NCBI GenBank assembly: GCA_029256575.1
Contig: JAQSXR010000003.1
Location: 434,001 to 498,000, forward strand
Source: Clostridiales bacterium
GTDB lineage: Bacteria; Bacillota; Clostridia; Lachnospirales; JAQSXR01
Length of the DNA stretch: 64,000 nt
Direction: 5' to 3'
Shown here: positions 1 through 64,000 of the stretch, one piece after another
Layout: every line of letters starts with the position of its first letter
How positions within the stretch are numbered: the stretch's first letter is position 1
Translations under genes and position numbers: made by a program
The notes under the pieces: model-generated
What the model was told of the DNA's origin: nothing
Databases searched by the model: none
The model's input: only the letters and a program-made list of their open reading frames with translations

Positions 1-1710
1 AAAGAAGGCGTTGTTCAAATCTAAGAGTCTTATCTGTTCATCAGTATATGAAAATTCTTCTGCAATTTTTCTATATCCCTCTATTTCCAAATCCTCTATA
101 TACTCATTAAACAAATCTACATCCTGCTGTAATTTTTCCCTATCAATGTGTGCGTAATTAATAATGTAATTATTCCCCACCTTAGACATTACTGCTTCAT
201 AATATATTCTTTGGGCTCTATTTGCGAAATCAACATTCCGAATTACTTGATCCAATTCTCTATTCTCTTCTAGATACATTGCCATACCCATACCTGCCAT
301 TATCATTGAATATATACTTCCCATAGGGCCTGGCAATGGAGCATTTATATCAACTCCCAAGAATGCTAAATCAACTATTACATCCTCTACTTTATATTTA
401 TAGTCATTTATAGTATATTTTACACACTCATCCATTGCACTGTCCACCCCACTAGAATCCCGGAGGTCATATACCTTTATGGTTTGTCTGTTAAAACTAG
501 CCTCTTCCAACATATACGAACGTGGTGCGTCTATCACATAATCATATACATCCAGTTTCCCTACTCGCTTTATTTTAAATGGCAATGAGTTATCAGTAGC
601 AAATGATTTATTTCCAAAGAAAAACTTACCATTTACTAAAATATTCTCTAGTATTGCAGCCTTTGATGACTCACGGACAGCAAAGTCTTCCATTTCCTTA
701 GCGTACCCCTCTGCATTATCTACATCAAAGCCCATAGTATTAAGTTCTTCTCTATTCGCATCCACATAATTGGTGATTGAATCTCTAAATGTTTCATTAT
801 AGTAGGTATTTTCACATAATGGATATATTAGATGCTTACCATATGGAAATGCAAGTGCTTTAAACACAGGGCTTAACTGCCAAATAGTATAGTCATTACT
901 CAGAACATTATAACTATCAACCGCTGATAAAGAATGATCGAATTCATTCATTAAATAGTCTTCTAGAAGATTTTGTACATCTTTTTGTTTCATATTGGAA
1001 TCAACAATATATGAATAGTTTATAAATCTTTCAATATCTTCGTCTTCAGTCATTGACCCATACATTATATATAAAGCCTCGAATTCTCCATAACTTACAC
1101 GCTGCAAATTTTGATTCATCAAGTCTTTAAAGAAATCCCAGTTATATGTAATGTCCCCGTCCGAATCTACTTGGATTAATTTTTTAAGTGCTTTATCTCT
1201 TTCTTTTTTAATACTTTCTTCGCTATTATTACCATCTTTATTAGAAAAGTTAAAAATATCTTTAAAATCCAAGATTTTTTCATTCATTTCTTGCACAACT
1301 GAACGACCCCATGACTCAGCAGTTTTCGTAAAGATATCTATTTGCTTTGCTATTTTTTGTTTTACTATTTGTTTTTCTACTTCTTCCCAATTAATATCTG
1401 TTTTTGGATTACGTTTACCAAATTCTATTTTGAGAACTTCTTCCGATAATCTTTTTTCCGTACTACTATACGAATTTGCCCCCATTTTCCCTATCTCTTC
1501 TAAAGCAGCAATCTCTCTACCGCATTTCTCCAAGATTGAAACTAACATCGTAAACCTATAATGAAGATTTCTTCGTGCTAATATATCATCACTTATACCA
1601 CTCTTTACTTCTTTGATTCTTGCTTTTGTTTCTGATACTTCTCTTTCAATTTTAACTAGTAATTTACTCACTGCTAATACCCCATCTGTATTAATCTTTA
1701 TAGTCCCCAT
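1..1710 (-). CDS. Large helical protein of unknown function, 3' end outside the window
   Basis: An open frame of 570 codons runs on the minus strand from an ATG at 1710 to the left edge without a stop, so the C-terminus is missing. The start is set by a strong GGGAGGGG ribosome-binding site just upstream. The first ~100 residues look like a charged helical hairpin (MGTIKINTDG..., then SGISDDILARR), the sort of N-terminal domain found in WXG100/LXG-type secreted proteins. No W-x-G motif is seen, so that link is weak. The remainder is acidic, aromatic-rich and shows no signal peptide, membrane segment or motif that I recognise. It could be a toxin or effector with an N-terminal export module, or a phage-type structural protein. 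The function is unknown. Confidence 0.75.
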   Translation of the reverse strand, partial: MGTIKINTDGVLAVSKLLVKIEREVSETKARIKEVKSGISDDILARRNLHYRFTMLVSILEKCGREIAALEEIGKMGANSYSSTEKRLSEEVLKIEFGKRNPKTDINWEEVEKQIVKQKIAKQIDIFTKTAESWGRSVVQEMNEKILDFKDIFNFSNKDGNNSEESIKKERDKALKKLIQVDSDGDITYNWDFFKDLMNQNLQRVSYGEFEALYIMYGSMTEDEDIERFINYSYIVDSNMKQKDVQNLLEDYLMNEFDHSLSAVDSYNVLSNDYTIWQLSPVFKALAFPYGKHLIYPLCENTYYNETFRDSITNYVDANREELNTMGFDVDNAEGYAKEMEDFAVRESSKAAILENILVNGKFFFGNKSFATDNSLPFKIKRVGKLDVYDYVIDAPRSYMLEEASFNRQTIKVYDLRDSSGVDSAMDECVKYTINDYKYKVEDVIVDLAFLGVDINAPLPGPMGSIYSMIMAGMGMAMYLEENRELDQVIRNVDFANRAQRIYYEAVMSKVGNNYIINYAHIDREKLQQDVDLFNEYIEDLEIEGYRKIAEEFSYTDEQIRLLDLNNAFF

Positions 1711-1756
1711 ATTCCCCTCCCTAGGTTATATTTGATATATCTGGTACATATACAAA

Positions 1757-2635
1757 TTATAAAAAAAAGACACTTGACCTCAAAATAGTCAAATGTCTTA
1801 CGTATCTTTGTCTGATAGCTATTTTATTTATATGTTTCATACATATAATATTTGTAATATTATACCAACTATTTAAATCATTCTCCACCGCCGTATTCCA
1901 TATCCTTTTCAAATCTACACTCGCATAATCACCATAACTTTTATCATAGTACTTATTATAAACACTTTTCCTTAGTTCCACTTTATTCAGTACCGCACCC
2001 AATATTCTACATCCTGACTTTTCTAGCTGACACTTAACCTTCTGTGCAAATTTGTAACTGATTGAATCTGCCTCAATAATTAGTATCATACCATCACATA
2101 CTCTGGATATTACTGCTCCATCTATTATACTTCCAAGTGGAGGTGTATCAATCAATATATAGTCATATTTCTCACGAAGTGAGTGTATTAAACTAACAAA
2201 TATTTGACTAGTAAGAAGTTCAGACGGATTCGGTGGTACTGGTCCAGAGAATATAACATCAAGATTGTTCGTACTCGTTTTATAAATTACCTCGTCCTCC
2301 ATGCTCAGACCAGAAAGATAGTGAGTAAGCCCTTTTATTGGTTTCTCAATTCTATATCTTCCTAACAATACAGATTTACGTAGATCTGCATCAATTAATA
2401 TTGTCTTCTTCTGTGAATCTGCCATAGCATCCGCAAGATGCATAGATATACTACTTTTTCCCTCATTTTGCCTACAACTGGTTAACCCAATGACTTTGAC
2501 ATCACTACCACAAAATTGAATGTTACTTCTTAACGTTTTAAATGCTTCATTCCCTTGAAAATCAAGGTCTTTTTGCTTATAAATATTTACGTTATTCGAT
2601 TCTAGATCACAATTCCTTACTCTTTGCTCCATCAT
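1757..2635 (-). CDS. Orphan BY-kinase (CpsD/CapB-like tyrosine autokinase) with an aberrant C-terminus
   Basis: This is a cytoplasmic bacterial tyrosine kinase of the CpsD/YwqD type, which autophosphorylates on a C-terminal tyrosine cluster and partners a Wzz-type membrane activator. Visible motifs are a variant Walker A (CRQNEGKSS), Walker A' (ILIDADLRKS) and Walker B (YILIDTPP). It is closely similar to the complete copy at 10855-11544. A frame is open from 2671, but GGGGGA lies 7-8 nt before the paired ATGs at 2635/2632, so I chose 2635. After the tyrosine-rich stretch (SVYNKYYDKSYGDY) the paralogue stops, whereas this protein continues for about 50 unrelated residues encoded across its own terminator hairpin. 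No Wzz partner lies beside it. It is probably a duplicated, partly decayed kinase; activity is uncertain. Confidence 0.85.
   Translation of the reverse strand: MMEQRVRNCDLESNNVNIYKQKDLDFQGNEAFKTLRSNIQFCGSDVKVIGLTSCRQNEGKSSISMHLADAMADSQKKTILIDADLRKSVLLGRYRIEKPIKGLTHYLSGLSMEDEVIYKTSTNNLDVIFSGPVPPNPSELLTSQIFVSLIHSLREKYDYILIDTPPLGSIIDGAVISRVCDGMILIIEADSISYKFAQKVKCQLEKSGCRILGAVLNKVELRKSVYNKYYDKSYGDYASVDLKRIWNTAVENDLNSWYNITNIICMKHINKIAIRQRYVRHLTILRSSVFFL
1759..1801 (-). terminator. Intrinsic terminator of the orphan BY-kinase gene
   Basis: On the minus strand AAGACATTTGAC pairs with GTCAAGTGTCTT around a 9-nt loop and is followed by eight U. The hairpin lies inside the last codons of the BY-kinase reading frame, which suggests that the frame has been extended past its original stop. 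Confidence 0.8.
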
Positions 2636-2736
2636 TCGTTTTTCCCCCATAAATACTGTTATTAAATTCAATAGTTATATTGTAACTTAATAAAATAGAA
2701 TAAAATGTTGAAATGTGGTGACAAATAACAATTAAA

Positions 2737-2770
2737 TAAAAATGCCCCAACCTTAGTTAGAGCATTTTTT
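2737..2770 (-). terminator. Terminator after the superoxide dismutase gene
   Basis: ATGCTCTAAC pairs with GTTGGGGCAT (some G-U pairs) around TAAG, with A and T runs on both sides. It closely resembles the terminator at 7958-7986. It ends the transcript containing the SLH-YDG gene and the dismutase. Confidence 0.8.
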
Positions 2771-2824
2771 AATCTATTCAATTTTGTCATTCAAAAGTCT
2801 AAATCTTTTGTTATTAACACCATT

Positions 2825-3364
2825 TTATCTCTCCGAATAATAACCAATCACACCACAAGCCAATCTCTTTCCTGTATTTCCTGCAGGTTGTGTTCGAAAA
2901 TCATCAGGATTCTGGTGAATAATAACTGCTTTTCCTAATACCTCTTCAGGTGTGAATTTATTTGTAAAAAAAGACATCTGGCAAAATCCGTTGTTAGAGA
3001 AAAGATTCGGAAAATCCCCTGCATGATTACCATGAGGTTGGTTTGTTGGGTTCCAGTGATTTCCTGAAATCTCAAAAGGAGAATCCGAATTTCCTACGCT
3101 ACAATCACCATTCTCGTGAATATGAAATCCAAAAGGCCCAATCGGAGCATGACCATTTCTTGCTGGTTGATAATCTGGCAGCCCATATACAATAACCGTT
3201 ACATCCGTACCATCTTCTACTGGATCAAAATATACAATACCTTCAATCTCTGGTGCTAACGGACCACCTATAATAGATGCTGCAACGACTACTTCTTCTG
3301 ATCTATTTTCATTTCTAGTATTGTTTGGGAGTTCTTGGTTTACTGTTCGTGCATCGTAAAACAT
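2825..3364 (-). CDS. Cu/Zn superoxide dismutase, without signal peptide
   Basis: Predicted copper/zinc superoxide dismutase, converting superoxide to oxygen and hydrogen peroxide. All hallmarks are visible in order: the copper ligands in GFHIHENGDC, the bridging histidine in GNHWNP, zinc ligands in HGNHAGDFPNL, a further copper histidine in AVIIHQNP, the active-site arginine in NTGKRLACGVI, and the two cysteines of the usual disulfide (GDC, LACG). A frame is open from a TTG at 3439, overlapping the upstream gene. The ATG at 3364 has an AGAGATG-like ribosome site and gives a normal 179-residue protein. There is no signal peptide or lipobox, unlike most bacterial SodC proteins, so the product should be cytoplasmic. 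It lies 61 nt after the SLH-YDG gene and shares its terminator, so the two are probably cotranscribed. The enzyme class is uncommon in strict anaerobes. Confidence 0.9.
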   Translation of the reverse strand: MFYDARTVNQELPNNTRNENRSEEVVVAASIIGGPLAPEIEGIVYFDPVEDGTDVTVIVYGLPDYQPARNGHAPIGPFGFHIHENGDCSVGNSDSPFEISGNHWNPTNQPHGNHAGDFPNLFSNNGFCQMSFFTNKFTPEEVLGKAVIIHQNPDDFRTQPAGNTGKRLACGVIGYYSER

Positions 3365-3425
3365 GGAATCACATCTCTTTAAGTTTTGTATATAGTATTC
3401 AAGGTTGGCAAAAGTGTTCTCTTCA

Positions 3426-6400
3426 TCATACAGTCTCAAATGTACTGAAAAATACTCCTTTATTCAATCCATCAATGACTAGATTATTTCCTACTAGAAT
3501 GAATTTGTCCGTTCCATCTGCCTTAACGAAAGCTACAACATCTGTCATTGCTATTTGAAGGTTGATTGCAGTCACTAATTCACTTATATTATTATATTTT
3601 TGATTTAGTAATATGGTAGCTGTATTTACCCCATCACTGATTGTAAAGGTTACATTTGCAGATTTGTTTTCAATTACTCCTGTTACTTTCTCGTTACTAT
3701 CAAAGAAGAATGCCCAATCTTTTCCCCCTACTTGAATCGAAGATCCAGCGTCAGCTGAAAATGTCCCAATTGTTACTCTGGTACCAGATCCATATGCATA
3801 CATAGTTCTATTCATAATACCAGCTGCTCCGCCCTTGTTGTCATAAAACCACTGCTGAATATAGCTTTCGATAGCAGAACCTACTGCTAAAGCAGGAGTA
3901 GTCGCATATTCATTTAGTGGTATATTCCACCATAGATCTACAGGTATAATATTCCCTGCCTGATCTGTTATTGTAAAGTATTTTCTATTCGCACCACTAA
4001 AGTCTGATGATGCTATTTCTTTACTTATTTGTTTTACTTGATTATATTGATATTTAGTTGCAAAATCTAGATTAGCAATGCTTTTGCTACTCAATGATTC
4101 TATATATTCCGGTATTATTACTTCTGTTGCAGGTCCTACCTTATAATATGGTGTGGCTGCATACCTTACAACATAAGTTCCATTAAGCAGGTTCGTTATT
4201 TCTGCGCCAGTTACAGGTATCCAGTCTGTAGATGTTGACAGTTTGTATTCCATCTTATCCGTTGTTCCTGTAATTTTTCCATCATTGTTATCTATCGTAG
4301 TTGGTATTAAGCCAATTAAACCAGTTGGATTAACTTGCTCGAGTTTCGTTATTTCTCCCAAAGCAAGTGAGTAACTCTCAGGTCTAATATAATTAACCGC
4401 ATCTTTTCCTCCGAGTATAAATTCAACTGTTATTGTTTTTCCTGTTCCGGGTTCAGGATTATCATAAGATCCTATTCCAGTCGGTATTACATCATCTCCA
4501 CTCATTACCCCAGTTACCGTTACAAAATCTACATCAGCTGTGGTATTTCCATCATATGGTTTTATATGTTTAAACATTACACTTAACATTTCCAACTGTA
4601 ATGCCACTATTTCACCCACCATCACTTGATGGTTTACAGGCTTAATATAGTTTGAAGAATTCACTCCTGAGATATGATATTCCACTGTAATGATTTTGTT
4701 TTTACCTACAACTGCATTATCATAGGTTGCAACTCCACTTACTGTTACATCTTCACCTAGATATACTCCAATTATTTCACCTACTGTAACGCTTGCTGCG
4801 GTACTTCTATCATATATTTTAGATGTCGTTATCGTTGGAGCATCTATTGTTAACTGTAATGCCAATATTTCACCAGTATTCACTATATAATCTGCTGGTT
4901 TGATATAGTTTCCTGCATTAACTCCTGCGAGTGTATATTCTACCGTTATTTTTTTACCGGTTCCTACAGCGGTCGTATCATAGTTTGCGATTGCACTTAC
5001 TGTTACATCCTCACCACTAACTACGCCTGCTAATTCTCCTGCTGAAGCGAAAGCATCGTTTCCAGCGTCATAGGTTTTCGATGTTGTCAAAGTCGGATTA
5101 GCCACTGTTAATTGTATCTTTGTAATTTCTCCAGAATTATCTGTGTAATTCTCTGGTTTAATATAGTTAATTGCATCCTCTCCGACTAAACTATATTCTA
5201 TCGTTATAGCTTTGTCTTTTCCTGCTTGATTCGTATCATAGGTTGCAATATAACTTATTGTTACATCATCTCCTTGAATTACTCCACCTAATTCTCCAAT
5301 AGTAACTCCGGCTGAGGTTCCTCCATCATATGGTTTCGTTGTCTGCAATATTGGAGCTGATATTGTTAACTGTACTGCCTTTATTTCACCGGTATTCACT
5401 ATATAATCTGCTGGTTTAATATAGTTGCCTGCATTAACTCCTGCGAGTGTGTATTGCACCGTTATTTTTTTACCAGTTCCTACTACATCAGTATCATAGT
5501 TTGCGATTGCGCTTACTGTTACATCCTCACCACTAACTACGCCTGATAATTTCCCCACTGAAACGAAAGCATCGTTTCTAGCGTCATAGGTTTTCGATGT
5601 TGTCAAAGTCGGATTGGTCACTGTTAATTGTATCTTTGTAATTTCTCCAGAATTATCTGTGTAATTCCCTGGTTTAATATAGTTAATTGCATCCTCTCCG
5701 GCTAAACTATATTCTATAGTTATAGTTTTGTCTTTTCCTGCATGATTCGTATCATAGGTTGCAATATAACTTATTGTTACATCATCTCCTTGAATTACTC
5801 CACCTAATTCTCCAGTTATAACTCCAGCTGAGGTTCCACCATCATATGGTTTCGTTGTCTGCAACATTGGAGCATCTATTGTTAACTGTAATGCCAATAT
5901 TTCACCCGTATTCACTATATAATCTTCTGGTTTGATATAGTTGCCTGCATTTTCTCCTGCGAGTGTATATTCTACCGTTATTTTTTTACCGGTTCCTACT
6001 ACATTAGTATCATAGTTTGCGATTGCACTTACTGTTACATCTTCACCACTAACTACGCCTGCTAATTCTCCTGCTGAAACGAAAGCACCGATTCCAGCGT
6101 CATAGGTTTTCGATGTTGTCAAAGTCGGATCAGCCACTGTTAATTGTATCTTTGTAATTTCTCCAGAATTATCTGTGTAATTCTCTGGTTTAATATAGTT
6201 AATTGCATCCTCTCCTGCTAAACTATATTCTATAGTTATAGTTTTGTCTTTTCCTGCATGATTCGTATCATAGGTTGCAATAGAAGTTATTGTTACATCA
6301 TCTCCTTGAATTACTCCACCTAATTCTCCAATAGTAACTCCAGCTGAGGTTCCTCCATCATATGGTTTCGTTGTCTGTAATATTGGAGCTGATATTGTTA

Positions 6401-7835
6401 ACTGTAATGCCTTTATTTCTCCCGTTTTCACAACATAATCTGCTGGCTTGATATATTTTCCTGCATCCGCTCCAGAAATTTGATATGTTACCGTAATTGT
6501 TTTGTTTATTCCTACAATCGCATTGTCATAGGTTGCAACTGCACTTATAAGAACATCATGCCCACTTGCTACTCCCTGCAATTTACCAATCTTAACTGCA
6601 GCAGTACGGCTTCCATCATAAGTCTTTAATATTGTGAGAGTTGGATCTGAGATTGATAACGTAACGATTCGATTACTATAATCGGCGTCCTCTACGATTC
6701 CATTTCCAGACCAATTTACCGTAGCGCTTGTTCCAGCACCTAAAGTAACATTTCCAGCAGTAACACCACTTGTACCCTTACCTGCTATAACTTTTGTGAA
6801 AGGTACCGTAACCTTAATATTATTGGTATTTGCATAAACAGAGCCCACTTGACCTTCTCCACGAACCGTTGTTCCTTCACCATTAATAGTAATTTGAGGT
6901 ATGTTAGCTCCTTTGTTTGCAATAATAGTTGCATTCATCGCATCAATTACCAGGTTTGATACGGTGCCACTTACCACTAGCGTTGTATTTATTGCTGTCA
7001 CTAGAACATCATTTACATTTGAGTTATTCAATATTGTGATTTTAGAGCCTCCACGGATAATAATTCTACCAGTTACAGTAACTCCATCCAGAATAACCTC
7101 TCCATCCCCTACTCCATCACCAATAATTAAATCGCCTTCTATCGTAAGATTTTTGAGAGTTACATTCGCAACATTAATTATTACACTCTTCGTATAATTG
7201 CTTGTATATGTCCCTGCGTTTCTAATATAATTTCGTGCAATATTATACATTATTTGAGCAAACTCAGCTCTCGTAATGAAATTCTTTGGATTAATTTTTC
7301 CATCTGTACCTGAAATATACCCTTCAGAAATTAAGGATGCCACTCCATCAACTGCCCATGGACTTATGGAATCTTTATCTGTGAATTTATTAAGCCCATG
7401 TATGGAACCTCCGGTTAGCTTGAACGCTCGGGAAAGAACAGCAAAAGCTTCTTCACGTGTAATATTTCTATTTGGATATAGTCTCCCGTCACTCCCTTCA
7501 AAGAGTTCCATTTGTACTGCTGTTGCCATAGCGTCATAGTACCAATCCGTATTGGATACATCCACATAAGCGCTAAGAGATCCTTTTTTTGTTGCACCAA
7601 ACGCTCGTACCAAAACAGATGCTAACTGCGCACGAGTTAAATTTTCTTTTGGCATTATCTTACCATTATCTCCACTAAGCAATCCATTCTCGATTGCATG
7701 CTCAATTGCTTCCGTAGACCAATCATTGGGTAAGTCTGTAAACATTAGCCCATTTTCAGCCAATACCGGTGTATGTAACTGAGTAAATATCATAGTTACT
7801 AGTAAGGCTATACTAATTATTCTCTTCTTAATCAT
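3426..7835 (-). CDS. S-layer-anchored surface protein with three SLH domains and nine YDG repeats
   Basis: A 1469-residue exported protein. Residues 1-27 form a signal peptide (KKRIISIALLVTMIFTQ... VLA). Residues ~30-205 hold three SLH domains (FTDLPNDWSTEAI, YVDVSNTDWYYDAM, FTDKDSISPWA) that bind pyruvylated secondary cell-wall polymer. Residues ~215-350 form a beta-rich, helix-like stretch (NVTLKNLTIEGDLIIGDG) also found in the SLH-CAP protein at 44288-46129. Residues ~395-1165 are nine YDG-type repeats of ~86 residues, alternating between two subtypes (KPYDGGTSAGV and KTYDAG). An Ig-like segment and a unique C-terminal domain follow. The start has a GAGAGGG ribosome site. It is probably an adhesin or structural stalk. 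It lies between the polysaccharide control operon and the superoxide dismutase gene. Confidence 0.92.
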   Translation of the reverse strand: MIKKRIISIALLVTMIFTQLHTPVLAENGLMFTDLPNDWSTEAIEHAIENGLLSGDNGKIMPKENLTRAQLASVLVRAFGATKKGSLSAYVDVSNTDWYYDAMATAVQMELFEGSDGRLYPNRNITREEAFAVLSRAFKLTGGSIHGLNKFTDKDSISPWAVDGVASLISEGYISGTDGKINPKNFITRAEFAQIMYNIARNYIRNAGTYTSNYTKSVIINVANVTLKNLTIEGDLIIGDGVGDGEVILDGVTVTGRIIIRGGSKITILNNSNVNDVLVTAINTTLVVSGTVSNLVIDAMNATIIANKGANIPQITINGEGTTVRGEGQVGSVYANTNNIKVTVPFTKVIAGKGTSGVTAGNVTLGAGTSATVNWSGNGIVEDADYSNRIVTLSISDPTLTILKTYDGSRTAAVKIGKLQGVASGHDVLISAVATYDNAIVGINKTITVTYQISGADAGKYIKPADYVVKTGEIKALQLTISAPILQTTKPYDGGTSAGVTIGELGGVIQGDDVTITSIATYDTNHAGKDKTITIEYSLAGEDAINYIKPENYTDNSGEITKIQLTVADPTLTTSKTYDAGIGAFVSAGELAGVVSGEDVTVSAIANYDTNVVGTGKKITVEYTLAGENAGNYIKPEDYIVNTGEILALQLTIDAPMLQTTKPYDGGTSAGVITGELGGVIQGDDVTISYIATYDTNHAGKDKTITIEYSLAGEDAINYIKPGNYTDNSGEITKIQLTVTNPTLTTSKTYDARNDAFVSVGKLSGVVSGEDVTVSAIANYDTDVVGTGKKITVQYTLAGVNAGNYIKPADYIVNTGEIKAVQLTISAPILQTTKPYDGGTSAGVTIGELGGVIQGDDVTISYIATYDTNQAGKDKAITIEYSLVGEDAINYIKPENYTDNSGEITKIQLTVANPTLTTSKTYDAGNDAFASAGELAGVVSGEDVTVSAIANYDTTAVGTGKKITVEYTLAGVNAGNYIKPADYIVNTGEILALQLTIDAPTITTSKIYDRSTAASVTVGEIIGVYLGEDVTVSGVATYDNAVVGKNKIITVEYHISGVNSSNYIKPVNHQVMVGEIVALQLEMLSVMFKHIKPYDGNTTADVDFVTVTGVMSGDDVIPTGIGSYDNPEPGTGKTITVEFILGGKDAVNYIRPESYSLALGEITKLEQVNPTGLIGLIPTTIDNNDGKITGTTDKMEYKLSTSTDWIPVTGAEITNLLNGTYVVRYAATPYYKVGPATEVIIPEYIESLSSKSIANLDFATKYQYNQVKQISKEIASSDFSGANRKYFTITDQAGNIIPVDLWWNIPLNEYATTPALAVGSAIESYIQQWFYDNKGGAAGIMNRTMYAYGSGTRVTIGTFSADAGSSIQVGGKDWAFFFDSNEKVTGVIENKSANVTFTISDGVNTATILLNQKYNNISELVTAINLQIAMTDVVAFVKADGTDKFILVGNNLVIDGLNKGVFFSTFETV
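4340..6660 (-). repeat. Tandem YDG-domain repeats; three near-identical 516-bp double units
   Basis: The nine YDG domains are encoded by ~258-bp units. Domains 2+3, 4+5 and 6+7 form three double units of 172 codons (516 bp) whose DNA is nearly identical: the segment reading ggtttaatatagttaattg recurs near 5150, 5670 and 6185. Such homogeneity indicates recent tandem duplication or gene conversion, and makes copy number prone to change. Confidence 0.88.
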
Positions 7836-7957
7836 TATCCCTCTCTCCTTTATATAAAATTAGTAGGTATATGCAAAATAACACGTCCCTTGTAAATATA
7901 TACAACTCTCTTTCTTTGTATGCCATATAATGGCAGCATGTATTCTATAATTCGAAA

Positions 7958-7986
7958 TAAAAAAAGCTCCAACCTTAGTTGGAGCA
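7958..7986 (-). terminator. Terminator of the polysaccharide control operon
   Basis: On the minus strand GCTCCAAC pairs with GTTGGAGC around TAAG, followed by TTTTTTTATTT. It lies downstream of the last Wzz-like gene and upstream of the SLH-YDG gene. Confidence 0.88.
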
Positions 7987-8090
7987 AAGTTAAATCTATT
8001 TAATTAAATATAAATACTAATTCATTTTTACCATATCAATATACTCAATTCAACACTGAATTCCTTATCTAGTCTTACACAAATCCTTAC

Positions 8091-9410
8091 CTACTTAATC
8101 TTTTTCTTTCCAAACACAATTCCTCCAACAAGTCCAATAAACCCAAACCCTCCCATAAATACGAGAAGCTTTAATTTACTAACTCCTATAAGACCAATTG
8201 CTCCGACAAGATTAATCGTATTATCAACCTGTGATGTAAGGTATTCATTACTTAATTTATTATAGGATGCATATAAATTATTCATCTTTTCTTCAATGCT
8301 TGCAATCTGCAATTCTACCTGTTTCGTAGCCCAGTCAACTTGAGAAGCATCAATCGTACTCCCTTTTATTTTAGCTACTTCTGCTTGGTAATACTTCTTT
8401 TGCGTATTCGCCAATTCTGCTGCTACATTAGCCTCAACTGCCTTTTGAACAACAAATGAATAGTAACTATTCTTTGCTGCTGAGGATAATAGTGAATTCA
8501 TAAAAGTTTGAGATTTGAGTACTTCTGTAATTGCATTTGCATCTGTATTTGTGTCTGCTGATACCACTGAAATCATATCCACAGCTACATCTGATAAATT
8601 CGTATTTTTCCGAACTTCATAATCATACATTTTAATCTTATATTCAAATATACTTAGAAGTTTCTCTTTTTCTTTTGAAATATTATAAATATTTATAAGT
8701 GAAGATACTCCCACTAAATCAACACTACTTAGATTTTCAGCTTTGTTCGCGATATCTTCGAATGACATATTATCATCACTGCCTCTATAATATCCAACTC
8801 GACTTGCCATATTATCTGCAGCAGATGTTAATAAATCCAATCTACTTTCCACTACCTTAATTGCATCTAAATAATCATATTCTGATATCTTCTTATCAAG
8901 TGTTACGAGACTGCCTATATTACCATTACCAAATTTAGTTGTAAAACTATTCGTATACTCGCTAACAATTGCCTCTAGAATTCGCTTCGCATCTTTTTTT
9001 GATATTCCAGATATGTCTGGTTCATTGATACTTATGTTAAATTCATTCGGAACATATTCATAAATTGGTGTGAAACTTGCTTGTGTAGTTGCTTTTAACT
9101 GCGCTGCCATCTCTTCTGGTATAATTGGTGTAACATATACCTGACGATTCAGCTCTTCAGCAGTAATATCCAATTCCAACTTATCAATAACCGTTTCTAA
9201 TATTGTAGTATCTTTAATCTGGTTCTTTCTAAATCTACTTCCATCTGGGTTATTACCAGATTCTAATCCGTCAAAAGTCAATTGAAGCGTTGCTACTGTT
9301 TCTCTACCATTAAATATTGAAATAAAGCAAAACAAAGAACCCACTACTAAGGATATAGCAAGACAAATTGCAATAAATTTCATATTATAGTTTACTAATA
9401 TCTTTTTCAT
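8091..9410 (-). CDS. Wzz-like polysaccharide co-polymerase, second tandem paralogue
   Basis: A 439-residue membrane protein with a transmembrane helix near residues 10-32, a long extracytoplasmic part rich in coiled-coil-forming helices, and a second transmembrane helix near 405-425 followed by GKKKIK. This is the Wzz/GumC arrangement, in which such proteins oligomerise around the polymerase and set chain length. It has no kinase domain. It is homologous to the gene immediately upstream (shared LTFDGLESGNNPDGS / LDFDSLSEGNNPDDT and VTPIIPEE / VTPYIPYE). The upstream stop and this start overlap as TAATG, so translation is probably coupled. It is the last gene of the operon begun at 13082. It might instead serve in surface-protein or polymer anchoring. 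Confidence 0.75.
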   Translation of the reverse strand: MKKILVNYNMKFIAICLAISLVVGSLFCFISIFNGRETVATLQLTFDGLESGNNPDGSRFRKNQIKDTTILETVIDKLELDITAEELNRQVYVTPIIPEEMAAQLKATTQASFTPIYEYVPNEFNISINEPDISGISKKDAKRILEAIVSEYTNSFTTKFGNGNIGSLVTLDKKISEYDYLDAIKVVESRLDLLTSAADNMASRVGYYRGSDDNMSFEDIANKAENLSSVDLVGVSSLINIYNISKEKEKLLSIFEYKIKMYDYEVRKNTNLSDVAVDMISVVSADTNTDANAITEVLKSQTFMNSLLSSAAKNSYYSFVVQKAVEANVAAELANTQKKYYQAEVAKIKGSTIDASQVDWATKQVELQIASIEEKMNNLYASYNKLSNEYLTSQVDNTINLVGAIGLIGVSKLKLLVFMGGFGFIGLVGGIVFGKKKIK

Positions 9411-10816
9411 TATTTCAACCTCCTTGTCTTATCAACAACAGGTTCTGCTGTCCAATATTCCTTCATTAATGCAATGAAACATCCAAACATAAGTCCTAGT
9501 ATTACCCCTACGATTGGAAGCAATAAGAAAGTCTTTATACTTCTTGATGCACTTGGTTGAAGTGTAATCTTAATACTATCATTAATTGAAGTTTCTCTGT
9601 AATCCTTATTTAACACATTAAACGTATTAAATGTACTCACGATAAATTCATGCATTAAATTAATATCGGTTTCAACTTCTTTCTTAGCCCAAGCCAAATC
9701 ATCTGCTTGTACTAATCCATTCGTAAACTTTGCCACCTCTTGTTGGTAGTAAAGTTTATCTGCTAAGTAATTCGCTGCCAACTCACCAGACTCAGTTGCT
9801 TGCTTTACTAAACCGTTATAATAATCATCTCCAGAAGCTGCTCCTAATAACTTTGTCAATAGTTCTTCTTCCGATGAAAGTTCTGTATCGTCAATTATAA
9901 TACTCTCTGGTTTATCAATCGTTGCGATTATCGCTTTTACAGAAGTATTTTCCGCTAATGCTTTTTGGTATTCTAGTTCTGCATTCTTTATAAGATATTC
10001 ATATCTCTTAATAAGCTTTTGTTCATCTTTTGTAAGATTGTTCATATTCGTCAAAGCTTCTGCCCTGCTATAATCAACTTCTAACACAAGACTAACAGCA
10101 TCAGAAAGCTCTCGAAAGGTTAGTCCATTTATCCCTCTAAAACTAGGTGCTTCTTCGCTTTTAAGATCTGCGTTTTCTTTTAATTGTTCTAGGTCTGATT
10201 TAATAACTTGAAGTGCTTCATCATAATCATAAGATGCCAAATCATCGGTAATTGAAATATTTCCGAAGTAAACATCTTTACCGTATTTATCAATGAATTG
10301 AGTGCGATATGTACTGATAATTGATTCTAGTATTACCGCTGCATCTTTTTCATTAATACTACTACGCCAGTCGGTGTTAATTGATAGGATGTACTCGGTT
10401 GGGTAGAAGATTACCTCTTCTGTATAGGTTCCGGCGGCTTTTTGTTCATATAATTTGGTGATTTCATATGGGATGTATGGGGTAACACGGATCATTTTTC
10501 GAAGATCCGTCATATTTATCTTACTCGTTAAATTGTTCGTTTCAATAACTGACTTAATAATACTTGGAGAAATAACTTGGTCAAACGTAAATACCGTGTC
10601 ATCAGGATTATTCCCCTCTGATAATGAATCGAAATCTAATACGATACGTGTCGTTGTAGTTGTAACTGGAGCTTTCATAACGACTGCAAATATAATAGCT
10701 ATGATTGTTATAATAGCTGTTATTATAAAAATTAATCTTTTCTGATTTAATACCATTAGAACAAGTTCTTTGATTGAAATTTCCTCATTATATTGTTGAT
10801 TAAGTTGTTGTTCCAT
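9410..10816 (-). CDS. Wzz-like polysaccharide co-polymerase, first tandem paralogue
   Basis: A 468-residue protein with a cytoplasmic start (MEQQLNQQYNEEISIKELV), a transmembrane helix near 33-53, a large extracytoplasmic helical region and a second transmembrane helix near 430-452 (FLLLPIVGVILGLMFGC). The N-terminal ISIKEL...NQKRLI pattern matches the Wzz/chain-length-determinant domain. It differs from the 252-residue Wzz protein of the same operon in its long periplasm-like insertion and pairs with the paralogue that follows. It sits 38 nt after the BY-kinase gene. The family role is polymer length control or export; that this copy does so is inference from topology and operon position. 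Confidence 0.8.
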   Translation of the reverse strand: MEQQLNQQYNEEISIKELVLMVLNQKRLIFIITAIITIIAIIFAVVMKAPVTTTTTRIVLDFDSLSEGNNPDDTVFTFDQVISPSIIKSVIETNNLTSKINMTDLRKMIRVTPYIPYEITKLYEQKAAGTYTEEVIFYPTEYILSINTDWRSSINEKDAAVILESIISTYRTQFIDKYGKDVYFGNISITDDLASYDYDEALQVIKSDLEQLKENADLKSEEAPSFRGINGLTFRELSDAVSLVLEVDYSRAEALTNMNNLTKDEQKLIKRYEYLIKNAELEYQKALAENTSVKAIIATIDKPESIIIDDTELSSEEELLTKLLGAASGDDYYNGLVKQATESGELAANYLADKLYYQQEVAKFTNGLVQADDLAWAKKEVETDINLMHEFIVSTFNTFNVLNKDYRETSINDSIKITLQPSASRSIKTFLLLPIVGVILGLMFGCFIALMKEYWTAEPVVDKTRRLK

Positions 10817-10854
10817 GTGTATCTCCTTTTTATTGAGTATTGTGACATAAACTA

Positions 10855-11544
10855 TTATTTTGATTCAGCATAAGCGGTATAACTTTTGCCATAATACTTA
10901 CTATAACCACTTTTACTCATGTCTACCTTATTAAGTACTGCACCAAGAATTCTACATCCTGATTTATCCAACTGCTCTTTTACCTTCTGGGCGAATTTGT
11001 AGCTTATGTTATTAGCCTCTATTACAAGTATCATTCCATCACAGAGAGTGGCAACGACTGCCCCGTCTATTATACTACCAAGAGGTGGAGTATCAATCAG
11101 AATATAGTCATATCTTTGACTAAGCGATTGAATTAGATCCGCAAACATAGCTCCTCCAAGAAGTTCAGATGGATTCGGTGGTACCGGTCCAGCAAACATC
11201 ATATCTAGATTATCAATACTAGAATGATAGATTGTTTCGCTTTCTGTATTCAAACCAGCAAGATAATGAGTGAGTCCCTTTATTGGTTTATCGATTCGAT
11301 ATCTACCAATTAATACGGACTTACGTAAGTCTGCATCTATAAGTATAACCTTATTTCCTGCATCTGACAAGGCCTCTGCAAGATGCATTGTAACACTACT
11401 TTTTCCCTCGTTTGGTATACAACTGGTTAACCCAATAACCTTAATATTTTTTCCACTAAACATAATATTGCTTCTTAGTGTGTTATATGCTTCTTTGCCT
11501 TGGAAATCAAGTTCTTTTAATTTATTAATATTTACGCTATTCAT
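10855..11544 (-). CDS. BY-kinase, CpsD-type tyrosine autokinase
   Basis: A 229-residue cytoplasmic ATP-dependent protein-tyrosine kinase that controls capsule or exopolysaccharide assembly. Visible are Walker A (SCIPNEGKSS), Walker A' (VILIDADLRKS), Walker B (YILIDTPP) and a C-terminal tyrosine cluster (GYSKYYGKSYTAY) for autophosphorylation. The length is normal for the separate-kinase Firmicute type. It follows its likely activator, the 252-residue Wzz protein, by 20 nt. The PHP phosphatase that would dephosphorylate it is encoded upstream, giving the classic cpsB-cpsC-cpsD order. A second, aberrant copy lies at 1757-2635. Confidence 0.93.
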   Translation of the reverse strand: MNSVNINKLKELDFQGKEAYNTLRSNIMFSGKNIKVIGLTSCIPNEGKSSVTMHLAEALSDAGNKVILIDADLRKSVLIGRYRIDKPIKGLTHYLAGLNTESETIYHSSIDNLDMMFAGPVPPNPSELLGGAMFADLIQSLSQRYDYILIDTPPLGSIIDGAVVATLCDGMILVIEANNISYKFAQKVKEQLDKSGCRILGAVLNKVDMSKSGYSKYYGKSYTAYAESK

Positions 11545-11564
11545 ATATTCTCTCCTTCCTTTTT

Positions 11565-12323
11565 CTACGTAGTTGCTTTATTTTTCTTAGATATTTTCTT
11601 TGGTTTTGTGTCTTTATCTTTCATATTATTTAAGTGTTTTTGAATTGGAATTGAACTTAAGACACTTACCCCTAAGTATCGTTCGATGTCCTCTGGGGTC
11701 TTGATTGTATCATCCAACATGGTAATAACTAATATTATAGCTCCCGCAATAAGAACCCCTAGTATTCCACCTAATACCGTATTACGTTTCACATTTGGTG
11801 AAACTGGGTTTTCTGGAAGATTTGCTTCTTCCACTACATTTACTTCTTTAATATCCATTACATTACTAATATGTATGGAAGAGGCTTCTCTTACCGCATC
11901 TGCTATCTCTTTTGCTAAATATGGGTCTGAAAACTCTATCGTAATATTCAATACTCTTGTATTTGAAGGATTATACACGGTGATCATATTTACCAAATCA
12001 TTGTGTTTCATATCCAATTCAAGTTCCTGTATTACCTTCTCCGTCACAGGTCTGCTCTTAATTAATGTCATATAATCATTCGTTAACTGACTACTTGTCT
12101 GTAAATCACTATAGGTAACTGCTGTAGAACTGTCTTGCTTGCTCATTACATATATCTGGGTTGTTGATTGATACATAGGTGTTATTGAATATGACGATAC
12201 GAAATATGCAACCGCTGCAAGTAAGACTCCAGCCAATACAATAATCCATGATTTTCGTAATAATACACCCATTATTTCTTTAAGATTAATATTAATTTCT
12301 TTATTTGTATCTAATTGTTCCAT
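11565..12323 (-). CDS. CpsC/YveK-type chain-length regulator and BY-kinase activator
   Basis: A 252-residue membrane protein with transmembrane helices near residues 27-47 and 178-202 enclosing an extracellular Wzz domain (STTQIYVMSKQDSS...LQTSSQLTNDYMTLI). A proline-rich PENPVSPN segment sits before the second helix, as in Wzz proteins, and a short basic cytoplasmic tail follows (KPKKISKKNKATT). In Firmicutes this tail contacts and activates the BY-kinase encoded next. It is preceded at 33 nt by the phosphatase gene and followed at 20 nt by the kinase. Confidence 0.92.
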   Translation of the reverse strand: MEQLDTNKEININLKEIMGVLLRKSWIIVLAGVLLAAVAYFVSSYSITPMYQSTTQIYVMSKQDSSTAVTYSDLQTSSQLTNDYMTLIKSRPVTEKVIQELELDMKHNDLVNMITVYNPSNTRVLNITIEFSDPYLAKEIADAVREASSIHISNVMDIKEVNVVEEANLPENPVSPNVKRNTVLGGILGVLIAGAIILVITMLDDTIKTPEDIERYLGVSVLSSIPIQKHLNNMKDKDTKPKKISKKNKATT

Positions 12324-12356
12324 TTTATTTTTCTCCCCTTATGCTGTGGTTTAAAA

Positions 12357-13082
12357 CTATATATATTGATTATTTAGTATTTTACTTGGATTATCAAATA
12401 AAAGTTCTTTGCTATAAGCCTCTCCATATTTCTTACTAATATATTCAATTGTTTTCTTAAGTCTTGGTGCTCTCGTTCCATCACTATGTGCATCCGTCGC
12501 AACTAAATGTATCCAGTTGTACTTTAATAAAATCTTTGCTACCTTTTTACTCGTTCTTCCCATCTCACCAATTATACTCATAGCGTTCACTTGAATGTAG
12601 ACGCCCATATCAATCAAGTCTTTAATTTGGTTCAAGTCTTTCGTAATATTCTCATAGCGCTCAACGTGCGCCAATATTGGTATGTATCCTTCAAATATAA
12701 ATTGTTGCAAACCATTCTTGATATATGAATATTCTGCCACTGGTGAAAATTCTACCAACACATACCTTGTGCCTGCCATAGTTGGAATAAGTTTCTCTTT
12801 TATTAGTTCTACCACTTCATGGCTATAGTAGATTTCACTTCCTATTAGAATATTTATCTGTGGGATATCTTCCCCCATCTCACAGTTTACCTTTGCTATA
12901 CAATCTTCCATCATCTGTTTTGTCGTGGTAATATTGCCTTCTCGAAAGTGAGGAGTTGCTATTATGGTGCGAATCCCATCTGAATACGCAATCTTAAGCA
13001 TACTCATGGTTTGCTCCATACTCCTTGAACCATCGTCTAACTGTGGTAAAATATGACTATGTATATCAATATATCCATCCAT
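12357..13082 (-). CDS. PHP-family tyrosine-protein phosphatase (CpsB/YwqE type)
   Basis: Metal-dependent phosphatase of the PHP superfamily that dephosphorylates BY-kinases. Metal-binding motifs are visible: DIHSHILPQLDDG at the N-terminus, ATPHF, the central histidine of ILAHVERY, and VATDAHSDGTR near the end. A frame is open six codons further upstream (13100), but AGGGGGAG lies 6 nt before the ATG at 13082, so that start was chosen, giving 241 residues. It is the first gene of the operon. Its leader carries a consensus promoter and a terminator-like hairpin that ends only 19 nt before the start codon. Confidence 0.93.
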   Translation of the reverse strand: MDGYIDIHSHILPQLDDGSRSMEQTMSMLKIAYSDGIRTIIATPHFREGNITTTKQMMEDCIAKVNCEMGEDIPQINILIGSEIYYSHEVVELIKEKLIPTMAGTRYVLVEFSPVAEYSYIKNGLQQFIFEGYIPILAHVERYENITKDLNQIKDLIDMGVYIQVNAMSIIGEMGRTSKKVAKILLKYNWIHLVATDAHSDGTRAPRLKKTIEYISKKYGEAYSKELLFDNPSKILNNQYI

Positions 13083-13100
13083 AATGCTCCCCCTATGCAA

Positions 13101-13181
13101 ATAAAAAAGAGCTTTTCTACGTTAGAGATTAAAATAAAAAGATGCGCTAGTCATCCTTTACTCTAACTATAATAGAAGCTC
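13101..13181 (-). promoter_or_regulatory. Leader terminator (attenuator candidate) of the polysaccharide control operon
   Basis: In the transcript, the arm at 13181-13161 pairs with the arm at 13127-13109 (GAGCTTCTA...TTAGAG with CTCTAACGTAGAAAAGCTC). A run of six U follows (13108-13103). A small GATGACTAGCGCATC hairpin sits in the loop. It lies ~40 nt downstream of the consensus promoter and ends just before the ribosome site of the first gene, which is the geometry of transcription attenuation. Confidence 0.65.
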
Positions 13182-13229
13182 AATTATGTTTACTTAATAT
13201 TATTAAAACCTTGAATACTTATCCATATT

Positions 13230-13258
13230 ATTATAACTTTCTATCGGGAGTGTGTCAA
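13230..13258 (-). promoter_or_regulatory. Consensus sigma-A promoter of the polysaccharide control operon
   Basis: A perfect TTGACA (13258-13253), a 17-nt spacer and a perfect TATAAT (13235-13230) on the minus strand. The predicted start near 13222 gives a ~140-nt untranslated leader containing the hairpin at 13101-13181. Confidence 0.85.
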
Positions 13259-13627
13259 CAAAATATGACAGTAATATGAATGAATCACTATAAAGAATTA
13301 TATCTTGACTAGAAGTCATATTATCTATGTTTACAAGTAATCTTGGTATCTATACTTTCAAGTAAATCATATTTTTTTCTTTTTCAATTACATCTCTACT
13401 GTTATTTGTATCCCTTTTTTAATTTTAATTCTTAACTTTTATAGATAGCTGTATATTTCATTTGTTCTCTGCTAACTTCAAAGTATCCAAGCACATTAAA
13501 CCTCAATCTCAACTTCCACCCTAACTGCCTCACAGCTTTAGCTCTGCTGGAGTTTGATTTATTGGTGGGTGTTGAGATATCCAGTGTACCGTTTCAATAC
13601 CTGATACTAGTGCATCAATATAATCAA
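13259..13627. other. Intergenic stretch with an imperfect palindrome and possible coding remnants
   Basis: This is the gap between the biosynthesis cluster and the control operon. It contains an imperfect inverted repeat, 13506-13578 (ATCTCAAC with GTTGAGAT, extended inward by CCACC/GGTGG), without a T run. On the minus strand directly after the HAD gene, a short open stretch without a start (13533-13611, ending AELKL and a stop) and a second frame ending near 13430 look like coding tails, but I cannot assign a family. No intact gene is seen. Confidence 0.4.
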
Positions 13628-14428
13628 TCAATCAATCAACATCTTATAAAGTTGTCCAATGTTTTCAAACACATAATCAGGTTTAAACTCAGTACTCACA
13701 AGATGTTCAATTTTCGTTTCACCAGTCAAGACAACACCTGTAGATACACCCGCATTAATACCACATGCAATATCTGTATATAATCTATCTCCAATCACTA
13801 TAGTTTCTTCTTTTGAAAATCCATTAGCTTCCATTGCTAATTCAACCATTTTCGGATTTGGCTTACCTATATATACTGGCTTCTTCGCTGTTGCAGTTTC
13901 AATCATATTGCAAATAGATCCACAATCCGGTATGAATCCAAATGATGTAGGGCAAAGCAAGTCGGGATTTGTTGCCAAATACTCTACATCTCTTGTAAGT
14001 ATTCTACATGCATCATCAAGTTTAGAATATTTCAATTCGGTATCAAATCCTACTAGTAAGCAATCAATATCATTTGTATACTCGTCTACAATATTTAACC
14101 CATCCTCTATTAATTCTTGTTTGAAAGATTCTGTACCAAGAACATATATTTTATTATATTTACTATGTTGTCTAAGATGAAGTGATGTTGCTTGTGAAGA
14201 GGTCATGAAATTTGATGAGTCTACTTCAATAGACAGTTTTTTTAGTTTTTCTATATAATCATTAATACTTTTTGAAGAGTTATTTGTTAAAAAAACATAT
14301 TTCCCACCAATTGACTTAACATAATTCAGAAAATCTAAACTGTATTCAAATAGTTCACCGTCCAGATATATTGTTCCATCCATATCTAATAAAAAAAATT
14401 TCTTATTTTTTATATTGTATTTAGTCAT
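13628..14428 (-). CDS. HAD-IIA (NagD-like) protein, candidate step in CDP-glycerol supply
   Basis: A 266-residue haloacid dehalogenase-superfamily protein with motif I DMDGT, motif II TNNSS, the motif III lysine in YIGKPNPKM and motif IV IGDRLYTDIACG, plus the large C2-type cap typical of NagD/4-nitrophenylphosphatase proteins. It normally hydrolyses small phosphate esters. It overlaps the nucleotidyltransferase gene by 8 nt and is the last gene of the biosynthesis cluster. In pneumococcal serotype 23F a NagD-like protein, Gtp3, acts with a reductase (Gtp1) and a cytidylyltransferase (Gtp2) to make CDP-2-glycerol. The same three families are adjacent here, so that role is a specific hypothesis. 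Confidence 0.85.
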   Translation of the reverse strand: MTKYNIKNKKFFLLDMDGTIYLDGELFEYSLDFLNYVKSIGGKYVFLTNNSSKSINDYIEKLKKLSIEVDSSNFMTSSQATSLHLRQHSKYNKIYVLGTESFKQELIEDGLNIVDEYTNDIDCLLVGFDTELKYSKLDDACRILTRDVEYLATNPDLLCPTSFGFIPDCGSICNMIETATAKKPVYIGKPNPKMVELAMEANGFSKEETIVIGDRLYTDIACGINAGVSTGVVLTGETKIEHLVSTEFKPDYVFENIGQLYKMLID

Positions 14429-15128
14429 TAAAAATACTCTCTGCTTTCTCTAAGTCCTCGTGATTATCAATTTCCATCCATCTACCTTTTAAGGGACAAG
14501 GTTTAAATTCTGTTAATTTTAATACTTCATTTAGTGCTACTTCTGTCCATTGGTTTAGCTCTTTTCTGTCTTCAATATATTCTATCACTTTGTCATAAAA
14601 TACCTTAGATCCTTCTTTAGAAAATTTATAAACATCAATAGAAACTCCGTACGCATCATCCTCTGTAATTACTTTGCTAATTTCTACTATTCTGTCACCA
14701 TTACAAGCTACTTTCATATTCTCATCATTATAAATACCTTCTTCAATAACAATAGAGTTATTGTAATCACTCTTTACTAATTCTTTTATAATTACTGAGT
14801 CATAAAAGACATCTGCATTCATGAGCAGAAACTCATTATTGTACATACGATCTAATGCCATATAAGCAGAATACATATTATTGGTTTTATCATAAACATC
14901 ATTAATAATAATCTTAACATTTTTATATGAATTGTTTATTGCATCAACCATCATGTCTGATTTGTATCCTGCAATAACCGTAATATCTTCTACTCCGTTT
15001 TCTATAAGATTATCAATTTGTTTAAACAAAATTGGTTTTCCATTGACTTCAACCATAGATTTCGGCCTAGTATCAGTTATTGGTCTCAATCTTGTTCCTA
15101 ATCCAGCAGCTAAAATTAACGCTTTCAT
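14421..15128 (-). CDS. Sugar/polyol-phosphate nucleotidyltransferase (LicC/Gtp2-like)
   Basis: A 235-residue nucleotidyltransferase with the signature LILAAGLGTRLRP at residues 4-16, the sugar-phosphate loop lysine in TRPKSMVEVNGKP, and an acidic metal site (LMNADVFYD). The short length and EIDNHEDLEKAE ending resemble LicC-type cytidylyltransferases rather than RmlA. The substrate is probably choline-, glycerol- or another polyol-phosphate. Because it overlaps the dehydrogenase gene by 4 nt and the HAD gene by 8 nt, glycerol phosphate is the best inference. A ribosome site GGAGG lies 7 nt upstream of the ATG. Confidence 0.85.
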   Translation of the reverse strand: MKALILAAGLGTRLRPITDTRPKSMVEVNGKPILFKQIDNLIENGVEDITVIAGYKSDMMVDAINNSYKNVKIIINDVYDKTNNMYSAYMALDRMYNNEFLLMNADVFYDSVIIKELVKSDYNNSIVIEEGIYNDENMKVACNGDRIVEISKVITEDDAYGVSIDVYKFSKEGSKVFYDKVIEYIEDRKELNQWTEVALNEVLKLTEFKPCPLKGRWMEIDNHEDLEKAESIFND

Positions 15129-16180
15129 TTTAATACCTCCATAATTTCCTCATATATTTTTTCTAAATAATCTTTACTTAATTCTATTGTGTTTAAAACT
15201 GAAAATCTATCTGGCCTGGTAGCTTGAGCTTTCATCCATGTATCAATAAATATTTCTTTAGATATCCCTAGTTTTTCAGGAGATACATCAACATCATATC
15301 TTTTCAAAAAAGTAACAATTGGCTCATAGCTCCTCCCTTGAAAAATACAACTAGCAATACTACCAAGAGCCACTTTTAAACCATGTGGTTTATTAATATT
15401 GTAATGCTCATCTAGTGAATGGCTAAAGAGGTGTTCAGAACCACTACATGGCCTACTATTTCCAGCAATATCCATAGCCAAGCCACTTAAAACCAAAGAT
15501 TGTGCAAGTTGCTTAATAAAATTTCCATTTCTAATGTGCTCTTCTCTACTGTACAACAACATATTAAGTGCAGTATCAGATAATAAATAAGCAAAATCAT
15601 TTGGATGAATTCCTTTGTGCTTACTTTCAAGTTTCCAATCAAATAATGCAGTATAGTTTGAAACAGTATCTCCGATTCCAGCCATCAACAAGATGTTCGG
15701 TGCATTTTTAATAATGTTTGTGTCAATAATTATTCCATCTGGTGAATTACATCCAAAGCTTTTGGCTTTACCTTCAAATGTCTTTAATACTGCAATTGGA
15801 GAAGCTACACCATCATTACTTAAGGTTGTCGGTATTGAGACATATTTCTTCTTACTAACATATGATGCATATTTTGCTGTATCTAAAACCTTTCCTCCAC
15901 CGAAACCAATGACAATCTCAAATTCTTCTATAGATATTTTCTTAGCAACATTTACTGCTATATCATAGGAACTATCTTCAACAAAATATATGGATATTTT
16001 TCTATATTCCTTGATTAAACTATCTATACCTTTTTTGAATTTTTCATATATACCTTTAGATGTAAGTATTATGATTTTTTTGTTTGCTATATCTTTGAAC
16101 TCTTTATCAAGTTTCGATATTAAATCATTAGTAATATTCTCTTCTATAGCCAAGAACATTGGTAAATTAAATGAAAACAC
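15125..16180 (-). CDS. Glycerol-1-phosphate dehydrogenase-like NAD(P)-dependent reductase
   Basis: A 351-residue protein of the iron-containing alcohol dehydrogenase/glycerol-1-phosphate dehydrogenase superfamily. Visible are the nucleotide loop VIGFGGGKVLDTAKY, the substrate loop IPTTLSNDGVASP, and metal ligands in GIGDTVSN, GSEHLFSH and NKPHGLKVALG. It would reduce dihydroxyacetone phosphate or a related ketone. Translation starts at a GTG preceded by GAGGTGATCAA. It is the first of three overlapping genes (dehydrogenase, nucleotidyltransferase, HAD) that could supply an activated glycerol to the glycerophosphotransferase at 16247-17485. Whether the product is glycerol-1-phosphate, glycerol or glycerol-2-phosphate cannot be read from sequence. 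Confidence 0.85.
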   Translation of the reverse strand: MFSFNLPMFLAIEENITNDLISKLDKEFKDIANKKIIILTSKGIYEKFKKGIDSLIKEYRKISIYFVEDSSYDIAVNVAKKISIEEFEIVIGFGGGKVLDTAKYASYVSKKKYVSIPTTLSNDGVASPIAVLKTFEGKAKSFGCNSPDGIIIDTNIIKNAPNILLMAGIGDTVSNYTALFDWKLESKHKGIHPNDFAYLLSDTALNMLLYSREEHIRNGNFIKQLAQSLVLSGLAMDIAGNSRPCSGSEHLFSHSLDEHYNINKPHGLKVALGSIASCIFQGRSYEPIVTFLKRYDVDVSPEKLGISKEIFIDTWMKAQATRPDRFSVLNTIELSKDYLEKIYEEIMEVLK

Positions 16181-16246
16181 TTGATCACCTCAATTATTTC
16201 AGACTAATCGATACTAAATCAAAATACCGACTTTTGTTTATTTATC

Positions 16247-17485
16247 TTATATTTTTTTAATTTTATTAACTAAATGCTCAATTCCCAATTCTTCAACATT
16301 CCCAAATATTTTATCTTGTAAGTCATTTGCCTGCTTTTGATACTTTGTTTTGTAATTCGAACTTAAAGATTCAATTCCTGAAGATAATATTAATTTTAGC
16401 TCATCTAAATTAAATACTTTAGGCCCTGGAGTATATTCTTCATAATCAAAAATTAATCCTCTATCTTGATCTCTATAATATTCTAAATCGTATGGAAAGA
16501 AAATAATTGGTTTTCGCCATAATAGAAAATCAAAATATATTGAAGAATAATCGGTTATCAAAACATCAAACAGATTTAAAAAAGTATAAACATCCGCATC
16601 TGATGGCAAATTAATAAATGCCTCATGAGTTTGAAATTCTCCAAATTTATCATTTTTGCCTGCAAAGTGGAACTTCCCAACTATTTTTAACTTTGATTCC
16701 TCACAGAAATCTAAAAAACCTTCTAATTCTTTGATATTGTCTGTTCCAAAAATCATAGTCTCTCTCTTGTCTCTAAATGTAGGAAGAAATCCGATTATTT
16801 TATAGCCTTCATTGATAATCGCCTGGATTCTTTCACGGTAAATTTCTTCATTTTGTGGAATAAATAGATTAGAATCTTCATTTAAAGCTATATAATTTCT
16901 TGGATATCCAGAAATTATTATTCTCTCTCTATTTACTTCAAAAGCATTGCCTATTATATTTGCTGAAAATTCAGATGTAGCCAATAAATAATAATCATAC
17001 CAATAACCTTTAGAAGTTATTTTATCTATAATCCATTTTCTTGATCCATATTGCGGCTTCCTAACACAATTATTTTTCATAAAAATACCAATATTTTTCA
17101 AAGGAAACCCATGCCATAAATTTATGCGAATTGATCTAATAGAAAAAAAAGGGTTGATATCAGTAAGAGTTTGGTCTATCACATGATACTTAGCTCTAAA
17201 GTGGTACCAAATGCTTTTAAATGACCACGCCTTAAATACTAAAAATTTATTTTTTCTTAACTCATTGTATATTTCAGTATTTCTAGTAATCCATACTACT
17301 TTATCAAAAGTTAATTTATCTTTACTTTCGAATGTACTAATAAAAAAATGCTTAGAATTATCTGCAAATCGTTCACCAAACCATCCACCAACAAGTATAA
17401 TTTTTTTCGATTTAGGTATAGTAAGAGAAACAATAAATATAACAATATTTATTGTTGCTATTATAATTTTTTTTACGACTTTCAT
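16247..17485 (-). CDS. CDP-glycerol glycerophosphotransferase family protein (TagB/TagF-like)
   Basis: This transfers polyol phosphate from a CDP-linked donor to a glycan acceptor at the inner face of the membrane. Family motifs are visible: LWHGFPLKNIG, SGYPRN, IGFLPTFRD, LFDVLITDYSSIYFDFLLWRKPIIFFPYD and YTPGPKV. A hydrophobic N-terminal segment (KKIIIATINIVIFIVSLTIP) anchors it to the membrane. A frame is open from 17503, but TTGGAGAC precedes the ATG at 17485, giving 412 residues. With the dehydrogenase/nucleotidyltransferase/HAD block downstream it suggests that the polymer of this cluster carries glycerol phosphate, or is partly teichoic-acid-like. Confidence 0.9.
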   Translation of the reverse strand: MKVVKKIIIATINIVIFIVSLTIPKSKKIILVGGWFGERFADNSKHFFISTFESKDKLTFDKVVWITRNTEIYNELRKNKFLVFKAWSFKSIWYHFRAKYHVIDQTLTDINPFFSIRSIRINLWHGFPLKNIGIFMKNNCVRKPQYGSRKWIIDKITSKGYWYDYYLLATSEFSANIIGNAFEVNRERIIISGYPRNYIALNEDSNLFIPQNEEIYRERIQAIINEGYKIIGFLPTFRDKRETMIFGTDNIKELEGFLDFCEESKLKIVGKFHFAGKNDKFGEFQTHEAFINLPSDADVYTFLNLFDVLITDYSSIYFDFLLWRKPIIFFPYDLEYYRDQDRGLIFDYEEYTPGPKVFNLDELKLILSSGIESLSSNYKTKYQKQANDLQDKIFGNVEELGIEHLVNKIKKI

Positions 17486-17515
17486 TGTTTTGTCTCCAAT
17501 CATATTATTAAAAGG

Positions 17516-18360
<845 letters not shown>

Positions 18361-18361
<1 letters not shown>

Positions 18362-19392
18362 TATTTATCACCAGGCCTTTTACTATACATCTTTTGGTAA
18401 TAATCTTTGTAATCACCTGAGATTATATTTTCCCACCAAGATCTATTATCAAGATACCACTTTATTGTTAGTTTAATACCATCATCAAATAAAGTTGTTG
18501 GTTCCCAGCCTAGTTCACGTCTAGTCTTAGATGGGTCGATAGCGTATCTCATATCATGACCAGCTCTATCTTTAATATATGTTATTAATGTTTCAGGCTT
18601 ATCCAACAATTTTAAAATTGTCTTTACTACTTCTAGGTTCGTTTTTTCATTATGTCCACCGACATTATAAATTTCACCTTCTTTACCTTTGTGTAGAATT
18701 TGGTCTATCGCTGTACAATGATCACCAACATACAACCAATCTCTAACATTTTCACCTTTACCATAAACAGGTAACGGCTTATCGTTCAATGCTCTCGAAA
18801 TCATAAGAGGTATAAGCTTTTCCGGAAAATGATATGGCCCATAGTTATTGGAACATCTAGAAATTGTTATAGGCAATTTGAATGTCCTGTGATATGCCTG
18901 TACCAATAAATCTGCTGAAGCTTTTGATGCTGAATATGGTGACGAAGAGTGTATCGGTGTTTCCTCAGTAAAAAACAAATCTGACCTATCTAGTGGTAAA
19001 TCGCCATATACTTCATCTGTTGAAACTTGATGAAATCTCTTGATTTCATAATTTCTGGATGCATCCATAAGTACTTGTGTCCCAAGTATATTAGTTTTCA
19101 AGAAAATACCTGGATCTTCTATTGATCTATCTACATGTGACTCTGCAGCAAAGTTTACTACAAAATCAAATTTTTCCTCTTCAAATAATTTCTCTACATG
19201 TTCTCTATCTGTAATATCACCTTTTACAAATCTAAAGTTTGAGTTGTTCATCACAGGTTCTAGTGTTGACAAATTACCAGCATAAGTCAATGCATCTAGA
19301 CAAACTATTCTATATGTAGGATGTTGTTCTAACATATGAAAAATAAAATTACTTCCTATAAATCCAGCCCCGCCGGTTACTAAAACATTCAT
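18361..19392 (-). CDS. rfbB: dTDP-glucose 4,6-dehydratase
   Basis: Converts dTDP-glucose to dTDP-4-keto-6-deoxyglucose (RmlB). It has the NAD loop TGGAGFIGSNF, ESHVDRSI, VSTDEVYGDL with the catalytic Asp-Glu pair, YSASKASAD (Y-x3-K) and NNYGPYHFPEKLIP. The frame is open from 19431, but AAGGAGG lies 9 nt before the ATG at 19392, where MNVLVTGG begins, giving a standard 343-residue enzyme. It follows rmlC almost without a gap. Confidence 0.96.
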
Positions 19393-19393
19393 T

Positions 19394-19963
19394 TTATACA
19401 TCCTCCTTAATATAGTATTTAAAATTAGCATCGCTCTCTAATAAAACTGGTGCATTCAAATCCTTTTCAGACAAAATCGGATTTATAACTCCCCAATCAA
19501 CGTTAATTTCAGGATCATCGTATCGAATACTTCTATCATTTTCTGGAGAATAATATTCGTCTACCTTATACTGAACTTCAACGTTATTTGTTAATGTTAC
19601 GAATCCATGGGCAAACCCCTTTGGAATTAATAATTGCTTCTTATTCTTTTCTGTAAGCTCTACAGCCACCCATTTTTTATATGTTGGAGAACCTTCTCGG
19701 ATATCTACAGCAACATCCATAATTTTACCTTTTGTACACCTTATTAATTTAGTTTGTGCTTTTGGATTAAGCTGAAAATGAAGTCCTCTTAATGTCCATT
19801 TTTGAGCTGAAAAGGAATGATTATCTTGAATAAAGGTTGTATCAATACCAAGTTTGTCAAATTTTATTTTTGAATATGTTTCTGTAAACCATCCTCTATT
19901 GTCACCAAACGCCTTTGATTCTATAATAATTACATCTTCAATGTCTGTTTTTATTATGTTCAT
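19394..19963 (-). CDS. rfbC: dTDP-4-dehydrorhamnose 3,5-epimerase
   Basis: RmlC, the cupin epimerase of the dTDP-L-rhamnose pathway. Visible are FGDNRGWFTETYS, the catalytic histidine region QDNHSFS, LRGLHFQLNPKAQTKL, PKGFAHGFVTL and a tyrosine-containing KVDEYYSPENDR. Its 189 residues are normal for the family. It lies between rmlA (17 nt upstream) and rmlB (1 nt downstream). Confidence 0.95.
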   Translation of the reverse strand: MNIIKTDIEDVIIIESKAFGDNRGWFTETYSKIKFDKLGIDTTFIQDNHSFSAQKWTLRGLHFQLNPKAQTKLIRCTKGKIMDVAVDIREGSPTYKKWVAVELTEKNKKQLLIPKGFAHGFVTLTNNVEVQYKVDEYYSPENDRSIRYDDPEINVDWGVINPILSEKDLNAPVLLESDANFKYYIKEDV

Positions 19964-19980
19964 TTATTATTTCCTCATTT

Positions 19981-20865
19981 CTAGTAATGTATTTTACCTT
20001 CAGCAACTTTTTTTAAGTGTTCTCCGTATGGTGATTTCCCATATTTCTTCACTGATGCTAAAAGAGTTTCTTTATCAATCCAATCATTATGATAAGCAAT
20101 CTCTTCAAGGGCGGAAATTTTAATGCTTTGTCTTTTTTCTATCATTTGAACAAACTCTGCAGCTTCTACTAAACTATCCATAGTTCCAGTATCTAGCCAT
20201 GCATAACCTCTACCAAGTAATTTAACGTTAAGTGTACCATCTTCAAGGTAAATTCTATTTAAATCAGTAATTTCTAGCTCTCCACGCACAGAGGGCTTAA
20301 CTTTCTTGGCGAATTCTACAACTCTATTATCGTAGAAATACAATCCAGTAATACAATAATTTGATTTCGGATTTTGCGGTTTTTCTTCCACAGAAAGAAC
20401 CTTGCCTCTTTCATCAAATTCCACTATCCCAAAGCGTTCTGGATCTTGAACATAGTATCCAAATATTGTAGCTTTTCCATTTTTTGTATTTTCAACTGCT
20501 TCTTTTAATATTGGCGTAAATCCATTACCATAATAAATATTATCACCTAGAATCATAGCTACATTGTCCTTACCAATAAAATCTTCTCCTATGATAAAGG
20601 CCTGAGCAAGCCCATCTGGAGATGGTTGTACAGCATAAGAGAGACGAATTCCAAATTCACTACCATCACCTAATAATTTTTCAAAATTTGGTAAGTCAGT
20701 TGGAGTTGAAATAATTAAAATATCTTTAATACCTGCCAACATCAGAACTGATAGTGGGTAGTAAATCATAGGTTTGTCATAAACTGGTAATAACTGTTTT
20801 GATGTAACCATTGTTAACGGATAGAGTCTGGTTCCGGATCCTCCTGCTAAAATAATTCCTTTCAT
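19981..20865 (-). CDS. rfbA: Glucose-1-phosphate thymidylyltransferase
   Basis: RmlA, which makes dTDP-glucose and is the committed, feedback-regulated step. Motifs are [46 protein letters not shown] and [14 protein letters not shown]. Its 294 residues are the usual length. A strong AGGAGG site precedes the ATG. It is the first of the four rml genes and lies 32 nt after the flippase gene. Confidence 0.96.
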
Positions 20866-20897
20866 ATTTGTTCCTCCTAAAAAATTTACTTAAGATA

Positions 20898-22340
20898 TTA
20901 GTCAACGTGTTCAATTATTACTTTAAAGTATCTCCGATAAATATAGACTGAAGATCCCAAAATAAATACTATAATCAACCATCTAACTAACATAAAATCA
21001 ACTAAAACATATGATATTATCGAAAAAATAATTACAATAATAATATTTAAACTAATGACCTTTATATCAAATGGCCAATATTCTGAAATTCGTTTGGATA
21101 CAATCATATGAAAAACAAAATTTAGAATATATGAAATAAGTGTTGTATAAGCTGCAGCTATATATCCATATTTGGGTATTAACAACATATTTAATACAAT
21201 GTTTACTATCCCTGCAATAATTGTACTTATTGCTATAAGACCAGTTTTCTTCTTATAGTATTCTAATTGTGCTGGTATGGTATATAAGAAAGTAAAATAT
21301 ATAGCTAAAATTACTGGAATTAGAACCTCTATCGAATTGCTATATGCTTGAGAGCCTAATACTTTAACCAGTTCTGGAGTAATAAACATCAATAGTATCG
21401 TTAGTGTCGAAAAAATTGATATATACTGACTTGAACGCTTTTTTATATTTTCAAATTTTGACAAACTATAATTTTTGAAAAACCAGGGTCCCCATACAGT
21501 ATCTAACGATGTTGACAATATTTGCAGTATCACACTTATATTGTATGCAAAGCTATATAACCCAGCCTCTACGCTACCAATATACCTCATTATCATTATC
21601 CTATCTGATTGCGATAATATTATCTGAGATATACCGTGTGGTACAAGTGGAATGCTATATTTTATTGCAAATACTAAGTGTTGCTTATTTCTTTTTGGAT
21701 ATTTACTCTTAAAAGATATAAAAATTACATATAAAGCAGCCGCTAAGGAAGGCAATGCTCCTCCAAGAATTCTTCCATAATATTTGGTTTCTGTGAAAAC
21801 AAAGAAAATAAATAGTAATGAAAGAATAACCGATCCAAGTGATATAAACAACGCAATAACAAGATATTTCTTATATGAGTAATCTAAGCTAAGCTTAATG
21901 TTATATATAGTTATTATAGTAGTTGAAGCACTTTGAAGAAGCATGATGCCTATTAATACTGTGTTGTATCCAAAAACACCCGTAATCATATCATTAAATA
22001 AGAATAATAGAACAAAAAACAAGAATAAAACGAAACTTGTATATGTAATTATATTTGAAATATATCCATCTAAATCTTCTTTAAATTCAACACTTGCAGC
22101 TTTTATACTCATGTATACCCCAAAGCTTATCAGTATTACAAATAAACTTTCGTATGCCATGAATGTATTATATAATCCATAATCTGATGTTGTTAGAATT
22201 CGCGAAAAAATTGGAAGTGTTAAGAATGAAACTCCTTTTATTAAAAAATTACCTATAGTATATCCAAGACTTGCACTAAGTATTTTCTTATCTTTAAACG
22301 ATTTTGTTAAGTTATCGAATTTACCTATTATTTTTGACAT
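20898..22340 (-). CDS. Wzx-type polysaccharide flippase
   Basis: A 480-residue polytopic membrane protein with about 12-14 hydrophobic helices and the MATE/MOP-superfamily N-terminus (LGYTIGNFLIKGVSFLTLPIFSRILTTSDYGLYN). It flips undecaprenyl-diphosphate-linked repeat units to the outer face for the polymerase encoded at 23002-24501. Family assignment is clear. Substrate specificity cannot be read. Confidence 0.9.
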   Translation of the reverse strand: MSKIIGKFDNLTKSFKDKKILSASLGYTIGNFLIKGVSFLTLPIFSRILTTSDYGLYNTFMAYESLFVILISFGVYMSIKAASVEFKEDLDGYISNIITYTSFVLFLFFVLLFLFNDMITGVFGYNTVLIGIMLLQSASTTIITIYNIKLSLDYSYKKYLVIALFISLGSVILSLLFIFFVFTETKYYGRILGGALPSLAAALYVIFISFKSKYPKRNKQHLVFAIKYSIPLVPHGISQIILSQSDRIMIMRYIGSVEAGLYSFAYNISVILQILSTSLDTVWGPWFFKNYSLSKFENIKKRSSQYISIFSTLTILLMFITPELVKVLGSQAYSNSIEVLIPVILAIYFTFLYTIPAQLEYYKKKTGLIAISTIIAGIVNIVLNMLLIPKYGYIAAAYTTLISYILNFVFHMIVSKRISEYWPFDIKVISLNIIIVIIFSIISYVLVDFMLVRWLIIVFILGSSVYIYRRYFKVIIEHVD

Positions 22341-22359
22341 TTATCATCCTACTTTACAG

Positions 22360-22980
22360 TTATTCATTCTTTATTTCTGCAATGAACGTACTAACATCGT
22401 AAAACTTGTTTAAATTATTTTTAATATAATCTAGTTCAAAATCCCACCATTTTATTTCTTCTAGTTTCATAATCGTCTCTCTATCGAATCTATAACCAAT
22501 AAGATTTGCTGGATTGCCAGCAACTATTGAATACGGTTCAACATTTTTTGTCACCACAGAACCTGCTCCAATAATTGCACCATTACCTATTTTGCTAACT
22601 TTCGGTAATATAATTGTATTTTGCCCAATCCAAACATCATTTCCGATACTTAACTTTGTCTTCGTTCTAAAATCGCTCTTAATAAAGCCAACAACTGGAT
22701 TAAATAAGTATGGATGCGTAGTAATAGTCGTCATTGTATGATTAACATTTATAACGGTAATATAACTTGCCAGGGAGCAATATTTACCAATTTGGGTACC
22801 TGCCGGAAACCCTCCAAAATTATATCCATAAGTTCCAATACCAATTTCAATATTGTAATATTTTTTATAAATTTGTCTTAGTTTTTTTGACCACATTTCT
22901 CCACCATCGTATTTTACTAAGTATCTATAAATAAGCTTTCTAGTAAACTTGTTTTTAAAACGGTATAAACTAACCAACAT
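22360..22980 (-). CDS. Hexapeptide-repeat acyltransferase (CatB/Vat-like)
   Basis: A 206-residue left-handed beta-helix transferase with hexapeptide rungs (IGIGTYGYNFGG, IGKYCSLASYITV, IGNDVWIGQNTIILPKV, IGNGAIIGAGSVVTKNV) and the final PYSIVAGNPANLIGYRF typical of the CatB/Vat and serine acetyltransferase group. It probably O-acetylates a sugar of the repeat unit with acetyl-CoA. It lies between the flippase and polymerase genes. Confidence 0.85.
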   Translation of the reverse strand: MLVSLYRFKNKFTRKLIYRYLVKYDGGEMWSKKLRQIYKKYYNIEIGIGTYGYNFGGFPAGTQIGKYCSLASYITVINVNHTMTTITTHPYLFNPVVGFIKSDFRTKTKLSIGNDVWIGQNTIILPKVSKIGNGAIIGAGSVVTKNVEPYSIVAGNPANLIGYRFDRETIMKLEEIKWWDFELDYIKNNLNKFYDVSTFIAEIKNE

Positions 22981-23001
22981 ATAAAATTTTCACCACCTTA
23001 T

Positions 23002-24501
23002 TTAGTTTGATAAATTCATTTTGATTCGGAATATTGAATGTAATATTTTATATAAAATAATTGGTACAACTGCATAAAAAATCACATACCTAAGTATTGG
23101 ATACATATCATTTCTAACAATATATATCAACTCACTTAATATATAAGTTGAAATAAAAAACAATGGCGGATTTTTTGTTATTTTTGCTTTCATAAGTAGA
23201 TTTTCAGTTTTAGCGAAAAGCAATCCAATTAAAAACATAAAAGGTAGCACTAGATATCCTAAATTATAAAACGCTTCTGCTATGAATGATGAACCATATC
23301 CAATTAAATTTGTATTATAATACAAAGGTGAAAAAGTTGCACTAACTGATATATTATATTGGCTAAAAAAACCAAATCTCATAAATGAAGGTAAAAAAAT
23401 TAGAATTGATCCCAAATATGACTTGCCTCCAAAATGTGGAATAAGTGATGGGACTTTATCTAAAACATTACTAACCGACGTAAATGTAATTCCTGTTTCC
23501 CATAATACGCCACTAAAAATTCCTTCGCTCATAAGTCCATTAAAAATATCGGAAATGCTACTTAAACCAGCATTAGGTATAGCTCTTGATAAGGATATTA
23601 TCTTTAACACAATAACACCCACAATGCCTAAAATTAGAATTCTTCTTAATGTCTTTTTTGTGAGAGGTCTAATCCAAATAAATTGTATTAAAAAAATACC
23701 CATACCTAACTTTAAGAGTAAAAATCGAGATCCAGACATCAAATAGAGTATTGAAAAAACACCAATTATCAAATACATTGCCTTATTCTTTAATTTACCT
23801 GTGTTAAAGATGAACAGCATATAAATAGAAGGAAAAAACCATTCTGATAAATACAAAGCAAAGCTACCTAACCCTTCAGTAAATCCGTTTGAAGCCTCAA
23901 GTGCTCTTCTTTCCAAATAACCATAAGATTGATTTAACTGTATTAAATAAGAAAGTTTAATCAACATCGCAATACCTGAAACTATAAATAATGTCCAAGC
24001 TATAATTTTAAATGATGTGTGAACCCTTTTATCAATATAATCTTTAGTTTCTCTTAAAATATTCTCATCCCATTTAGATTTTATCCCACTAAAATAGCCA
24101 ATATGAATAAGTAAAAGTGATTGAATTATTAGAAATGATGCATTTAGAATGCTCTGATTACTAATTCTTCCATCTAATATTGTAAAATCTTGACTTATCA
24201 GGTAGTTATAGTCAAGAATTACCAAAATATGTTGTCCATAATAAAAAAACACTGTAAGTACTAAAAAAACAAAATAGAACCTAGCAAATCCAAAATATTT
24301 TCTTGTACTAAATAACATAAAAAAATAACTTGGTATTATTGATATTATTAATAAGATGACAATAGCATCACTAAGTGGTATTAAAAAATTACTCAAAATT
24401 AACCATAATATACTATTACAGATAATTAATAGTAATGAAATCATTACCACAAAGAAATACTCTTTTTTTATTCCCTTATTAGTTATGTTCGATATCATCA
24501 T
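23002..24501 (-). CDS. Probable O-antigen/capsule polymerase (Wzy-like)
   Basis: An integral membrane protein of ~500 residues with about 12 hydrophobic helices and a larger loop (residues ~320-390) rich in aromatic residues, as in oligosaccharide repeat-unit polymerases. Wzy proteins have little sequence conservation, so the call rests on topology and on being the only such candidate in a cluster that has a Wzx flippase and Wzz regulators. The frame is open from 24507. AAAAGGG spaces best to the paired ATG at 24501/24498. It overlaps the 3' end of the preceding gene by ~23 nt. Confidence 0.72.
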   Translation of the reverse strand: MMISNITNKGIKKEYFFVVMISLLLIICNSILWLILSNFLIPLSDAIVILLIISIIPSYFFMLFSTRKYFGFARFYFVFLVLTVFFYYGQHILVILDYNYLISQDFTILDGRISNQSILNASFLIIQSLLLIHIGYFSGIKSKWDENILRETKDYIDKRVHTSFKIIAWTLFIVSGIAMLIKLSYLIQLNQSYGYLERRALEASNGFTEGLGSFALYLSEWFFPSIYMLFIFNTGKLKNKAMYLIIGVFSILYLMSGSRFLLLKLGMGIFLIQFIWIRPLTKKTLRRILILGIVGVIVLKIISLSRAIPNAGLSSISDIFNGLMSEGIFSGVLWETGITFTSVSNVLDKVPSLIPHFGGKSYLGSILIFLPSFMRFGFFSQYNISVSATFSPLYYNTNLIGYGSSFIAEAFYNLGYLVLPFMFLIGLLFAKTENLLMKAKITKNPPLFFISTYILSELIYIVRNDMYPILRYVIFYAVVPIILYKILHSIFRIKMNLSN

Positions 24502-25660
24502 TCTCATTACCCTTTTCTTTACTAGAATAATTATCTACTGTTCTCTTAATAGCTTCGAGATACTTGAATTCATATTGTGAATCAGGCTCAAGATAACCCC
24601 CCTCAGCCCATTCGTTCCAAGCAAAAATAAAGAGCATATCATTCTTATAATTGTTTATGGCATTATCAACTTGCTTCGTAAGATAATGTTCAAACTTTTC
24701 AGGAGACGAATTAAGGCAAACTCTCCCTCCTTTACTTCGTCTTGGTGTGTTATCCCATCCTACAAACATTCCAGGTACAGATTTATCGCTTGAAGGTTTG
24801 CGGTTAATTATCGCTTTACATAACTCATCATAATCTTCAAATTGCAATTGTTTTTTGCTTAGTCTAGCTGTTATGTTAGTACTAAACTTCTTATCTATAC
24901 GGCTAGCAATATCTCTTATCGCATTTTTAGCTTTGAAAAATAATAAACCTGATTTGTTACTATTGGAATTTTGCAAATCATACCTTGCATAACCTGGTTC
25001 ATATTCAATATCATACTTGAACCTACTATCGTCCCTATCTTTCATTAAAGAAAAGGATATTTGTTGGTAAGCAAAATCTATTCCATCAAACCCTTCACTT
25101 ACTGCAAGTTCTGTCCAATAATCCAACATTTCATTAAGCTTTTCAATTAATTCAGGTCTATAAATAACTAAAAGAGGCCTGTTATTTTCTCTAATATAAT
25201 TTTTGTCTTTGAAAAAAGTCACAAGATAATCAAAGTGCTCTTTCCAATCTTTCTTCCCACCATAAGTCTGCTTAATTAAGGTCTTTACATCTCCTTCAGC
25301 CACCCAAGCATTCGTCCAGCTTTCATTTGCCCAACAAATACAATACGGATGATTTAATTCAGGATTATCTCTAAGTCGTTCCATTGGCTTTTCTAATAAT
25401 TTTTTTCCATTGAACCAATAGTGGTATATGCAAAATCCATACACATTATATTCTTTAGCTAAACCAATTTGCCATTTGATTGCTTCGTCTTGATCCAACG
25501 AATAATAATTATTTTTAAATGGCATAACGGGCTGTCTATGACCTTTAAATAACGGTTTTGCATTTTTAACATTTACCCATTCAGTAAATCCCTCGCCCCA
25601 CCACTCATTATTTTCAGGAATTGTATGAAATTGAGGTAAATAATACGCAATTATTTTCAT
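24479..25660 (-). CDS. WbsX-family (GH99-like) glycosyltransferase protein
   Basis: A ~393-residue soluble protein with the WbsX signature at its start (IAYYLPQFHTIPENNEWWGEGFTEWVNVKNAKP), HRQPVMPF, FCIYHYWFNGKKLLEKP, CWANESWT and a C-terminal FAWNEWAEGGYLEPD. These proteins are common in O-antigen and capsule clusters and are related to GH99 enzymes; a transferase or glycan-trimming role is assumed rather than proven. The frame is open from 25678. AAAGGAAAT sits before the ATG at 25660. About 180 nt separate it from the GT4 gene, an unusually large gap in this cluster. Confidence 0.85.
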   Translation of the reverse strand: MKIIAYYLPQFHTIPENNEWWGEGFTEWVNVKNAKPLFKGHRQPVMPFKNNYYSLDQDEAIKWQIGLAKEYNVYGFCIYHYWFNGKKLLEKPMERLRDNPELNHPYCICWANESWTNAWVAEGDVKTLIKQTYGGKKDWKEHFDYLVTFFKDKNYIRENNRPLLVIYRPELIEKLNEMLDYWTELAVSEGFDGIDFAYQQISFSLMKDRDDSRFKYDIEYEPGYARYDLQNSNSNKSGLLFFKAKNAIRDIASRIDKKFSTNITARLSKKQLQFEDYDELCKAIINRKPSSDKSVPGMFVGWDNTPRRSKGGRVCLNSSPEKFEHYLTKQVDNAINNYKNDMLFIFAWNEWAEGGYLEPDSQYEFKYLEAIKRTVDNYSSKEKGNENDDIEHN

Positions 25661-25793
25661 TATCGAATTTCCTTTCATTGTTTGTTCAGTAATGTAGTAC
25701 TATAATTTATGAAATCATATTATTTATATCTATCAATTTAAATATCTCTTGATCCGCAAGGAGAATCAAGATTTTAATAATGTAAACCAGATG

Positions 25794-25823
25794 ATTATGA
25801 TCCCTTAGTTAAAGTTGCGTCAA
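25794..25823 (-). promoter_or_regulatory. Possible internal promoter within the polysaccharide cluster
   Basis: TTGACG (25823-25818), 18 nt, CATAAT (25799-25794), placed in the only large gap in the middle of the cluster and pointing at the WbsX-family gene. A short CTTGAT/ATCAAG hairpin (25747-25775 region) lies just downstream. Weak match; inference. Confidence 0.3.
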
Positions 25824-25838
25824 AATCTACTTTATAAT

Positions 25839-26933
25839 TTATTCTTCACCTCTAAATAAATCACCCCATGCTTTTACAATAGAATCATTATCCCAGTTTT
25901 TAGCATCTTCTAATGCTACTTTTCCTTTGGAAAATCTTAGATTTTTATCATTAATTAACACCTCAAGTTTTTCTGCGAAGCTATCCATATTATTATTTTC
26001 AATCAAAAATCCGTTATCCTGAGTAATTAAATCTCTTGGTCCACTCGGACAGTCAAATGATATACATGGAACACCAAAAGACATAGCCTCTAAAAGTACC
26101 ATTCCAAAACCTTCATTTCGAGATGTAAATGCAAATATTGATGCATTTTTGAAATATTCTTGAATATTTTCTGTTGGTTTAACAAAATCAACGTATTTTT
26201 GTAAATTATTAACCTTTACATAATTAATTAAGGTAGCTTCTTCTTCACCGTTCCCAACAATCTGTAACACCCAATCAAATTCCTTACTTCTCTCTATTAT
26301 TTTATTCCATATTTGCAATAATTTAAGCTGTTGTTTATCTGATGTCAATCGTCCAATATTTAACACAATTTTATTATCATTTAGACTTTGTTCTTTAACT
26401 ACAGTAAAAGTTGATAAATGAGGTATATATACAGCAGGATAACCACATTTTAAATATATTTCAGTATCCATTTTAGTAGGTACTGAAAGTCTATATGCTT
26501 TGGGATATAAATATCTTTTTAATTTGGTATAAATTGAATTATACCCATAATATGAACCATGTTCGCTAATTACAAGATTTCTCCTATATTGACGTCCTTG
26601 AAGTAATATTTCAAACGAATTCACTATACTAGCAGTATATATCCAATCTGGTTTTTCATTTTTTAAAAATCTTTTAAGTTTTTTTCGAGTTGTAATAATG
26701 CTTTTTAAAAAACCACACCCTCTTAAAAGCCTATTCATATAATTAATTTTCAATGGACAATCAAGACTACTATATTTTATCCTTTTATCTAAAGAATAAA
26801 AACTTCTTTTATTATCTTTCACAAGTAATGTAACGTAAAAATGATTAATCCATTGGTTCGATAAATTTGCTATCACTCTCTCAATTCCTCCACTAGGATT
26901 CATTGAATCAACATAAATCAATATTTTTTTCAC
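25839..26933 (-). CDS. GT4-family glycosyltransferase
   Basis: A 364-residue GT-B fold transferase. The N-terminus has the glycine-rich acceptor loop (MNPSGGIERVIANL). The C-terminal half has the donor-binding motifs NIGRLTSDKQQ, VGNGEEE and the E-x7-E element in SRNEGFGMVLLEAMSFGVPCISFDCPSGPRDLI. It adds a sugar to the lipid-linked repeat unit from a nucleotide donor. Translation starts at a GTG 7 nt after GAGGA. Confidence 0.9.
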   Translation of the reverse strand: MKKILIYVDSMNPSGGIERVIANLSNQWINHFYVTLLVKDNKRSFYSLDKRIKYSSLDCPLKINYMNRLLRGCGFLKSIITTRKKLKRFLKNEKPDWIYTASIVNSFEILLQGRQYRRNLVISEHGSYYGYNSIYTKLKRYLYPKAYRLSVPTKMDTEIYLKCGYPAVYIPHLSTFTVVKEQSLNDNKIVLNIGRLTSDKQQLKLLQIWNKIIERSKEFDWVLQIVGNGEEEATLINYVKVNNLQKYVDFVKPTENIQEYFKNASIFAFTSRNEGFGMVLLEAMSFGVPCISFDCPSGPRDLITQDNGFLIENNNMDSFAEKLEVLINDKNLRFSKGKVALEDAKNWDNDSIVKAWGDLFRGEE

Positions 26934-26967
26934 AAATGTATCCTCTTGTACTTTCTATAAAAAATAC

Positions 26968-27771
26968 TTACTTATTTTTTATTATAAACCTAGTAATTAA
27001 AATTCTTCTAAAATATTTCAAAAGGTAGAACACTCTCAAAAAACAATAAAATGAAACACTAATTACCCCATCGTTATGTAATTCTTTTATATTTTTTATA
27101 GTACCCTCTTGCATAGCTTTGAGATTAGCTGACAGTCCACTAAAACCAAACCCTGGTTTTCCTCCACCGTAAACCACCATTTTAATCGGGATGTGATAAT
27201 AATTAAATTTAGTACAGATTTTCATGAAATAGTTTGCATCTTCACCATATCTTTGATTCTCATCATATCCACCAATTTTCTCAAATATCTCTTTTTTAAA
27301 AATAGCAACAGATGTTTGAGGAAACACCTTCAAGCAAATATCACGTATATTAGCCTTATACAATCCCTTTATACGTCTACCAAGAATTTTCAAGCCATTA
27401 TCATCAATATCTCCTCCTAGAAAATCTATATCAGAATTTTTTTTAATTAACTTAACTTGAAGTTCTATCTTATTATCTATCCATTCATCATCAGAATCTA
27501 GTAATGCTATCCAATCTCCTTTTGCAGATTTCATTCCAACATTTCTTGCAGATGAAACGCCTCCATTAGGCTTATCAATAACTACTATTGGTACTTCTGC
27601 ATTTATTTTCTTATACTTATAAACTAAATCAAGAGAATTATCTGTTGATCCATCATTTACAACAATTATTTCAAGAATTTCATTTAGAGCAGTTTGATTA
27701 TTAATTGACTTTAATGCATTTATAATTGTTTCCTTACTATTATACATTGGAATTACTACTGATATTCTCAC
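26968..27771 (-). CDS. GT2-family glycosyltransferase
   Basis: A 267-residue GT-A fold transferase with the standard N-terminus (ISVVIPMYNSKETI), VVNDGSTDNS, GGVSSARNVGM and the metal-binding LLDSDDEW. A GGYDENQRYGEDANYFMKI segment matches the catalytic ED motif. A hydrophobic, basic C-terminus (FYCFLRVFYLLKYFRRIL) probably associates with the membrane. It starts at a GTG preceded by AAGAGGTG. Confidence 0.92.
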   Translation of the reverse strand: MRISVVIPMYNSKETIINALKSINNQTALNEILEIIVVNDGSTDNSLDLVYKYKKINAEVPIVVIDKPNGGVSSARNVGMKSAKGDWIALLDSDDEWIDNKIELQVKLIKKNSDIDFLGGDIDDNGLKILGRRIKGLYKANIRDICLKVFPQTSVAIFKKEIFEKIGGYDENQRYGEDANYFMKICTKFNYYHIPIKMVVYGGGKPGFGFSGLSANLKAMQEGTIKNIKELHNDGVISVSFYCFLRVFYLLKYFRRILITRFIIKNK

Positions 27772-27804
27772 TTATACACCTCTTATCTTAATGTTATCTG
27801 ATTA

Positions 27805-28368
27805 TTAATGAATTTCGTTTTCCCATATCCCATTATTATGATTATATTTTTTCACTACTTTTGCAGGGGCACCTGCAATGACGCAATAATCTGGAAACGT
27901 TCCTCTGACTATTGAATTTGAACCAATAATACATTGTTTACCCAGTATTGTTCCAGCCTGAATTCCAACACCAAAACCAATAAAACAATTCTCTCCTATT
28001 ATTGTCTTCTTAATAATATAATCTTGATCCATAATATGTTTCCCAATAATCCTATACTCGTGATCAATATTTGTAATATAAACATTCCCAAGTATTGTAG
28101 TGTTTTTTCCAATTATTAGTTCATCATCAGATGATGTAATATGTAAATTCTGTCCAATCGAAACATTTTCTTCAATAGTAATCTTTCCATTTTTACCGTA
28201 GACCTCCATCCTAAGTCCTGGAAAAATACGAACCTTATTAGCAATTGTAACCTTTTTTGTTCCTGACAAATATATTGGTTTTCCAATATAAGAAAAATTT
28301 CCAAAACTGCGAAATTTAATCTTGTATGCTAAAGCCCTTAACCCCCAAAAAAATTTGCTTAAATGCAT
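27805..28368 (-). CDS. Hexapeptide-repeat acyltransferase (WcaF/maltose acetyltransferase-like)
   Basis: A 187-residue left-handed beta-helix protein with many hexapeptide rungs (VTIANKVRIFPGL, ITIEENVSIGQNLHI, LIIGKNTTILGNVYI, IIGENCFIGFGVGIQAG, IIGSNSIVRGTF) and a typical end, DYCVIAGAPAKVVKKYN. It probably transfers an acetyl group to a sugar of the repeat. The acceptor is unknown. It is separate in sequence from the acyltransferase at 22360-22980. Confidence 0.85.
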   Translation of the reverse strand: MHLSKFFWGLRALAYKIKFRSFGNFSYIGKPIYLSGTKKVTIANKVRIFPGLRMEVYGKNGKITIEENVSIGQNLHITSSDDELIIGKNTTILGNVYITNIDHEYRIIGKHIMDQDYIIKKTIIGENCFIGFGVGIQAGTILGKQCIIGSNSIVRGTFPDYCVIAGAPAKVVKKYNHNNGIWENEIH

Positions 28369-28464
28369 ATTTATCTCCTTTTATTTGTGAGAAGTTATAC
28401 TTTCATTTTTTTTACAAATCTTTATAATTTCTAAATTAGTATCTCGCTTAATGATAAAGAACAC

Positions 28465-29463
28465 TTAATTTACAAAGTCAAATAAATCCCTAACCCAACT
28501 ACCAATAGAATATTTTTCATAAGTCTCTTCATTTATTGCCTCATATTTCATATCAATAAATTGCTGTGGTATAGCAAATTCATCTCTTTGAATAACTAAA
28601 ATATTATTCTCATTGTAAAAATCATAATTTACAATTTCACTATTTGTCGTAATCAATTTTTTATTCATCCCTATAATTTCAATAGTACGCATTGTTAGTC
28701 CTTTTTGCTTAGGATGTTGAATGTCTACAATAATATTGGAATTATTAATTATTTCAGAAATCTCGTCACTAGAAAGCTTGTCTAATTTAAACTCATTTAA
28801 TTCACTCTTTCTAAATGATTTTGTTATATATTTGTTTATTATAAATACCCATTTATTTTGTATAAACATATACAAATAAAAGGATCTATTGTTATTTTTA
28901 CAATAATTTCTGACTCGATTTAAAATATTATATCTATCAGAATGTACAGTTCCAATAAAGCATAAATCATAAATATAATTTTCTTTTATTTTATTCTTTC
29001 GATAACAATCCAAATAAAATAAAGGTCTAAACTTCATACAATCAAATTTCTCGGAGTCTCGCGGGTCAAAAGATAAAACCTTATCAAAATACACGAATTT
29101 TTTATCTATGCCTCTAATATTTTCAACAGAATCATAGAGGTATAATATAAATTTTGCCTTTGTATATTTTTTCTTTAGTAAAGCTAATTGAGATTCACTA
29201 GCAGATTCACATTTAATAAACAGAACATAGTCATACTTTTTTTCTGTATTTTCTTCTATTATTCTATTATAATATGCATCTGTTTTTTTATCGAATATTT
29301 TTGGAGCAATTCTCATAAGTTTTTTTTCTAGTGGCTTACTAACAGATCTCTCATCATAAAAGTCAACGATTGCACCAAGTTCCTCCATTTTTTCTTTCAT
29401 TTTTTTCTCATACCCAAAGAAAACTGGAGCAAAAAATAATATATTTTTATTTTTTAGATTCAT
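28465..29463 (-). CDS. CgeB-like putative glycosyltransferase
   Basis: A 332-residue soluble protein with NILFFAPVFFGYEKKMKEKMEELGA at the start, a central YDYVLFIKCES and YLYDSVENI, and a C-terminal CgeB/GT1-like segment (IVDIQHPKQKGLTMRTIEIIGMNKKLITTNSEI). CgeB-like proteins are common in polysaccharide clusters and resemble GT-B transferases, but their reactions are mostly unknown. Its ATG overlaps the epimerase stop (TAATG), so it is probably translated together with the 29463-30599 enzyme. Confidence 0.7.
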   Translation of the reverse strand: MNLKNKNILFFAPVFFGYEKKMKEKMEELGAIVDFYDERSVSKPLEKKLMRIAPKIFDKKTDAYYNRIIEENTEKKYDYVLFIKCESASESQLALLKKKYTKAKFILYLYDSVENIRGIDKKFVYFDKVLSFDPRDSEKFDCMKFRPLFYLDCYRKNKIKENYIYDLCFIGTVHSDRYNILNRVRNYCKNNNRSFYLYMFIQNKWVFIINKYITKSFRKSELNEFKLDKLSSDEISEIINNSNIIVDIQHPKQKGLTMRTIEIIGMNKKLITTNSEIVNYDFYNENNILVIQRDEFAIPQQFIDMKYEAINEETYEKYSIGSWVRDLFDFVN

Positions 29464-30599
29464 TATTTATACAGTCCTTTTTGTTTCATTTCTTCTATTG
29501 ATGATTCATAATTATCAATTTCAATTTCTTGATTTTCTACCCAATCAACAAAGTTTGATATTCCCTGCTTAAAAGATACTTTAGGTTTATATCCCAGTTT
29601 TTTATTAATTTGTTTTAAATCACCAAGGTTATGTCTTATATCACCCAATCTATAATTTCCGGAAACTTCAATTGAAATATTTGATTCATATTTTTCTCTT
29701 AAAGTATTAGCAATCTCTAATACATTTATATTTTCACCAGAGCCCACATTAAAGGTATTGTAATTTGCCTCATTTTTTTCTATTCCCAAAAGAATTGCAT
29801 CTGTAATATCATCAATATATACGAAATCTCTTGTTTCAAGTCCATCTTCAAAAATATTCAAGTTATTCCCATTCTTTATTCTCGTTGAAAAAATAGATAG
29901 AATTCCTGTATACGGATTTTTTAGAGATTGACCAGGTCCATAAACATTTTGAAATCTAAATGCAACTACCGGAATATTTAGTGCTTTTCCAACAATCATA
30001 CATAACTGTTCTTGTGCTTGCTTTGTAAAACCATATACAGAGGTAGGATGTAGTTCTGATGATTCATCTGTTGGAAGCATAGTCACTGTTTTGCTACATA
30101 TAGGGCACTTCACTTCAAAATCACCATTTTTCATGCACTCTTCTGTTCTTGATTCAGGAAATACAATCCCATGTTCATAGCATTCGAATTTGCCTTCTCC
30201 ATATACTGCTCTAGATGCAGCAATAACCATTTTCTTAACTTTATGTTCTGTATTAGTCAATAACTCTAAAACTTTTGCCGTTCCACCAATGTTCGATTCT
30301 ATATATTTGTTAATTTCATACATAGATTGTCCTGTTCCAGTTTCAGCAGCAAGGTGTACAACTATATCAATATCTTTTAATGCTTTTTCCCAATCGCAAA
30401 CATTATTTACGTCCCCTTTAATAAAGGTAACAATATCTTTAATTAATCGATACGAATACGACTTTTCACAATCATCACCATGTACTTGTGGACTTAAGTT
30501 GTCTAGAATTACAACATCATATCCTAATTTTATCATTTTTACTGCTAAATTACTTCCAATAAATCCAGCGCCGCCAGTTATTAATACTCTTGTTTTCAT
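29463..30599 (-). CDS. NAD-dependent epimerase, probably dTDP-L-rhamnose 4-epimerase (WbiB-like)
   Basis: A 378-residue extended short-chain dehydrogenase with TGGAGFIGSNLAVKM, LDNLSPQVHG, HLAAETGTGQSM, AASRAVYGEG and the catalytic YGFTKQ (Y-x3-K). The LDNLSPQVHG motif and a cysteine-bearing insertion near residues 140-175 (ECYEHG, EECMKNG, CPICSK) match the WbiB group, which converts dTDP-L-rhamnose to dTDP-6-deoxy-L-talose. The insertion with four cysteines may bind zinc. Because RmlABCD is encoded in the same cluster, the substrate would be available. Specificity within this superfamily is inferred, not proven. Confidence 0.8.
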   Translation of the reverse strand: MKTRVLITGGAGFIGSNLAVKMIKLGYDVVILDNLSPQVHGDDCEKSYSYRLIKDIVTFIKGDVNNVCDWEKALKDIDIVVHLAAETGTGQSMYEINKYIESNIGGTAKVLELLTNTEHKVKKMVIAASRAVYGEGKFECYEHGIVFPESRTEECMKNGDFEVKCPICSKTVTMLPTDESSELHPTSVYGFTKQAQEQLCMIVGKALNIPVVAFRFQNVYGPGQSLKNPYTGILSIFSTRIKNGNNLNIFEDGLETRDFVYIDDITDAILLGIEKNEANYNTFNVGSGENINVLEIANTLREKYESNISIEVSGNYRLGDIRHNLGDLKQINKKLGYKPKVSFKQGISNFVDWVENQEIEIDNYESSIEEMKQKGLYK

Positions 30600-30632
30600 A
30601 AATACACCTACTTAACTTTATATTTTTATTAA

Positions 30633-32096
30633 TTACTTACTCTCTGATTCAATAATCGATTTTTCAAAATCCGAAATGCAATACTGATATTCAATGTGCT
30701 TTGACATTTCCATATCATAAATCAAGTCTGCAAATAATTTATTAACAATACTAACTCTCATAAATCTTAAAATTGGATTAAACAACTTAGTTGTTCTTAT
30801 CTTTTTACAATGTAAATTAGCTATACACCTTACTAGATTTGTCGTACATACGTATTGCATATTTTGTGGCCATAAAATACCAGACGTTTTTCTGTCGATA
30901 ACTATTTTCACAAATTCACTCAAATTATCAATAAAAAGCATACTTCGCTGATTCTTTATTTCAGGAAACAATGGCAATTTAAGGGCTAGTTTAGCTAGTC
31001 GTGGATAATTACCTTTGCAACCTTTTCCATAGACGATAGGGGGTCTAAGTACTGCTATTTTAAAATTATTATCTTCAAGTTCACTAATTAATTCTTCAGC
31101 CTCTAATTTCGATTTTCCATAATTGTTCTTAGGATATGGCTTAGTTTCTTTCGTAATAATACCTCTTTTTATCCCATAAACACTCATTGTACTCAAGAAT
31201 ACAAAATGTTTCACTCCGTCATCTTTCGCTTTTTGTGCAACTTCATATGCCAAATCACGATTAACCTTATAATAAAGTTCAGTTATTTTTTTAGTCTCTT
31301 TGACATGAGCTATCCCTGCCACGTGAAAAATAGAATCATATTCAGAAAAATCGCTCTCTTTCCAACTACCATCCATCATATCCAATGTATCAACTACATA
31401 TCTATCCGGCCATTGTGCCACCCATTTTTCAAACGAAGTGCCAATATAACTATTGGCACCTGTTATAAGTATAGCCACATCTTTGACTTTTACATTCTCC
31501 AGCTTCCCAGTACCACCCTCAACAACCCCATCCTTCTTTAGTACCTTTACAATAGTCCCAAAGAAGCACTTCACATCCATCCACAAGCTCATACGTTGAA
31601 CATATTCACCATCCAACTTCGCCTTAACCTCTATCGACAACTCATCTCTACCACTAATCTGCGCTAATCCACTTAATCCAGGTTTTATATCATTCGCCCC
31701 ATACTTATCTCTTTCTTCAATCAAATCATATTGATTCCAGAGTGCTGGTCTAGGTCCAATGATGCTCATCTGTCCAATTAGTATATTAATAATCTGAGGA
31801 ATTTCGTCAAGACTTGTTTTTCTAAGAAACTTTCCTGTCTTTGTAATAAATGCATCCGGATTACTTAACATGTGTGTAGGCATATCACTCGGTGTATCCG
31901 TCCTCATTGTCCTGTATTTCAATATGTAGAAATATTTCTTATTCTTACCTACTCTCTTTTGTTTAAATAGAACAGGTCCCTTTGAATCAAGTTTAATAAT
32001 AATAGCGATAATCAAAAATATGGGGGATAGTAATATAGTCCCAATCAGTGATAACCCTAAATCAATTAATTTCTTGAATATCGGATAAATCTTCAT
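30633..32096 (-). CDS. Hybrid initiating sugar-phosphate transferase fused to an NAD-dependent epimerase
   Basis: A 487-residue fusion. Residues 1-205 are a bacterial sugar transferase (PglC/WcaJ catalytic domain) with one N-terminal hydrophobic segment, RVGKNKKYFYILKYRTM, the catalytic Asp-Glu in TSLDEIPQIINI, GPRPAL and KPGLSGLAQISGRDE. It would move a sugar phosphate to undecaprenyl phosphate and so start the repeat unit. Residues ~210-487 are a short-chain epimerase/dehydratase with ITGANSYIGTSFE, VFLSTMSVYG, NNYGKSKLEAEE (Y-x3-K) and RPPIVYGKG. The fusion may couple making the first sugar with its transfer. Both catalytic sites look intact, and the frame is unbroken. Confidence 0.9.
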   Translation of the reverse strand: MKIYPIFKKLIDLGLSLIGTILLSPIFLIIAIIIKLDSKGPVLFKQKRVGKNKKYFYILKYRTMRTDTPSDMPTHMLSNPDAFITKTGKFLRKTSLDEIPQIINILIGQMSIIGPRPALWNQYDLIEERDKYGANDIKPGLSGLAQISGRDELSIEVKAKLDGEYVQRMSLWMDVKCFFGTIVKVLKKDGVVEGGTGKLENVKVKDVAILITGANSYIGTSFEKWVAQWPDRYVVDTLDMMDGSWKESDFSEYDSIFHVAGIAHVKETKKITELYYKVNRDLAYEVAQKAKDDGVKHFVFLSTMSVYGIKRGIITKETKPYPKNNYGKSKLEAEELISELEDNNFKIAVLRPPIVYGKGCKGNYPRLAKLALKLPLFPEIKNQRSMLFIDNLSEFVKIVIDRKTSGILWPQNMQYVCTTNLVRCIANLHCKKIRTTKLFNPILRFMRVSIVNKLFADLIYDMEMSKHIEYQYCISDFEKSIIESESK

Positions 32097-32141
32097 CTTA
32101 ACACCTCTTTTATAGCTATAATTATTTCTAGTAAATTAGTC

Positions 32142-33759
32142 CTACACTACCTGCTTAAATCCTTCTTCATTTTTATAGGTATTTACTACCTCTGGCATAA
32201 ATTCAACAATTTCTTTTGCCTTGAAATTCTTAGCCATTTTATCCAGTGTATGTATTTTATCTTTCAACCACTGTTCATCAATGTCCTCTTGACCAACTAT
32301 AAAGATTTTCTCATCTACTGTCGACTCAAGATCCTCTGCCTCTAGCAGTAATTCCTCATATAACTTTTCTCCAGGTCGAAGCCCTGTGTATTCTATTCTT
32401 ATATCCTTATCTACTTCAAATCCGGATAACACGATCATTTTCTTTGCAAGCTCACTTATCTTTACAGGCTCTCCCATATCTAAGATAAATAGTTCACCAC
32501 CACTGGTGATTCCCCCAGCTTTGAGTACTAACATACAAGCTTCTGGTATTGTCATAAAGTACCTTATGATATCTTTATGCGTTACCGTTACTGGTCCGCC
32601 TTCTTTTATTTGTTTCTTAAAGAGTGGGACTACAGACCCATTTGAACCGAGAACATTTCCAAATCGAACTGCACAGAACTTGGTCTTACTCTTTCGATTC
32701 ATAACATTATCCACTCCATATTTATCCGCCATCTGCGCGGTATTATAAGTACCCATTACATTATTCTTTATCGCTTCGTCTGGATTCGTTTCCATGAGTG
32801 GTACATGCTTATGAGCCGCTGCGTGAAATATGATCTGTGGCTTGTGCTTCTTAAATATGTATTCTAACTTATTGAGATCTCGCACCGATGCGATTTCTAT
32901 TTGAATATCTAGGGTATCTCCGTAATGTCTTATCAATTCTTGTTGTATGTTATAGGCATTATTTTCATAAATATCAAGAACGACTAAAGTTTTAGGATGT
33001 ATACTTGCCACTTGTCTACAGATTTCCGAGCCGATTGACCCGCCGCCACCAGTTACCAATACTACTTTATTTTCCAAGTATTTGTAATTCTCTTTTTTTA
33101 AGACTACTTGATCTCTACCTAATAAATCTTCTATCTCAATTTTACGAATTTTATTTGCTATGTTTTCGTTTGGTATATCTCCATATTGTTCCGGTATTAT
33201 ATTGACTTCACATCCTGTTGCGATACAATCTTCGATTATTTTATTCTTCTCATTAATACTATCAAAGGTCTTAGCAACTAATATTACTTGTATCTCTTTT
33301 TCCTTACATACACGAATCACGTTATCGTTCGTATCGATTACCGGTATATTCTTAATATTTCTACCAAGTTTTGAGGGATTATCCGAAAGCATACCAACGA
33401 TACTATAATTATAGTTTTTGAAGAATTTTAATTCTTCGATTACTCTGGTAGCTAGGAACCCTAAACAATAAATATTCAAGTCGAACTAAGTTTTCAGGAA
33501 AATAATAATTTATTAATACAAAAATAGATGTCATAATAGATACTGCTACTACCGTGGCTTTCATGCATTTCACGAAATCTCTGGAATCAGCGTATCGCCA
33601 TACAACATCATAAACTTTAAAAATATGAAAAATTACAACTGTCACCAGATAGTATGCAATGATTGGTAGCCATACATATACCGTATTTGCTTTATCTGTT
33701 AAAAAATAATATATTAAGCATGTTAGTCCATAGTATCTCCCTCTTGTTCCCTAAATCAT
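32142..33759 (-). pseudogene. Decayed FlaA1/CapD-type nucleoside-diphosphate-sugar 4,6-dehydratase
   Basis: Homologous to the membrane-anchored CapD/PglF dehydratases, but with several lesions. The probable start (ATG 33759) is followed by an in-frame TAG at codon 3. The membrane domain is too short (about two helices, then FKVYDVVWRYADSRDF). Near 33480 the frame shifts by one base, so the rest (MNIYCLGFLATRVIEEL..., 32142-33479) is read in another frame, formally from a TTG. Inside that frame KYGVDNVM runs directly into NRKSKTKF, so the ~28 residues that normally hold the catalytic STDKAVNPTN-MGATKR segment are missing. The NAD loop (TGGGGSIGSEICRQV) and the end (VRFGNVLGSNGSV) remain. The product cannot be an active dehydratase. 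It is the first gene of the biosynthesis cluster, just behind its promoter. Confidence 0.88.
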
Positions 33760-33805
33760 GTTCCCACTACCAAGTATATTTCTCCCCCGAAAAACATACT
33801 TACAC

Positions 33806-33834
33806 ATTTTACCATTAAATGAATTGTATAGCAA
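33806..33834 (-). promoter_or_regulatory. Putative promoter of the polysaccharide biosynthesis cluster
   Basis: TTGCTA (33834-33829), 17 nt, TAAAAT (33811-33806) on the minus strand, followed by a GGGGGAG ribosome-site-like motif before the capD-like remnant. The 33760-33930 stretch holds nothing else that I can recognise. Confidence 0.55.
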
Positions 33835-33932
33835 TAGTCTCTACTTTATATAATAATACACTCCATTTAATTTGTATACCCTTTTATGACTTTTTTCAGT
33901 ATTTTATTTAGTAAAATTTACATACTCTTTAA

Positions 33933-33956
33933 TAAAAAAGGAGCGTTTCCGCTCCT
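33933..33956 (-). terminator. Terminator of the aminotransferase gene
   Basis: On the minus strand GGAGCG-GAAA-CGCTCC, a GNRA-capped hairpin, followed by TTTTTT. It lies 10 nt after the aminotransferase stop. Confidence 0.9.
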
Positions 33957-33965
33957 CCTCCAAAT

Positions 33966-35153
33966 TTATAATGTATTTAAGAACGTTTCTAATCGATCGA
34001 GACCTTTGGTAATTTGTTCCATTGATATTGCATATGACAATCTTATATGATGTTTGATACCAAAGTCTTCGCAAGGAATAACAGCGATATCAAAGTCATC
34101 TAGTAAGATCTTCGCTATATTCGCAGCTGTTCCGATTAATTCACCCTTGTATGTCTGCTTGCATACTGCTTCACAATCAAGGAAAGTATAGAATGCACCG
34201 TGAGGCTTAAAGCAACTAACGTGTGGCATCTTTGATATTCGATCATACATATATACACGACGTTTATCAAACTCTAATCTCATTGTCTCTACACATTCTT
34301 GAGATCCTTCAAGGGCTGCTACTGTCGCCTTTTGAGCGATCGAATTGGCATTTGAAGTATTATGGCTTTGCATGTTGCTCATTAATGTCGCAATCTCTGG
34401 TGCAGAAGCAGTAAAGCCTATTCTCCATCCAGTCATTGCGTGACTTTTCGCAACTCCATTTACAACTATTGTTCTTTTATAGATTTCTTCATTAAAAGTT
34501 GCTATACTAACGTGTTTTGAATCATCATAGATTAATTTCTCATAGATTTCATCTGAAATTACATATATATTATGCTTTACAGCAAAATCAGCAATATTAC
34601 GTAATTCATCTTCTGTATATAACATACCAGTTGGATTACTTGGGCTATTTAGTATCATTGCCTTTGTATTTGAAGTAACCTTGCTTTCAAGATCTTCTAC
34701 TGTTACTTTATAATTGTTATCTTTCTTACCTTTTACAAATACAGGAACACCATCTGCGAGGCCTACCATTTCAGGGTAACTTAACCAATATGGAGCAGGA
34801 ATTAGTACTTCTTCTCCTGGATTTAATATTGCCATAAATATATTGGATAGTGAATGCTTTGCTCCATTACTAATTACTATTTGATTTGGTTTATAATCCA
34901 AATTGTTGTCGTTTTTTAATTTGTCACATACTGCCTGTCTTAATGGAAGTATACCAGCTACAGCCGTATATTTCGTAAAGCCTTCGTTGATTGCTTTAAT
35001 AGCCGCTGCATTAACATGCTCTGGAGTATTAAAATCAGGCTCTCCAGCCCCAAAACCTACCACGTCTCTACCAGCTGCTTTCATTTCATTTGCCTTTGCA
35101 GTAATTGCAAGTGTTGCTGAAGGTTTGATTCTCTGAACTTTAAGTGATAACAT
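33966..35153 (-). CDS. Class I pyridoxal-phosphate aminotransferase (aspartate aminotransferase type)
   Basis: A 395-residue cytoplasmic aminotransferase of the bacterial aspartate aminotransferase subgroup Ib. Visible are GAGEPDFNTPEHV, ISNGAKHSL, NSPSNPTGM, the cofactor-binding SDEIYEKL and the Schiff-base lysine in VNGVAKSHAMTGWRIGF, with the substrate arginine in HIRLSYA near the end. It interconverts aspartate and oxaloacetate with 2-oxoglutarate and glutamate. It is monocistronic, with its own terminator 10 nt downstream. An extended -10 (TTGTATAAT) lies near 35205, without a clear -35. Confidence 0.9.
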   Translation of the reverse strand: MLSLKVQRIKPSATLAITAKANEMKAAGRDVVGFGAGEPDFNTPEHVNAAAIKAINEGFTKYTAVAGILPLRQAVCDKLKNDNNLDYKPNQIVISNGAKHSLSNIFMAILNPGEEVLIPAPYWLSYPEMVGLADGVPVFVKGKKDNNYKVTVEDLESKVTSNTKAMILNSPSNPTGMLYTEDELRNIADFAVKHNIYVISDEIYEKLIYDDSKHVSIATFNEEIYKRTIVVNGVAKSHAMTGWRIGFTASAPEIATLMSNMQSHNTSNANSIAQKATVAALEGSQECVETMRLEFDKRRVYMYDRISKMPHVSCFKPHGAFYTFLDCEAVCKQTYKGELIGTAANIAKILLDDFDIAVIPCEDFGIKHHIRLSYAISMEQITKGLDRLETFLNTL

Positions 35154-35366
35154 CTTTATTACACCATCCTAATTCAAATTTATTTGTCTTGTTATATTGT
35201 ATTATACAAATCTTGTTTTTGCAAGTTGAACTTTAAAATAATTCGTATTTATTTTGTTTTTCTGTGGTTTTGTACAAATAGGAGACTATTTTGAATTATT
35301 TGGATGTATGATATTGCGTAAATGAATAAATAGTCAACAGTACCTTGCAAATTTCTCCTATAAATC

Positions 35367-35418
35367 AAAAAAATAGCCACCCCTTATAAATACTATTTAT
35401 AAGGTTTAGCTATTTTAT
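35367..35418 (-). terminator. Terminator of rny
   Basis: A long hairpin (AATAGC...CCTTATAAAT with ATTTATAAGG...GCTATT) followed by seven T on the minus strand, 15 nt after the RNase Y stop codon. Confidence 0.85.
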
Positions 35419-35432
35419 TTCATTCATACATA

Positions 35433-37013
35433 CTATTTTGCAAAATCAGTTGCTCTAGATTCTCTAATTACATTAACTTTTATTTGACCTGGATATTCAA
35501 GTTCATCTTCGATTCTCTTTGAAATATCTCTTGCTAATAATATCATTTCTGAATCATTAACTTGATCAGGTACTACCATAATACGAATTTCTCTACCCGC
35601 TTGGATAGCGAAAGTTTTGTCTACGCCTTTAAAGCTTTCTGCAATCTCTTCTAATTTCTTTAATCTGTTTGTATATGTTTCTAAAGTTTCGCGTCTTGCT
35701 CCTGGTCTAGCAGCGGATATTGTATCAGCAGCTTGTACTAATACAGCGATAAGACTTTCCGGTTCAACATCTCCATGATGTGATTCCACAGCATTAATAA
35801 TGATTGCGGATTCTTTATATTTTCTACAAAGATCAACACCAATTTGAATATGTGACCCTTCAATTTCATGGTCAACAGCTTTACCAATGTCATGTAATAA
35901 ACCGGCACGTTTTGCTGTCTTTATGTCCACACCAACTTCTGCAGCGAGTAACCCACAAATATGTGCTACTTCTATAGAATGTTTCAGTGCATTTTGACCA
36001 TAACTTGTTCTAAATTTCATCTTACCTAATAATCTTACTAATTCAGGGTGAATACCATGTACGCCAACATCAAATGTTGCTGCTTCGCCTTCTTCTCTTA
36101 TCATTTGTTCTACTTCTTTTTGAGCCTTCTCAACCATTTCTTCGATACGAGCTGGATGAATACGACCATCTACAATAAGTTTTTCAAGTGCTATTCTTGC
36201 AACTTCTCTTCTAATTGCATCAAATCCAGATAATATTACTGCCTCTGGAGTATCGTCAATTATCAAGTCAATTCCTGTTAGTGTTTCAAGTGTTCTAATA
36301 TTTCTACCTTCACGACCAATGATTCTACCCTTCATTTCGTCACTTGGTAATTGAACTACTGAAATAGTAGTTTCTGATACATGATCAGCTGCACATTTTT
36401 GAATGGCAGTAACTACATAATCTTTTGCTTTTTTGTTTGCTTCTTCGCGAGCTCTCGCATCCAATTCTTTAATTAATATTGCTGTTTCATGTTTAACTTC
36501 GTTTTCAACAGTCTTAAGCAAATATTCTTTTGCTTGCTCTGAGGTGAGACCTGAGATTCTCTCAAGTTCATGAACCTGCTGTCTATGCACTTCTTCGACC
36601 TCTTGTGACATTCTAGTAATCTTCTCTTCTCTTTGCACAAATGCTGTTTCTTTTCTTTCTATCGCATCATTTTTTCTTTCAAGAGATTCTTCTTTCTGAA
36701 CAAGACGTCTTTCATGCGCTTTTAAATCATTTTGTTTTTCTTTATACTCTTTATCTGCTTCTTTTTGTTCTTTTTCGATTTCATTTCGAGATTTCAATGC
36801 TTCTTCTTTGATTTCTAAAGTTGCTTCACGTTTTTCTTTTTCAGCCGTTTTTATTGCTTCTTCAATTATCTGTCTGGCTTTTTCTTCCGCTGTTCCAATC
36901 TTAGCTTCCGAAATTTTCATTCTATATGAGACGCCTAGCTTAAATGCTATAGGTCCTACTATAATCAACGCTACTACAAAGCTGATAAGTGCATATATAA
37001 TTTCTATCGGCAC
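35433..37013 (-). CDS. rny: Ribonuclease Y
   Basis: Membrane-anchored endoribonuclease that starts bulk mRNA turnover in Firmicutes. The 526-residue protein has an N-terminal transmembrane helix ([20 protein letters not shown]), a long charged coiled coil (residues ~30-190), a KH domain ([31 protein letters not shown]) and an HD domain with HSIEVAH and the metal-binding [10 protein letters not shown]. Translation begins at a GTG after AAGGAGGTG. It is preceded by a good promoter and followed by a strong terminator, so it is monocistronic. Confidence 0.97.
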
Positions 37014-37063
37014 AGGATGACACCTCCTTATTTAGTTTTCATTGTACATTATACAACTATTAA

Positions 37064-37092
37064 ATTTTATCCTGTTTTGCACATTATGTCAA
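37064..37092 (-). promoter_or_regulatory. Promoter of rny
   Basis: TTGACA (37092-37087), 17 nt, TAAAAT (37069-37064) on the minus strand, ~50 nt before the GTG start. A second TATAAT-like element lies closer to the gene. Confidence 0.65.
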
Positions 37093-37222
37093 GTAATCAT
37101 TCAATTTTTTTGGATATTTTGTAGCATTTATACAATTTATAACTAAAAATTATTAGAAATCAAAAAATAAATTTGCAAAAAAATAATCATTTGTTGTGAT
37201 TCAAAAGAAAATATAGTCAAGT

Positions 37223-37260
37223 AAAAAAAGAATATCTTACTGTAAATCATAAGATATTCT
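37223..37260 (-). terminator. Terminator of recA-recX
   Basis: AGAATATCTTA and TAAGATATTCT form an 11-bp stem, followed by seven T on the minus strand, a few bases after the recX stop. Confidence 0.9.
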
Positions 37261-37266
37261 ATAATA

Positions 37267-37905
37267 TTATATAAAAATGTCTAAATCTTCTGTCTCATTA
37301 TACTTAAGTCCAACTTCGTGAAGGCACTTCATAACAGTTGCCGCACTAAATCCTTTTCTTAATAAATATCCATACAGTTTGCAACTCTTTTCATTGGAAA
37401 TTGTTTCATTTGTTGACAATTTCTTATGCAGTAATTTTCTAACTACTTCTACTTCGTCTGTCTTTGTATCTTGGAAGCCTTCTTCAATTAGTTCAGCTGA
37501 GACCCCTTTGCCTCTTAAATAGGCAACTATTTCTCTTTTGCTTTTTCTTGATATTCGAGCATTTATGATATGAGTTACAAATCTTCTATCATCAATATAA
37601 CCATAGCCTTTTGCATATTCAATTGCTCTATCAATAACATCAATTGAGTAGTTCTTCTGCCTTAACTTCAATCTAAGTTCATTCTCAGATTTATCAGATA
37701 TCTTAATTAGTTGTAGTAGTTTTGCTTTTGCTCTCTTTAGTATTACTTTCTCAACTATAATATGATACTTCTCTGTCGTTATGCTGTTACCCTCTTCGAT
37801 TCCGAATCTCGTCAAATCTCCTTTGTACAAAACTAATTGTATCTCATGGTCAAGCGTAACCGTGTACTGAAGTCTATTAATTTGTTCTATTGAAGTGACT
37901 AACAT
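37267..37905 (-). CDS. recX: Regulatory protein RecX
   Basis: A 212-residue all-helical modulator that binds RecA filaments and limits their activity. RecX helical repeats are visible (ENELRLKLRQKNYSIDVIDRAIEYAKGYGYIDDRRF, KSKREIVAYLRGKGVS, CKLYGYLLRKGFSAATVMKCL). The frame is open from 37911. The AAAGGGG site spaces better to the ATG at 37905. It follows recA by 24 nt and shares its promoter, LexA box and terminator. Confidence 0.92.
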   Translation of the reverse strand: MLVTSIEQINRLQYTVTLDHEIQLVLYKGDLTRFGIEEGNSITTEKYHIIVEKVILKRAKAKLLQLIKISDKSENELRLKLRQKNYSIDVIDRAIEYAKGYGYIDDRRFVTHIINARISRKSKREIVAYLRGKGVSAELIEEGFQDTKTDEVEVVRKLLHKKLSTNETISNEKSCKLYGYLLRKGFSAATVMKCLHEVGLKYNETEDLDIFI

Positions 37906-37929
37906 AAGCATATCCCCTTTAAAGAATTA

Positions 37930-39021
37930 TTATTTGTCAGTTGATTTATCAGTTGACTTTTCTTTTTCTTTCGCTTTATCCGCTTTCTTTTCTGCTACTT
38001 TAATTTCATTTGCTGATTCAACCTGACCACCAAGGCCGTAATGTATACGTACTTTTTTATCTATTTCATCAAGGATTGCTGGATTCTCAAATAAATATGT
38101 CTTTGCATTCTCTCTACCTTGACCGATCTTTTGTTCATTATATGCATACCATGCGCCACTCTTGATAATGATTCCTACATTAGCAGCCAAATCAAGTACA
38201 TCACCTTCTTTTGAAATACCTTTACCAAACATAATATCAAATTCTGCTTCTTTAAAAGGTGGAGCAATCTTATTCTTAACAACTTTTATTCTAGTTCTAT
38301 TACCAACTACCTCTGCGCTTTGCTTTAATGTCTCAATTTTCCTTATATCAAGTCTTAAAGACGCGTAGAACTTAAGAGCACGTCCTCCAGTTGTTGTTTC
38401 TGGATTACCAAACATAACTCCAATCTTCTCACGAAGCTGATTGATAAATATTACGATACACTTTGATTTATTAATGATTGATGTAAGCTTTCTAAGCGCT
38501 TGAGACATAAGTCTTGCTTGTAGACCCATATGTGAGTCTCCCATTTCGCCTTCAATCTCAGCTCTTGGTACTAATGCTGCAACAGAGTCGACAATTATAA
38601 TATCCATTGCGCCTGATCTTACCATTGTCTCTGTAATCTCAAGGGCTTGTTCACCACTATCAGGTTGTGATATATAGAGATTGTCTATGTCTACACCGAT
38701 ATTCTTTGCATATTCTGGGTCAAGTGCATGTTCTGCATCGACGAATCCAGCAATTCCACCTCTTCGTTGTACTTCTGCAACCATATGTAGTGCAACTGTA
38801 GTCTTACCACTTGATTCTGGTCCAAATACTTCTATAATTCTTCCTCTTGGAATTCCGCCTGCTCCAAGTGCTATATCAAGGCTTAGTGATCCTGTTGGAA
38901 CTGTCTCGACATTCATAGTCGCTCTGGATTCTCCAAGTTTCATAACAGACCCTTTGCCATATTGTTTCTCTATTTGTGCTAATGCAGCATCTAACGCTTT
39001 TTGCTTTTCTCCGTTTAACAT
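37930..39021 (-). CDS. recA: RecA recombinase
   Basis: ATP-dependent strand-exchange protein of homologous recombination and SOS co-protease. The 363-residue protein has Walker [10 protein letters not shown] at residues ~67-75, Walker [11 protein letters not shown], the L1/L2 loops ([30 protein letters not shown]) and a lysine-rich C-terminal tail ([15 protein letters not shown]). It starts at an ATG ~8 nt after GGAAGGGG. A perfect LexA box overlaps the predicted transcription start, so SOS control is expected. Confidence 0.98.
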
Positions 39022-39044
39022 TGTGTATACCCCTTCCGAATCAT

Positions 39045-39058
39045 CGAACTAATGTTCG
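39045..39058 (-). promoter_or_regulatory. LexA (SOS) box of recA
   Basis: CGAAC-TAAT-GTTCG, a perfect match to the Gram-positive LexA operator CGAAC-N4-GTTCG, placed just downstream of the -10 of the recA promoter so that repressor would block initiation. Confidence 0.9.
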
Positions 39059-39066
39059 TTTTCTCT

Positions 39067-39095
39067 ATTATAATATACTCGTCTTCCATAGTCAA
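39067..39095 (-). promoter_or_regulatory. Promoter of recA-recX
   Basis: TTGACT (39095-39090), 17 nt, TATAAT (39072-39067) on the minus strand; near-consensus for sigma-A. Confidence 0.88.
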
Positions 39096-39274
39096 CATTT
39101 TTATACAGATTTGTTGATATATTTTCACTTATATATTGTATTGTTATTTAGTTGTGTCGACTATACTAGCTTATCAAATATATGCTTATATGTACATAAC
39201 TTAAGGACTAATGAACTATTTTCTTGATTTTTGTAACACATTAATTCAATTTACTTTATAATATTAAACAATAA

Positions 39275-39308
39275 TAAAAGCAAGAATTTTTTAAGATTCT
39301 TGCTTTAT
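39275..39308. terminator. Isolated bidirectional hairpin between recA and degV
   Basis: AAAGCAAGAAT and ATTCTTGCTTT form an 11-bp stem with A/T runs on both sides. It ends no gene in this window, since recA reads away from it on the left and degV reads away on the right. It may be the remnant of a lost gene or a roadblock between divergent units. Confidence 0.55.
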
Positions 39309-39740
39309 CTCGTCTCGTATTTAATATAATATTTTTTTAGCTTGAATTTTAGATTTTTTACATCTTATTACTGATTCCATTCGGTACTCAAATTATATTG
39401 ACGACCTAATCCTGTCCAACGTAACCATCTCCCAAATTTTATAGTAAACTATTCTTGCTATCTTGTAGTCCCGAGACATAAACTACAATTGATTTATATA
39501 TTAACGGACACATTTTTTTTATTCTTTATGATATTTACATAACATAAAGAATTGATTTGTGTATCCATAATATATTATGGTTATTTTACAAGATATTATA
39601 CACAAATAATCAAAAACATTTTTTTGTTAATACTATACATTTATTGAAAATTATGTTATATTTTTCTATATGATTCAATAAAATATTTGATAAATTGTAC
39701 CTTATATTGATATTCATAATCTTTTTTCAAGGAGGGTTCT
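39309..39740. other. AT-rich intergenic stretch upstream of degV
   Basis: No gene, repeat-family unit or strong consensus promoter seen. A loose TTGAAA-17-TATATG near 39645-39673 could serve degV. Confidence 0.4.
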
Positions 39741-40589
39741 ATGTCACAAAAAATTAAAATAACAGCTGATAGTACCAACGATTTATCACCTGAATTAATC
39801 CTTAAATATAATATAGAAATAATTCCATTATATATTAATATCAAAAATGATTCCTTTCGTGACGGTGTTGATATCGTCCCTTCAGAAATATTTAATTATT
39901 TTGATAACGAAAATATATTAGCTAAGACTTCTGCTGTTCCTGTGAATGATTATATTACTATTTTTACAAAGTACATAAATGAAGGATATCGTGTAATACA
40001 TATAAATCTAAGCTCTGAAATGTCTTCTAGTTATCAAAATGCATGCCTTGCAGCGGAGGAAGTTGGCAATACTTATATCATAGATTCCAGAAACCTTTCT
40101 TCCGGTAGTGGCCATATCGCTATACTCGCTGCCGAATTAGCAGCCAAAGGTCACGACGTGGTAGATATTGTAGATAAATTAAACATATATACTTCTAAAG
40201 TGGAAGCAAGTTTTATCATCGATACCTTAACTTATCTTCATAAAGGTGGGCGTTGTTCAACACTCGCACAACTTGGAGCGAATCTTCTTAAGTTAAAGCC
40301 TTGCATTGAAGTTGTGAATGGCTCGATGAATGTAGGCAAGAAATACAGAGGTAGCCTTGAGAAATGCTTAAAAGCTTATGTTAGTGAACGATTAGAAAAT
40401 CGAATTGATATCGATTTAGATAGAATCTTTATAACGCACAGTGGTTGCAATCAAGAAATACTGCAAATGGTCAAGGCTCAGATTGAAGCAACACAAAATT
40501 TCAAGGAAGTGCTAATCACAAATGCCGGTTGTACAATATCAAGTCATTGTGGTCCAAATACTTTAGGAATTTTATTTATAAGAAAATAA
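39741..40589 (+). CDS. DegV family fatty-acid-binding protein
   Basis: One of the very few plus-strand genes. The 282-residue protein begins with the DegV signature KITADSTNDLSPEL and has INLSSEMSSSYQNACLAA, IIDSRNLSSGSGHIAILAAE, FIIDTLTYLHKGGRCS and a C-terminal ITNAGCTISSHCGPNTLGILF. DegV/FakB proteins bind a fatty acid and, with FakA, support its phosphorylation, but no fakA is visible here. A consensus AAGGAGGG site precedes the ATG. It is followed on the same strand by tRNA-Thr. Confidence 0.92.
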   Translation: MSQKIKITADSTNDLSPELILKYNIEIIPLYINIKNDSFRDGVDIVPSEIFNYFDNENILAKTSAVPVNDYITIFTKYINEGYRVIHINLSSEMSSSYQNACLAAEEVGNTYIIDSRNLSSGSGHIAILAAELAAKGHDVVDIVDKLNIYTSKVEASFIIDTLTYLHKGGRCSTLAQLGANLLKLKPCIEVVNGSMNVGKKYRGSLEKCLKAYVSERLENRIDIDLDRIFITHSGCNQEILQMVKAQIEATQNFKEVLITNAGCTISSHCGPNTLGILFIRK

Positions 40590-40614
40590 TTTGCTCTTTA
40601 TTTTCTTATTCTGT

Positions 40615-40687
40615 GCTTCCATGGCTCAGATGGTAGAGCGACGCACTCGTAATGCGTAGGTCAGGGGTCCGATTCCCCTTGGAAGCT
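40615..40687 (+). tRNA. tRNA-Thr (anticodon CGT)
   Basis: A complete cloverleaf: acceptor GCTTCCA/TGGAAGC, D-arm GGCTCAGATGGTAGAGC, anticodon stem ACGCA/TGCGT with loop CTCGTAA (anticodon CGT, reading ACG), T-arm AGGGGTCCGATTCCCCT. CCA is not encoded. Confidence 0.96.
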
Positions 40688-40705
40688 ATCCATGTTAACA
40701 AGAAT

Positions 40706-40796
40706 AAAAAGTCCACCTATTCCTTTGTTTGGTATGAATGTATTTGAATGCGTATGCAGTCGTATCAAAACAAATATAATAGTGGACTTTTTTGTA
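40706..40796 (+). terminator. Long imperfect hairpin and terminator after tRNA-Thr
   Basis: AAAAAGTCCACCTATT pairs with AATAGTGGACTTTTTT, and inside it TTTGTTTGGTA pairs loosely with TATCAAAACAAA, leaving a ~28-nt loop. It ends in TTTTTTT on the plus strand. It is larger than an ordinary terminator. Confidence 0.7.
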
Positions 40797-40818
40797 TCTA
40801 CTCATCTATGATCTATTT

Positions 40819-41415
40819 TTAAAATAATAATCTATCTACAAATGAATCAATATAGGAATTTACGATTGCTGCGAAGAATTTGTCACCTATCTTCTCTCTT
40901 TCAAAGAAAATGCATGTAAATCCAACTAAATATGCCTGAACTTGTTCTGGTTCAATAATCACATCAAGGCCAGCCATCTCTAATTTTCTAAATGCCTTTT
41001 TAATAAATTCATAATCTTTATGTAAATGTTTGCTCAAGATATGAGGTTCGATAACTCGAAAAATATAGTCGTACTCTTCCTTATTAAATAGTCTTAGGTA
41101 TGCATCCATCTCTTCAGAAAAAACAGCTTGGCTAATGGCATCTTTCAAGGAATCTACCGAATTATAGTCTAAGTCATCACATAAATCCAAGAACTTTTGC
41201 TTTGGTTTTTCTTGTGCCAACTCAAGTACATGAAAAAACAACGCTTCTTTCGAAGGATAAAATTTATAAAATGCTCCTTTTGAAATGCACACAGCTCTTA
41301 CTAAGTCATCAACTGTCGTCTTCTTAAGTCCTGTAATCTTTAGTCTTTCTTTTCCCTCAGTTAAAAGGCCTTTCTTAATAAGCGTAAGGTCTTTATCATT
41401 AAATCCTCTTGCCAT
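40819..41415 (-). CDS. TetR-family transcriptional regulator
   Basis: A 198-residue regulator with an N-terminal helix-turn-helix (LKITGLKKTTVDDLVRAVCISKGAFYKFYPSKEALF, residues ~20-58) typical of TetR/AcrR proteins, followed by a divergent helical ligand domain. It starts after GGGGGAACC. Its promoter overlaps a 19-bp palindrome, suggesting autorepression. No efflux or metabolic gene is adjacent in the same direction, so the target and ligand are unknown. Confidence 0.9.
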   Translation of the reverse strand: MARGFNDKDLTLIKKGLLTEGKERLKITGLKKTTVDDLVRAVCISKGAFYKFYPSKEALFFHVLELAQEKPKQKFLDLCDDLDYNSVDSLKDAISQAVFSEEMDAYLRLFNKEEYDYIFRVIEPHILSKHLHKDYEFIKKAFRKLEMAGLDVIIEPEQVQAYLVGFTCIFFEREKIGDKFFAAIVNSYIDSFVDRLLF

Positions 41416-41446
41416 TCTGGTTCCCCCTTGAAATGAATGAAAAATT

Positions 41447-41465
41447 TATAGGTTATAATCCTATA
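41447..41465 (-). promoter_or_regulatory. Putative TetR operator
   Basis: A 6+6 bp perfect palindrome, TATAGG-N7-CCTATA, starting at the -10 end of the tetR promoter and covering the likely start site; a standard autoregulatory arrangement. Confidence 0.55.
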
Positions 41466-41491
41466 TTATTGCATTATAGAGGGCAAGTCAA
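41463..41491 (-). promoter_or_regulatory. Promoter of the TetR-family gene
   Basis: TTGACT (41491-41486), 17 nt, TAATAT (41468-41463) on the minus strand. Confidence 0.65.
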
Positions 41492-41675
41492 CATAATAAT
41501 TCATTAACGTTAATATTTATACATGTCTTTCCCAGGAATACATTAAATAAAACCCTTATATTTCACAGTTTGTTTTCAAATATTATAATATTGTTATATT
41601 TATTTATACAGTTAAATTATAAATATATTAATTTTTACAATAAATCTTTGTATAATATATATCTTTATATGTATA

Positions 41676-41719
41676 TAAAAACACCTGTATGTACGAGCAA
41701 TTACGTACAAACAGATGTT
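41676..41719 (-). terminator. Terminator of the flavodiiron protein gene
   Basis: CATCTGTTTGTACG pairs with CGTACATACAGGTG around TAATTGCT, followed by TTTTTATA on the minus strand. Confidence 0.88.
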
Positions 41720-41728
41720 ATATTATTC

Positions 41729-42928
41729 TTATAGTTGTTTCGCGAATTCTCTACCAAATTCATATGCAGATTTCAATTCTTCTTCCGATGGTACAAAACA
41801 CACTCTTAAGCCTTCTTGAAACACCTTACACTTTAGTGCTTTAAGTCGTTCTAAGATATTAGCAACTGCCTCGCCACTCCAACCATATGAGCCGAATGCG
41901 CTAACTGTTTTACTCTTCGTATTGATTGCATCCAAACGAGAAATTAAATCCCAAATTTGTGGTACTGCTTCACGGTTAATTGTAGGTGAGCCTAACAAGA
42001 AACCATCACAGCTATTTAACTTATCTGCTATTTCTTCTGGGCTATTGACATTTATTTCATACATCGAAATATCAACCTTATCCCCTAACTCGTCTTGAAT
42101 ACCCTTTTGAATGTCCATTGCAACAGCCTTGGTACATCCGTATGCCGTAGCATATACAACTGCAACTTCCTTCTTTGACTTTTCAACTGGTAATGACCAC
42201 TTATTGTATTTCTCTATCGCTATCTCAATATCCTTACCCATCAAAATCGGTCCATGACTATTACATATAACATCAATTTGAAGTGGTTGTAATTTTGCCA
42301 AACCTTGTTGAACAAAAGATTTAAAAGGACCAAAAATACATCTATAATAATACTCAAAAGAATAATCATAAGCTTCTTGATAACCAATTAGATTCGATAA
42401 CATTCTTGGTTCACAAAAATGTGCGCCTAAGAAGTCACAGGTAAATGCAACCTTTTCTTCTTTGCAATAAGTGAACATTGTATCTGGCCAGTGAAGAAAT
42501 GGGGCACTAATAAATTCAAAAGACAAATCTCCAAGGCTAATGCTTTCGCCATTCTTAACAACTTTTACATTCAAATCTTCATTTGCAATATTCTTCAAAT
42601 AGGTAGCCCCAGCTGAAGTTGCAAAAATCTGTGCTTCTGGATATACTTGCTTAATTCTTCTTAGGGCACCTGAATGATCTGGTTCCGTATGATTGATAAT
42701 AATATAATCTATTTTCTCATCGCCAATTACACTTTTAATATTCTCCATATATTCATCAAAGTAATTATGGTGTACCGTTTCTACGATAGCGTTTTTTTCA
42801 CTACCTTTTACAATATATGAATTGTATGAAGTACCATATTTTATATTCATAATTACATCAGCAACTCTTGCGTTCGGGTTAAGAACCCCTACTGAATATA
42901 CTTTATCTGTAAGTTTTAAACTACTCAT
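41729..42928 (-). CDS. Flavodiiron protein (A-type flavoprotein, FprA-like)
   Basis: A two-domain protein that reduces oxygen to water (or NO to N2O) with electrons from rubredoxin or a similar donor, protecting anaerobes. The N-terminal beta-lactamase-like domain keeps the di-iron ligands: H-x-E-x-D-H in NHTEPDHSGAL, H in FLHWPDT, D in CDFLGAHF and H in CNSHGPI. The C-terminal flavodoxin domain (residues ~255-399) has the FMN loop VYATAYGCTKAVA and GSPTINREAVPQIWD. The frame is open from 42934. GGAGGA spaces correctly to the ATG at 42928. It has its own promoter and terminator. No rubredoxin gene is adjacent. Confidence 0.95.
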   Translation of the reverse strand: MSSLKLTDKVYSVGVLNPNARVADVIMNIKYGTSYNSYIVKGSEKNAIVETVHHNYFDEYMENIKSVIGDEKIDYIIINHTEPDHSGALRRIKQVYPEAQIFATSAGATYLKNIANEDLNVKVVKNGESISLGDLSFEFISAPFLHWPDTMFTYCKEEKVAFTCDFLGAHFCEPRMLSNLIGYQEAYDYSFEYYYRCIFGPFKSFVQQGLAKLQPLQIDVICNSHGPILMGKDIEIAIEKYNKWSLPVEKSKKEVAVVYATAYGCTKAVAMDIQKGIQDELGDKVDISMYEINVNSPEEIADKLNSCDGFLLGSPTINREAVPQIWDLISRLDAINTKSKTVSAFGSYGWSGEAVANILERLKALKCKVFQEGLRVCFVPSEEELKSAYEFGREFAKQL

Positions 42929-42967
42929 TTTCATTCCTCCATCAATATAAGTTTTCTAACAACACTT

Positions 42968-42996
42968 ATTGTAACATTTTCCAACAAAACCTGCAA
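42968..42996 (-). promoter_or_regulatory. Promoter of the flavodiiron protein gene
   Basis: TTGCAG (42996-42991), 17 nt, TACAAT (42973-42968) on the minus strand. The first unit of a repeat cluster begins 3 bp upstream of the -35. Confidence 0.6.
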
Positions 42997-42998
42997 GA

Positions 42999-43097
42999 TG
43001 ATACAATGGGGACGGTTCTTTTTGTATCAAAGTGATACAGGGGGGACGGTTCTTTTTGTATCAAAGTGATACAAAAAGAACCGTCCCCATTGTATTA
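42999..43097. repeat. REP-like repeat cluster A: three 31-bp units
   Basis: Units lie at 42999-43029 (+), 43033-43063 (+) and 43067-43097 (-), each separated by the 3-nt spacer AAG. A unit runs from TGATACAA through GGGGACGGTTC and a T run to TTGTATCA, with ends that are reverse complements. Units 2 and 3 make a perfect 22-bp inverted repeat with a 3-nt loop (43042-43088). The last bases of unit 3 supply the stop codon of the beta-lactamase-like remnant. Confidence 0.93.
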
Positions 43098-44055
43098 CTT
43101 TTGTGAATTGTGTATCTTATCAATGCTAGTTGCTATTTGATTGATATACATAGCAGCTTTTCCGTCGGTTTCATCTAAATTTGAAAATATCGAAATAACA
43201 TATGGGTTTTCACTGTAAATGATTGCGCGCTGCATCCCTACTACTCAAATGACCAAATTTCAAATTAGCTGCTTGGTCTGCATTGATGCCTAACTTTATA
43301 GCATTACTACTAAATTGATCAAAACCAAATCTTCTACAGAGCATATTATAAGCTACATTATCACTATCTTCTATTGTATATTTGATTAAATCTTTAACGG
43401 TATATAATGTACCAACCGGTTGGTATTGTAAGGTACCAGACCCCCCATGATAATCTTGTTTTTTGATAGCTATTTTTTCATTTAAATCTGCTCCGCTTTC
43501 TAATACTGACTTTACAAACGGTGCTTTTATTACACTTGCTGATGCATATTTAATATCCGCTCTGGCTTCCATTGTTAAACCGGTTTTTAAATCAATATAG
43601 AAAAAGGATACGTTACTATCAAAACTATTCATAAGCTTTTCTAAGTTAGCTACTTCTACTTTATCAACTTTTATTCCATTGTTATTTGAAATAATAATTT
43701 TCGTTGTATTCGGAATTTGAAGCACAACTTCTTTTCCAGTTGTAGATATGGCCACTCTCGTCTTAAATACTTCTTCTGTTGTATCTTGACTAATCGTATC
43801 CCCTTGATCGTCGTCAATATCGTCATCGTCGTTATCATCAATTACATCCACTGTATTTGTATCTACAGGATTTAGCTCCTCATCTTTTGGGTCGTTAACT
43901 TCATCCGAATTATCCACAGCACTACTTCCATCCGTATCAATTGTCTCACTTACTATCGGTTCAAGAATCTCATCTGTTTTAGGCATTTTTACTTTACTGC
44001 ATGCACTTAATATTAAAATTAAAGTTAATATAAAACAAAAATAAACTTTTTTCAT
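43095..44055 (-). pseudogene. Decayed class A beta-lactamase-like serine hydrolase lipoprotein
   Basis: The 5' part (43210-44055) encodes a lipoprotein signal peptide (FILTLILILSACSK), an acidic linker rich in Asp/Ser/Thr (residues ~25-95), then a beta-lactamase-fold domain with the S-x-x-K motif in SASVIKAPFVK and the S-D-N motif in EDSDNVAYN. The frame stops after SSRDAARNHLQ. Directly downstream, in another frame, the missing end is readable (IYSENPYVISIFSNLDE...IDKIHNSQK) and stops at 43095. A deletion at ~43215-43228 has therefore removed some tens of codons, including the expected K-T/S-G motif, and shifted the frame. The terminal stop codon lies inside a repeat unit. It was probably a cell-wall-associated serine hydrolase rather than a resistance enzyme, and is now inactive. 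Confidence 0.85.
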
Positions 44056-44200
44056 TTAGTCGCCCTCTTTTTTTATAAAGAAATATTTTTAAATTATTGT
44101 AATTTATATTGTATACGATATTATCATAATTATTTATTAAATTAAAGGGGATATTTTTTATTTATATACTTTTCACTATAAACCCCTTTTACACGTATAA

Positions 44201-44279
44201 AAATATATCCCGTTTTGCTTCGTGAATAGCATGCTTATATGCCAACTATTCACGTTTCAAAACGGGATTATATCTTTTT
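44201..44279 (-). terminator. Large terminator hairpin after the SLH-CAP gene
   Basis: ATAATCCCGTTTTG pairs with CAAAACGGGATATAT, and inside it CGTGAATAG pairs with CTATTCACG. The structure ends in TTTTTAT on the minus strand. The gap between it and the beta-lactamase-like remnant (44056-44200) is plain AT-rich sequence. Confidence 0.85.
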
Positions 44280-44287
44280 ATTTACTT

Positions 44288-46129
44288 CTAGTAAGAAAAT
44301 AGTTGAGTCATATAAAACTTGTATTGTGAACCTACTTTGTATCCCATTCCTATACCTACATATTTTGAACTTGTATTTAACATTGCTTTTCTATGACCTG
44401 ATGAATTTAACCATCCATCAAAATTATCTACTGCACTATAGTAACCGCCTGCAATATTCTCATAATTTGCTTTGTGAGTTCCATTGTTATCATCGTATCT
44501 TTGGAAAGGTGATCTACCATCTAATCCAATATGGTCAAAGTAATTTTTGTTGGCCATGTCTTGACTATGTTGCGTAGCTGTTTTCTTAGCAATCGAATCT
44601 ACTGATAGAACACTAAGCCCTCTTTTTACTCTAAAAGCGTTCAGCATATCAAGATTTTGCGCCTCAACTATAGTGTGTAGTCCTGCAAAATTATTTGACA
44701 TATTTGTAAAACCTGTTCCACTATGCGTACTTGACCCTCTTCCTACCCAAATACCATATAACTTATTTCCATCAAGCTTATCAACATAATAGGTTACATC
44801 TGTGGCTTTTGTATAAGAAGTTGCTCCAAAAGCAGTGTTACCATTTAATTTAAAATTTGTATTGGAAGTGTAAATTGAAGTAACTTTGCCACTTAATATA
44901 CCAATCATAATATATTTATTATAATCTTTGTTATAAACATATTGATCATACTTTTCAATACCTTTATCAATTCTATTTGGTGAACCAAGCTTTGATGTAA
45001 CACTTGAAGCACTTTCACCTATGGTTATTTTCGCTCCACCAAGTTCCACATATGCAGCCCCTGGTTTAATATCACTTGGTGTAGTTGGAACTGGTGTAGT
45101 TGGTGCTGGTGTAGTTGGTGCTGGTGTAGTTGGTGCTGGTGTAGTTGGTGCTGGTGTAGTAGTAGTTTTATCTTGTATCTTAGTTCCCGCTGTATTCCCT
45201 GTTACTGTCGCATCTGTATATTTATCAATCGCTGGAACACTTACTCCAGATCCAATATTTATTTTAGTATTATTATCATTATTCTGAACAATAATCTTAT
45301 CCGCTACTTTTGTATTATTCGTTAATGTAATTGTTCCTGCGTCACTACCCCTAACTACAATTCTACCCTTAACTACAGTATTATCTAGCACTAAATTAGA
45401 TGAACTAACACCGCCACCGATTATTAAATCACCTTGTATAGTAGTATTTTTAAGTGTAACATTCTTAGTACGTATCATCAAGTTTCCTAAAAGCGTTTCT
45501 GTAACTGTTTGATTCGCACTTGAGTAATCGCCAATAATGTTATCTAGCACTTGCGCAAGTTCTGCCCTAGTAATTTTTCCTGTTGGGTTTAACTTTCCAT
45601 TTGCTCCATCTACATAACCTTCTGAAACTAAGGCCGCTAAATCATTTTTAGCCCAATTACTAACTCGACTTGCATCTGTAAATCTATTTAATGAAGTTGT
45701 ATTTGACGTATTTAACTTAATTGTTCTTGCAAGAATTGAAAACGCTTCTTCTCTTGTAATATCCTTTGTCGGATTTAGCTTACCATTAGAGCCTGCTATA
45801 ATACCTGTATGAACTGCTTTCGCCATATCAGTAGCAAACCATTCACTGCTATTTACATCTGAATATCCACTGAGTGATTTTGTCTTGATTGATCCCAAAG
45901 CGCGATTTACCATCGCTGCCATCTCAGCTCTCGTTATATTCTTCTCTGGCATAATTAATCCGTCTGAACCCTTTAACAATCCGTTGTCAACTGAACTTTT
46001 CAAAGCATTCGTTGACCAATTATTTGGCATATCCCTAAAAGATGTTGCTGCAAAAATATTTAAACTTGGCAACAAGCCAAAAATCAATACTAATACGAGT
46101 AATAAAGATCCCATTCTATTTTTTTTCAT
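44288..46129 (-). CDS. S-layer-anchored CAP/SCP-domain surface protein
   Basis: A 613-residue exported protein. It has a signal peptide (residues 1-27, [20 protein letters not shown]), three SLH domains (~28-200; [38 protein letters not shown]), a beta-rich stretch ([19 protein letters not shown], ~225-315) also present in the SLH-YDG protein, a PTTPAP repeat linker (~325-350), a CAP-associated N-terminal domain ([25 protein letters not shown]) and a C-terminal CAP domain ([40 protein letters not shown]). CAP proteins act in the wall and often have unknown targets. A strong AAGGAGG precedes the ATG, and a promoter is visible upstream. Confidence 0.95.
45079..45166 (-). repeat. 15-bp tandem repeats encoding the PTTPA linker
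   Basis: About six direct copies of a 15-bp unit (plus strand GTAGTTGGTGCTGGT with small changes) encode the Pro-Thr-rich spacer between the wall-anchoring and CAP parts of the SLH-CAP protein. Copy number is likely to vary by slippage. Confidence 0.9.
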
Positions 46130-46185
46130 CTTGTTTCCTCCTTAATGTTGTTAGTTTCAGTGTTGTTCTTCTTCGCTACTTTCAC

Positions 46186-46215
46186 AGTATAACATGTTTA
46201 GACAAACAATTACAA
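46186..46215 (-). promoter_or_regulatory. Promoter of the SLH-CAP gene
   Basis: TTGTAA (46215-46210), 18 nt, TATACT (46191-46186) on the minus strand, giving a leader of ~50 nt before the ATG. Confidence 0.5.
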
Positions 46216-46316
46216 CCCTTGGTTGGAATTTACAGTATATACAATATATGTATTCAAGATATCTGCAAATTCTAAACATAAACTTACAAGGAGTTGCCCC
46301 TAGGTGATACACTGGA

Positions 46317-46467
46317 TGATACAATGGGGACGGTTCTTTTTGTATCACTTTGATACAATAGGGACGGTGCTCATAGTAAATAAAAAAGAAGATGATACAA
46401 TAGGGACGGTTCTTTTTGTATCACTTTGATACAATAGGGACGGTGCTCATGAACAAAAAAGAAGATG
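46317..46467. repeat. REP-like repeat cluster B: a 76-bp tandem duplication with full and variant units
   Basis: Full units lie at 46317-46347 and 46393-46423 (+). Each is followed by a CTT spacer and a shortened variant ending GGGACGGTGCTCAT (46351-46374, 46427-46450). The whole block, including an AAAAAAGAAGATGA tail, is repeated at a 76-bp period. It lies immediately downstream of the RAYT gene, in the opposite orientation to cluster C on its other side. Confidence 0.92.
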
Positions 46468-46488
46468 ACATTATAATCATCTTCTTCT
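46454..46488 (-). terminator. Terminator of the RAYT gene
   Basis: AGAAGATGA and TCATCTTCT form a 9-bp stem around an 8-nt loop, followed by TTTTTT on the minus strand, just after the frameshifted C-terminal part of the transposase. Confidence 0.75.
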
Positions 46489-46502
46489 GTTTCAATACTG
46501 TC

Positions 46503-47173
46503 TTATTTATTGATTAATCTTATAATTCTCAATCTATTTATTCCTGTTATTTTGGCCATTCGAGTTATCCCAACTTTATTGATCGTTTGGATATTTTTTA
46601 GTATTTCTGATAATCTAGTATTAGAAAAGGAATTAATCTCCTCTATATTTATCCCATGCATATCTTGAATTATGGTTATTAGTTCATCATCTGAAACAAT
46701 ATTAGCGGCCCTAAAATATCTGTTATCCCTCTGCCATAAAGATAATCACTATAACTACTCCATACATAGTTTTCCATACTTTTGCTTATGTTGTCTTTAA
46801 TTGGATTCATATGAATATATCTCATCGCGGCAAATAAATATCTCTCGTCCTCAATAGCTTTACTTTTAAATCTATCTTGAAAAAGATGCCCAACTCTAGA
46901 ATATTTCCTATTGTACCATTGTGCATAAGACCCTGCTATGCGTTTTAAAATAGATTCCAAATCAATGGAATTCACCTTTAAGATTAAGTGAATATGATTA
47001 TTCATCAGACAATATGAATATATTTTATAATCAGATTCTTTCTTGTAGCGCCCTAAATAGTAAATGAATCTGCTAAAATCCTCTTCATCATTAAAAATAA
47101 CTTGTTTATTAATTCCACGTAACATAATATGATAAATTCCACTAGAACTTTTCTCTCTAGCTCCCCTCGGCAT
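46503..47173 (-). pseudogene. REP-associated tyrosine transposase (RAYT, IS200-like Y1 family), frameshifted
   Basis: HUH single-strand transposase related to IS200/IS605 TnpA but of the single-copy RAYT type. The first part (46679-47173) has MPRGAREKSSSGIYHIMLRGIN, the HUH motif in CLMNNHIHLIL, and the catalytic tyrosine region IAGSYAQWYNRKY. The start at 47173 follows GGGGGTG. After TDILG the frame goes to a premature stop at 46679, but a shift of one base near 46705 restores a helix-turn-helix C-terminus (NIVSDDELITIIQDMHG...VGITRMAKITGINRLRIIR) ending at 46503, as in intact RAYTs. The protein is therefore either inactivated or made by frameshifting. It is flanked by repeat clusters B and C in opposite orientation, the usual RAYT/REP arrangement. 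Confidence 0.88.
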
Positions 47174-47510
47174 ACCATAATCACCCCCATATCGCCATAT
47201 TAACACAACATATATAGATTGTCAAAGGCAATTGTTAGACATATTCAAATTAATAACAATTATAGTTTTATCATTGTCTGTATTCGAAGTTATTTTGTAT
47301 TAATTTGTATTTATTTATCGTTATTTGTCGACAGCACCAAGCATTTTACAATAGAATTGTAGTTTCGTAAGGTTTGAAATTATTTTTTACAATGTAATAC
47401 CTAATTTCTACACTATTTTGCACAATCAAAATAATAAGTGTCCCATTGTATCATTCTTAAGTTAACTATTAGTCCCGTCTCTTTTTATCATCCTTGTGTT
47501 ACCTAGCAGC
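47174..47510. other. Intergenic stretch upstream of the RAYT gene
   Basis: AT-rich, with no gene seen. A degenerate copy of the repeat unit may lie near 47468-47500 (AGTCCCGTCTCTTTTTATCA). Confidence 0.35.
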
Positions 47511-47596
47511 ATCGTCCCTACTGTATCATAGTGATACAATAAGAACCGTCCCTACTGTATCAAAGTGATACAAAAAGAACCGTCCCCATTGTATCA
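47511..47596. repeat. REP-like repeat cluster C: two and a half inverted units
   Basis: A partial unit (47511-47528) and full units at 47532-47562 and 47566-47596, all in minus orientation, with 3-nt spacers TAG and AAG and hence a 34-bp period. It lies between the RAYT gene and cinA, 14 bp after the cinA stop. Confidence 0.92.
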
Positions 47597-47610
47597 CCCA
47601 TTATTTATTA

Positions 47611-48768
47611 TTATTGTATTGATATGCGAATTAAATCGAGTGCGTTGATTGCTGCATCTTCGCGTACTTTGGCGCGGTTTCCTGGGAGTACAATGTTTCT
47701 TGTATATACTCCTGTTATTCCAAGGGTTACATCGGAACCTGTTTTATTGTAGAGTCCTCTGGCCATAGCTTCTGCGGTTTCTGCACTTACAACTCCGTAT
47801 TTCTCGATTAGTTTTGATGGGACAAGAAGTTCATCTTCTTTTGCTTGATCGGAATAGGTTATATATGCCTTTTCAATTACATTTGAGGCTCCTGGGCAGT
47901 CTGTTAATTTGGTTACGATTAAGCCGCCTGTTATTGATTCAGCGGTTGATACTTTTAATCCTTTTTGATTTAGTAGCTTTACTACCACCATTGCTAAGGT
48001 TTCATCTTCTTGAGTCGTAAATATTTTATTGCCAAATCTTATTCGCAGTTCTTCGATTATTGGAGCAATTAATGCTTCTGCAACGCTTTCTGATTTAGCA
48101 CTCGCAGTTATTCTCAGATTAACTTCTGATGCTTTTGCATATGGAGCAATTGTTGGATTGGTTTGTTTGTCTATTAGATCCTTTATTGCCATTTCAACTG
48201 AGCTCTCACCAATGCCAGTGATTTTAACCATTTTGGAGTAAAGTGAATATTTATTCTTCTTTCTTAGATAAGGAAATACTTGTTCTTCAAACATTGGTTT
48301 CATTTCATTTGGAGGTCCAGGTAATAGTATTATTAGTGTACCTTCATCTTCCACTATTTGTCCTGGAGCTGTTCCATTCCCGTTTTGAAGTACGATTGCT
48401 CCTTCTATTACTTCTGCTTGTTTATAATTGTTAGCTGCTATGGTGGCTTTTCTCTTTGCGAAATAACTTTTGATTAATTCTAAAGATTCTTCATTTGTCT
48501 CAAGTTTACGACCAATTGCCTTTGCAACTGTTTCTTTCGTCAAGTCGTCTTCCGTAGGTCCTAGCCCTCCCGTTAATATAACTACATCCGAACGATTTAT
48601 CGCATGTTTAATTGTTGCTTCCAACCTTTTTTCATTGTCACCAACTGTTACTTGGTAGTAAACGGAAAGCCCAAGTTCGGCACATTTTTGTGACAGATAC
48701 TGGGCATTCGTGTTTACTATATTTCCAAGTAGCAATTCAGTGCCAACAGAGATAAATTCTGCTGTCAT
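47611..48768 (-). CDS. cinA: CinA-like protein with a damaged nicotinamide nucleotide amidase domain
   Basis: The N-terminal molybdopterin-binding-like domain (residues ~1-170; FISVGTELLLGNIVNTNAQYLS, LTGGLGPTEDDLTKE, LLPGPPNEMKPMF) is complete. The C-terminal PncC-type amidase domain begins normally (STAESITGGLIVTKLTDCPGASNV, YGVVSAETAEAMA). However, GITGV runs straight into YTRNIVLPGNRAKVRE, so about 25-30 residues carrying the usual AGP-GG-KPVG-V core are absent; the join is in frame near 47705. The total of 385 residues is short for the family (~410-420). The protein would normally recycle NMN and ADP-ribose-type metabolites. It is the last gene of a leftward series with pgsA and rimO. 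Confidence 0.85.
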   Translation of the reverse strand: MTAEFISVGTELLLGNIVNTNAQYLSQKCAELGLSVYYQVTVGDNEKRLEATIKHAINRSDVVILTGGLGPTEDDLTKETVAKAIGRKLETNEESLELIKSYFAKRKATIAANNYKQAEVIEGAIVLQNGNGTAPGQIVEDEGTLIILLPGPPNEMKPMFEEQVFPYLRKKNKYSLYSKMVKITGIGESSVEMAIKDLIDKQTNPTIAPYAKASEVNLRITASAKSESVAEALIAPIIEELRIRFGNKIFTTQEDETLAMVVVKLLNQKGLKVSTAESITGGLIVTKLTDCPGASNVIEKAYITYSDQAKEDELLVPSKLIEKYGVVSAETAEAMARGLYNKTGSDVTLGITGVYTRNIVLPGNRAKVREDAAINALDLIRISIQ

Positions 48769-48769
48769 T

Positions 48770-49348
48770 TTATTTGCTGCCTTCTTTCAATACATTTAGA
48801 TTTTTAACAATATATTCTGTTGCTGAAATAATTGCAAGTGCTACAGATGCGTACATTGTGATGATACCTACATATTTAAGTAGTGTATCGAAGTATTCTA
48901 ATATCACGATATCATACGTATGGAAATTCATCCATAATAATAATACTAAAATCATTGTCATTTGTACTGCTGTCTTAACTTTGCCCCACCATCCAGCTGC
49001 CATAACCAAGCCTTGTGATGCAGCAACTAATCTAAATCCACTAATGATAAATTCTCTACTTATTGTAATTATTACGATCCATGCAGGAACTATTCCTAAT
49101 TCTACAAAACCAATTAGGGCAGCCCCTACTAATAATTTATCTGCAAGTGGGTCCATGAACTTACCGAAGTTAGTTACTAGATTATGTTTTCTTGCTAAAT
49201 GGCCATCTAAATAATCTGTATAACTTGCAACTGCGAATATTACAAATGCAATGTAATTATTATAATCCCAAAAATCAATTAGCATAAAGACTAAAAACAA
49301 TGGTATTAGTAAAACTCTTATAAGTGTGAGCCTATTTGCTATATTCAT
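48770..49348 (-). CDS. pgsA: CDP-diacylglycerol-glycerol-3-phosphate 3-phosphatidyltransferase
   Basis: Membrane enzyme that makes phosphatidylglycerophosphate. The CDP-alcohol phosphotransferase motif is intact (DYLDGHLAR-x8-GKFMDPLADK). The hydrophobic N-terminus NRLTLIRVLLIPLFLVFMLI and four or five further helices are typical. A frame is open from a TTG at 49363, but TTGGAG spaces properly to the ATG at 49348 (192 residues). The gene overlaps the end of rimO and sits one base before cinA, a conserved order in many Firmicutes. Confidence 0.95.
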   Translation of the reverse strand: MNIANRLTLIRVLLIPLFLVFMLIDFWDYNNYIAFVIFAVASYTDYLDGHLARKHNLVTNFGKFMDPLADKLLVGAALIGFVELGIVPAWIVIITISREFIISGFRLVAASQGLVMAAGWWGKVKTAVQMTMILVLLLWMNFHTYDIVILEYFDTLLKYVGIITMYASVALAIISATEYIVKNLNVLKEGSK

Positions 49349-50669
49349 ATACTCTATCTCCAATCAAATCGTATTCTTTGGCATAACTTACTTTTACTTT
49401 AACTATATCTCCTGATATCATTTCCTCAGGTGAGTTAACAAAGATATATCCATCAACGTTTGGTGCATCCATATACGTTCTTCCAACATATACGTTTTCT
49501 TCTGGAATTTTTCCTTCTATTAAAACATCTACTAGTTTGCCTTCCATTTCAACGTTATGTTTAAATACTATTTCTTGTTGTAAGGCCATTATCACGTCAC
49601 GTCTACTCTTCTTTGTTTTTTCTGGAACTTGATTTTTGAGCTTTGCTGCTGGTGTACCTGGTTCTTTTGAGTAAGTGAATACACCAAGTCTTTCAAATTT
49701 CATTTCTTCAACAAATTTTACACATTCAATATGTTCTTCTTGTGTTTCTCCTGGGAAACCAGTGATTAAAGTAGTTCTAATTGCTATTCCCGGAATATTG
49801 GTTCTAAGTTTATTGATTACAGTTCGAAGCTCATCTTGCGAAGTTCTTCTTCCCATTTTGCGTAGGATTTCGTCACTTGCATGTTGTATTGGAATATCAA
49901 TATATTTACAAATCTTTGGTTCATTTTTCATTACTTCTATAAGTTCATCTGTAATTTGCTCTGGATAGCAATACAAAACTCTAATCCAATCCAATTCTTT
50001 TATCTGGCACATTTTTGTCAGTAATTCTGGTAAAGCAAATCTGTCATATATATCAATTCCATATGCCGAGGTATCTTGAGCTACTAATATCAACTCTTTT
50101 ATTCCCTTTTGGGCTAATATTTGGGCTTCTTCTAAAACAACTTCCATTGGTACACTTCTAAATTTTCCCCTTAAACTAGGAATTATACAATATGTGCAAT
50201 GTTTATCGCAACCTTCTGCTATTTTTATATAAGTTGAATAGCCTCCAGTCGTATTTACTCTATTATTATATGGTTCTGGTGAGTAATCTATATCTCTAAA
50301 AAGTGTATGTTTATTCCCTTTTAACACTTCTTCTAAAACGCTAATGATATCGCCATAACTAGTTGTGCCGAATAGTGCATCAACTTCTTCAATTTCTTTT
50401 GTTATATCCTCTTTATATCTTTCAGCCAAACAGCCAGTTACAATTAAAGCCTTGCAAACTCCTGTTTTTTTATATTCAGCCATTTCTAAAATCGTATTAA
50501 TACTTTCTTCTTTTGCGTCATGTATAAAACAACACGTATTAACAACTATAACATCAGCCTCAATTTCATTATTCGTTATTGAGTGGCCGTTTTCTATAAG
50601 TTTACCTAGCATAACTTCCGTATCAACTAGATTCTTGTCACATCCTAAGGATGCAAAAAATACTTTCAT
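49332..50669 (-). CDS. rimO: Ribosomal protein S12 methylthiotransferase RimO
   Basis: A radical SAM enzyme with two iron-sulfur clusters that adds a methylthio group to an aspartate of ribosomal protein S12. The 445-residue protein has the N-terminal UPF0004 domain with cysteines in SLGCDKNLVD, NTCCFIHDAKEES and IVTGCLAERY, the radical SAM motif EGCDKHCTYCIIPSLRGKFRS, and a C-terminal TRAM domain. It lies between folD and pgsA. Confidence 0.95.
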   Translation of the reverse strand: MKVFFASLGCDKNLVDTEVMLGKLIENGHSITNNEIEADVIVVNTCCFIHDAKEESINTILEMAEYKKTGVCKALIVTGCLAERYKEDITKEIEEVDALFGTTSYGDIISVLEEVLKGNKHTLFRDIDYSPEPYNNRVNTTGGYSTYIKIAEGCDKHCTYCIIPSLRGKFRSVPMEVVLEEAQILAQKGIKELILVAQDTSAYGIDIYDRFALPELLTKMCQIKELDWIRVLYCYPEQITDELIEVMKNEPKICKYIDIPIQHASDEILRKMGRRTSQDELRTVINKLRTNIPGIAIRTTLITGFPGETQEEHIECVKFVEEMKFERLGVFTYSKEPGTPAAKLKNQVPEKTKKSRRDVIMALQQEIVFKHNVEMEGKLVDVLIEGKIPEENVYVGRTYMDAPNVDGYIFVNSPEEMISGDIVKVKVSYAKEYDLIGDRVYEYSK

Positions 50670-50681
50670 ATTGACTCCTTC

Positions 50682-51524
50682 CTAAAAACAATCTACTGCA
50701 TTTACACAGTTATTCATAAGCATTGCTATTGTCATTGGACCAACCCCGCCTGGTACTGGTGTTATAGCACTAACCGTATCGAACACGTCCAAATAATCCA
50801 CATCACCACATAATTTATTCACTTGGTTTCTGTGTATTCCAACATCTATTATAACTGCTCCATCTTTGACATATTCTTTCGTGATAAAATTTGGCTTACC
50901 AATTGCCACTACGAGTATATCAGCTCTCCGAGTTACTTCTTTTAAATCCTTTGTCTTTGAGTGACAAATAGTCACTGTTCCATTTTCTCTTAGTAGTAAC
51001 AATGCCATTGGCTTACCAACGATATTACTTCTACCTACTACAACGCATTCCTTACCATCTATCTCTATATTAGAACGTTTTAACAATTCTATTATACCTG
51101 CTGGGGTGCATGATACAAAGCCTGGTTGTCCAATGCTTAAGTTTCCTACACTTATCGGATGAAATCCATCAACATCTTTTTTAGGATCAATTGTATTTAT
51201 AATTATGCTTTCATCTAGATGCTTAGGCAATGGTAATTGAACTAAAATTCCATTCACATCTGCTCTATCGTTAAGCTCATTAACTAATTTTATTAACTCA
51301 TCTTGAGTTGTTTCTTCTGATAATTCAAATGCAAGTGAATTTATTCCAATATACTCACAAGCTTTTTTCTTATTCCCTACGTATACGGTTGATGCAGGGT
51401 CTTGTCCCACTTGAATAACTGCAAGGGTAGGGGGTTTTCCTTGCTTTTTTAACGTCTCAACTTTTAATTTTAATTCATCTTTAATATCCTGCGATATTTT
51501 CTTTCCGTCGATAATCTGTGGCAT
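50682..51524 (-). CDS. folD: Bifunctional methylene-THF dehydrogenase / methenyl-THF cyclohydrolase
   Basis: Interconverts methylene-, methenyl- and 10-formyl-tetrahydrofolate. The 280-residue enzyme has the active-site Tyr-x3-Lys (VYVGNKKKAC), QLPLPKHL, DVDGFHPISVGNLSIG, the NADP site VVGRSNIVGKPMALLL, and the end TPVPGGVGPMTIAML. It follows fhs by 24 nt, so the two steps of one-carbon activation are cotranscribed. Confidence 0.97.
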   Translation of the reverse strand: MPQIIDGKKISQDIKDELKLKVETLKKQGKPPTLAVIQVGQDPASTVYVGNKKKACEYIGINSLAFELSEETTQDELIKLVNELNDRADVNGILVQLPLPKHLDESIIINTIDPKKDVDGFHPISVGNLSIGQPGFVSCTPAGIIELLKRSNIEIDGKECVVVGRSNIVGKPMALLLLRENGTVTICHSKTKDLKEVTRRADILVVAIGKPNFITKEYVKDGAVIIDVGIHRNQVNKLCGDVDYLDVFDTVSAITPVPGGVGPMTIAMLMNNCVNAVDCF

Positions 51525-51548
51525 AACTTTTCTCCTTTTGGGGATCGT

Positions 51549-53219
51549 CTAGAACAATCCAACAATAACTCCATTTTCATCAACATCAATGCGTTCCGCT
51601 GCTGGGACTTTAGGTAATCCTGGCATAGTCATTACTGCTCCTGTAATCGCTACAATAAATCCTGCTCCGGCAGATACATATAAGTCTCTAACATTAATTG
51701 TAAAGCCTGTAGGTCTACCAAGTAGGTTTGGATTATCTGAGAATGAATATTGTGTTTTTGCCATACAAATTGGCAACTTATCAAATCCTAATTCTTCTAA
51801 TTTCTTAATTGTTTTATTTACAGCTGAATCAAAAGTAACTCCTTCAGCTCCATATATCTTTGTTGCTATTGTACTTATTTTTTCCTTTATTGATAAATTC
51901 AAATCATATAAAGGTGTAAAATTACTCTGTTTATTGTCTAGTGTATATATTACTTTCTTTGCAAGTTCAATTCCACCTTTACCACCCTCAGCCCACACAT
52001 TTGACAGAGCAAATTCGCAACCAAGGTTTTCACAGAATTCTTTCACATAATCTAACTCAGCTTGCGTATCGGTAGTAAATGCATTTAAAGTTACTACGAT
52101 TGGCACGTTATATTGTTGAAGATTCTCTATATGTTTTTCAAGATTTACGATACCTTTTTGTAATGCATCCAAATCTTCTGTCGATAAATCTGACTTTGAA
52201 ACTCCACCATTATACTTTAAAGCTCTTATAGTTGCAACTAATACTATTGCATCCGGGTTAAGATCTGGTTTTCTACATTTAATATCTAGGAACTTCTCAG
52301 CTCCTAAATCAGCACCAAAACCTGCCTCAGTTACTACGATGTCAGCTAATTTGAGTGCCATTCTAGTTGCAATTACGCTATTGCATCCATGGGCAATATT
52401 TGCAAATGGACCACCATGTATGATAGCTGGTGTATGTTCTAATGTTTGAATTAGATTTGGTTTTAACGCATCTTTTAAAAGTGCAGTCATGGCACCTGTT
52501 GCTTTGAGTTCATCCGCTGTAACTGGATTTCCTTCATATGTGTAAGCAACGATTATCTTAGATAATCGGTCTCTCAAATCACTGAGATCATCTGCTAAGC
52601 ATAGAATTGCCATAACTTCCGATGCAACTGTTATTACAAATCCGTCTTGTCTTGGTATTCCTTGTGTCTTACCGCCAAGACCTACTATAATATTTCTAAG
52701 AACTCTATCGTTCATATCGACTGCACGTTTCCAAACAACTTGACGTGGATCAATTCCTAGTTTGTTTCCATGTTGAATGTGATTATCAAGCATAGCAGCA
52801 AGAAGATTATTTGCAGAGGTTATTGCATGAAAGTCTCCAGTAAAGTGAAGATTCAAATCCTCCATAGGAACAACTTGTGCATAACCACCACCTGCAGCAC
52901 CACCCTTAACGCCAAAGCAAGGTCCTAGGGATGGTTCTCTTAAAGCGATTACAGCCTTCTTGTCTAATAATCCAAGAGCTTGTCCAAGTCCAACTGTAGT
53001 AGTAGTCTTACCCTCACCCGCAGGGGTCGGATTAATTGCTGTTACTAATACAAGTTTACCACTTTTGTTGTTCTTTACTCTTTCCCATAGTTCATCTGAA
53101 AGCTTTGCCTTATTCTTCCCATAAAAATCTAATTCTTCTTCTTCAATATTTAGTCTCTTTGCAACTTCCTTAATATGAAGTAATTTAGCCTCTTGTGCAA
53201 TTTGAATATCTGTTTTCAT
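51549..53219 (-). CDS. fhs: Formate-tetrahydrofolate ligase
   Basis: ATP-dependent synthesis of 10-formyl-tetrahydrofolate from formate. The 556-residue protein has the nucleotide loop [49 protein letters not shown] and a C-terminal [18 protein letters not shown] strong AGGAGG precedes the ATG, and the gene starts 9 nt after ftsK ends. With folD it forms the formate arm of one-carbon metabolism. No riboswitch is seen between ftsK and fhs. Confidence 0.97.
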
Positions 53220-53228
53220 CTTAACCTC

Positions 53229-55652
53229 CTAGAAATTTATATATTCCTCAAATTGATCTATTGTCATTATAATAATTCTCGGTTTTGTTCCATCTTCTGG
53301 TCCAACTACACCTGCTTCTTCTAATTGATCCATAATTCTTGACGCCCTATTAAATCCAACTCGAAACATTCTTTGTATCATACCAATCGATGCTTTATCT
53401 TTCTCAATTACAAGTCGAGCAGCATCTTCAAAATATTCGTCTTGGCTTGAATTATCGTCAGGTTTTTGTTCTGTTTTAGCCGAAGCTATTTTATTAATAA
53501 CAGTTTCATTATATTGAGTGATTTGATTTCTTCCTAAGAACTCAACCACATTACTAACTTCTTTATCCGAAATAAAGGCTCCTTGAACACGGATCGGCTT
53601 TTGCATTCCTACAGGGTAGAATAACATATCCCCTTTTCCAAGTAATTTCTCAGCACCATTCATATCTATTATCGTCCTAGAGTCAATTCCAGATGATACG
53701 GCGAACGAAATTCTCGACGGAACATTTGCCTTAATTAATCCAGTAATAACATTTACGGATGGTCTTTGCGTTGCGAGAACCAAATGGATGCCAGCGGCTC
53801 TTGCCATTTGAGCAAGTCGACATATTGCATCTTCTACTTCGCCAGGAGCAACCATCATAAGGTCAGCTAATTCGTCAACAATTACTACTATCTGTGGTAA
53901 TTTCTCTGTTTCACCTTGTTCTAATGCCTTTGCATTATAACCTTTTAAATCTCTAACATTAAATTCTGCAAATTTCTTATATCGGTCAGTCATCTCCATT
54001 ACTGCCCAGTTTAATGCAGCTGCTGCTTTTTTAGGATCCGTTACAACTGGTATTAATAGATGTGGTATCCCATTATATACACTTAATTCAACAACTTTAG
54101 GATCAATCATAATAAGCCTTACATCAGAAGGTTTTGATTTGTATAGAATACTTGCGATTAGTGTATTGATACAAACAGACTTACCAGACCCAGTTGCACC
54201 TGCGATGAGTAGGTGGGGCATCTTCGCAATGTCTGTTACGATTACTTGTCCAGAAACATCTTTCCCTACCGCAAACGTGAGGTCAGAAGGGAATTTCTTA
54301 AATTCATCACTCTCGATTATATCTCTAAGCAAAACAGCTTGTGTCTCTTTGTTTGGTACTTCTATTCCAACAGCTGCTTTTCCTGGTATTGGCGCTTCTA
54401 TTCTTATATCGGAGGCTTCAAGATTTAACTTTATATCATCTTGAAGTGCAACGATTTTACTTACCTTGGTTCCTTGTTCTGGTTGTAATTCATATCGGGT
54501 TACAGCTGGTCCACAGCTCACATGTGTAACCGTAACCTTTACCCCAAAGTTTTCTAAGGTTTGTTGAAGCTTGAGCGCACTTTCTCGATAAAACTGTTTT
54601 GATTGAGCAGTAACACTAGCACCCTTTGTTAACAAATCAATTGGTGGAAAGAAATACTCTGCAATTTCTTGAGGTTGTGTTGTTTTCATTTCTAAAGCCT
54701 CAATCGGCTCAACAACTTCTTTTTTCTTCTTAACTAACTCCTTTATTGCTTCTGCTGGTTTCTCTGTTGTCTTCGTATGCATCGTTAATTGAACAAATGG
54801 GTCAACCTCGGTCTCTACTTCTAGAGTGTCACCCGCAAACGTTGGCTCCAATACGAGAGCAGTTGGAGTTTCTGGAGCAATATCTTCTTTTGGAATTGTA
54901 ACACGTTCAAGTAAGACGGAAGTATCTTCTGATGCATAGGTTTTATTTTTTCTTGCTTTCTTTTCTTCCATCTTTTCATATGTCTGGTCCATTATCTTTC
55001 CAGCTTCTTCATATGATGTAGTTACTACATTTTTGGTGTTTCTCGTAAATTTCTTCACTATTTCTACAAAAGATTTCTCTGCTAAGAAAATAAATAGTAT
55101 GATTAACATCGTAGATAAAACAACTATAGTTCCAGCCTTACCAAAAAGGTTGTAAAAAATAGATGTGAGAAATCCACCAACTGCACCGCCAGATATTGTG
55201 GCAGGTTTAGACATATTTATTGAAGTCTTCACTACTTCAATAAATTCTTGATTTTTATCATATGCTGTCGCTAAGACTTGTAAAAATGTTGCTAATACCA
55301 CCATCAATAGGATGGAGCATAGTATTTTCAAGAATACTTTTCTATTTTTCTTATTTGCTATTTTATATAGAGTAACGATAGATAAGTAAAAAGGAAATAT
55401 GTAGGATATTGTGCCCATTGTTTTAAAAGATATTTCATTAAAGAATTCTCCCACATCACCAGCGCTGCTGCCAAAATATATAGCAATAAAAAGCAATACT
55501 GATAATGCAAATATCATTAAGATAATGATTTCTTCTCTAAAACTTGCAGTTCTAGTTGTAGAACTTGTATTTGAGGTCGTCTTTTTGGGTGAATTCTTTG
55601 CGCTTGTTTTCTTCGCTGTAGACGCCTTTTTCGTTTGTTTTGCTGGTGCCAT
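53229..55652 (-). CDS. DNA translocase FtsK/SpoIIIE
   Basis: Septal, ATP-driven double-stranded DNA pump for chromosome segregation. The 807-residue protein has a basic N-terminus ([13 protein letters not shown]), four membrane segments (~35-195), a linker with charged and Pro/Thr-rich parts, the FtsK alpha domain ([20 protein letters not shown]), the motor with Walker [13 protein letters not shown], Walker [13 protein letters not shown], and a C-terminal winged-helix gamma domain ([30 protein letters not shown]) that reads orienting sequences. AAGGAGG precedes the ATG. Confidence 0.95.
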
Positions 55653-55767
55653 CTTATCCTCCTTAAACAGTTTTTATTATATTTTCACGAGCCCACTGCT
55701 ACATGGGTACTTTTATTCATCATTTCATTTTACTATTAATTCAAACATAGTTCAAGTGTATAATAAG

Positions 55768-55801
55768 CAAAAAGCAAGGAAATTATTTTCCTTGCTTTTT
55801 G
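55768..55801 (-). terminator. Hairpin terminator built into the 3' end of the tepA-like gene
   Basis: A perfect 15-bp stem (CAAAAAGCAAGGAAA with TTTCCTTGCTTTTTG) with a 4-nt loop. The stop codon of the ClpP-like gene is in the loop and its last codons form the 5' arm. The U-rich 3' arm serves as the U tract. It separates this gene from ftsK. Confidence 0.75.
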
Positions 55802-56634
55802 TCACCTTTTTTAACTGCAGGTTTCTTACCTTTATTTTTTACTTGTTTTTCATTATTTTCTTCGACATTATTCTCGAAATTATCCGGATTTCGGTCATTA
55901 ATCATTTGATATAATTTATCAAATGCTTCATGAATTCCACCTATTTCGTCAATTATGCCTTCATGAACTGCTTCTATTCCTACCAATATAGAACCAACAT
56001 CTTTTGCAAGTTTCCCTGTATCTAGCATAAGATTTCTTAATCTGTCTTTTTGTACATTCGAGTTCCTTACAATAAAATCTAAGATTCTTTCTTGCATTCT
56101 TTCAAAATACTCAAAGGTTTGAGGTATTCCTAGAATCGTCCCACTCATTCTAACCGGATGTATAATCATTGTTGCTGAGGGTACTATAAAACTATAATTT
56201 GCAGCAACTGCTAAAGGACCACCTATTGAATGACTTCCACCTAACACTAATGATACTGTTGGTTTACTTATCGAAGCGATTAGTTCACTAATTGCAAGTC
56301 CTGCTTCTACGTCACCACCTACGGTGTTTAAAAGTATAAGTACACCTTTGATCTCATCATTATTCTCAATCGCAGCGAGTTCTGGTAATACATGTTCATA
56401 CTTTGTAGATTTTGTATTTTGTGGTAGAACAATATGACCTTCAATTTCGCCAATAATATTCAGTAGATGTATCGCAGGTTTATTAACGCTACCTTTTAAA
56501 ACACCTTGTCCAAGTTCCTGCATCTTCTTGAACTCAAATTCTTTTTTATCAATATTTGCTTCTTTATCTATTTCTTCGCTTACTTGTTCATCGTTGTCTT
56601 CATTTGTTTCTTCATTTATTTTTTTATCTTCCAT
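55783..56634 (-). CDS. ClpP-like (TepA-type) membrane-associated protease
   Basis: A 283-residue serine protease of the ClpP/crotonase fold, similar to TepA of Bacillus. It has an acidic, charged N-terminus (MEDKKINEETNEDNDEQ), LLNIIGEIEGH, LLNTVGGDVEAGLAISELIAS, the nucleophile region LVLGGSHSIGGPLAVAAN, the histidine-bearing TMIIHPVRMSG and a basic C-terminal tail (KKPAVKKGDKKQGK). The frame is open from 56670. GAGGT spaces to the ATG at 56634, which also begins at the consensus position. That start codon lies in a 10-bp hairpin (56631-56662). Confidence 0.88.
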   Translation of the reverse strand: MEDKKINEETNEDNDEQVSEEIDKEANIDKKEFEFKKMQELGQGVLKGSVNKPAIHLLNIIGEIEGHIVLPQNTKSTKYEHVLPELAAIENNDEIKGVLILLNTVGGDVEAGLAISELIASISKPTVSLVLGGSHSIGGPLAVAANYSFIVPSATMIIHPVRMSGTILGIPQTFEYFERMQERILDFIVRNSNVQKDRLRNLMLDTGKLAKDVGSILVGIEAVHEGIIDEIGGIHEAFDKLYQMINDRNPDNFENNVEENNEKQVKNKGKKPAVKKGDKKQGK

Positions 56635-56662
56635 ACTATCACCTCGCATAGAGATAGTATGG
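56631..56662 (-). promoter_or_regulatory. Hairpin enclosing the ribosome site and start codon of the tepA-like gene
   Basis: CCATACTATC and GATAGTATGG are perfect 10-bp arms separated by 12 nt that include the GAGGT ribosome site. The start codon ATG is within the 3' arm, so folding would hide both elements. This may control translation. Confidence 0.5.
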
Positions 56663-56684
56663 TTGTTCACAAATTATTTATTCT

Positions 56685-58403
56685 CTAGATTGTAAATTTA
56701 GTTACGAGATCTTTAAGTTCTTTTACATTTTCAACACTAAAGTCAATTTTTGTTTTTACTTGTTCAATCTTTTGTGTAACTCCAACATTTTTATCAAATA
56801 AAACGGCAACATCATTTGCACCTTCATTCACAGTTGTTGCAACTTCTTCAATTGCTATTGTGATATTCTCAACTGCGGCACTAAGTTCTTCGATTGCTTG
56901 ATCTATTTTCTTAATTAAATGTCCAACTGATTTCGCATCTTTATCATAGTCTTCACTTACTTTTATGAAACCATCATAATCGCTAATAACATTTTTATCA
57001 ATAAAATCCATTACTTCTTGAGAACGTTCTGACATATTATTAACTGCTTTGTTTACGATTAAAACGATGTTTTGAATTCCTGATGCTGTTTTGGATGATT
57101 CTTCCGCTAACTTTCTAATTTCATCTGCAACAACTGAGAATCCTCTTCCGTGTTCGCCTGCTCTTGCTGCTTCAATACTTGCATTTAGTGCTAACAAATT
57201 TGTTTGATTTGTTATCTCAAGTATCGTGTTTGCTAATACATTTATCTGAGTAACTGCTTTTGATTTTTCTAACGCATCTTCTAATCCGCTCTTTAATGTT
57301 CCGTACATATTTTGTGTATTATCAAATGAGGCAACCGCATTGTGATTTAATCCTTCTGCACGTTTCATAATTTCATCCGATAGCGTTTTTCCTTTTTGCG
57401 TTCTTGTCTTAATTTCTTCTGAATGTGCTCTAATCTCTTCAATAGATGCATTAATTTCTTCCGTAGATGCTGCTGTTTCTTGCATACCAGCAGAAATGCC
57501 TTCTGTATTGCTATCAACTTCCATACTATCTTTCTCAACTTCAGTCACTAATTCATTTACAATTATAAATGTATTTTCAATTTCTGAAGAAGAATTCGAT
57601 ATTTGATTTATTGTATGTTGAAGTATATCGCGCATTTTAATAGTTTCACGCGCCATAATTCCAACTTCACTTTTTAGTTTCACTAATGTGTTTCCTTCAT
57701 TATCATTCGTTAAATCTAAATTAGATGTCTTTGTAATAAGTTTCGTTAACTTCTTAATTGGTTTTGCAATACTATTCGCATACAAGTAAATTACGACAGC
57801 TAATATTAAGAGCAGAACTGGTGCCATATATACAATAGACATCATTAAATCTCTATTTACTTCTGTTACTTCATCTTGATCAGCCGTTACTACAACAACC
57901 CATTCAACACCTGGTACGATATAATATCCATATTGTTTGTCTTTTCCTTCAAAAACATAAGTGGAAGAACCACTTGTTAATTTTACACCATTTGCTAATT
58001 CAGCAATTAGACCCTTTACCGAACTATTTGTTACAGGTTGTCCAACTTTTTCAGCGGTAGGATGATATAACATAATTCCATCACGGTCAGTAATATATGC
58101 ATAGCCTGATTTCGAACCAGTCACAACAAAGTCAGCCATATATTCACTCATTTGATGTACAATATAATCCTTGCTATCTTCAAATGTATTTCCTGCTGCT
58201 TTTGAATCTTTAACATGTAATTCATATGTACTGATCATTGCAGATATTGTATGCCCTACAATTCCCGCTTCATTTTCGATTGTTTCCATACTTCTTACTC
58301 GTAATGTCTTTCCTGATTCATAAATACTTATCGTTGCAGTAGCAAAAACCGATATTATCATAATAATTGATACAAAAAAAGTAATTTGTCCCTTTAGTTT
58401 CAT
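56685..58403 (-). CDS. Methyl-accepting chemotaxis protein with extracellular Cache sensor
   Basis: A 572-residue chemoreceptor. It has TM1 (~7-27), an extracellular Cache domain (~35-185; [44 protein letters not shown]), TM2 (~187-210), HAMP (~212-265) and a signalling domain with the conserved hairpin tip ([44 protein letters not shown]). It binds small extracellular ligands and controls a CheA kinase encoded elsewhere. A strong CGGAGGA site precedes the ATG. Confidence 0.95.
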
Positions 58404-58542
58404 TTGTTTTCCTCCGGTTGTCTATTTGGTATAAAAAATTAAGTATTTTATTTAATTTTACCTTTATTTTATACTAAAAGCAACTAGTATTTTTACATAA
58501 AACGACATTAAATACCAAATACTTCCACCCTGTGTGTTTGGC

Positions 58543-58580
58543 TAAAAAAAATAGAACTACATTTATATGTAGTTCTATTT
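58543..58580 (-). terminator. Terminator of the ABC exporter operon
   Basis: ATAGAACTACAT and ATGTAGTTCTAT form a 12-bp stem with a 4-nt loop, followed by a T run on the minus strand. Confidence 0.92.
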
Positions 58581-58602
58581 ATCCTTAATCTTCTATTTCT
58601 AT

Positions 58603-60471
58603 TTATTCTTCCGAAGTACTAAACTGACTATTATATAATGAAGCATAAAAACCATTTGCTCCAATTAGTTCTTCATGACTTCCTTGTTCAACAATGTCAC
58701 CATCATTCATAACTAGTATTAAATCTGCATCTCGAATCGTTGAAAGTCTATGAGCAATTATAAAACTTGTTCTGCCACTCATGAGGTTTTCCATCGCTTT
58801 TTGGATAAAGATTTCTGTTCTTGTGTCAACTGAGCTTGTCGCCTCATCCAATATCAATATCTTAGGATCTGATAATATTGCTCTTGCAATCGTAAGCAAC
58901 TGCTTCTGACCTTGGGAAACATTACTTGCTTCTTCATTAAGAATTAGGTCGTATCCGTCTGGAAGTGTTTTTATAAAATGATGCGCATGTGCTGATTTCG
59001 ATGCCGCTTTAATCTCATCATCTGTCGCATTTAAATTACCATAACGAATATTTTCTCTAATTGTACCATTATATAGCCAAGTATCTTGTAATACCATACC
59101 AAACTGGCTTCTTAAATCATCTCGTTTATATTCTCTAATGTCGTGTCCATCCACTAAGATTGCTCCACTATTTACATCATAAAAACGCATTAGAAGTTTA
59201 ACCATTGTGGTCTTACCAGCACCTGTCGGCCCTACAATAGCAACCTTTTGACCAGGCTTTATCTTTGCAGAGAAATTATTAATAATAATTTTATCTTCAT
59301 TATATCCAAAGCTTACGTCCTTAAATTCTACTGTTCCTTTGATGTTACTTATATCAGCTCCATTAACAACGTCTTCTATCTCTTCTTCTTGACCTAAGAA
59401 TTCAAAGACTCTTTCTGCGGCAGCCGCAGTAGATTGAAGTACATTAGCCATCTGTGCTGTTTGTGCAATTGGTTGATTAAATGATCTTACATATTGAATG
59501 AATGCTTGAATATCACCAATTTTAATATTTCCTTTTACAACTAACCATCCACCCATAATAGTTACAACAACATATCCTAGGTTACCAACGAACATCATTA
59601 ATGGCATCATCAAACCGGATAAGAATTCCGCTTTCCAAGTTGAACCATATAATTTGTTATTCAACACTTCAAATTGCTCGATGGATTTTTCTTCGCCGTT
59701 AAAAGCTTTCATTACGATATGTCCACCGTACATTTCTTCGATGTGTCCATTTACTTTACCAAGATATTCTTGTCTTTGGCTAAAAAACTTTTGCGATTTC
59801 TTAACAACTATCATTATTAATATCATTGATATTGGAAGAACCAGTACCGTTATTCCTGTTAATGTTGGACTAATTGATAACATCATAATGATGATACCAA
59901 TCAATGCAGTAATAGACGTTATTATTTGTGTCATACTTTGGCTCAAACTTTGGCTTATTGTATCAACATCATTTGTGATTCTAGATAAGATCTCACCATG
60001 ACTCATGGTATCAAAATATTTAAGCGGCATTTTATTAATCTTTTCATCGATTTGTTTTCTAAAATTATATGTTATTTTTTGTGAAACACCTGCCATTACA
60101 TAGCTTTGTATAAACATAAACACTACTGATACCGCATATATAACTGCTAACATAATCAGAATCTTCGCAATGAATCCAAAATCAATACCGGCTCCTACAA
60201 CACCGGACATCTTTGCTGTGATACCTTCTGCTAATTTATTCGTTGCCTTTGCTAATATCTTAGGTCCAACTATTGTAAACACTGTACTACCGATTGCAAA
60301 GATAAGAACTACTATAATCTGAAGAGTAAATGGTTTTAAATATCCACCTAATTTGACCATAGTTGCTTTGAAATTCTTTGCTTTCTCACCTGCGCCCATA
60401 CCACCCATTGGGCCGCCACCAAATGGTCCTTGTTGTTGTCTACGAGGGTTTTTCGCTTTATTATCTTCCAT
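58603..60471 (-). CDS. ABC exporter half-transporter, catalytic-site subunit
   Basis: A 622-residue type IV ABC half-transporter: a glycine- and proline-rich N-terminus (RRQQQGPFGGGPMGGMG), six membrane helices (~45-340) and an ATPase domain with Walker A VGPTGAGKTTMV, Q-loop GMVLQDTWLYNG, signature NVSQGQKQL, Walker B LILDEATSSVD with the catalytic glutamate, and switch histidine IIAHRLSTI. Its start overlaps the partner's stop as TAATG, so the two form a heterodimer of the TM287/288 kind. The substrate is unknown, though multidrug-like export is common in this family. Confidence 0.93.
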   Translation of the reverse strand: MEDNKAKNPRRQQQGPFGGGPMGGMGAGEKAKNFKATMVKLGGYLKPFTLQIIVVLIFAIGSTVFTIVGPKILAKATNKLAEGITAKMSGVVGAGIDFGFIAKILIMLAVIYAVSVVFMFIQSYVMAGVSQKITYNFRKQIDEKINKMPLKYFDTMSHGEILSRITNDVDTISQSLSQSMTQIITSITALIGIIIMMLSISPTLTGITVLVLPISMILIMIVVKKSQKFFSQRQEYLGKVNGHIEEMYGGHIVMKAFNGEEKSIEQFEVLNNKLYGSTWKAEFLSGLMMPLMMFVGNLGYVVVTIMGGWLVVKGNIKIGDIQAFIQYVRSFNQPIAQTAQMANVLQSTAAAAERVFEFLGQEEEIEDVVNGADISNIKGTVEFKDVSFGYNEDKIIINNFSAKIKPGQKVAIVGPTGAGKTTMVKLLMRFYDVNSGAILVDGHDIREYKRDDLRSQFGMVLQDTWLYNGTIRENIRYGNLNATDDEIKAASKSAHAHHFIKTLPDGYDLILNEEASNVSQGQKQLLTIARAILSDPKILILDEATSSVDTRTEIFIQKAMENLMSGRTSFIIAHRLSTIRDADLILVMNDGDIVEQGSHEELIGANGFYASLYNSQFSTSEE

Positions 60472-62681
60472 TATGCTAGTTCCTCCTTTGACAATTGTGA
60501 GTATGCTATTTCTTTATATACTTCACAAGTATTTAATAATTCTTTATGTGTTCCGATTCCAACTATTTCGCCTTCATCTAAAACTATAATTTGATCCGCA
60601 TCAATAATCGTACTAATTCGTTGTGCTACGATTAGTTTTGTGCTATTTCCTGTTTCTGCTTTTAATGCTTTTCTAAGCTCGGCATCTGTTTTGAAGTCAA
60701 GAGCTGAGAAGCTGTCATCAAATATATATATTTCTGGTTTCTTAACTAACGCTCTCGCAATGGATAGTCTTTGTTTTTGTCCACCTGATACATTCGTTCC
60801 GCCTTCTGCAATTTCCGTTTCATAACCTTCCGGTTTTGTACGTATAAATTCAGTTGCTTGTGCAATATCAGCCGCTTTTTCCAAATCTTCATCGGTTGCA
60901 TTTTCATTCGCATATCGTAAGTTACTCGCTATTGTACCGGAGAATAGTAATCCCTTTTGTGGCACATAACCTATCTTTTCTCTTAATTCATGTTGTGTTA
61001 CATTCTTTACATTTTCTCCATCAACCAATAATTCACCTTTTGATATATCATAGAACCTTGGAATCAAGTTAATCAATGTAGATTTACCACTACCGGTTGA
61101 ACCAATAAACGCTGTTGTTTTACCTGGTTGCGCTGTAAAAGTAATATCTTTTAATACGGATTCTTCCGCACCTGGATAGCTAAAGGATACATTTTTAAAT
61201 TCAATAAGACCCTTATTGTTATTACTAAAATGATTTGCTTTTTCAGGATCTTTGATTGTTGGTTTCGTATCTAATATTTCAAAAATACGATTCGCCGAAA
61301 CGGAAGCACGTGGTACCATGATGAATACCATTGATAACATAAGGAATGACATAATTATTTGCATTGCATATTGTATAAATGCTACCATGCTACCGATTTG
61401 TAATCCACCTGCATCAATTTGCTTTGCTCCAAACCAAACGATTAATATAGAAGTTCCATTCATTACAATCGTCATCATAGGCATCATAAGTGACATTGCC
61501 CTATGAACAAATAAATTTGTTTTCGTTAATTCTTGATTTACATCGTCAAAGCGTTTTTCTTCATGTTTTTGAGTATTAAATGCTCGAATAACCATTATTC
61601 CGATTAAGCTTTCTCTGGTTACCAAATTCACTTTATCTACTAACTTCTGGATCTTCTTAAATTTCGGTATTGCTACTGAAAATAGAGAAGCTACTAAAAT
61701 AAGCATCGTAACAACTGCTAATGCAATGATCCATACCATTGATGAATTCGTACTTGATACTCTGATTATTCCTCCAACACCTAATATTGGAGCATAAATA
61801 ATAAGTCTAAGCATTACAATTACGAGCTGTACTTGTTGAACGTCATTGGTTGTTCTTGTGATTAAAGATGCTGTTGAGAATTTATCAAATTCAGTTCCTG
61901 AAAAATGTTCCACTTTTGAGAATATATTGCTACGCATTCTGAGTGAAACGCCTGCTGCAATTCTTGAGAAAATAAGGCTCGCGATAATCGTAACAAGTAG
62001 TGATAACAATGAAATAATCGTCATTATACCACCTGTTTTAAATAAATACGAGTTCTGAATACTTTTGATATTCAACCCTATTGTTTCATATTCTGCTGCT
62101 AAATAGTTCGCTGAAACAGAAGTAATGGCTGCTTCTGGAATGAGAGCTAATTTTTCTTCGATTCCTGAAAGCATTTCTTTCCGCTGTTCAGCTGGCATAA
62201 CCGCCATTGCATCAAATATTGTCATTCCCTCTGGAAGTTCTGCCATAGATAAACCAGGCATTTCACCAGCAGACATCTGGCCTACTATCATAATGGCTTT
62301 GCCAAGTTCCAAATCTATCTCTTCTATTTCTTTCACTTTTGTATTGAGTTTATAAATAGGTTCATTTGCTAAAATTGGATATTTCGCTACATATTTATCA
62401 TAGTCCTCTGTAGACAATGATTCGCGATCTAATAATATATAACTATCCTCAACGATTCTATTCGTATCCTCATCTAAAAATAGTTTAATCTTATCAAATT
62501 CACTTGCACGAATAGCTGTTGGTATCGAATGTTCAATACCTGATTTACTTATGCCAACATCAACTATTTTTGCCATATAATCTGGAAGAGCCAAGTCGAA
62601 TTGAGCTTGTGTATAAATTAATGCAATTGCAAATAATATCCATATAGAATATTTTTTTAAATAGGATCCTAACCTTAACAT
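60471..62681 (-). CDS. ABC exporter half-transporter, degenerate-site subunit with an extracellular insertion
   Basis: A 736-residue partner of the transporter encoded next. Between the first and second membrane helices lies an extra ~150-residue hydrophilic segment (about residues 40-210), predicted outside the cell and absent from the partner. The ATPase domain has Walker A IGSTGSGKSTLI, signature NVSGGQKQR and Walker B IYIFDDSFSALD, where Asp replaces the catalytic Glu, while the switch residue is Gln (VAQRIST instead of AHRLST). It thus contributes a non-hydrolysing site, as in asymmetric exporters. It begins 20 nt after dut and may share its transcript. Confidence 0.93.
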   Translation of the reverse strand: MLRLGSYLKKYSIWILFAIALIYTQAQFDLALPDYMAKIVDVGISKSGIEHSIPTAIRASEFDKIKLFLDEDTNRIVEDSYILLDRESLSTEDYDKYVAKYPILANEPIYKLNTKVKEIEEIDLELGKAIMIVGQMSAGEMPGLSMAELPEGMTIFDAMAVMPAEQRKEMLSGIEEKLALIPEAAITSVSANYLAAEYETIGLNIKSIQNSYLFKTGGIMTIISLLSLLVTIIASLIFSRIAAGVSLRMRSNIFSKVEHFSGTEFDKFSTASLITRTTNDVQQVQLVIVMLRLIIYAPILGVGGIIRVSSTNSSMVWIIALAVVTMLILVASLFSVAIPKFKKIQKLVDKVNLVTRESLIGIMVIRAFNTQKHEEKRFDDVNQELTKTNLFVHRAMSLMMPMMTIVMNGTSILIVWFGAKQIDAGGLQIGSMVAFIQYAMQIIMSFLMLSMVFIMVPRASVSANRIFEILDTKPTIKDPEKANHFSNNNKGLIEFKNVSFSYPGAEESVLKDITFTAQPGKTTAFIGSTGSGKSTLINLIPRFYDISKGELLVDGENVKNVTQHELREKIGYVPQKGLLFSGTIASNLRYANENATDEDLEKAADIAQATEFIRTKPEGYETEIAEGGTNVSGGQKQRLSIARALVKKPEIYIFDDSFSALDFKTDAELRKALKAETGNSTKLIVAQRISTIIDADQIIVLDEGEIVGIGTHKELLNTCEVYKEIAYSQLSKEELA

Positions 62682-62700
62682 CTTATCATCTACCTTTCAT

Positions 62701-63156
62701 TTAACGTCCGCTGTGGCCAAATCCGCCTTCTCCTCTTTGTGTTTCATCGAGGGAGTTAACAATTTTCCATTCAGCTTGTTCAATTTTATTAATAACCATT
62801 TGAGCGATTCTTTCACCTCTGTTAATAACAAAAGCTTCTTTGCCCCAATTAATCAATATTACTTTAATTTCGCCTCTATAATCTGCATCAATTGTTCCAG
62901 GTGCATTTGGTATTCCAATCGCATATTTTGCAGCAAGACCACTTCTTCCTCTTATCTGAGCTTCAAAGCCTTCTGGTAACGCAATCTTTATTCCTGTCGG
63001 TATTAGCTTATAATCTCCTGGTTCGAGAGTTATTGGTTCATCTACTGGTACATCTGCATATAAATCCAAACCTGCTGCTCCTGCACTCATATACTTAGGG
63101 AGAGGTAATGTTCTACCTGTGTCTGTTTGTTCTATTGCTACCTTCAAATTCATCAT
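62701..63156 (-). CDS. dut: dUTP diphosphatase
   Basis: Trimeric dUTPase that hydrolyses dUTP to dUMP and keeps uracil out of DNA. The 151-residue protein has the five motifs: [50 protein letters not shown] and the C-terminal arm [11 protein letters not shown]. The start (ATG ATG) is 2 nt after the stop of the recombinase-like gene, whose last codons hold its AAAGGAG ribosome site, so translation should be coupled. Confidence 0.96.
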
Positions 63157-63158
63157 TT

Positions 63159-63788
63159 CTACTCCTTTTTCTCTGGTAAATACTTTTTCATAATTTCTTT
63201 AATCATCTGGCCGTTATTATCAAGAAGTAAACTATATTCCTTAATATCAATCCGAGAAAATTCTAGCAAACTTGCAATATCATATATGATTTCTTCTTTC
63301 GGGGAAAATTCAATATTATCAAGATCAACCAAAACGACTTTACTAGTTTCTAACCATTTACTCATCATATCATATCCGTACCTCATAAGTCTGTCCTTGT
63401 ATGCAATCAGGATCAAACTTATATTTCCACACATACACTCCTCAATCATTTTATGAAGGTTAGCACGGTCATGATGAATGCCATTTGAAATATCAATAAT
63501 AACTTCATCAATTTGAATATCATTTTTCAAAGCATATTCTTCTAAATATACAATCTGTTTTTCCAAATGATCCTTGAAGTCATTATGCGATACTCTTGCG
63601 TAAATAACACTCTTCCCTTTTACAACTTTCCCATCGCTAATATAATCCGTGTATTGCCTATGTGTGTAATACCTCCTACCTGTTGGTGCTCTATATGCAA
63701 TAAGCTTATGTTCATTATCCCAACGCTGCAAAGTCTTTACCGATACCCCTATTAACTTAGCAAATTCATTAGGTTTATATATTTCCAT
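63159..63788 (-). CDS. Orphan IS607-type serine recombinase (TnpA-like) with MerR-like HTH
   Basis: A 209-residue protein with an N-terminal MerR/excisionase-type helix-turn-helix ([25 protein letters not shown]) and a serine-recombinase catalytic domain ([10 protein letters not shown], with the nucleophile near Ser67; [38 protein letters not shown]). This is the IS607 TnpA arrangement. No tnpB follows: dut starts 2 nt later, and the C-terminal ~60 residues diverge from the usual TnpA end. It may be a stranded transposase or a recombinase co-opted as a regulator. GAGGTG precedes the ATG. Confidence 0.85.
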
Positions 63789-63825
63789 TATCGCACCTCA
63801 TTTCCTCGATACATACTACCACCTT

Positions 63826-63853
63826 TGTATACATTTGTCTATATTATTCACAA
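63826..63853 (-). promoter_or_regulatory. Possible promoter of the recombinase-dut unit
   Basis: TTGTGA (63853-63848), 16 nt, TATACA (63831-63826) on the minus strand; moderate match. Cluster D of the repeat family lies ~20 bp upstream. Confidence 0.4.
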
Positions 63854-63874
63854 AATTTTCACAAGAAATACAAG

Positions 63875-64000
63875 TGATACAATGGGGACGGTTCTTTTTG
63901 TATCACTTTGATACATTGGGGACGGTTCTTTTTGTATCACTTTGATACAAAAAGAACCGTCCCCATTGTTCACTTTCGAACAAAAAGAACCGTCCCCATT
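63875..64000. repeat. REP-like repeat cluster D, runs off the right edge
   Basis: Units lie at 63875-63905 (+), 63909-63939 (+), 63943-63972 (-) and 63976-64000 (-, cut by the window), with CTT spacers. Units 2 and 3 form a perfect 22-bp inverted repeat with a 3-nt loop (63918-63964). At the junction of units 3 and 4 the usual ends are changed to TTGTTC and GAACAA, which are still complementary. Confidence 0.93.

Follow-up and report, generated by a model that had tools for sequence, protein, structure and literature searches.

Results

The cpsB locus and its surroundings

The window, a stretch of 64,000 nt on a clostridial contig of 515,606 bases, contains on its minus strand a cpsBCD-like operon and, directly ahead of it, a short leader region. 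The features of the locus, in the direction of transcription, are as follows.

13628-14428, minus strand: HAD-IIA hydrolase, last gene of an upstream polysaccharide cluster on the same strand
13230-13258, minus strand: sigma-A promoter TTGACA-17-TATAAT (TTGACA 13258-13253, TATAAT 13235-13230)
13109-13181, minus strand: composite terminator stem, -19.6 kcal/mol, beginning at +44, with about 43 nt of predicted transcript before it
13137-13159, minus strand: inner hairpin AAAGGATG-ACTAGCG-CATCTTTT in the loop of the large stem
13122-13154, minus strand: possible 10-codon leader ORF, MTSASFYFNL, with a poorly spaced ribosome-binding site
13099-13108, minus strand: U tract TTTTTTATTT, immediately 3′ of the stem, beginning at +117
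13086-13094, minus strand: cpsB ribosome-binding site AGGGGGAGC
12357-13082, minus strand: cpsB-like gene (CpsB_CapC), first of the operon (Pfam PF19567, E 3.7e-95; NCBIfam Cps4B below cut-off)
11565-12323, minus strand: cpsC-like chain-length determinant (Wzz), from Pfam/NCBIfam scans
10855-11544, minus strand: cpsD-like tyrosine autokinase (TIGR01007 above cut-off)
9410-10816, minus strand: second Wzz-like protein (PF02706)
8091-9410, minus strand: 439-aa ORF, presumed last gene of the operon, with neither a Pfam nor an NCBIfam match
7956-7985, minus strand: clean operon-end terminator, GCTCCAACTAAGGTTGGAGC followed by a T run

The upstream minus-strand cluster, which ends at 13628, encodes capD-like, Wzy-/Wzx-like, rmlA-, rmlC-, rmlB- and rmlD-like proteins, a sugar transferase, glycosyltransferases, a CDP-glycerol glycerophosphotransferase, a nucleotidyltransferase and the HAD hydrolase (we assigned rml, wzx and capD from our own reading of the Pfam matches). 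The terminator scan found no minus-strand terminator-like site between 14811 and the cpsB leader hairpin, and this hairpin is therefore the first stop for transcripts of the upstream cluster; it may also, or only, serve to block their read-through. The DNA between the two gene groups (13259-13627) was checked for a degraded gene, and translation in three frames gave only short open stretches; elsewhere in the genome it has two weak partial matches only, of 33 and 50 bases. A repeat search found the cpsB leader to be single-copy in its own genome.

Several further observations were made in the window. The HAD hydrolase gene has its stop codon within a short tetranucleotide repeat of about four GATT units (minus strand, 13622-13642). 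A frameshift, either real or an assembly error, seems to affect the capD-like gene (32142-33479), whose apparent membrane-spanning N-terminal part is open in another frame upstream (region 33380-33760); a candidate second leader terminator at 33526, ahead of the coding sequence at 33479, was rejected on finding that it appears to lie inside this frameshifted coding sequence. Directly behind the cps operon is the gene of an S-layer-homology protein of 1469 aa that has nine YDG matches (3426-7835), and a few kb behind the operon, at 1757-2671 and 2825-3439, lie genes for a second cpsD-like tyrosine kinase and for a protein resembling Cu/Zn superoxide dismutase. The repeat GGGGACGGTTCTT occurs at 42989-43080, 46326-47575 and 63873-63990, with 16 matches on one strand of the contig and 18 on the other; it is also found near a Y1 transposase-like gene (46679-47206), and the two resemble a REP-type repeat accompanied by its transposase.

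A consensus promoter followed by an interrupted terminator stem

The exact-consensus promoter described in an earlier, sequence-only reading of this DNA is present on the minus strand at 13258-13230. It is the one 12/12 sigma-A match in the window, where a first-order Markov model predicts about 0.18 for spacers of 16-18. Across the contig we counted 15 such promoters against about 1.5 expected, or roughly one per 34 kb, most of them, as judged by eye, just ahead of genes; the excess indicates that the class is real, yet also that a perfect promoter is not rare or special here. The cpsB transcript is predicted to start at about 13223-13224, and positions are counted with +1 at 13224. From the hairpin to cpsB, the promoter scan showed no minus-strand site that resembles a promoter at 9/12 or more.

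A stem with a U run about 40 nt into the transcript had likewise been claimed, and this agrees with the stem at +44 and the tract TTTTTTATTT behind it. The stem is built of a foot (GAGCTT/AAGCTC), a middle part (CTA/TAG) and an upper part (GTTAGAG, 13167-13161, with CTCTAAC, 13127-13121). A simple pattern scan for loops of 3-8 nt missed it because its loop contains the second hairpin. When the 142-nt leader was shuffled with its dinucleotides preserved, a terminator site as good arose once in 2000 trials; folding of the 130-nt leader by itself stands out less from shuffles (z -1.66; equalled in 11 of 200). The U tract is on the minus strand only, and the terminator scan lists no plus-strand terminator-like site at the leader. 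The foot of the stem comprises only about 6 bp and is followed by a 2-nt bulge and an internal loop; these interruptions and the short foot suggest that termination may be weak, and the earlier statement that the stem would stop most polymerases goes beyond what the sequence shows.

The start codon of cpsB is probably the ATG at 13082, which is preceded by AGGGGGAGC, and the TTG at 13100 given in the ORF list is probably not a real start. The end of the U tract lies 16 nt, and the end of its first six U residues 20 nt, before this ATG; the latter distance is close to the 19 nt given in the sequence-only reading.

Promoter and terminator are features of the sequence, and from them we infer that transcription terminates in the leader, how efficiently it does so, and that it does so conditionally. 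Conditional control of termination is plausible, judging from the order promoter, terminator, gene.

Occurrence of the layout in the genome and among relatives

We scanned the leaders of 264 genes on the contig, all of them preceded by 60 nt or more of intergenic DNA; the genes were called by a simple longest-ORF rule instead of a gene finder. In 32 of these leaders a terminator-like site lies close to the gene start, and six of the 32 also have a promoter of at least 10/12. Only at cpsB is that promoter a 12/12 match, and it lies 48 nt before the stem. Two T-box leaders are present on the same contig, among the 7 of 23 fetched stretches that were given to Rfam.

cpsB matches were obtained in 23 of 96 relatives' genomes, the best at 45% identity; no genome of the same family was among the 96. 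A first scan of GTDB contigs for cpsB relatives found nothing, and a second found 80, the best being 55% identical (Anaerocolumna sedimenticola). The leader scan covered 106 loci, namely all 80 GTDB loci and 26 of the 28 matches from the 96-genome search (the window itself, L002, and a partial match, L028, were left out); several of these loci probably represent one organism present in both sets (for example L003 and L060) and the 106 are therefore not independent. At least 150 nt of upstream DNA was available for 103 of them, and the start of the match was used as an approximate start codon. Ten of the 106 loci have a terminator-like site with an energy of -9 kcal/mol or better at 8-80 nt ahead of the match, and three of these ten (L034, L043 and L056) have a promoter of at least 9/12. 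A 10/12 promoter with a compact stem occurs in Parasporobacterium paucivorans (L034) only. There, TTGACT-17-TATCAT is followed after 67 nt by a stem enclosing a hairpin, with a U tract 44 nt before cpsB; the inner hairpin carries a UUCG loop. The P. paucivorans leader and our cpsB leader have no detectable sequence similarity (their score is reached in 569 of 1000 shuffles), which limits the relationship to convergence on a layout at most. We found no homologous leader DNA in the plasmid collection. The layout is thus convincing in one of the 106 relatives' loci and is not conserved, which speaks against attenuation.

Search for a controlling factor

The sequence-only reading saw no antiterminator gene in the window, and Pfam scans of the main genes of the window likewise found none. 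It named LoaP and RNA elements as examples of such control, and suggested a search for LoaP/NusG paralogues. In the genome, whose assembly is about 95% complete, NusG has a single match, a housekeeping gene between secE and rplK (neighbors named from their translations). This protein scores 96.6 bits with the LoaP model against a cut-off of 125, and NusG and LoaP model searches thus detected no LoaP above cut-off in a genome of which about 5% may be missing. The LoaP of Catenibacillus scindens, which served as a positive control, scores 174 bits; it is also the only LoaP above cut-off among the nine relatives' genomes searched (L054 was left out), and the model found none in P. paucivorans. 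Our leader contains no hairpin with a UNCG loop.

Searched against 4227 Rfam families up to E 10, the leader has no match other than TeloSII_ncR49, a plus-strand hit (E 1.6) that was rejected as due to chance; a known RNA element thus finds no support here. Nor did the list of helices and the stepwise folds reveal a strong antiterminator helix competing with the terminator before it forms, and no alternative fold was found. The part of the leader 5′ of the stem is A/U-rich and 43 nt long.

Two other kinds of antiterminator protein are each encoded once in the genome. The BglG-type protein (CAT_RBD) adjoins an HPr-like gene and the ANTAR protein a glutamine-synthetase-like gene (both neighbors named by eye from translations); sited beside other genes, both were set aside as controllers of cpsB. 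ANTAR proteins target two hairpins whose hexaloops have the form A..G.., and the cpsB leader has no ANTAR hexaloop hairpin.

Discussion

The arrangement of a promoter and then a terminator ahead of cpsB is of an already familiar kind. The perfect promoter, a terminator site beyond what shuffling yields, and the uniqueness of their pairing on the contig make a leader attenuator likely, and we lean, with some reserve, towards the reading that the cpsB leader is an attenuator whose read-through is probably raised conditionally by a factor other than LoaP. From the sequence features the following model can be proposed. A strong sigma-A promoter would start the cpsB-cpsC-cpsD transcript, and about 117 nt further on RNA polymerase would run into an intrinsic terminator, whose long stem is interrupted and encloses a smaller hairpin. 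Some of the polymerases, or most of them, would stop there to leave a leader RNA of about 120 nt, and the remainder would read through to the ribosome-binding site directly behind the terminator. Read-through would probably be raised by the non-LoaP factor, be it an RNA-binding protein, a particular state of the elongation factors (for instance in the balance of NusA and NusG) or leader translation, and the hairpin would at the same time halt polymerases coming from the polysaccharide cluster upstream. The cps genes would thus probably be held back until polymerase is let through. The comparable layout in P. paucivorans also speaks for this reading, whereas the interrupted stem with its short foot, and the failure to detect an antitermination factor or an alternative fold, speak against it. 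Of the attenuation proposed in the sequence-only reading, the promoter and leader terminator are supported and the named mechanism is not.

The main rival, which is simpler and was absent from the earlier reading, is passive insulation: the hairpin would end the upstream polysaccharide operon and act as a fixed down-tuner that holds cpsB at a constant level. Consistent with this, there is no other minus-strand terminator-like site in 14811-13108 behind a same-strand cluster that ends at 13628, and neither an antiterminator nor a switch fold came to light. However, the cpsB promoter lies upstream and not downstream of the hairpin, so that an insulator in this place would also cut off the transcripts that the operon itself starts; for insulation alone, placing the promoter ahead of the terminator would make little sense. 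In P. paucivorans, moreover, the same layout lies behind a gene for a GGDEF protein and not behind a polysaccharide gene. On these grounds we regard passive insulation as possible, if on the unlikely side. The nested architecture, recurring with other sequence in P. paucivorans, where LoaP was also not found, is the basis for a more specific and doubtful proposal: in some Lachnospiraceae-like Clostridia, cpsBCD-type operons might be antiterminated independently of LoaP by a protein that lands on the loop hairpin and holds the large stem open.

Control might instead lie with a ribosome on the 10-codon ORF (13154-13122), which would cover the upper stem and lift termination. The ORF begins inside the inner hairpin, and its stop codon falls in the 3′ arm of the upper stem, but it bears no sign of translation, the AAAGG before its ATG lacking any spacing and the peptide having no run rich in a single amino acid; P. 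paucivorans has a 10-codon leader ORF as well (read by eye), but this is unrelated in sequence and sited before its stem. We therefore hold ribosome-controlled attenuation to be improbable. About as improbable is a small-molecule RNA switch, in which the 3′ arm of the terminator would be shared with a helix that hides the ribosome-binding site. GCUCUUUUU, from the terminator 3′ arm and U tract, can indeed pair with AGGGGGAGC over 9 bp including G-U, and the read-through RNA, folded to minimum energy, contains this helix. The pairing is not significant on its own, however, as 136 of 2000 shuffles of the tail give one equally good, and the lack of an Rfam family and of a strong competing helix in the short 5′ part also speak against such a switch. 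Antitermination of the operon by LoaP or another NusG paralogue we consider most improbable of all. LoaP promotes read-through of leader terminators, and genes for specialised NusG proteins often lie beside envelope-polysaccharide operons, according to PMC12691694 and PMC7819879, but the genome's sole NusG is the housekeeping one and falls below the LoaP cut-off, in an assembly lacking perhaps 5% of the genome.

LoaP is the best-known antiterminator for surface-polysaccharide operons in Bacillota. The LoaP leaders of dfn and mln in Bacillus velezensis resemble the present case in having a promoter, a leader and an intrinsic terminator before a long operon for a costly product, whereas the cpsB genome has no detected LoaP and the cpsB leader no UNCG-loop hairpin. 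According to PMC12691694, that hairpin is the LoaP target in Bacillus and the dfn leader measures 417 nt; the cpsB leader has about 142 nt. Termination in exopolysaccharide operons is also controlled by the EAR element of Bacillales. EAR, however, lies inside the eps operons, and the cpsB leader has no Rfam match. T-box and riboswitch leaders share the leader terminator shortly before the start codon, but the cpsB leader matches none of the Rfam families and its 43 nt before the stem offer little room for a sensor. BglG/LicT-type and ANTAR attenuators are similar as protein-controlled leader terminators; in contrast, the proteins of these types in the present genome are encoded beside HPr-like and glutamine-synthetase-like genes, and the ANTAR hexaloop hairpin is missing from the leader.

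A passive hairpin would be no more than an ordinary insulating terminator, of little importance. If termination is conditional, surface polysaccharide would be controlled at the cpsB leader in a clostridial lineage that has been little studied and has no detected LoaP.
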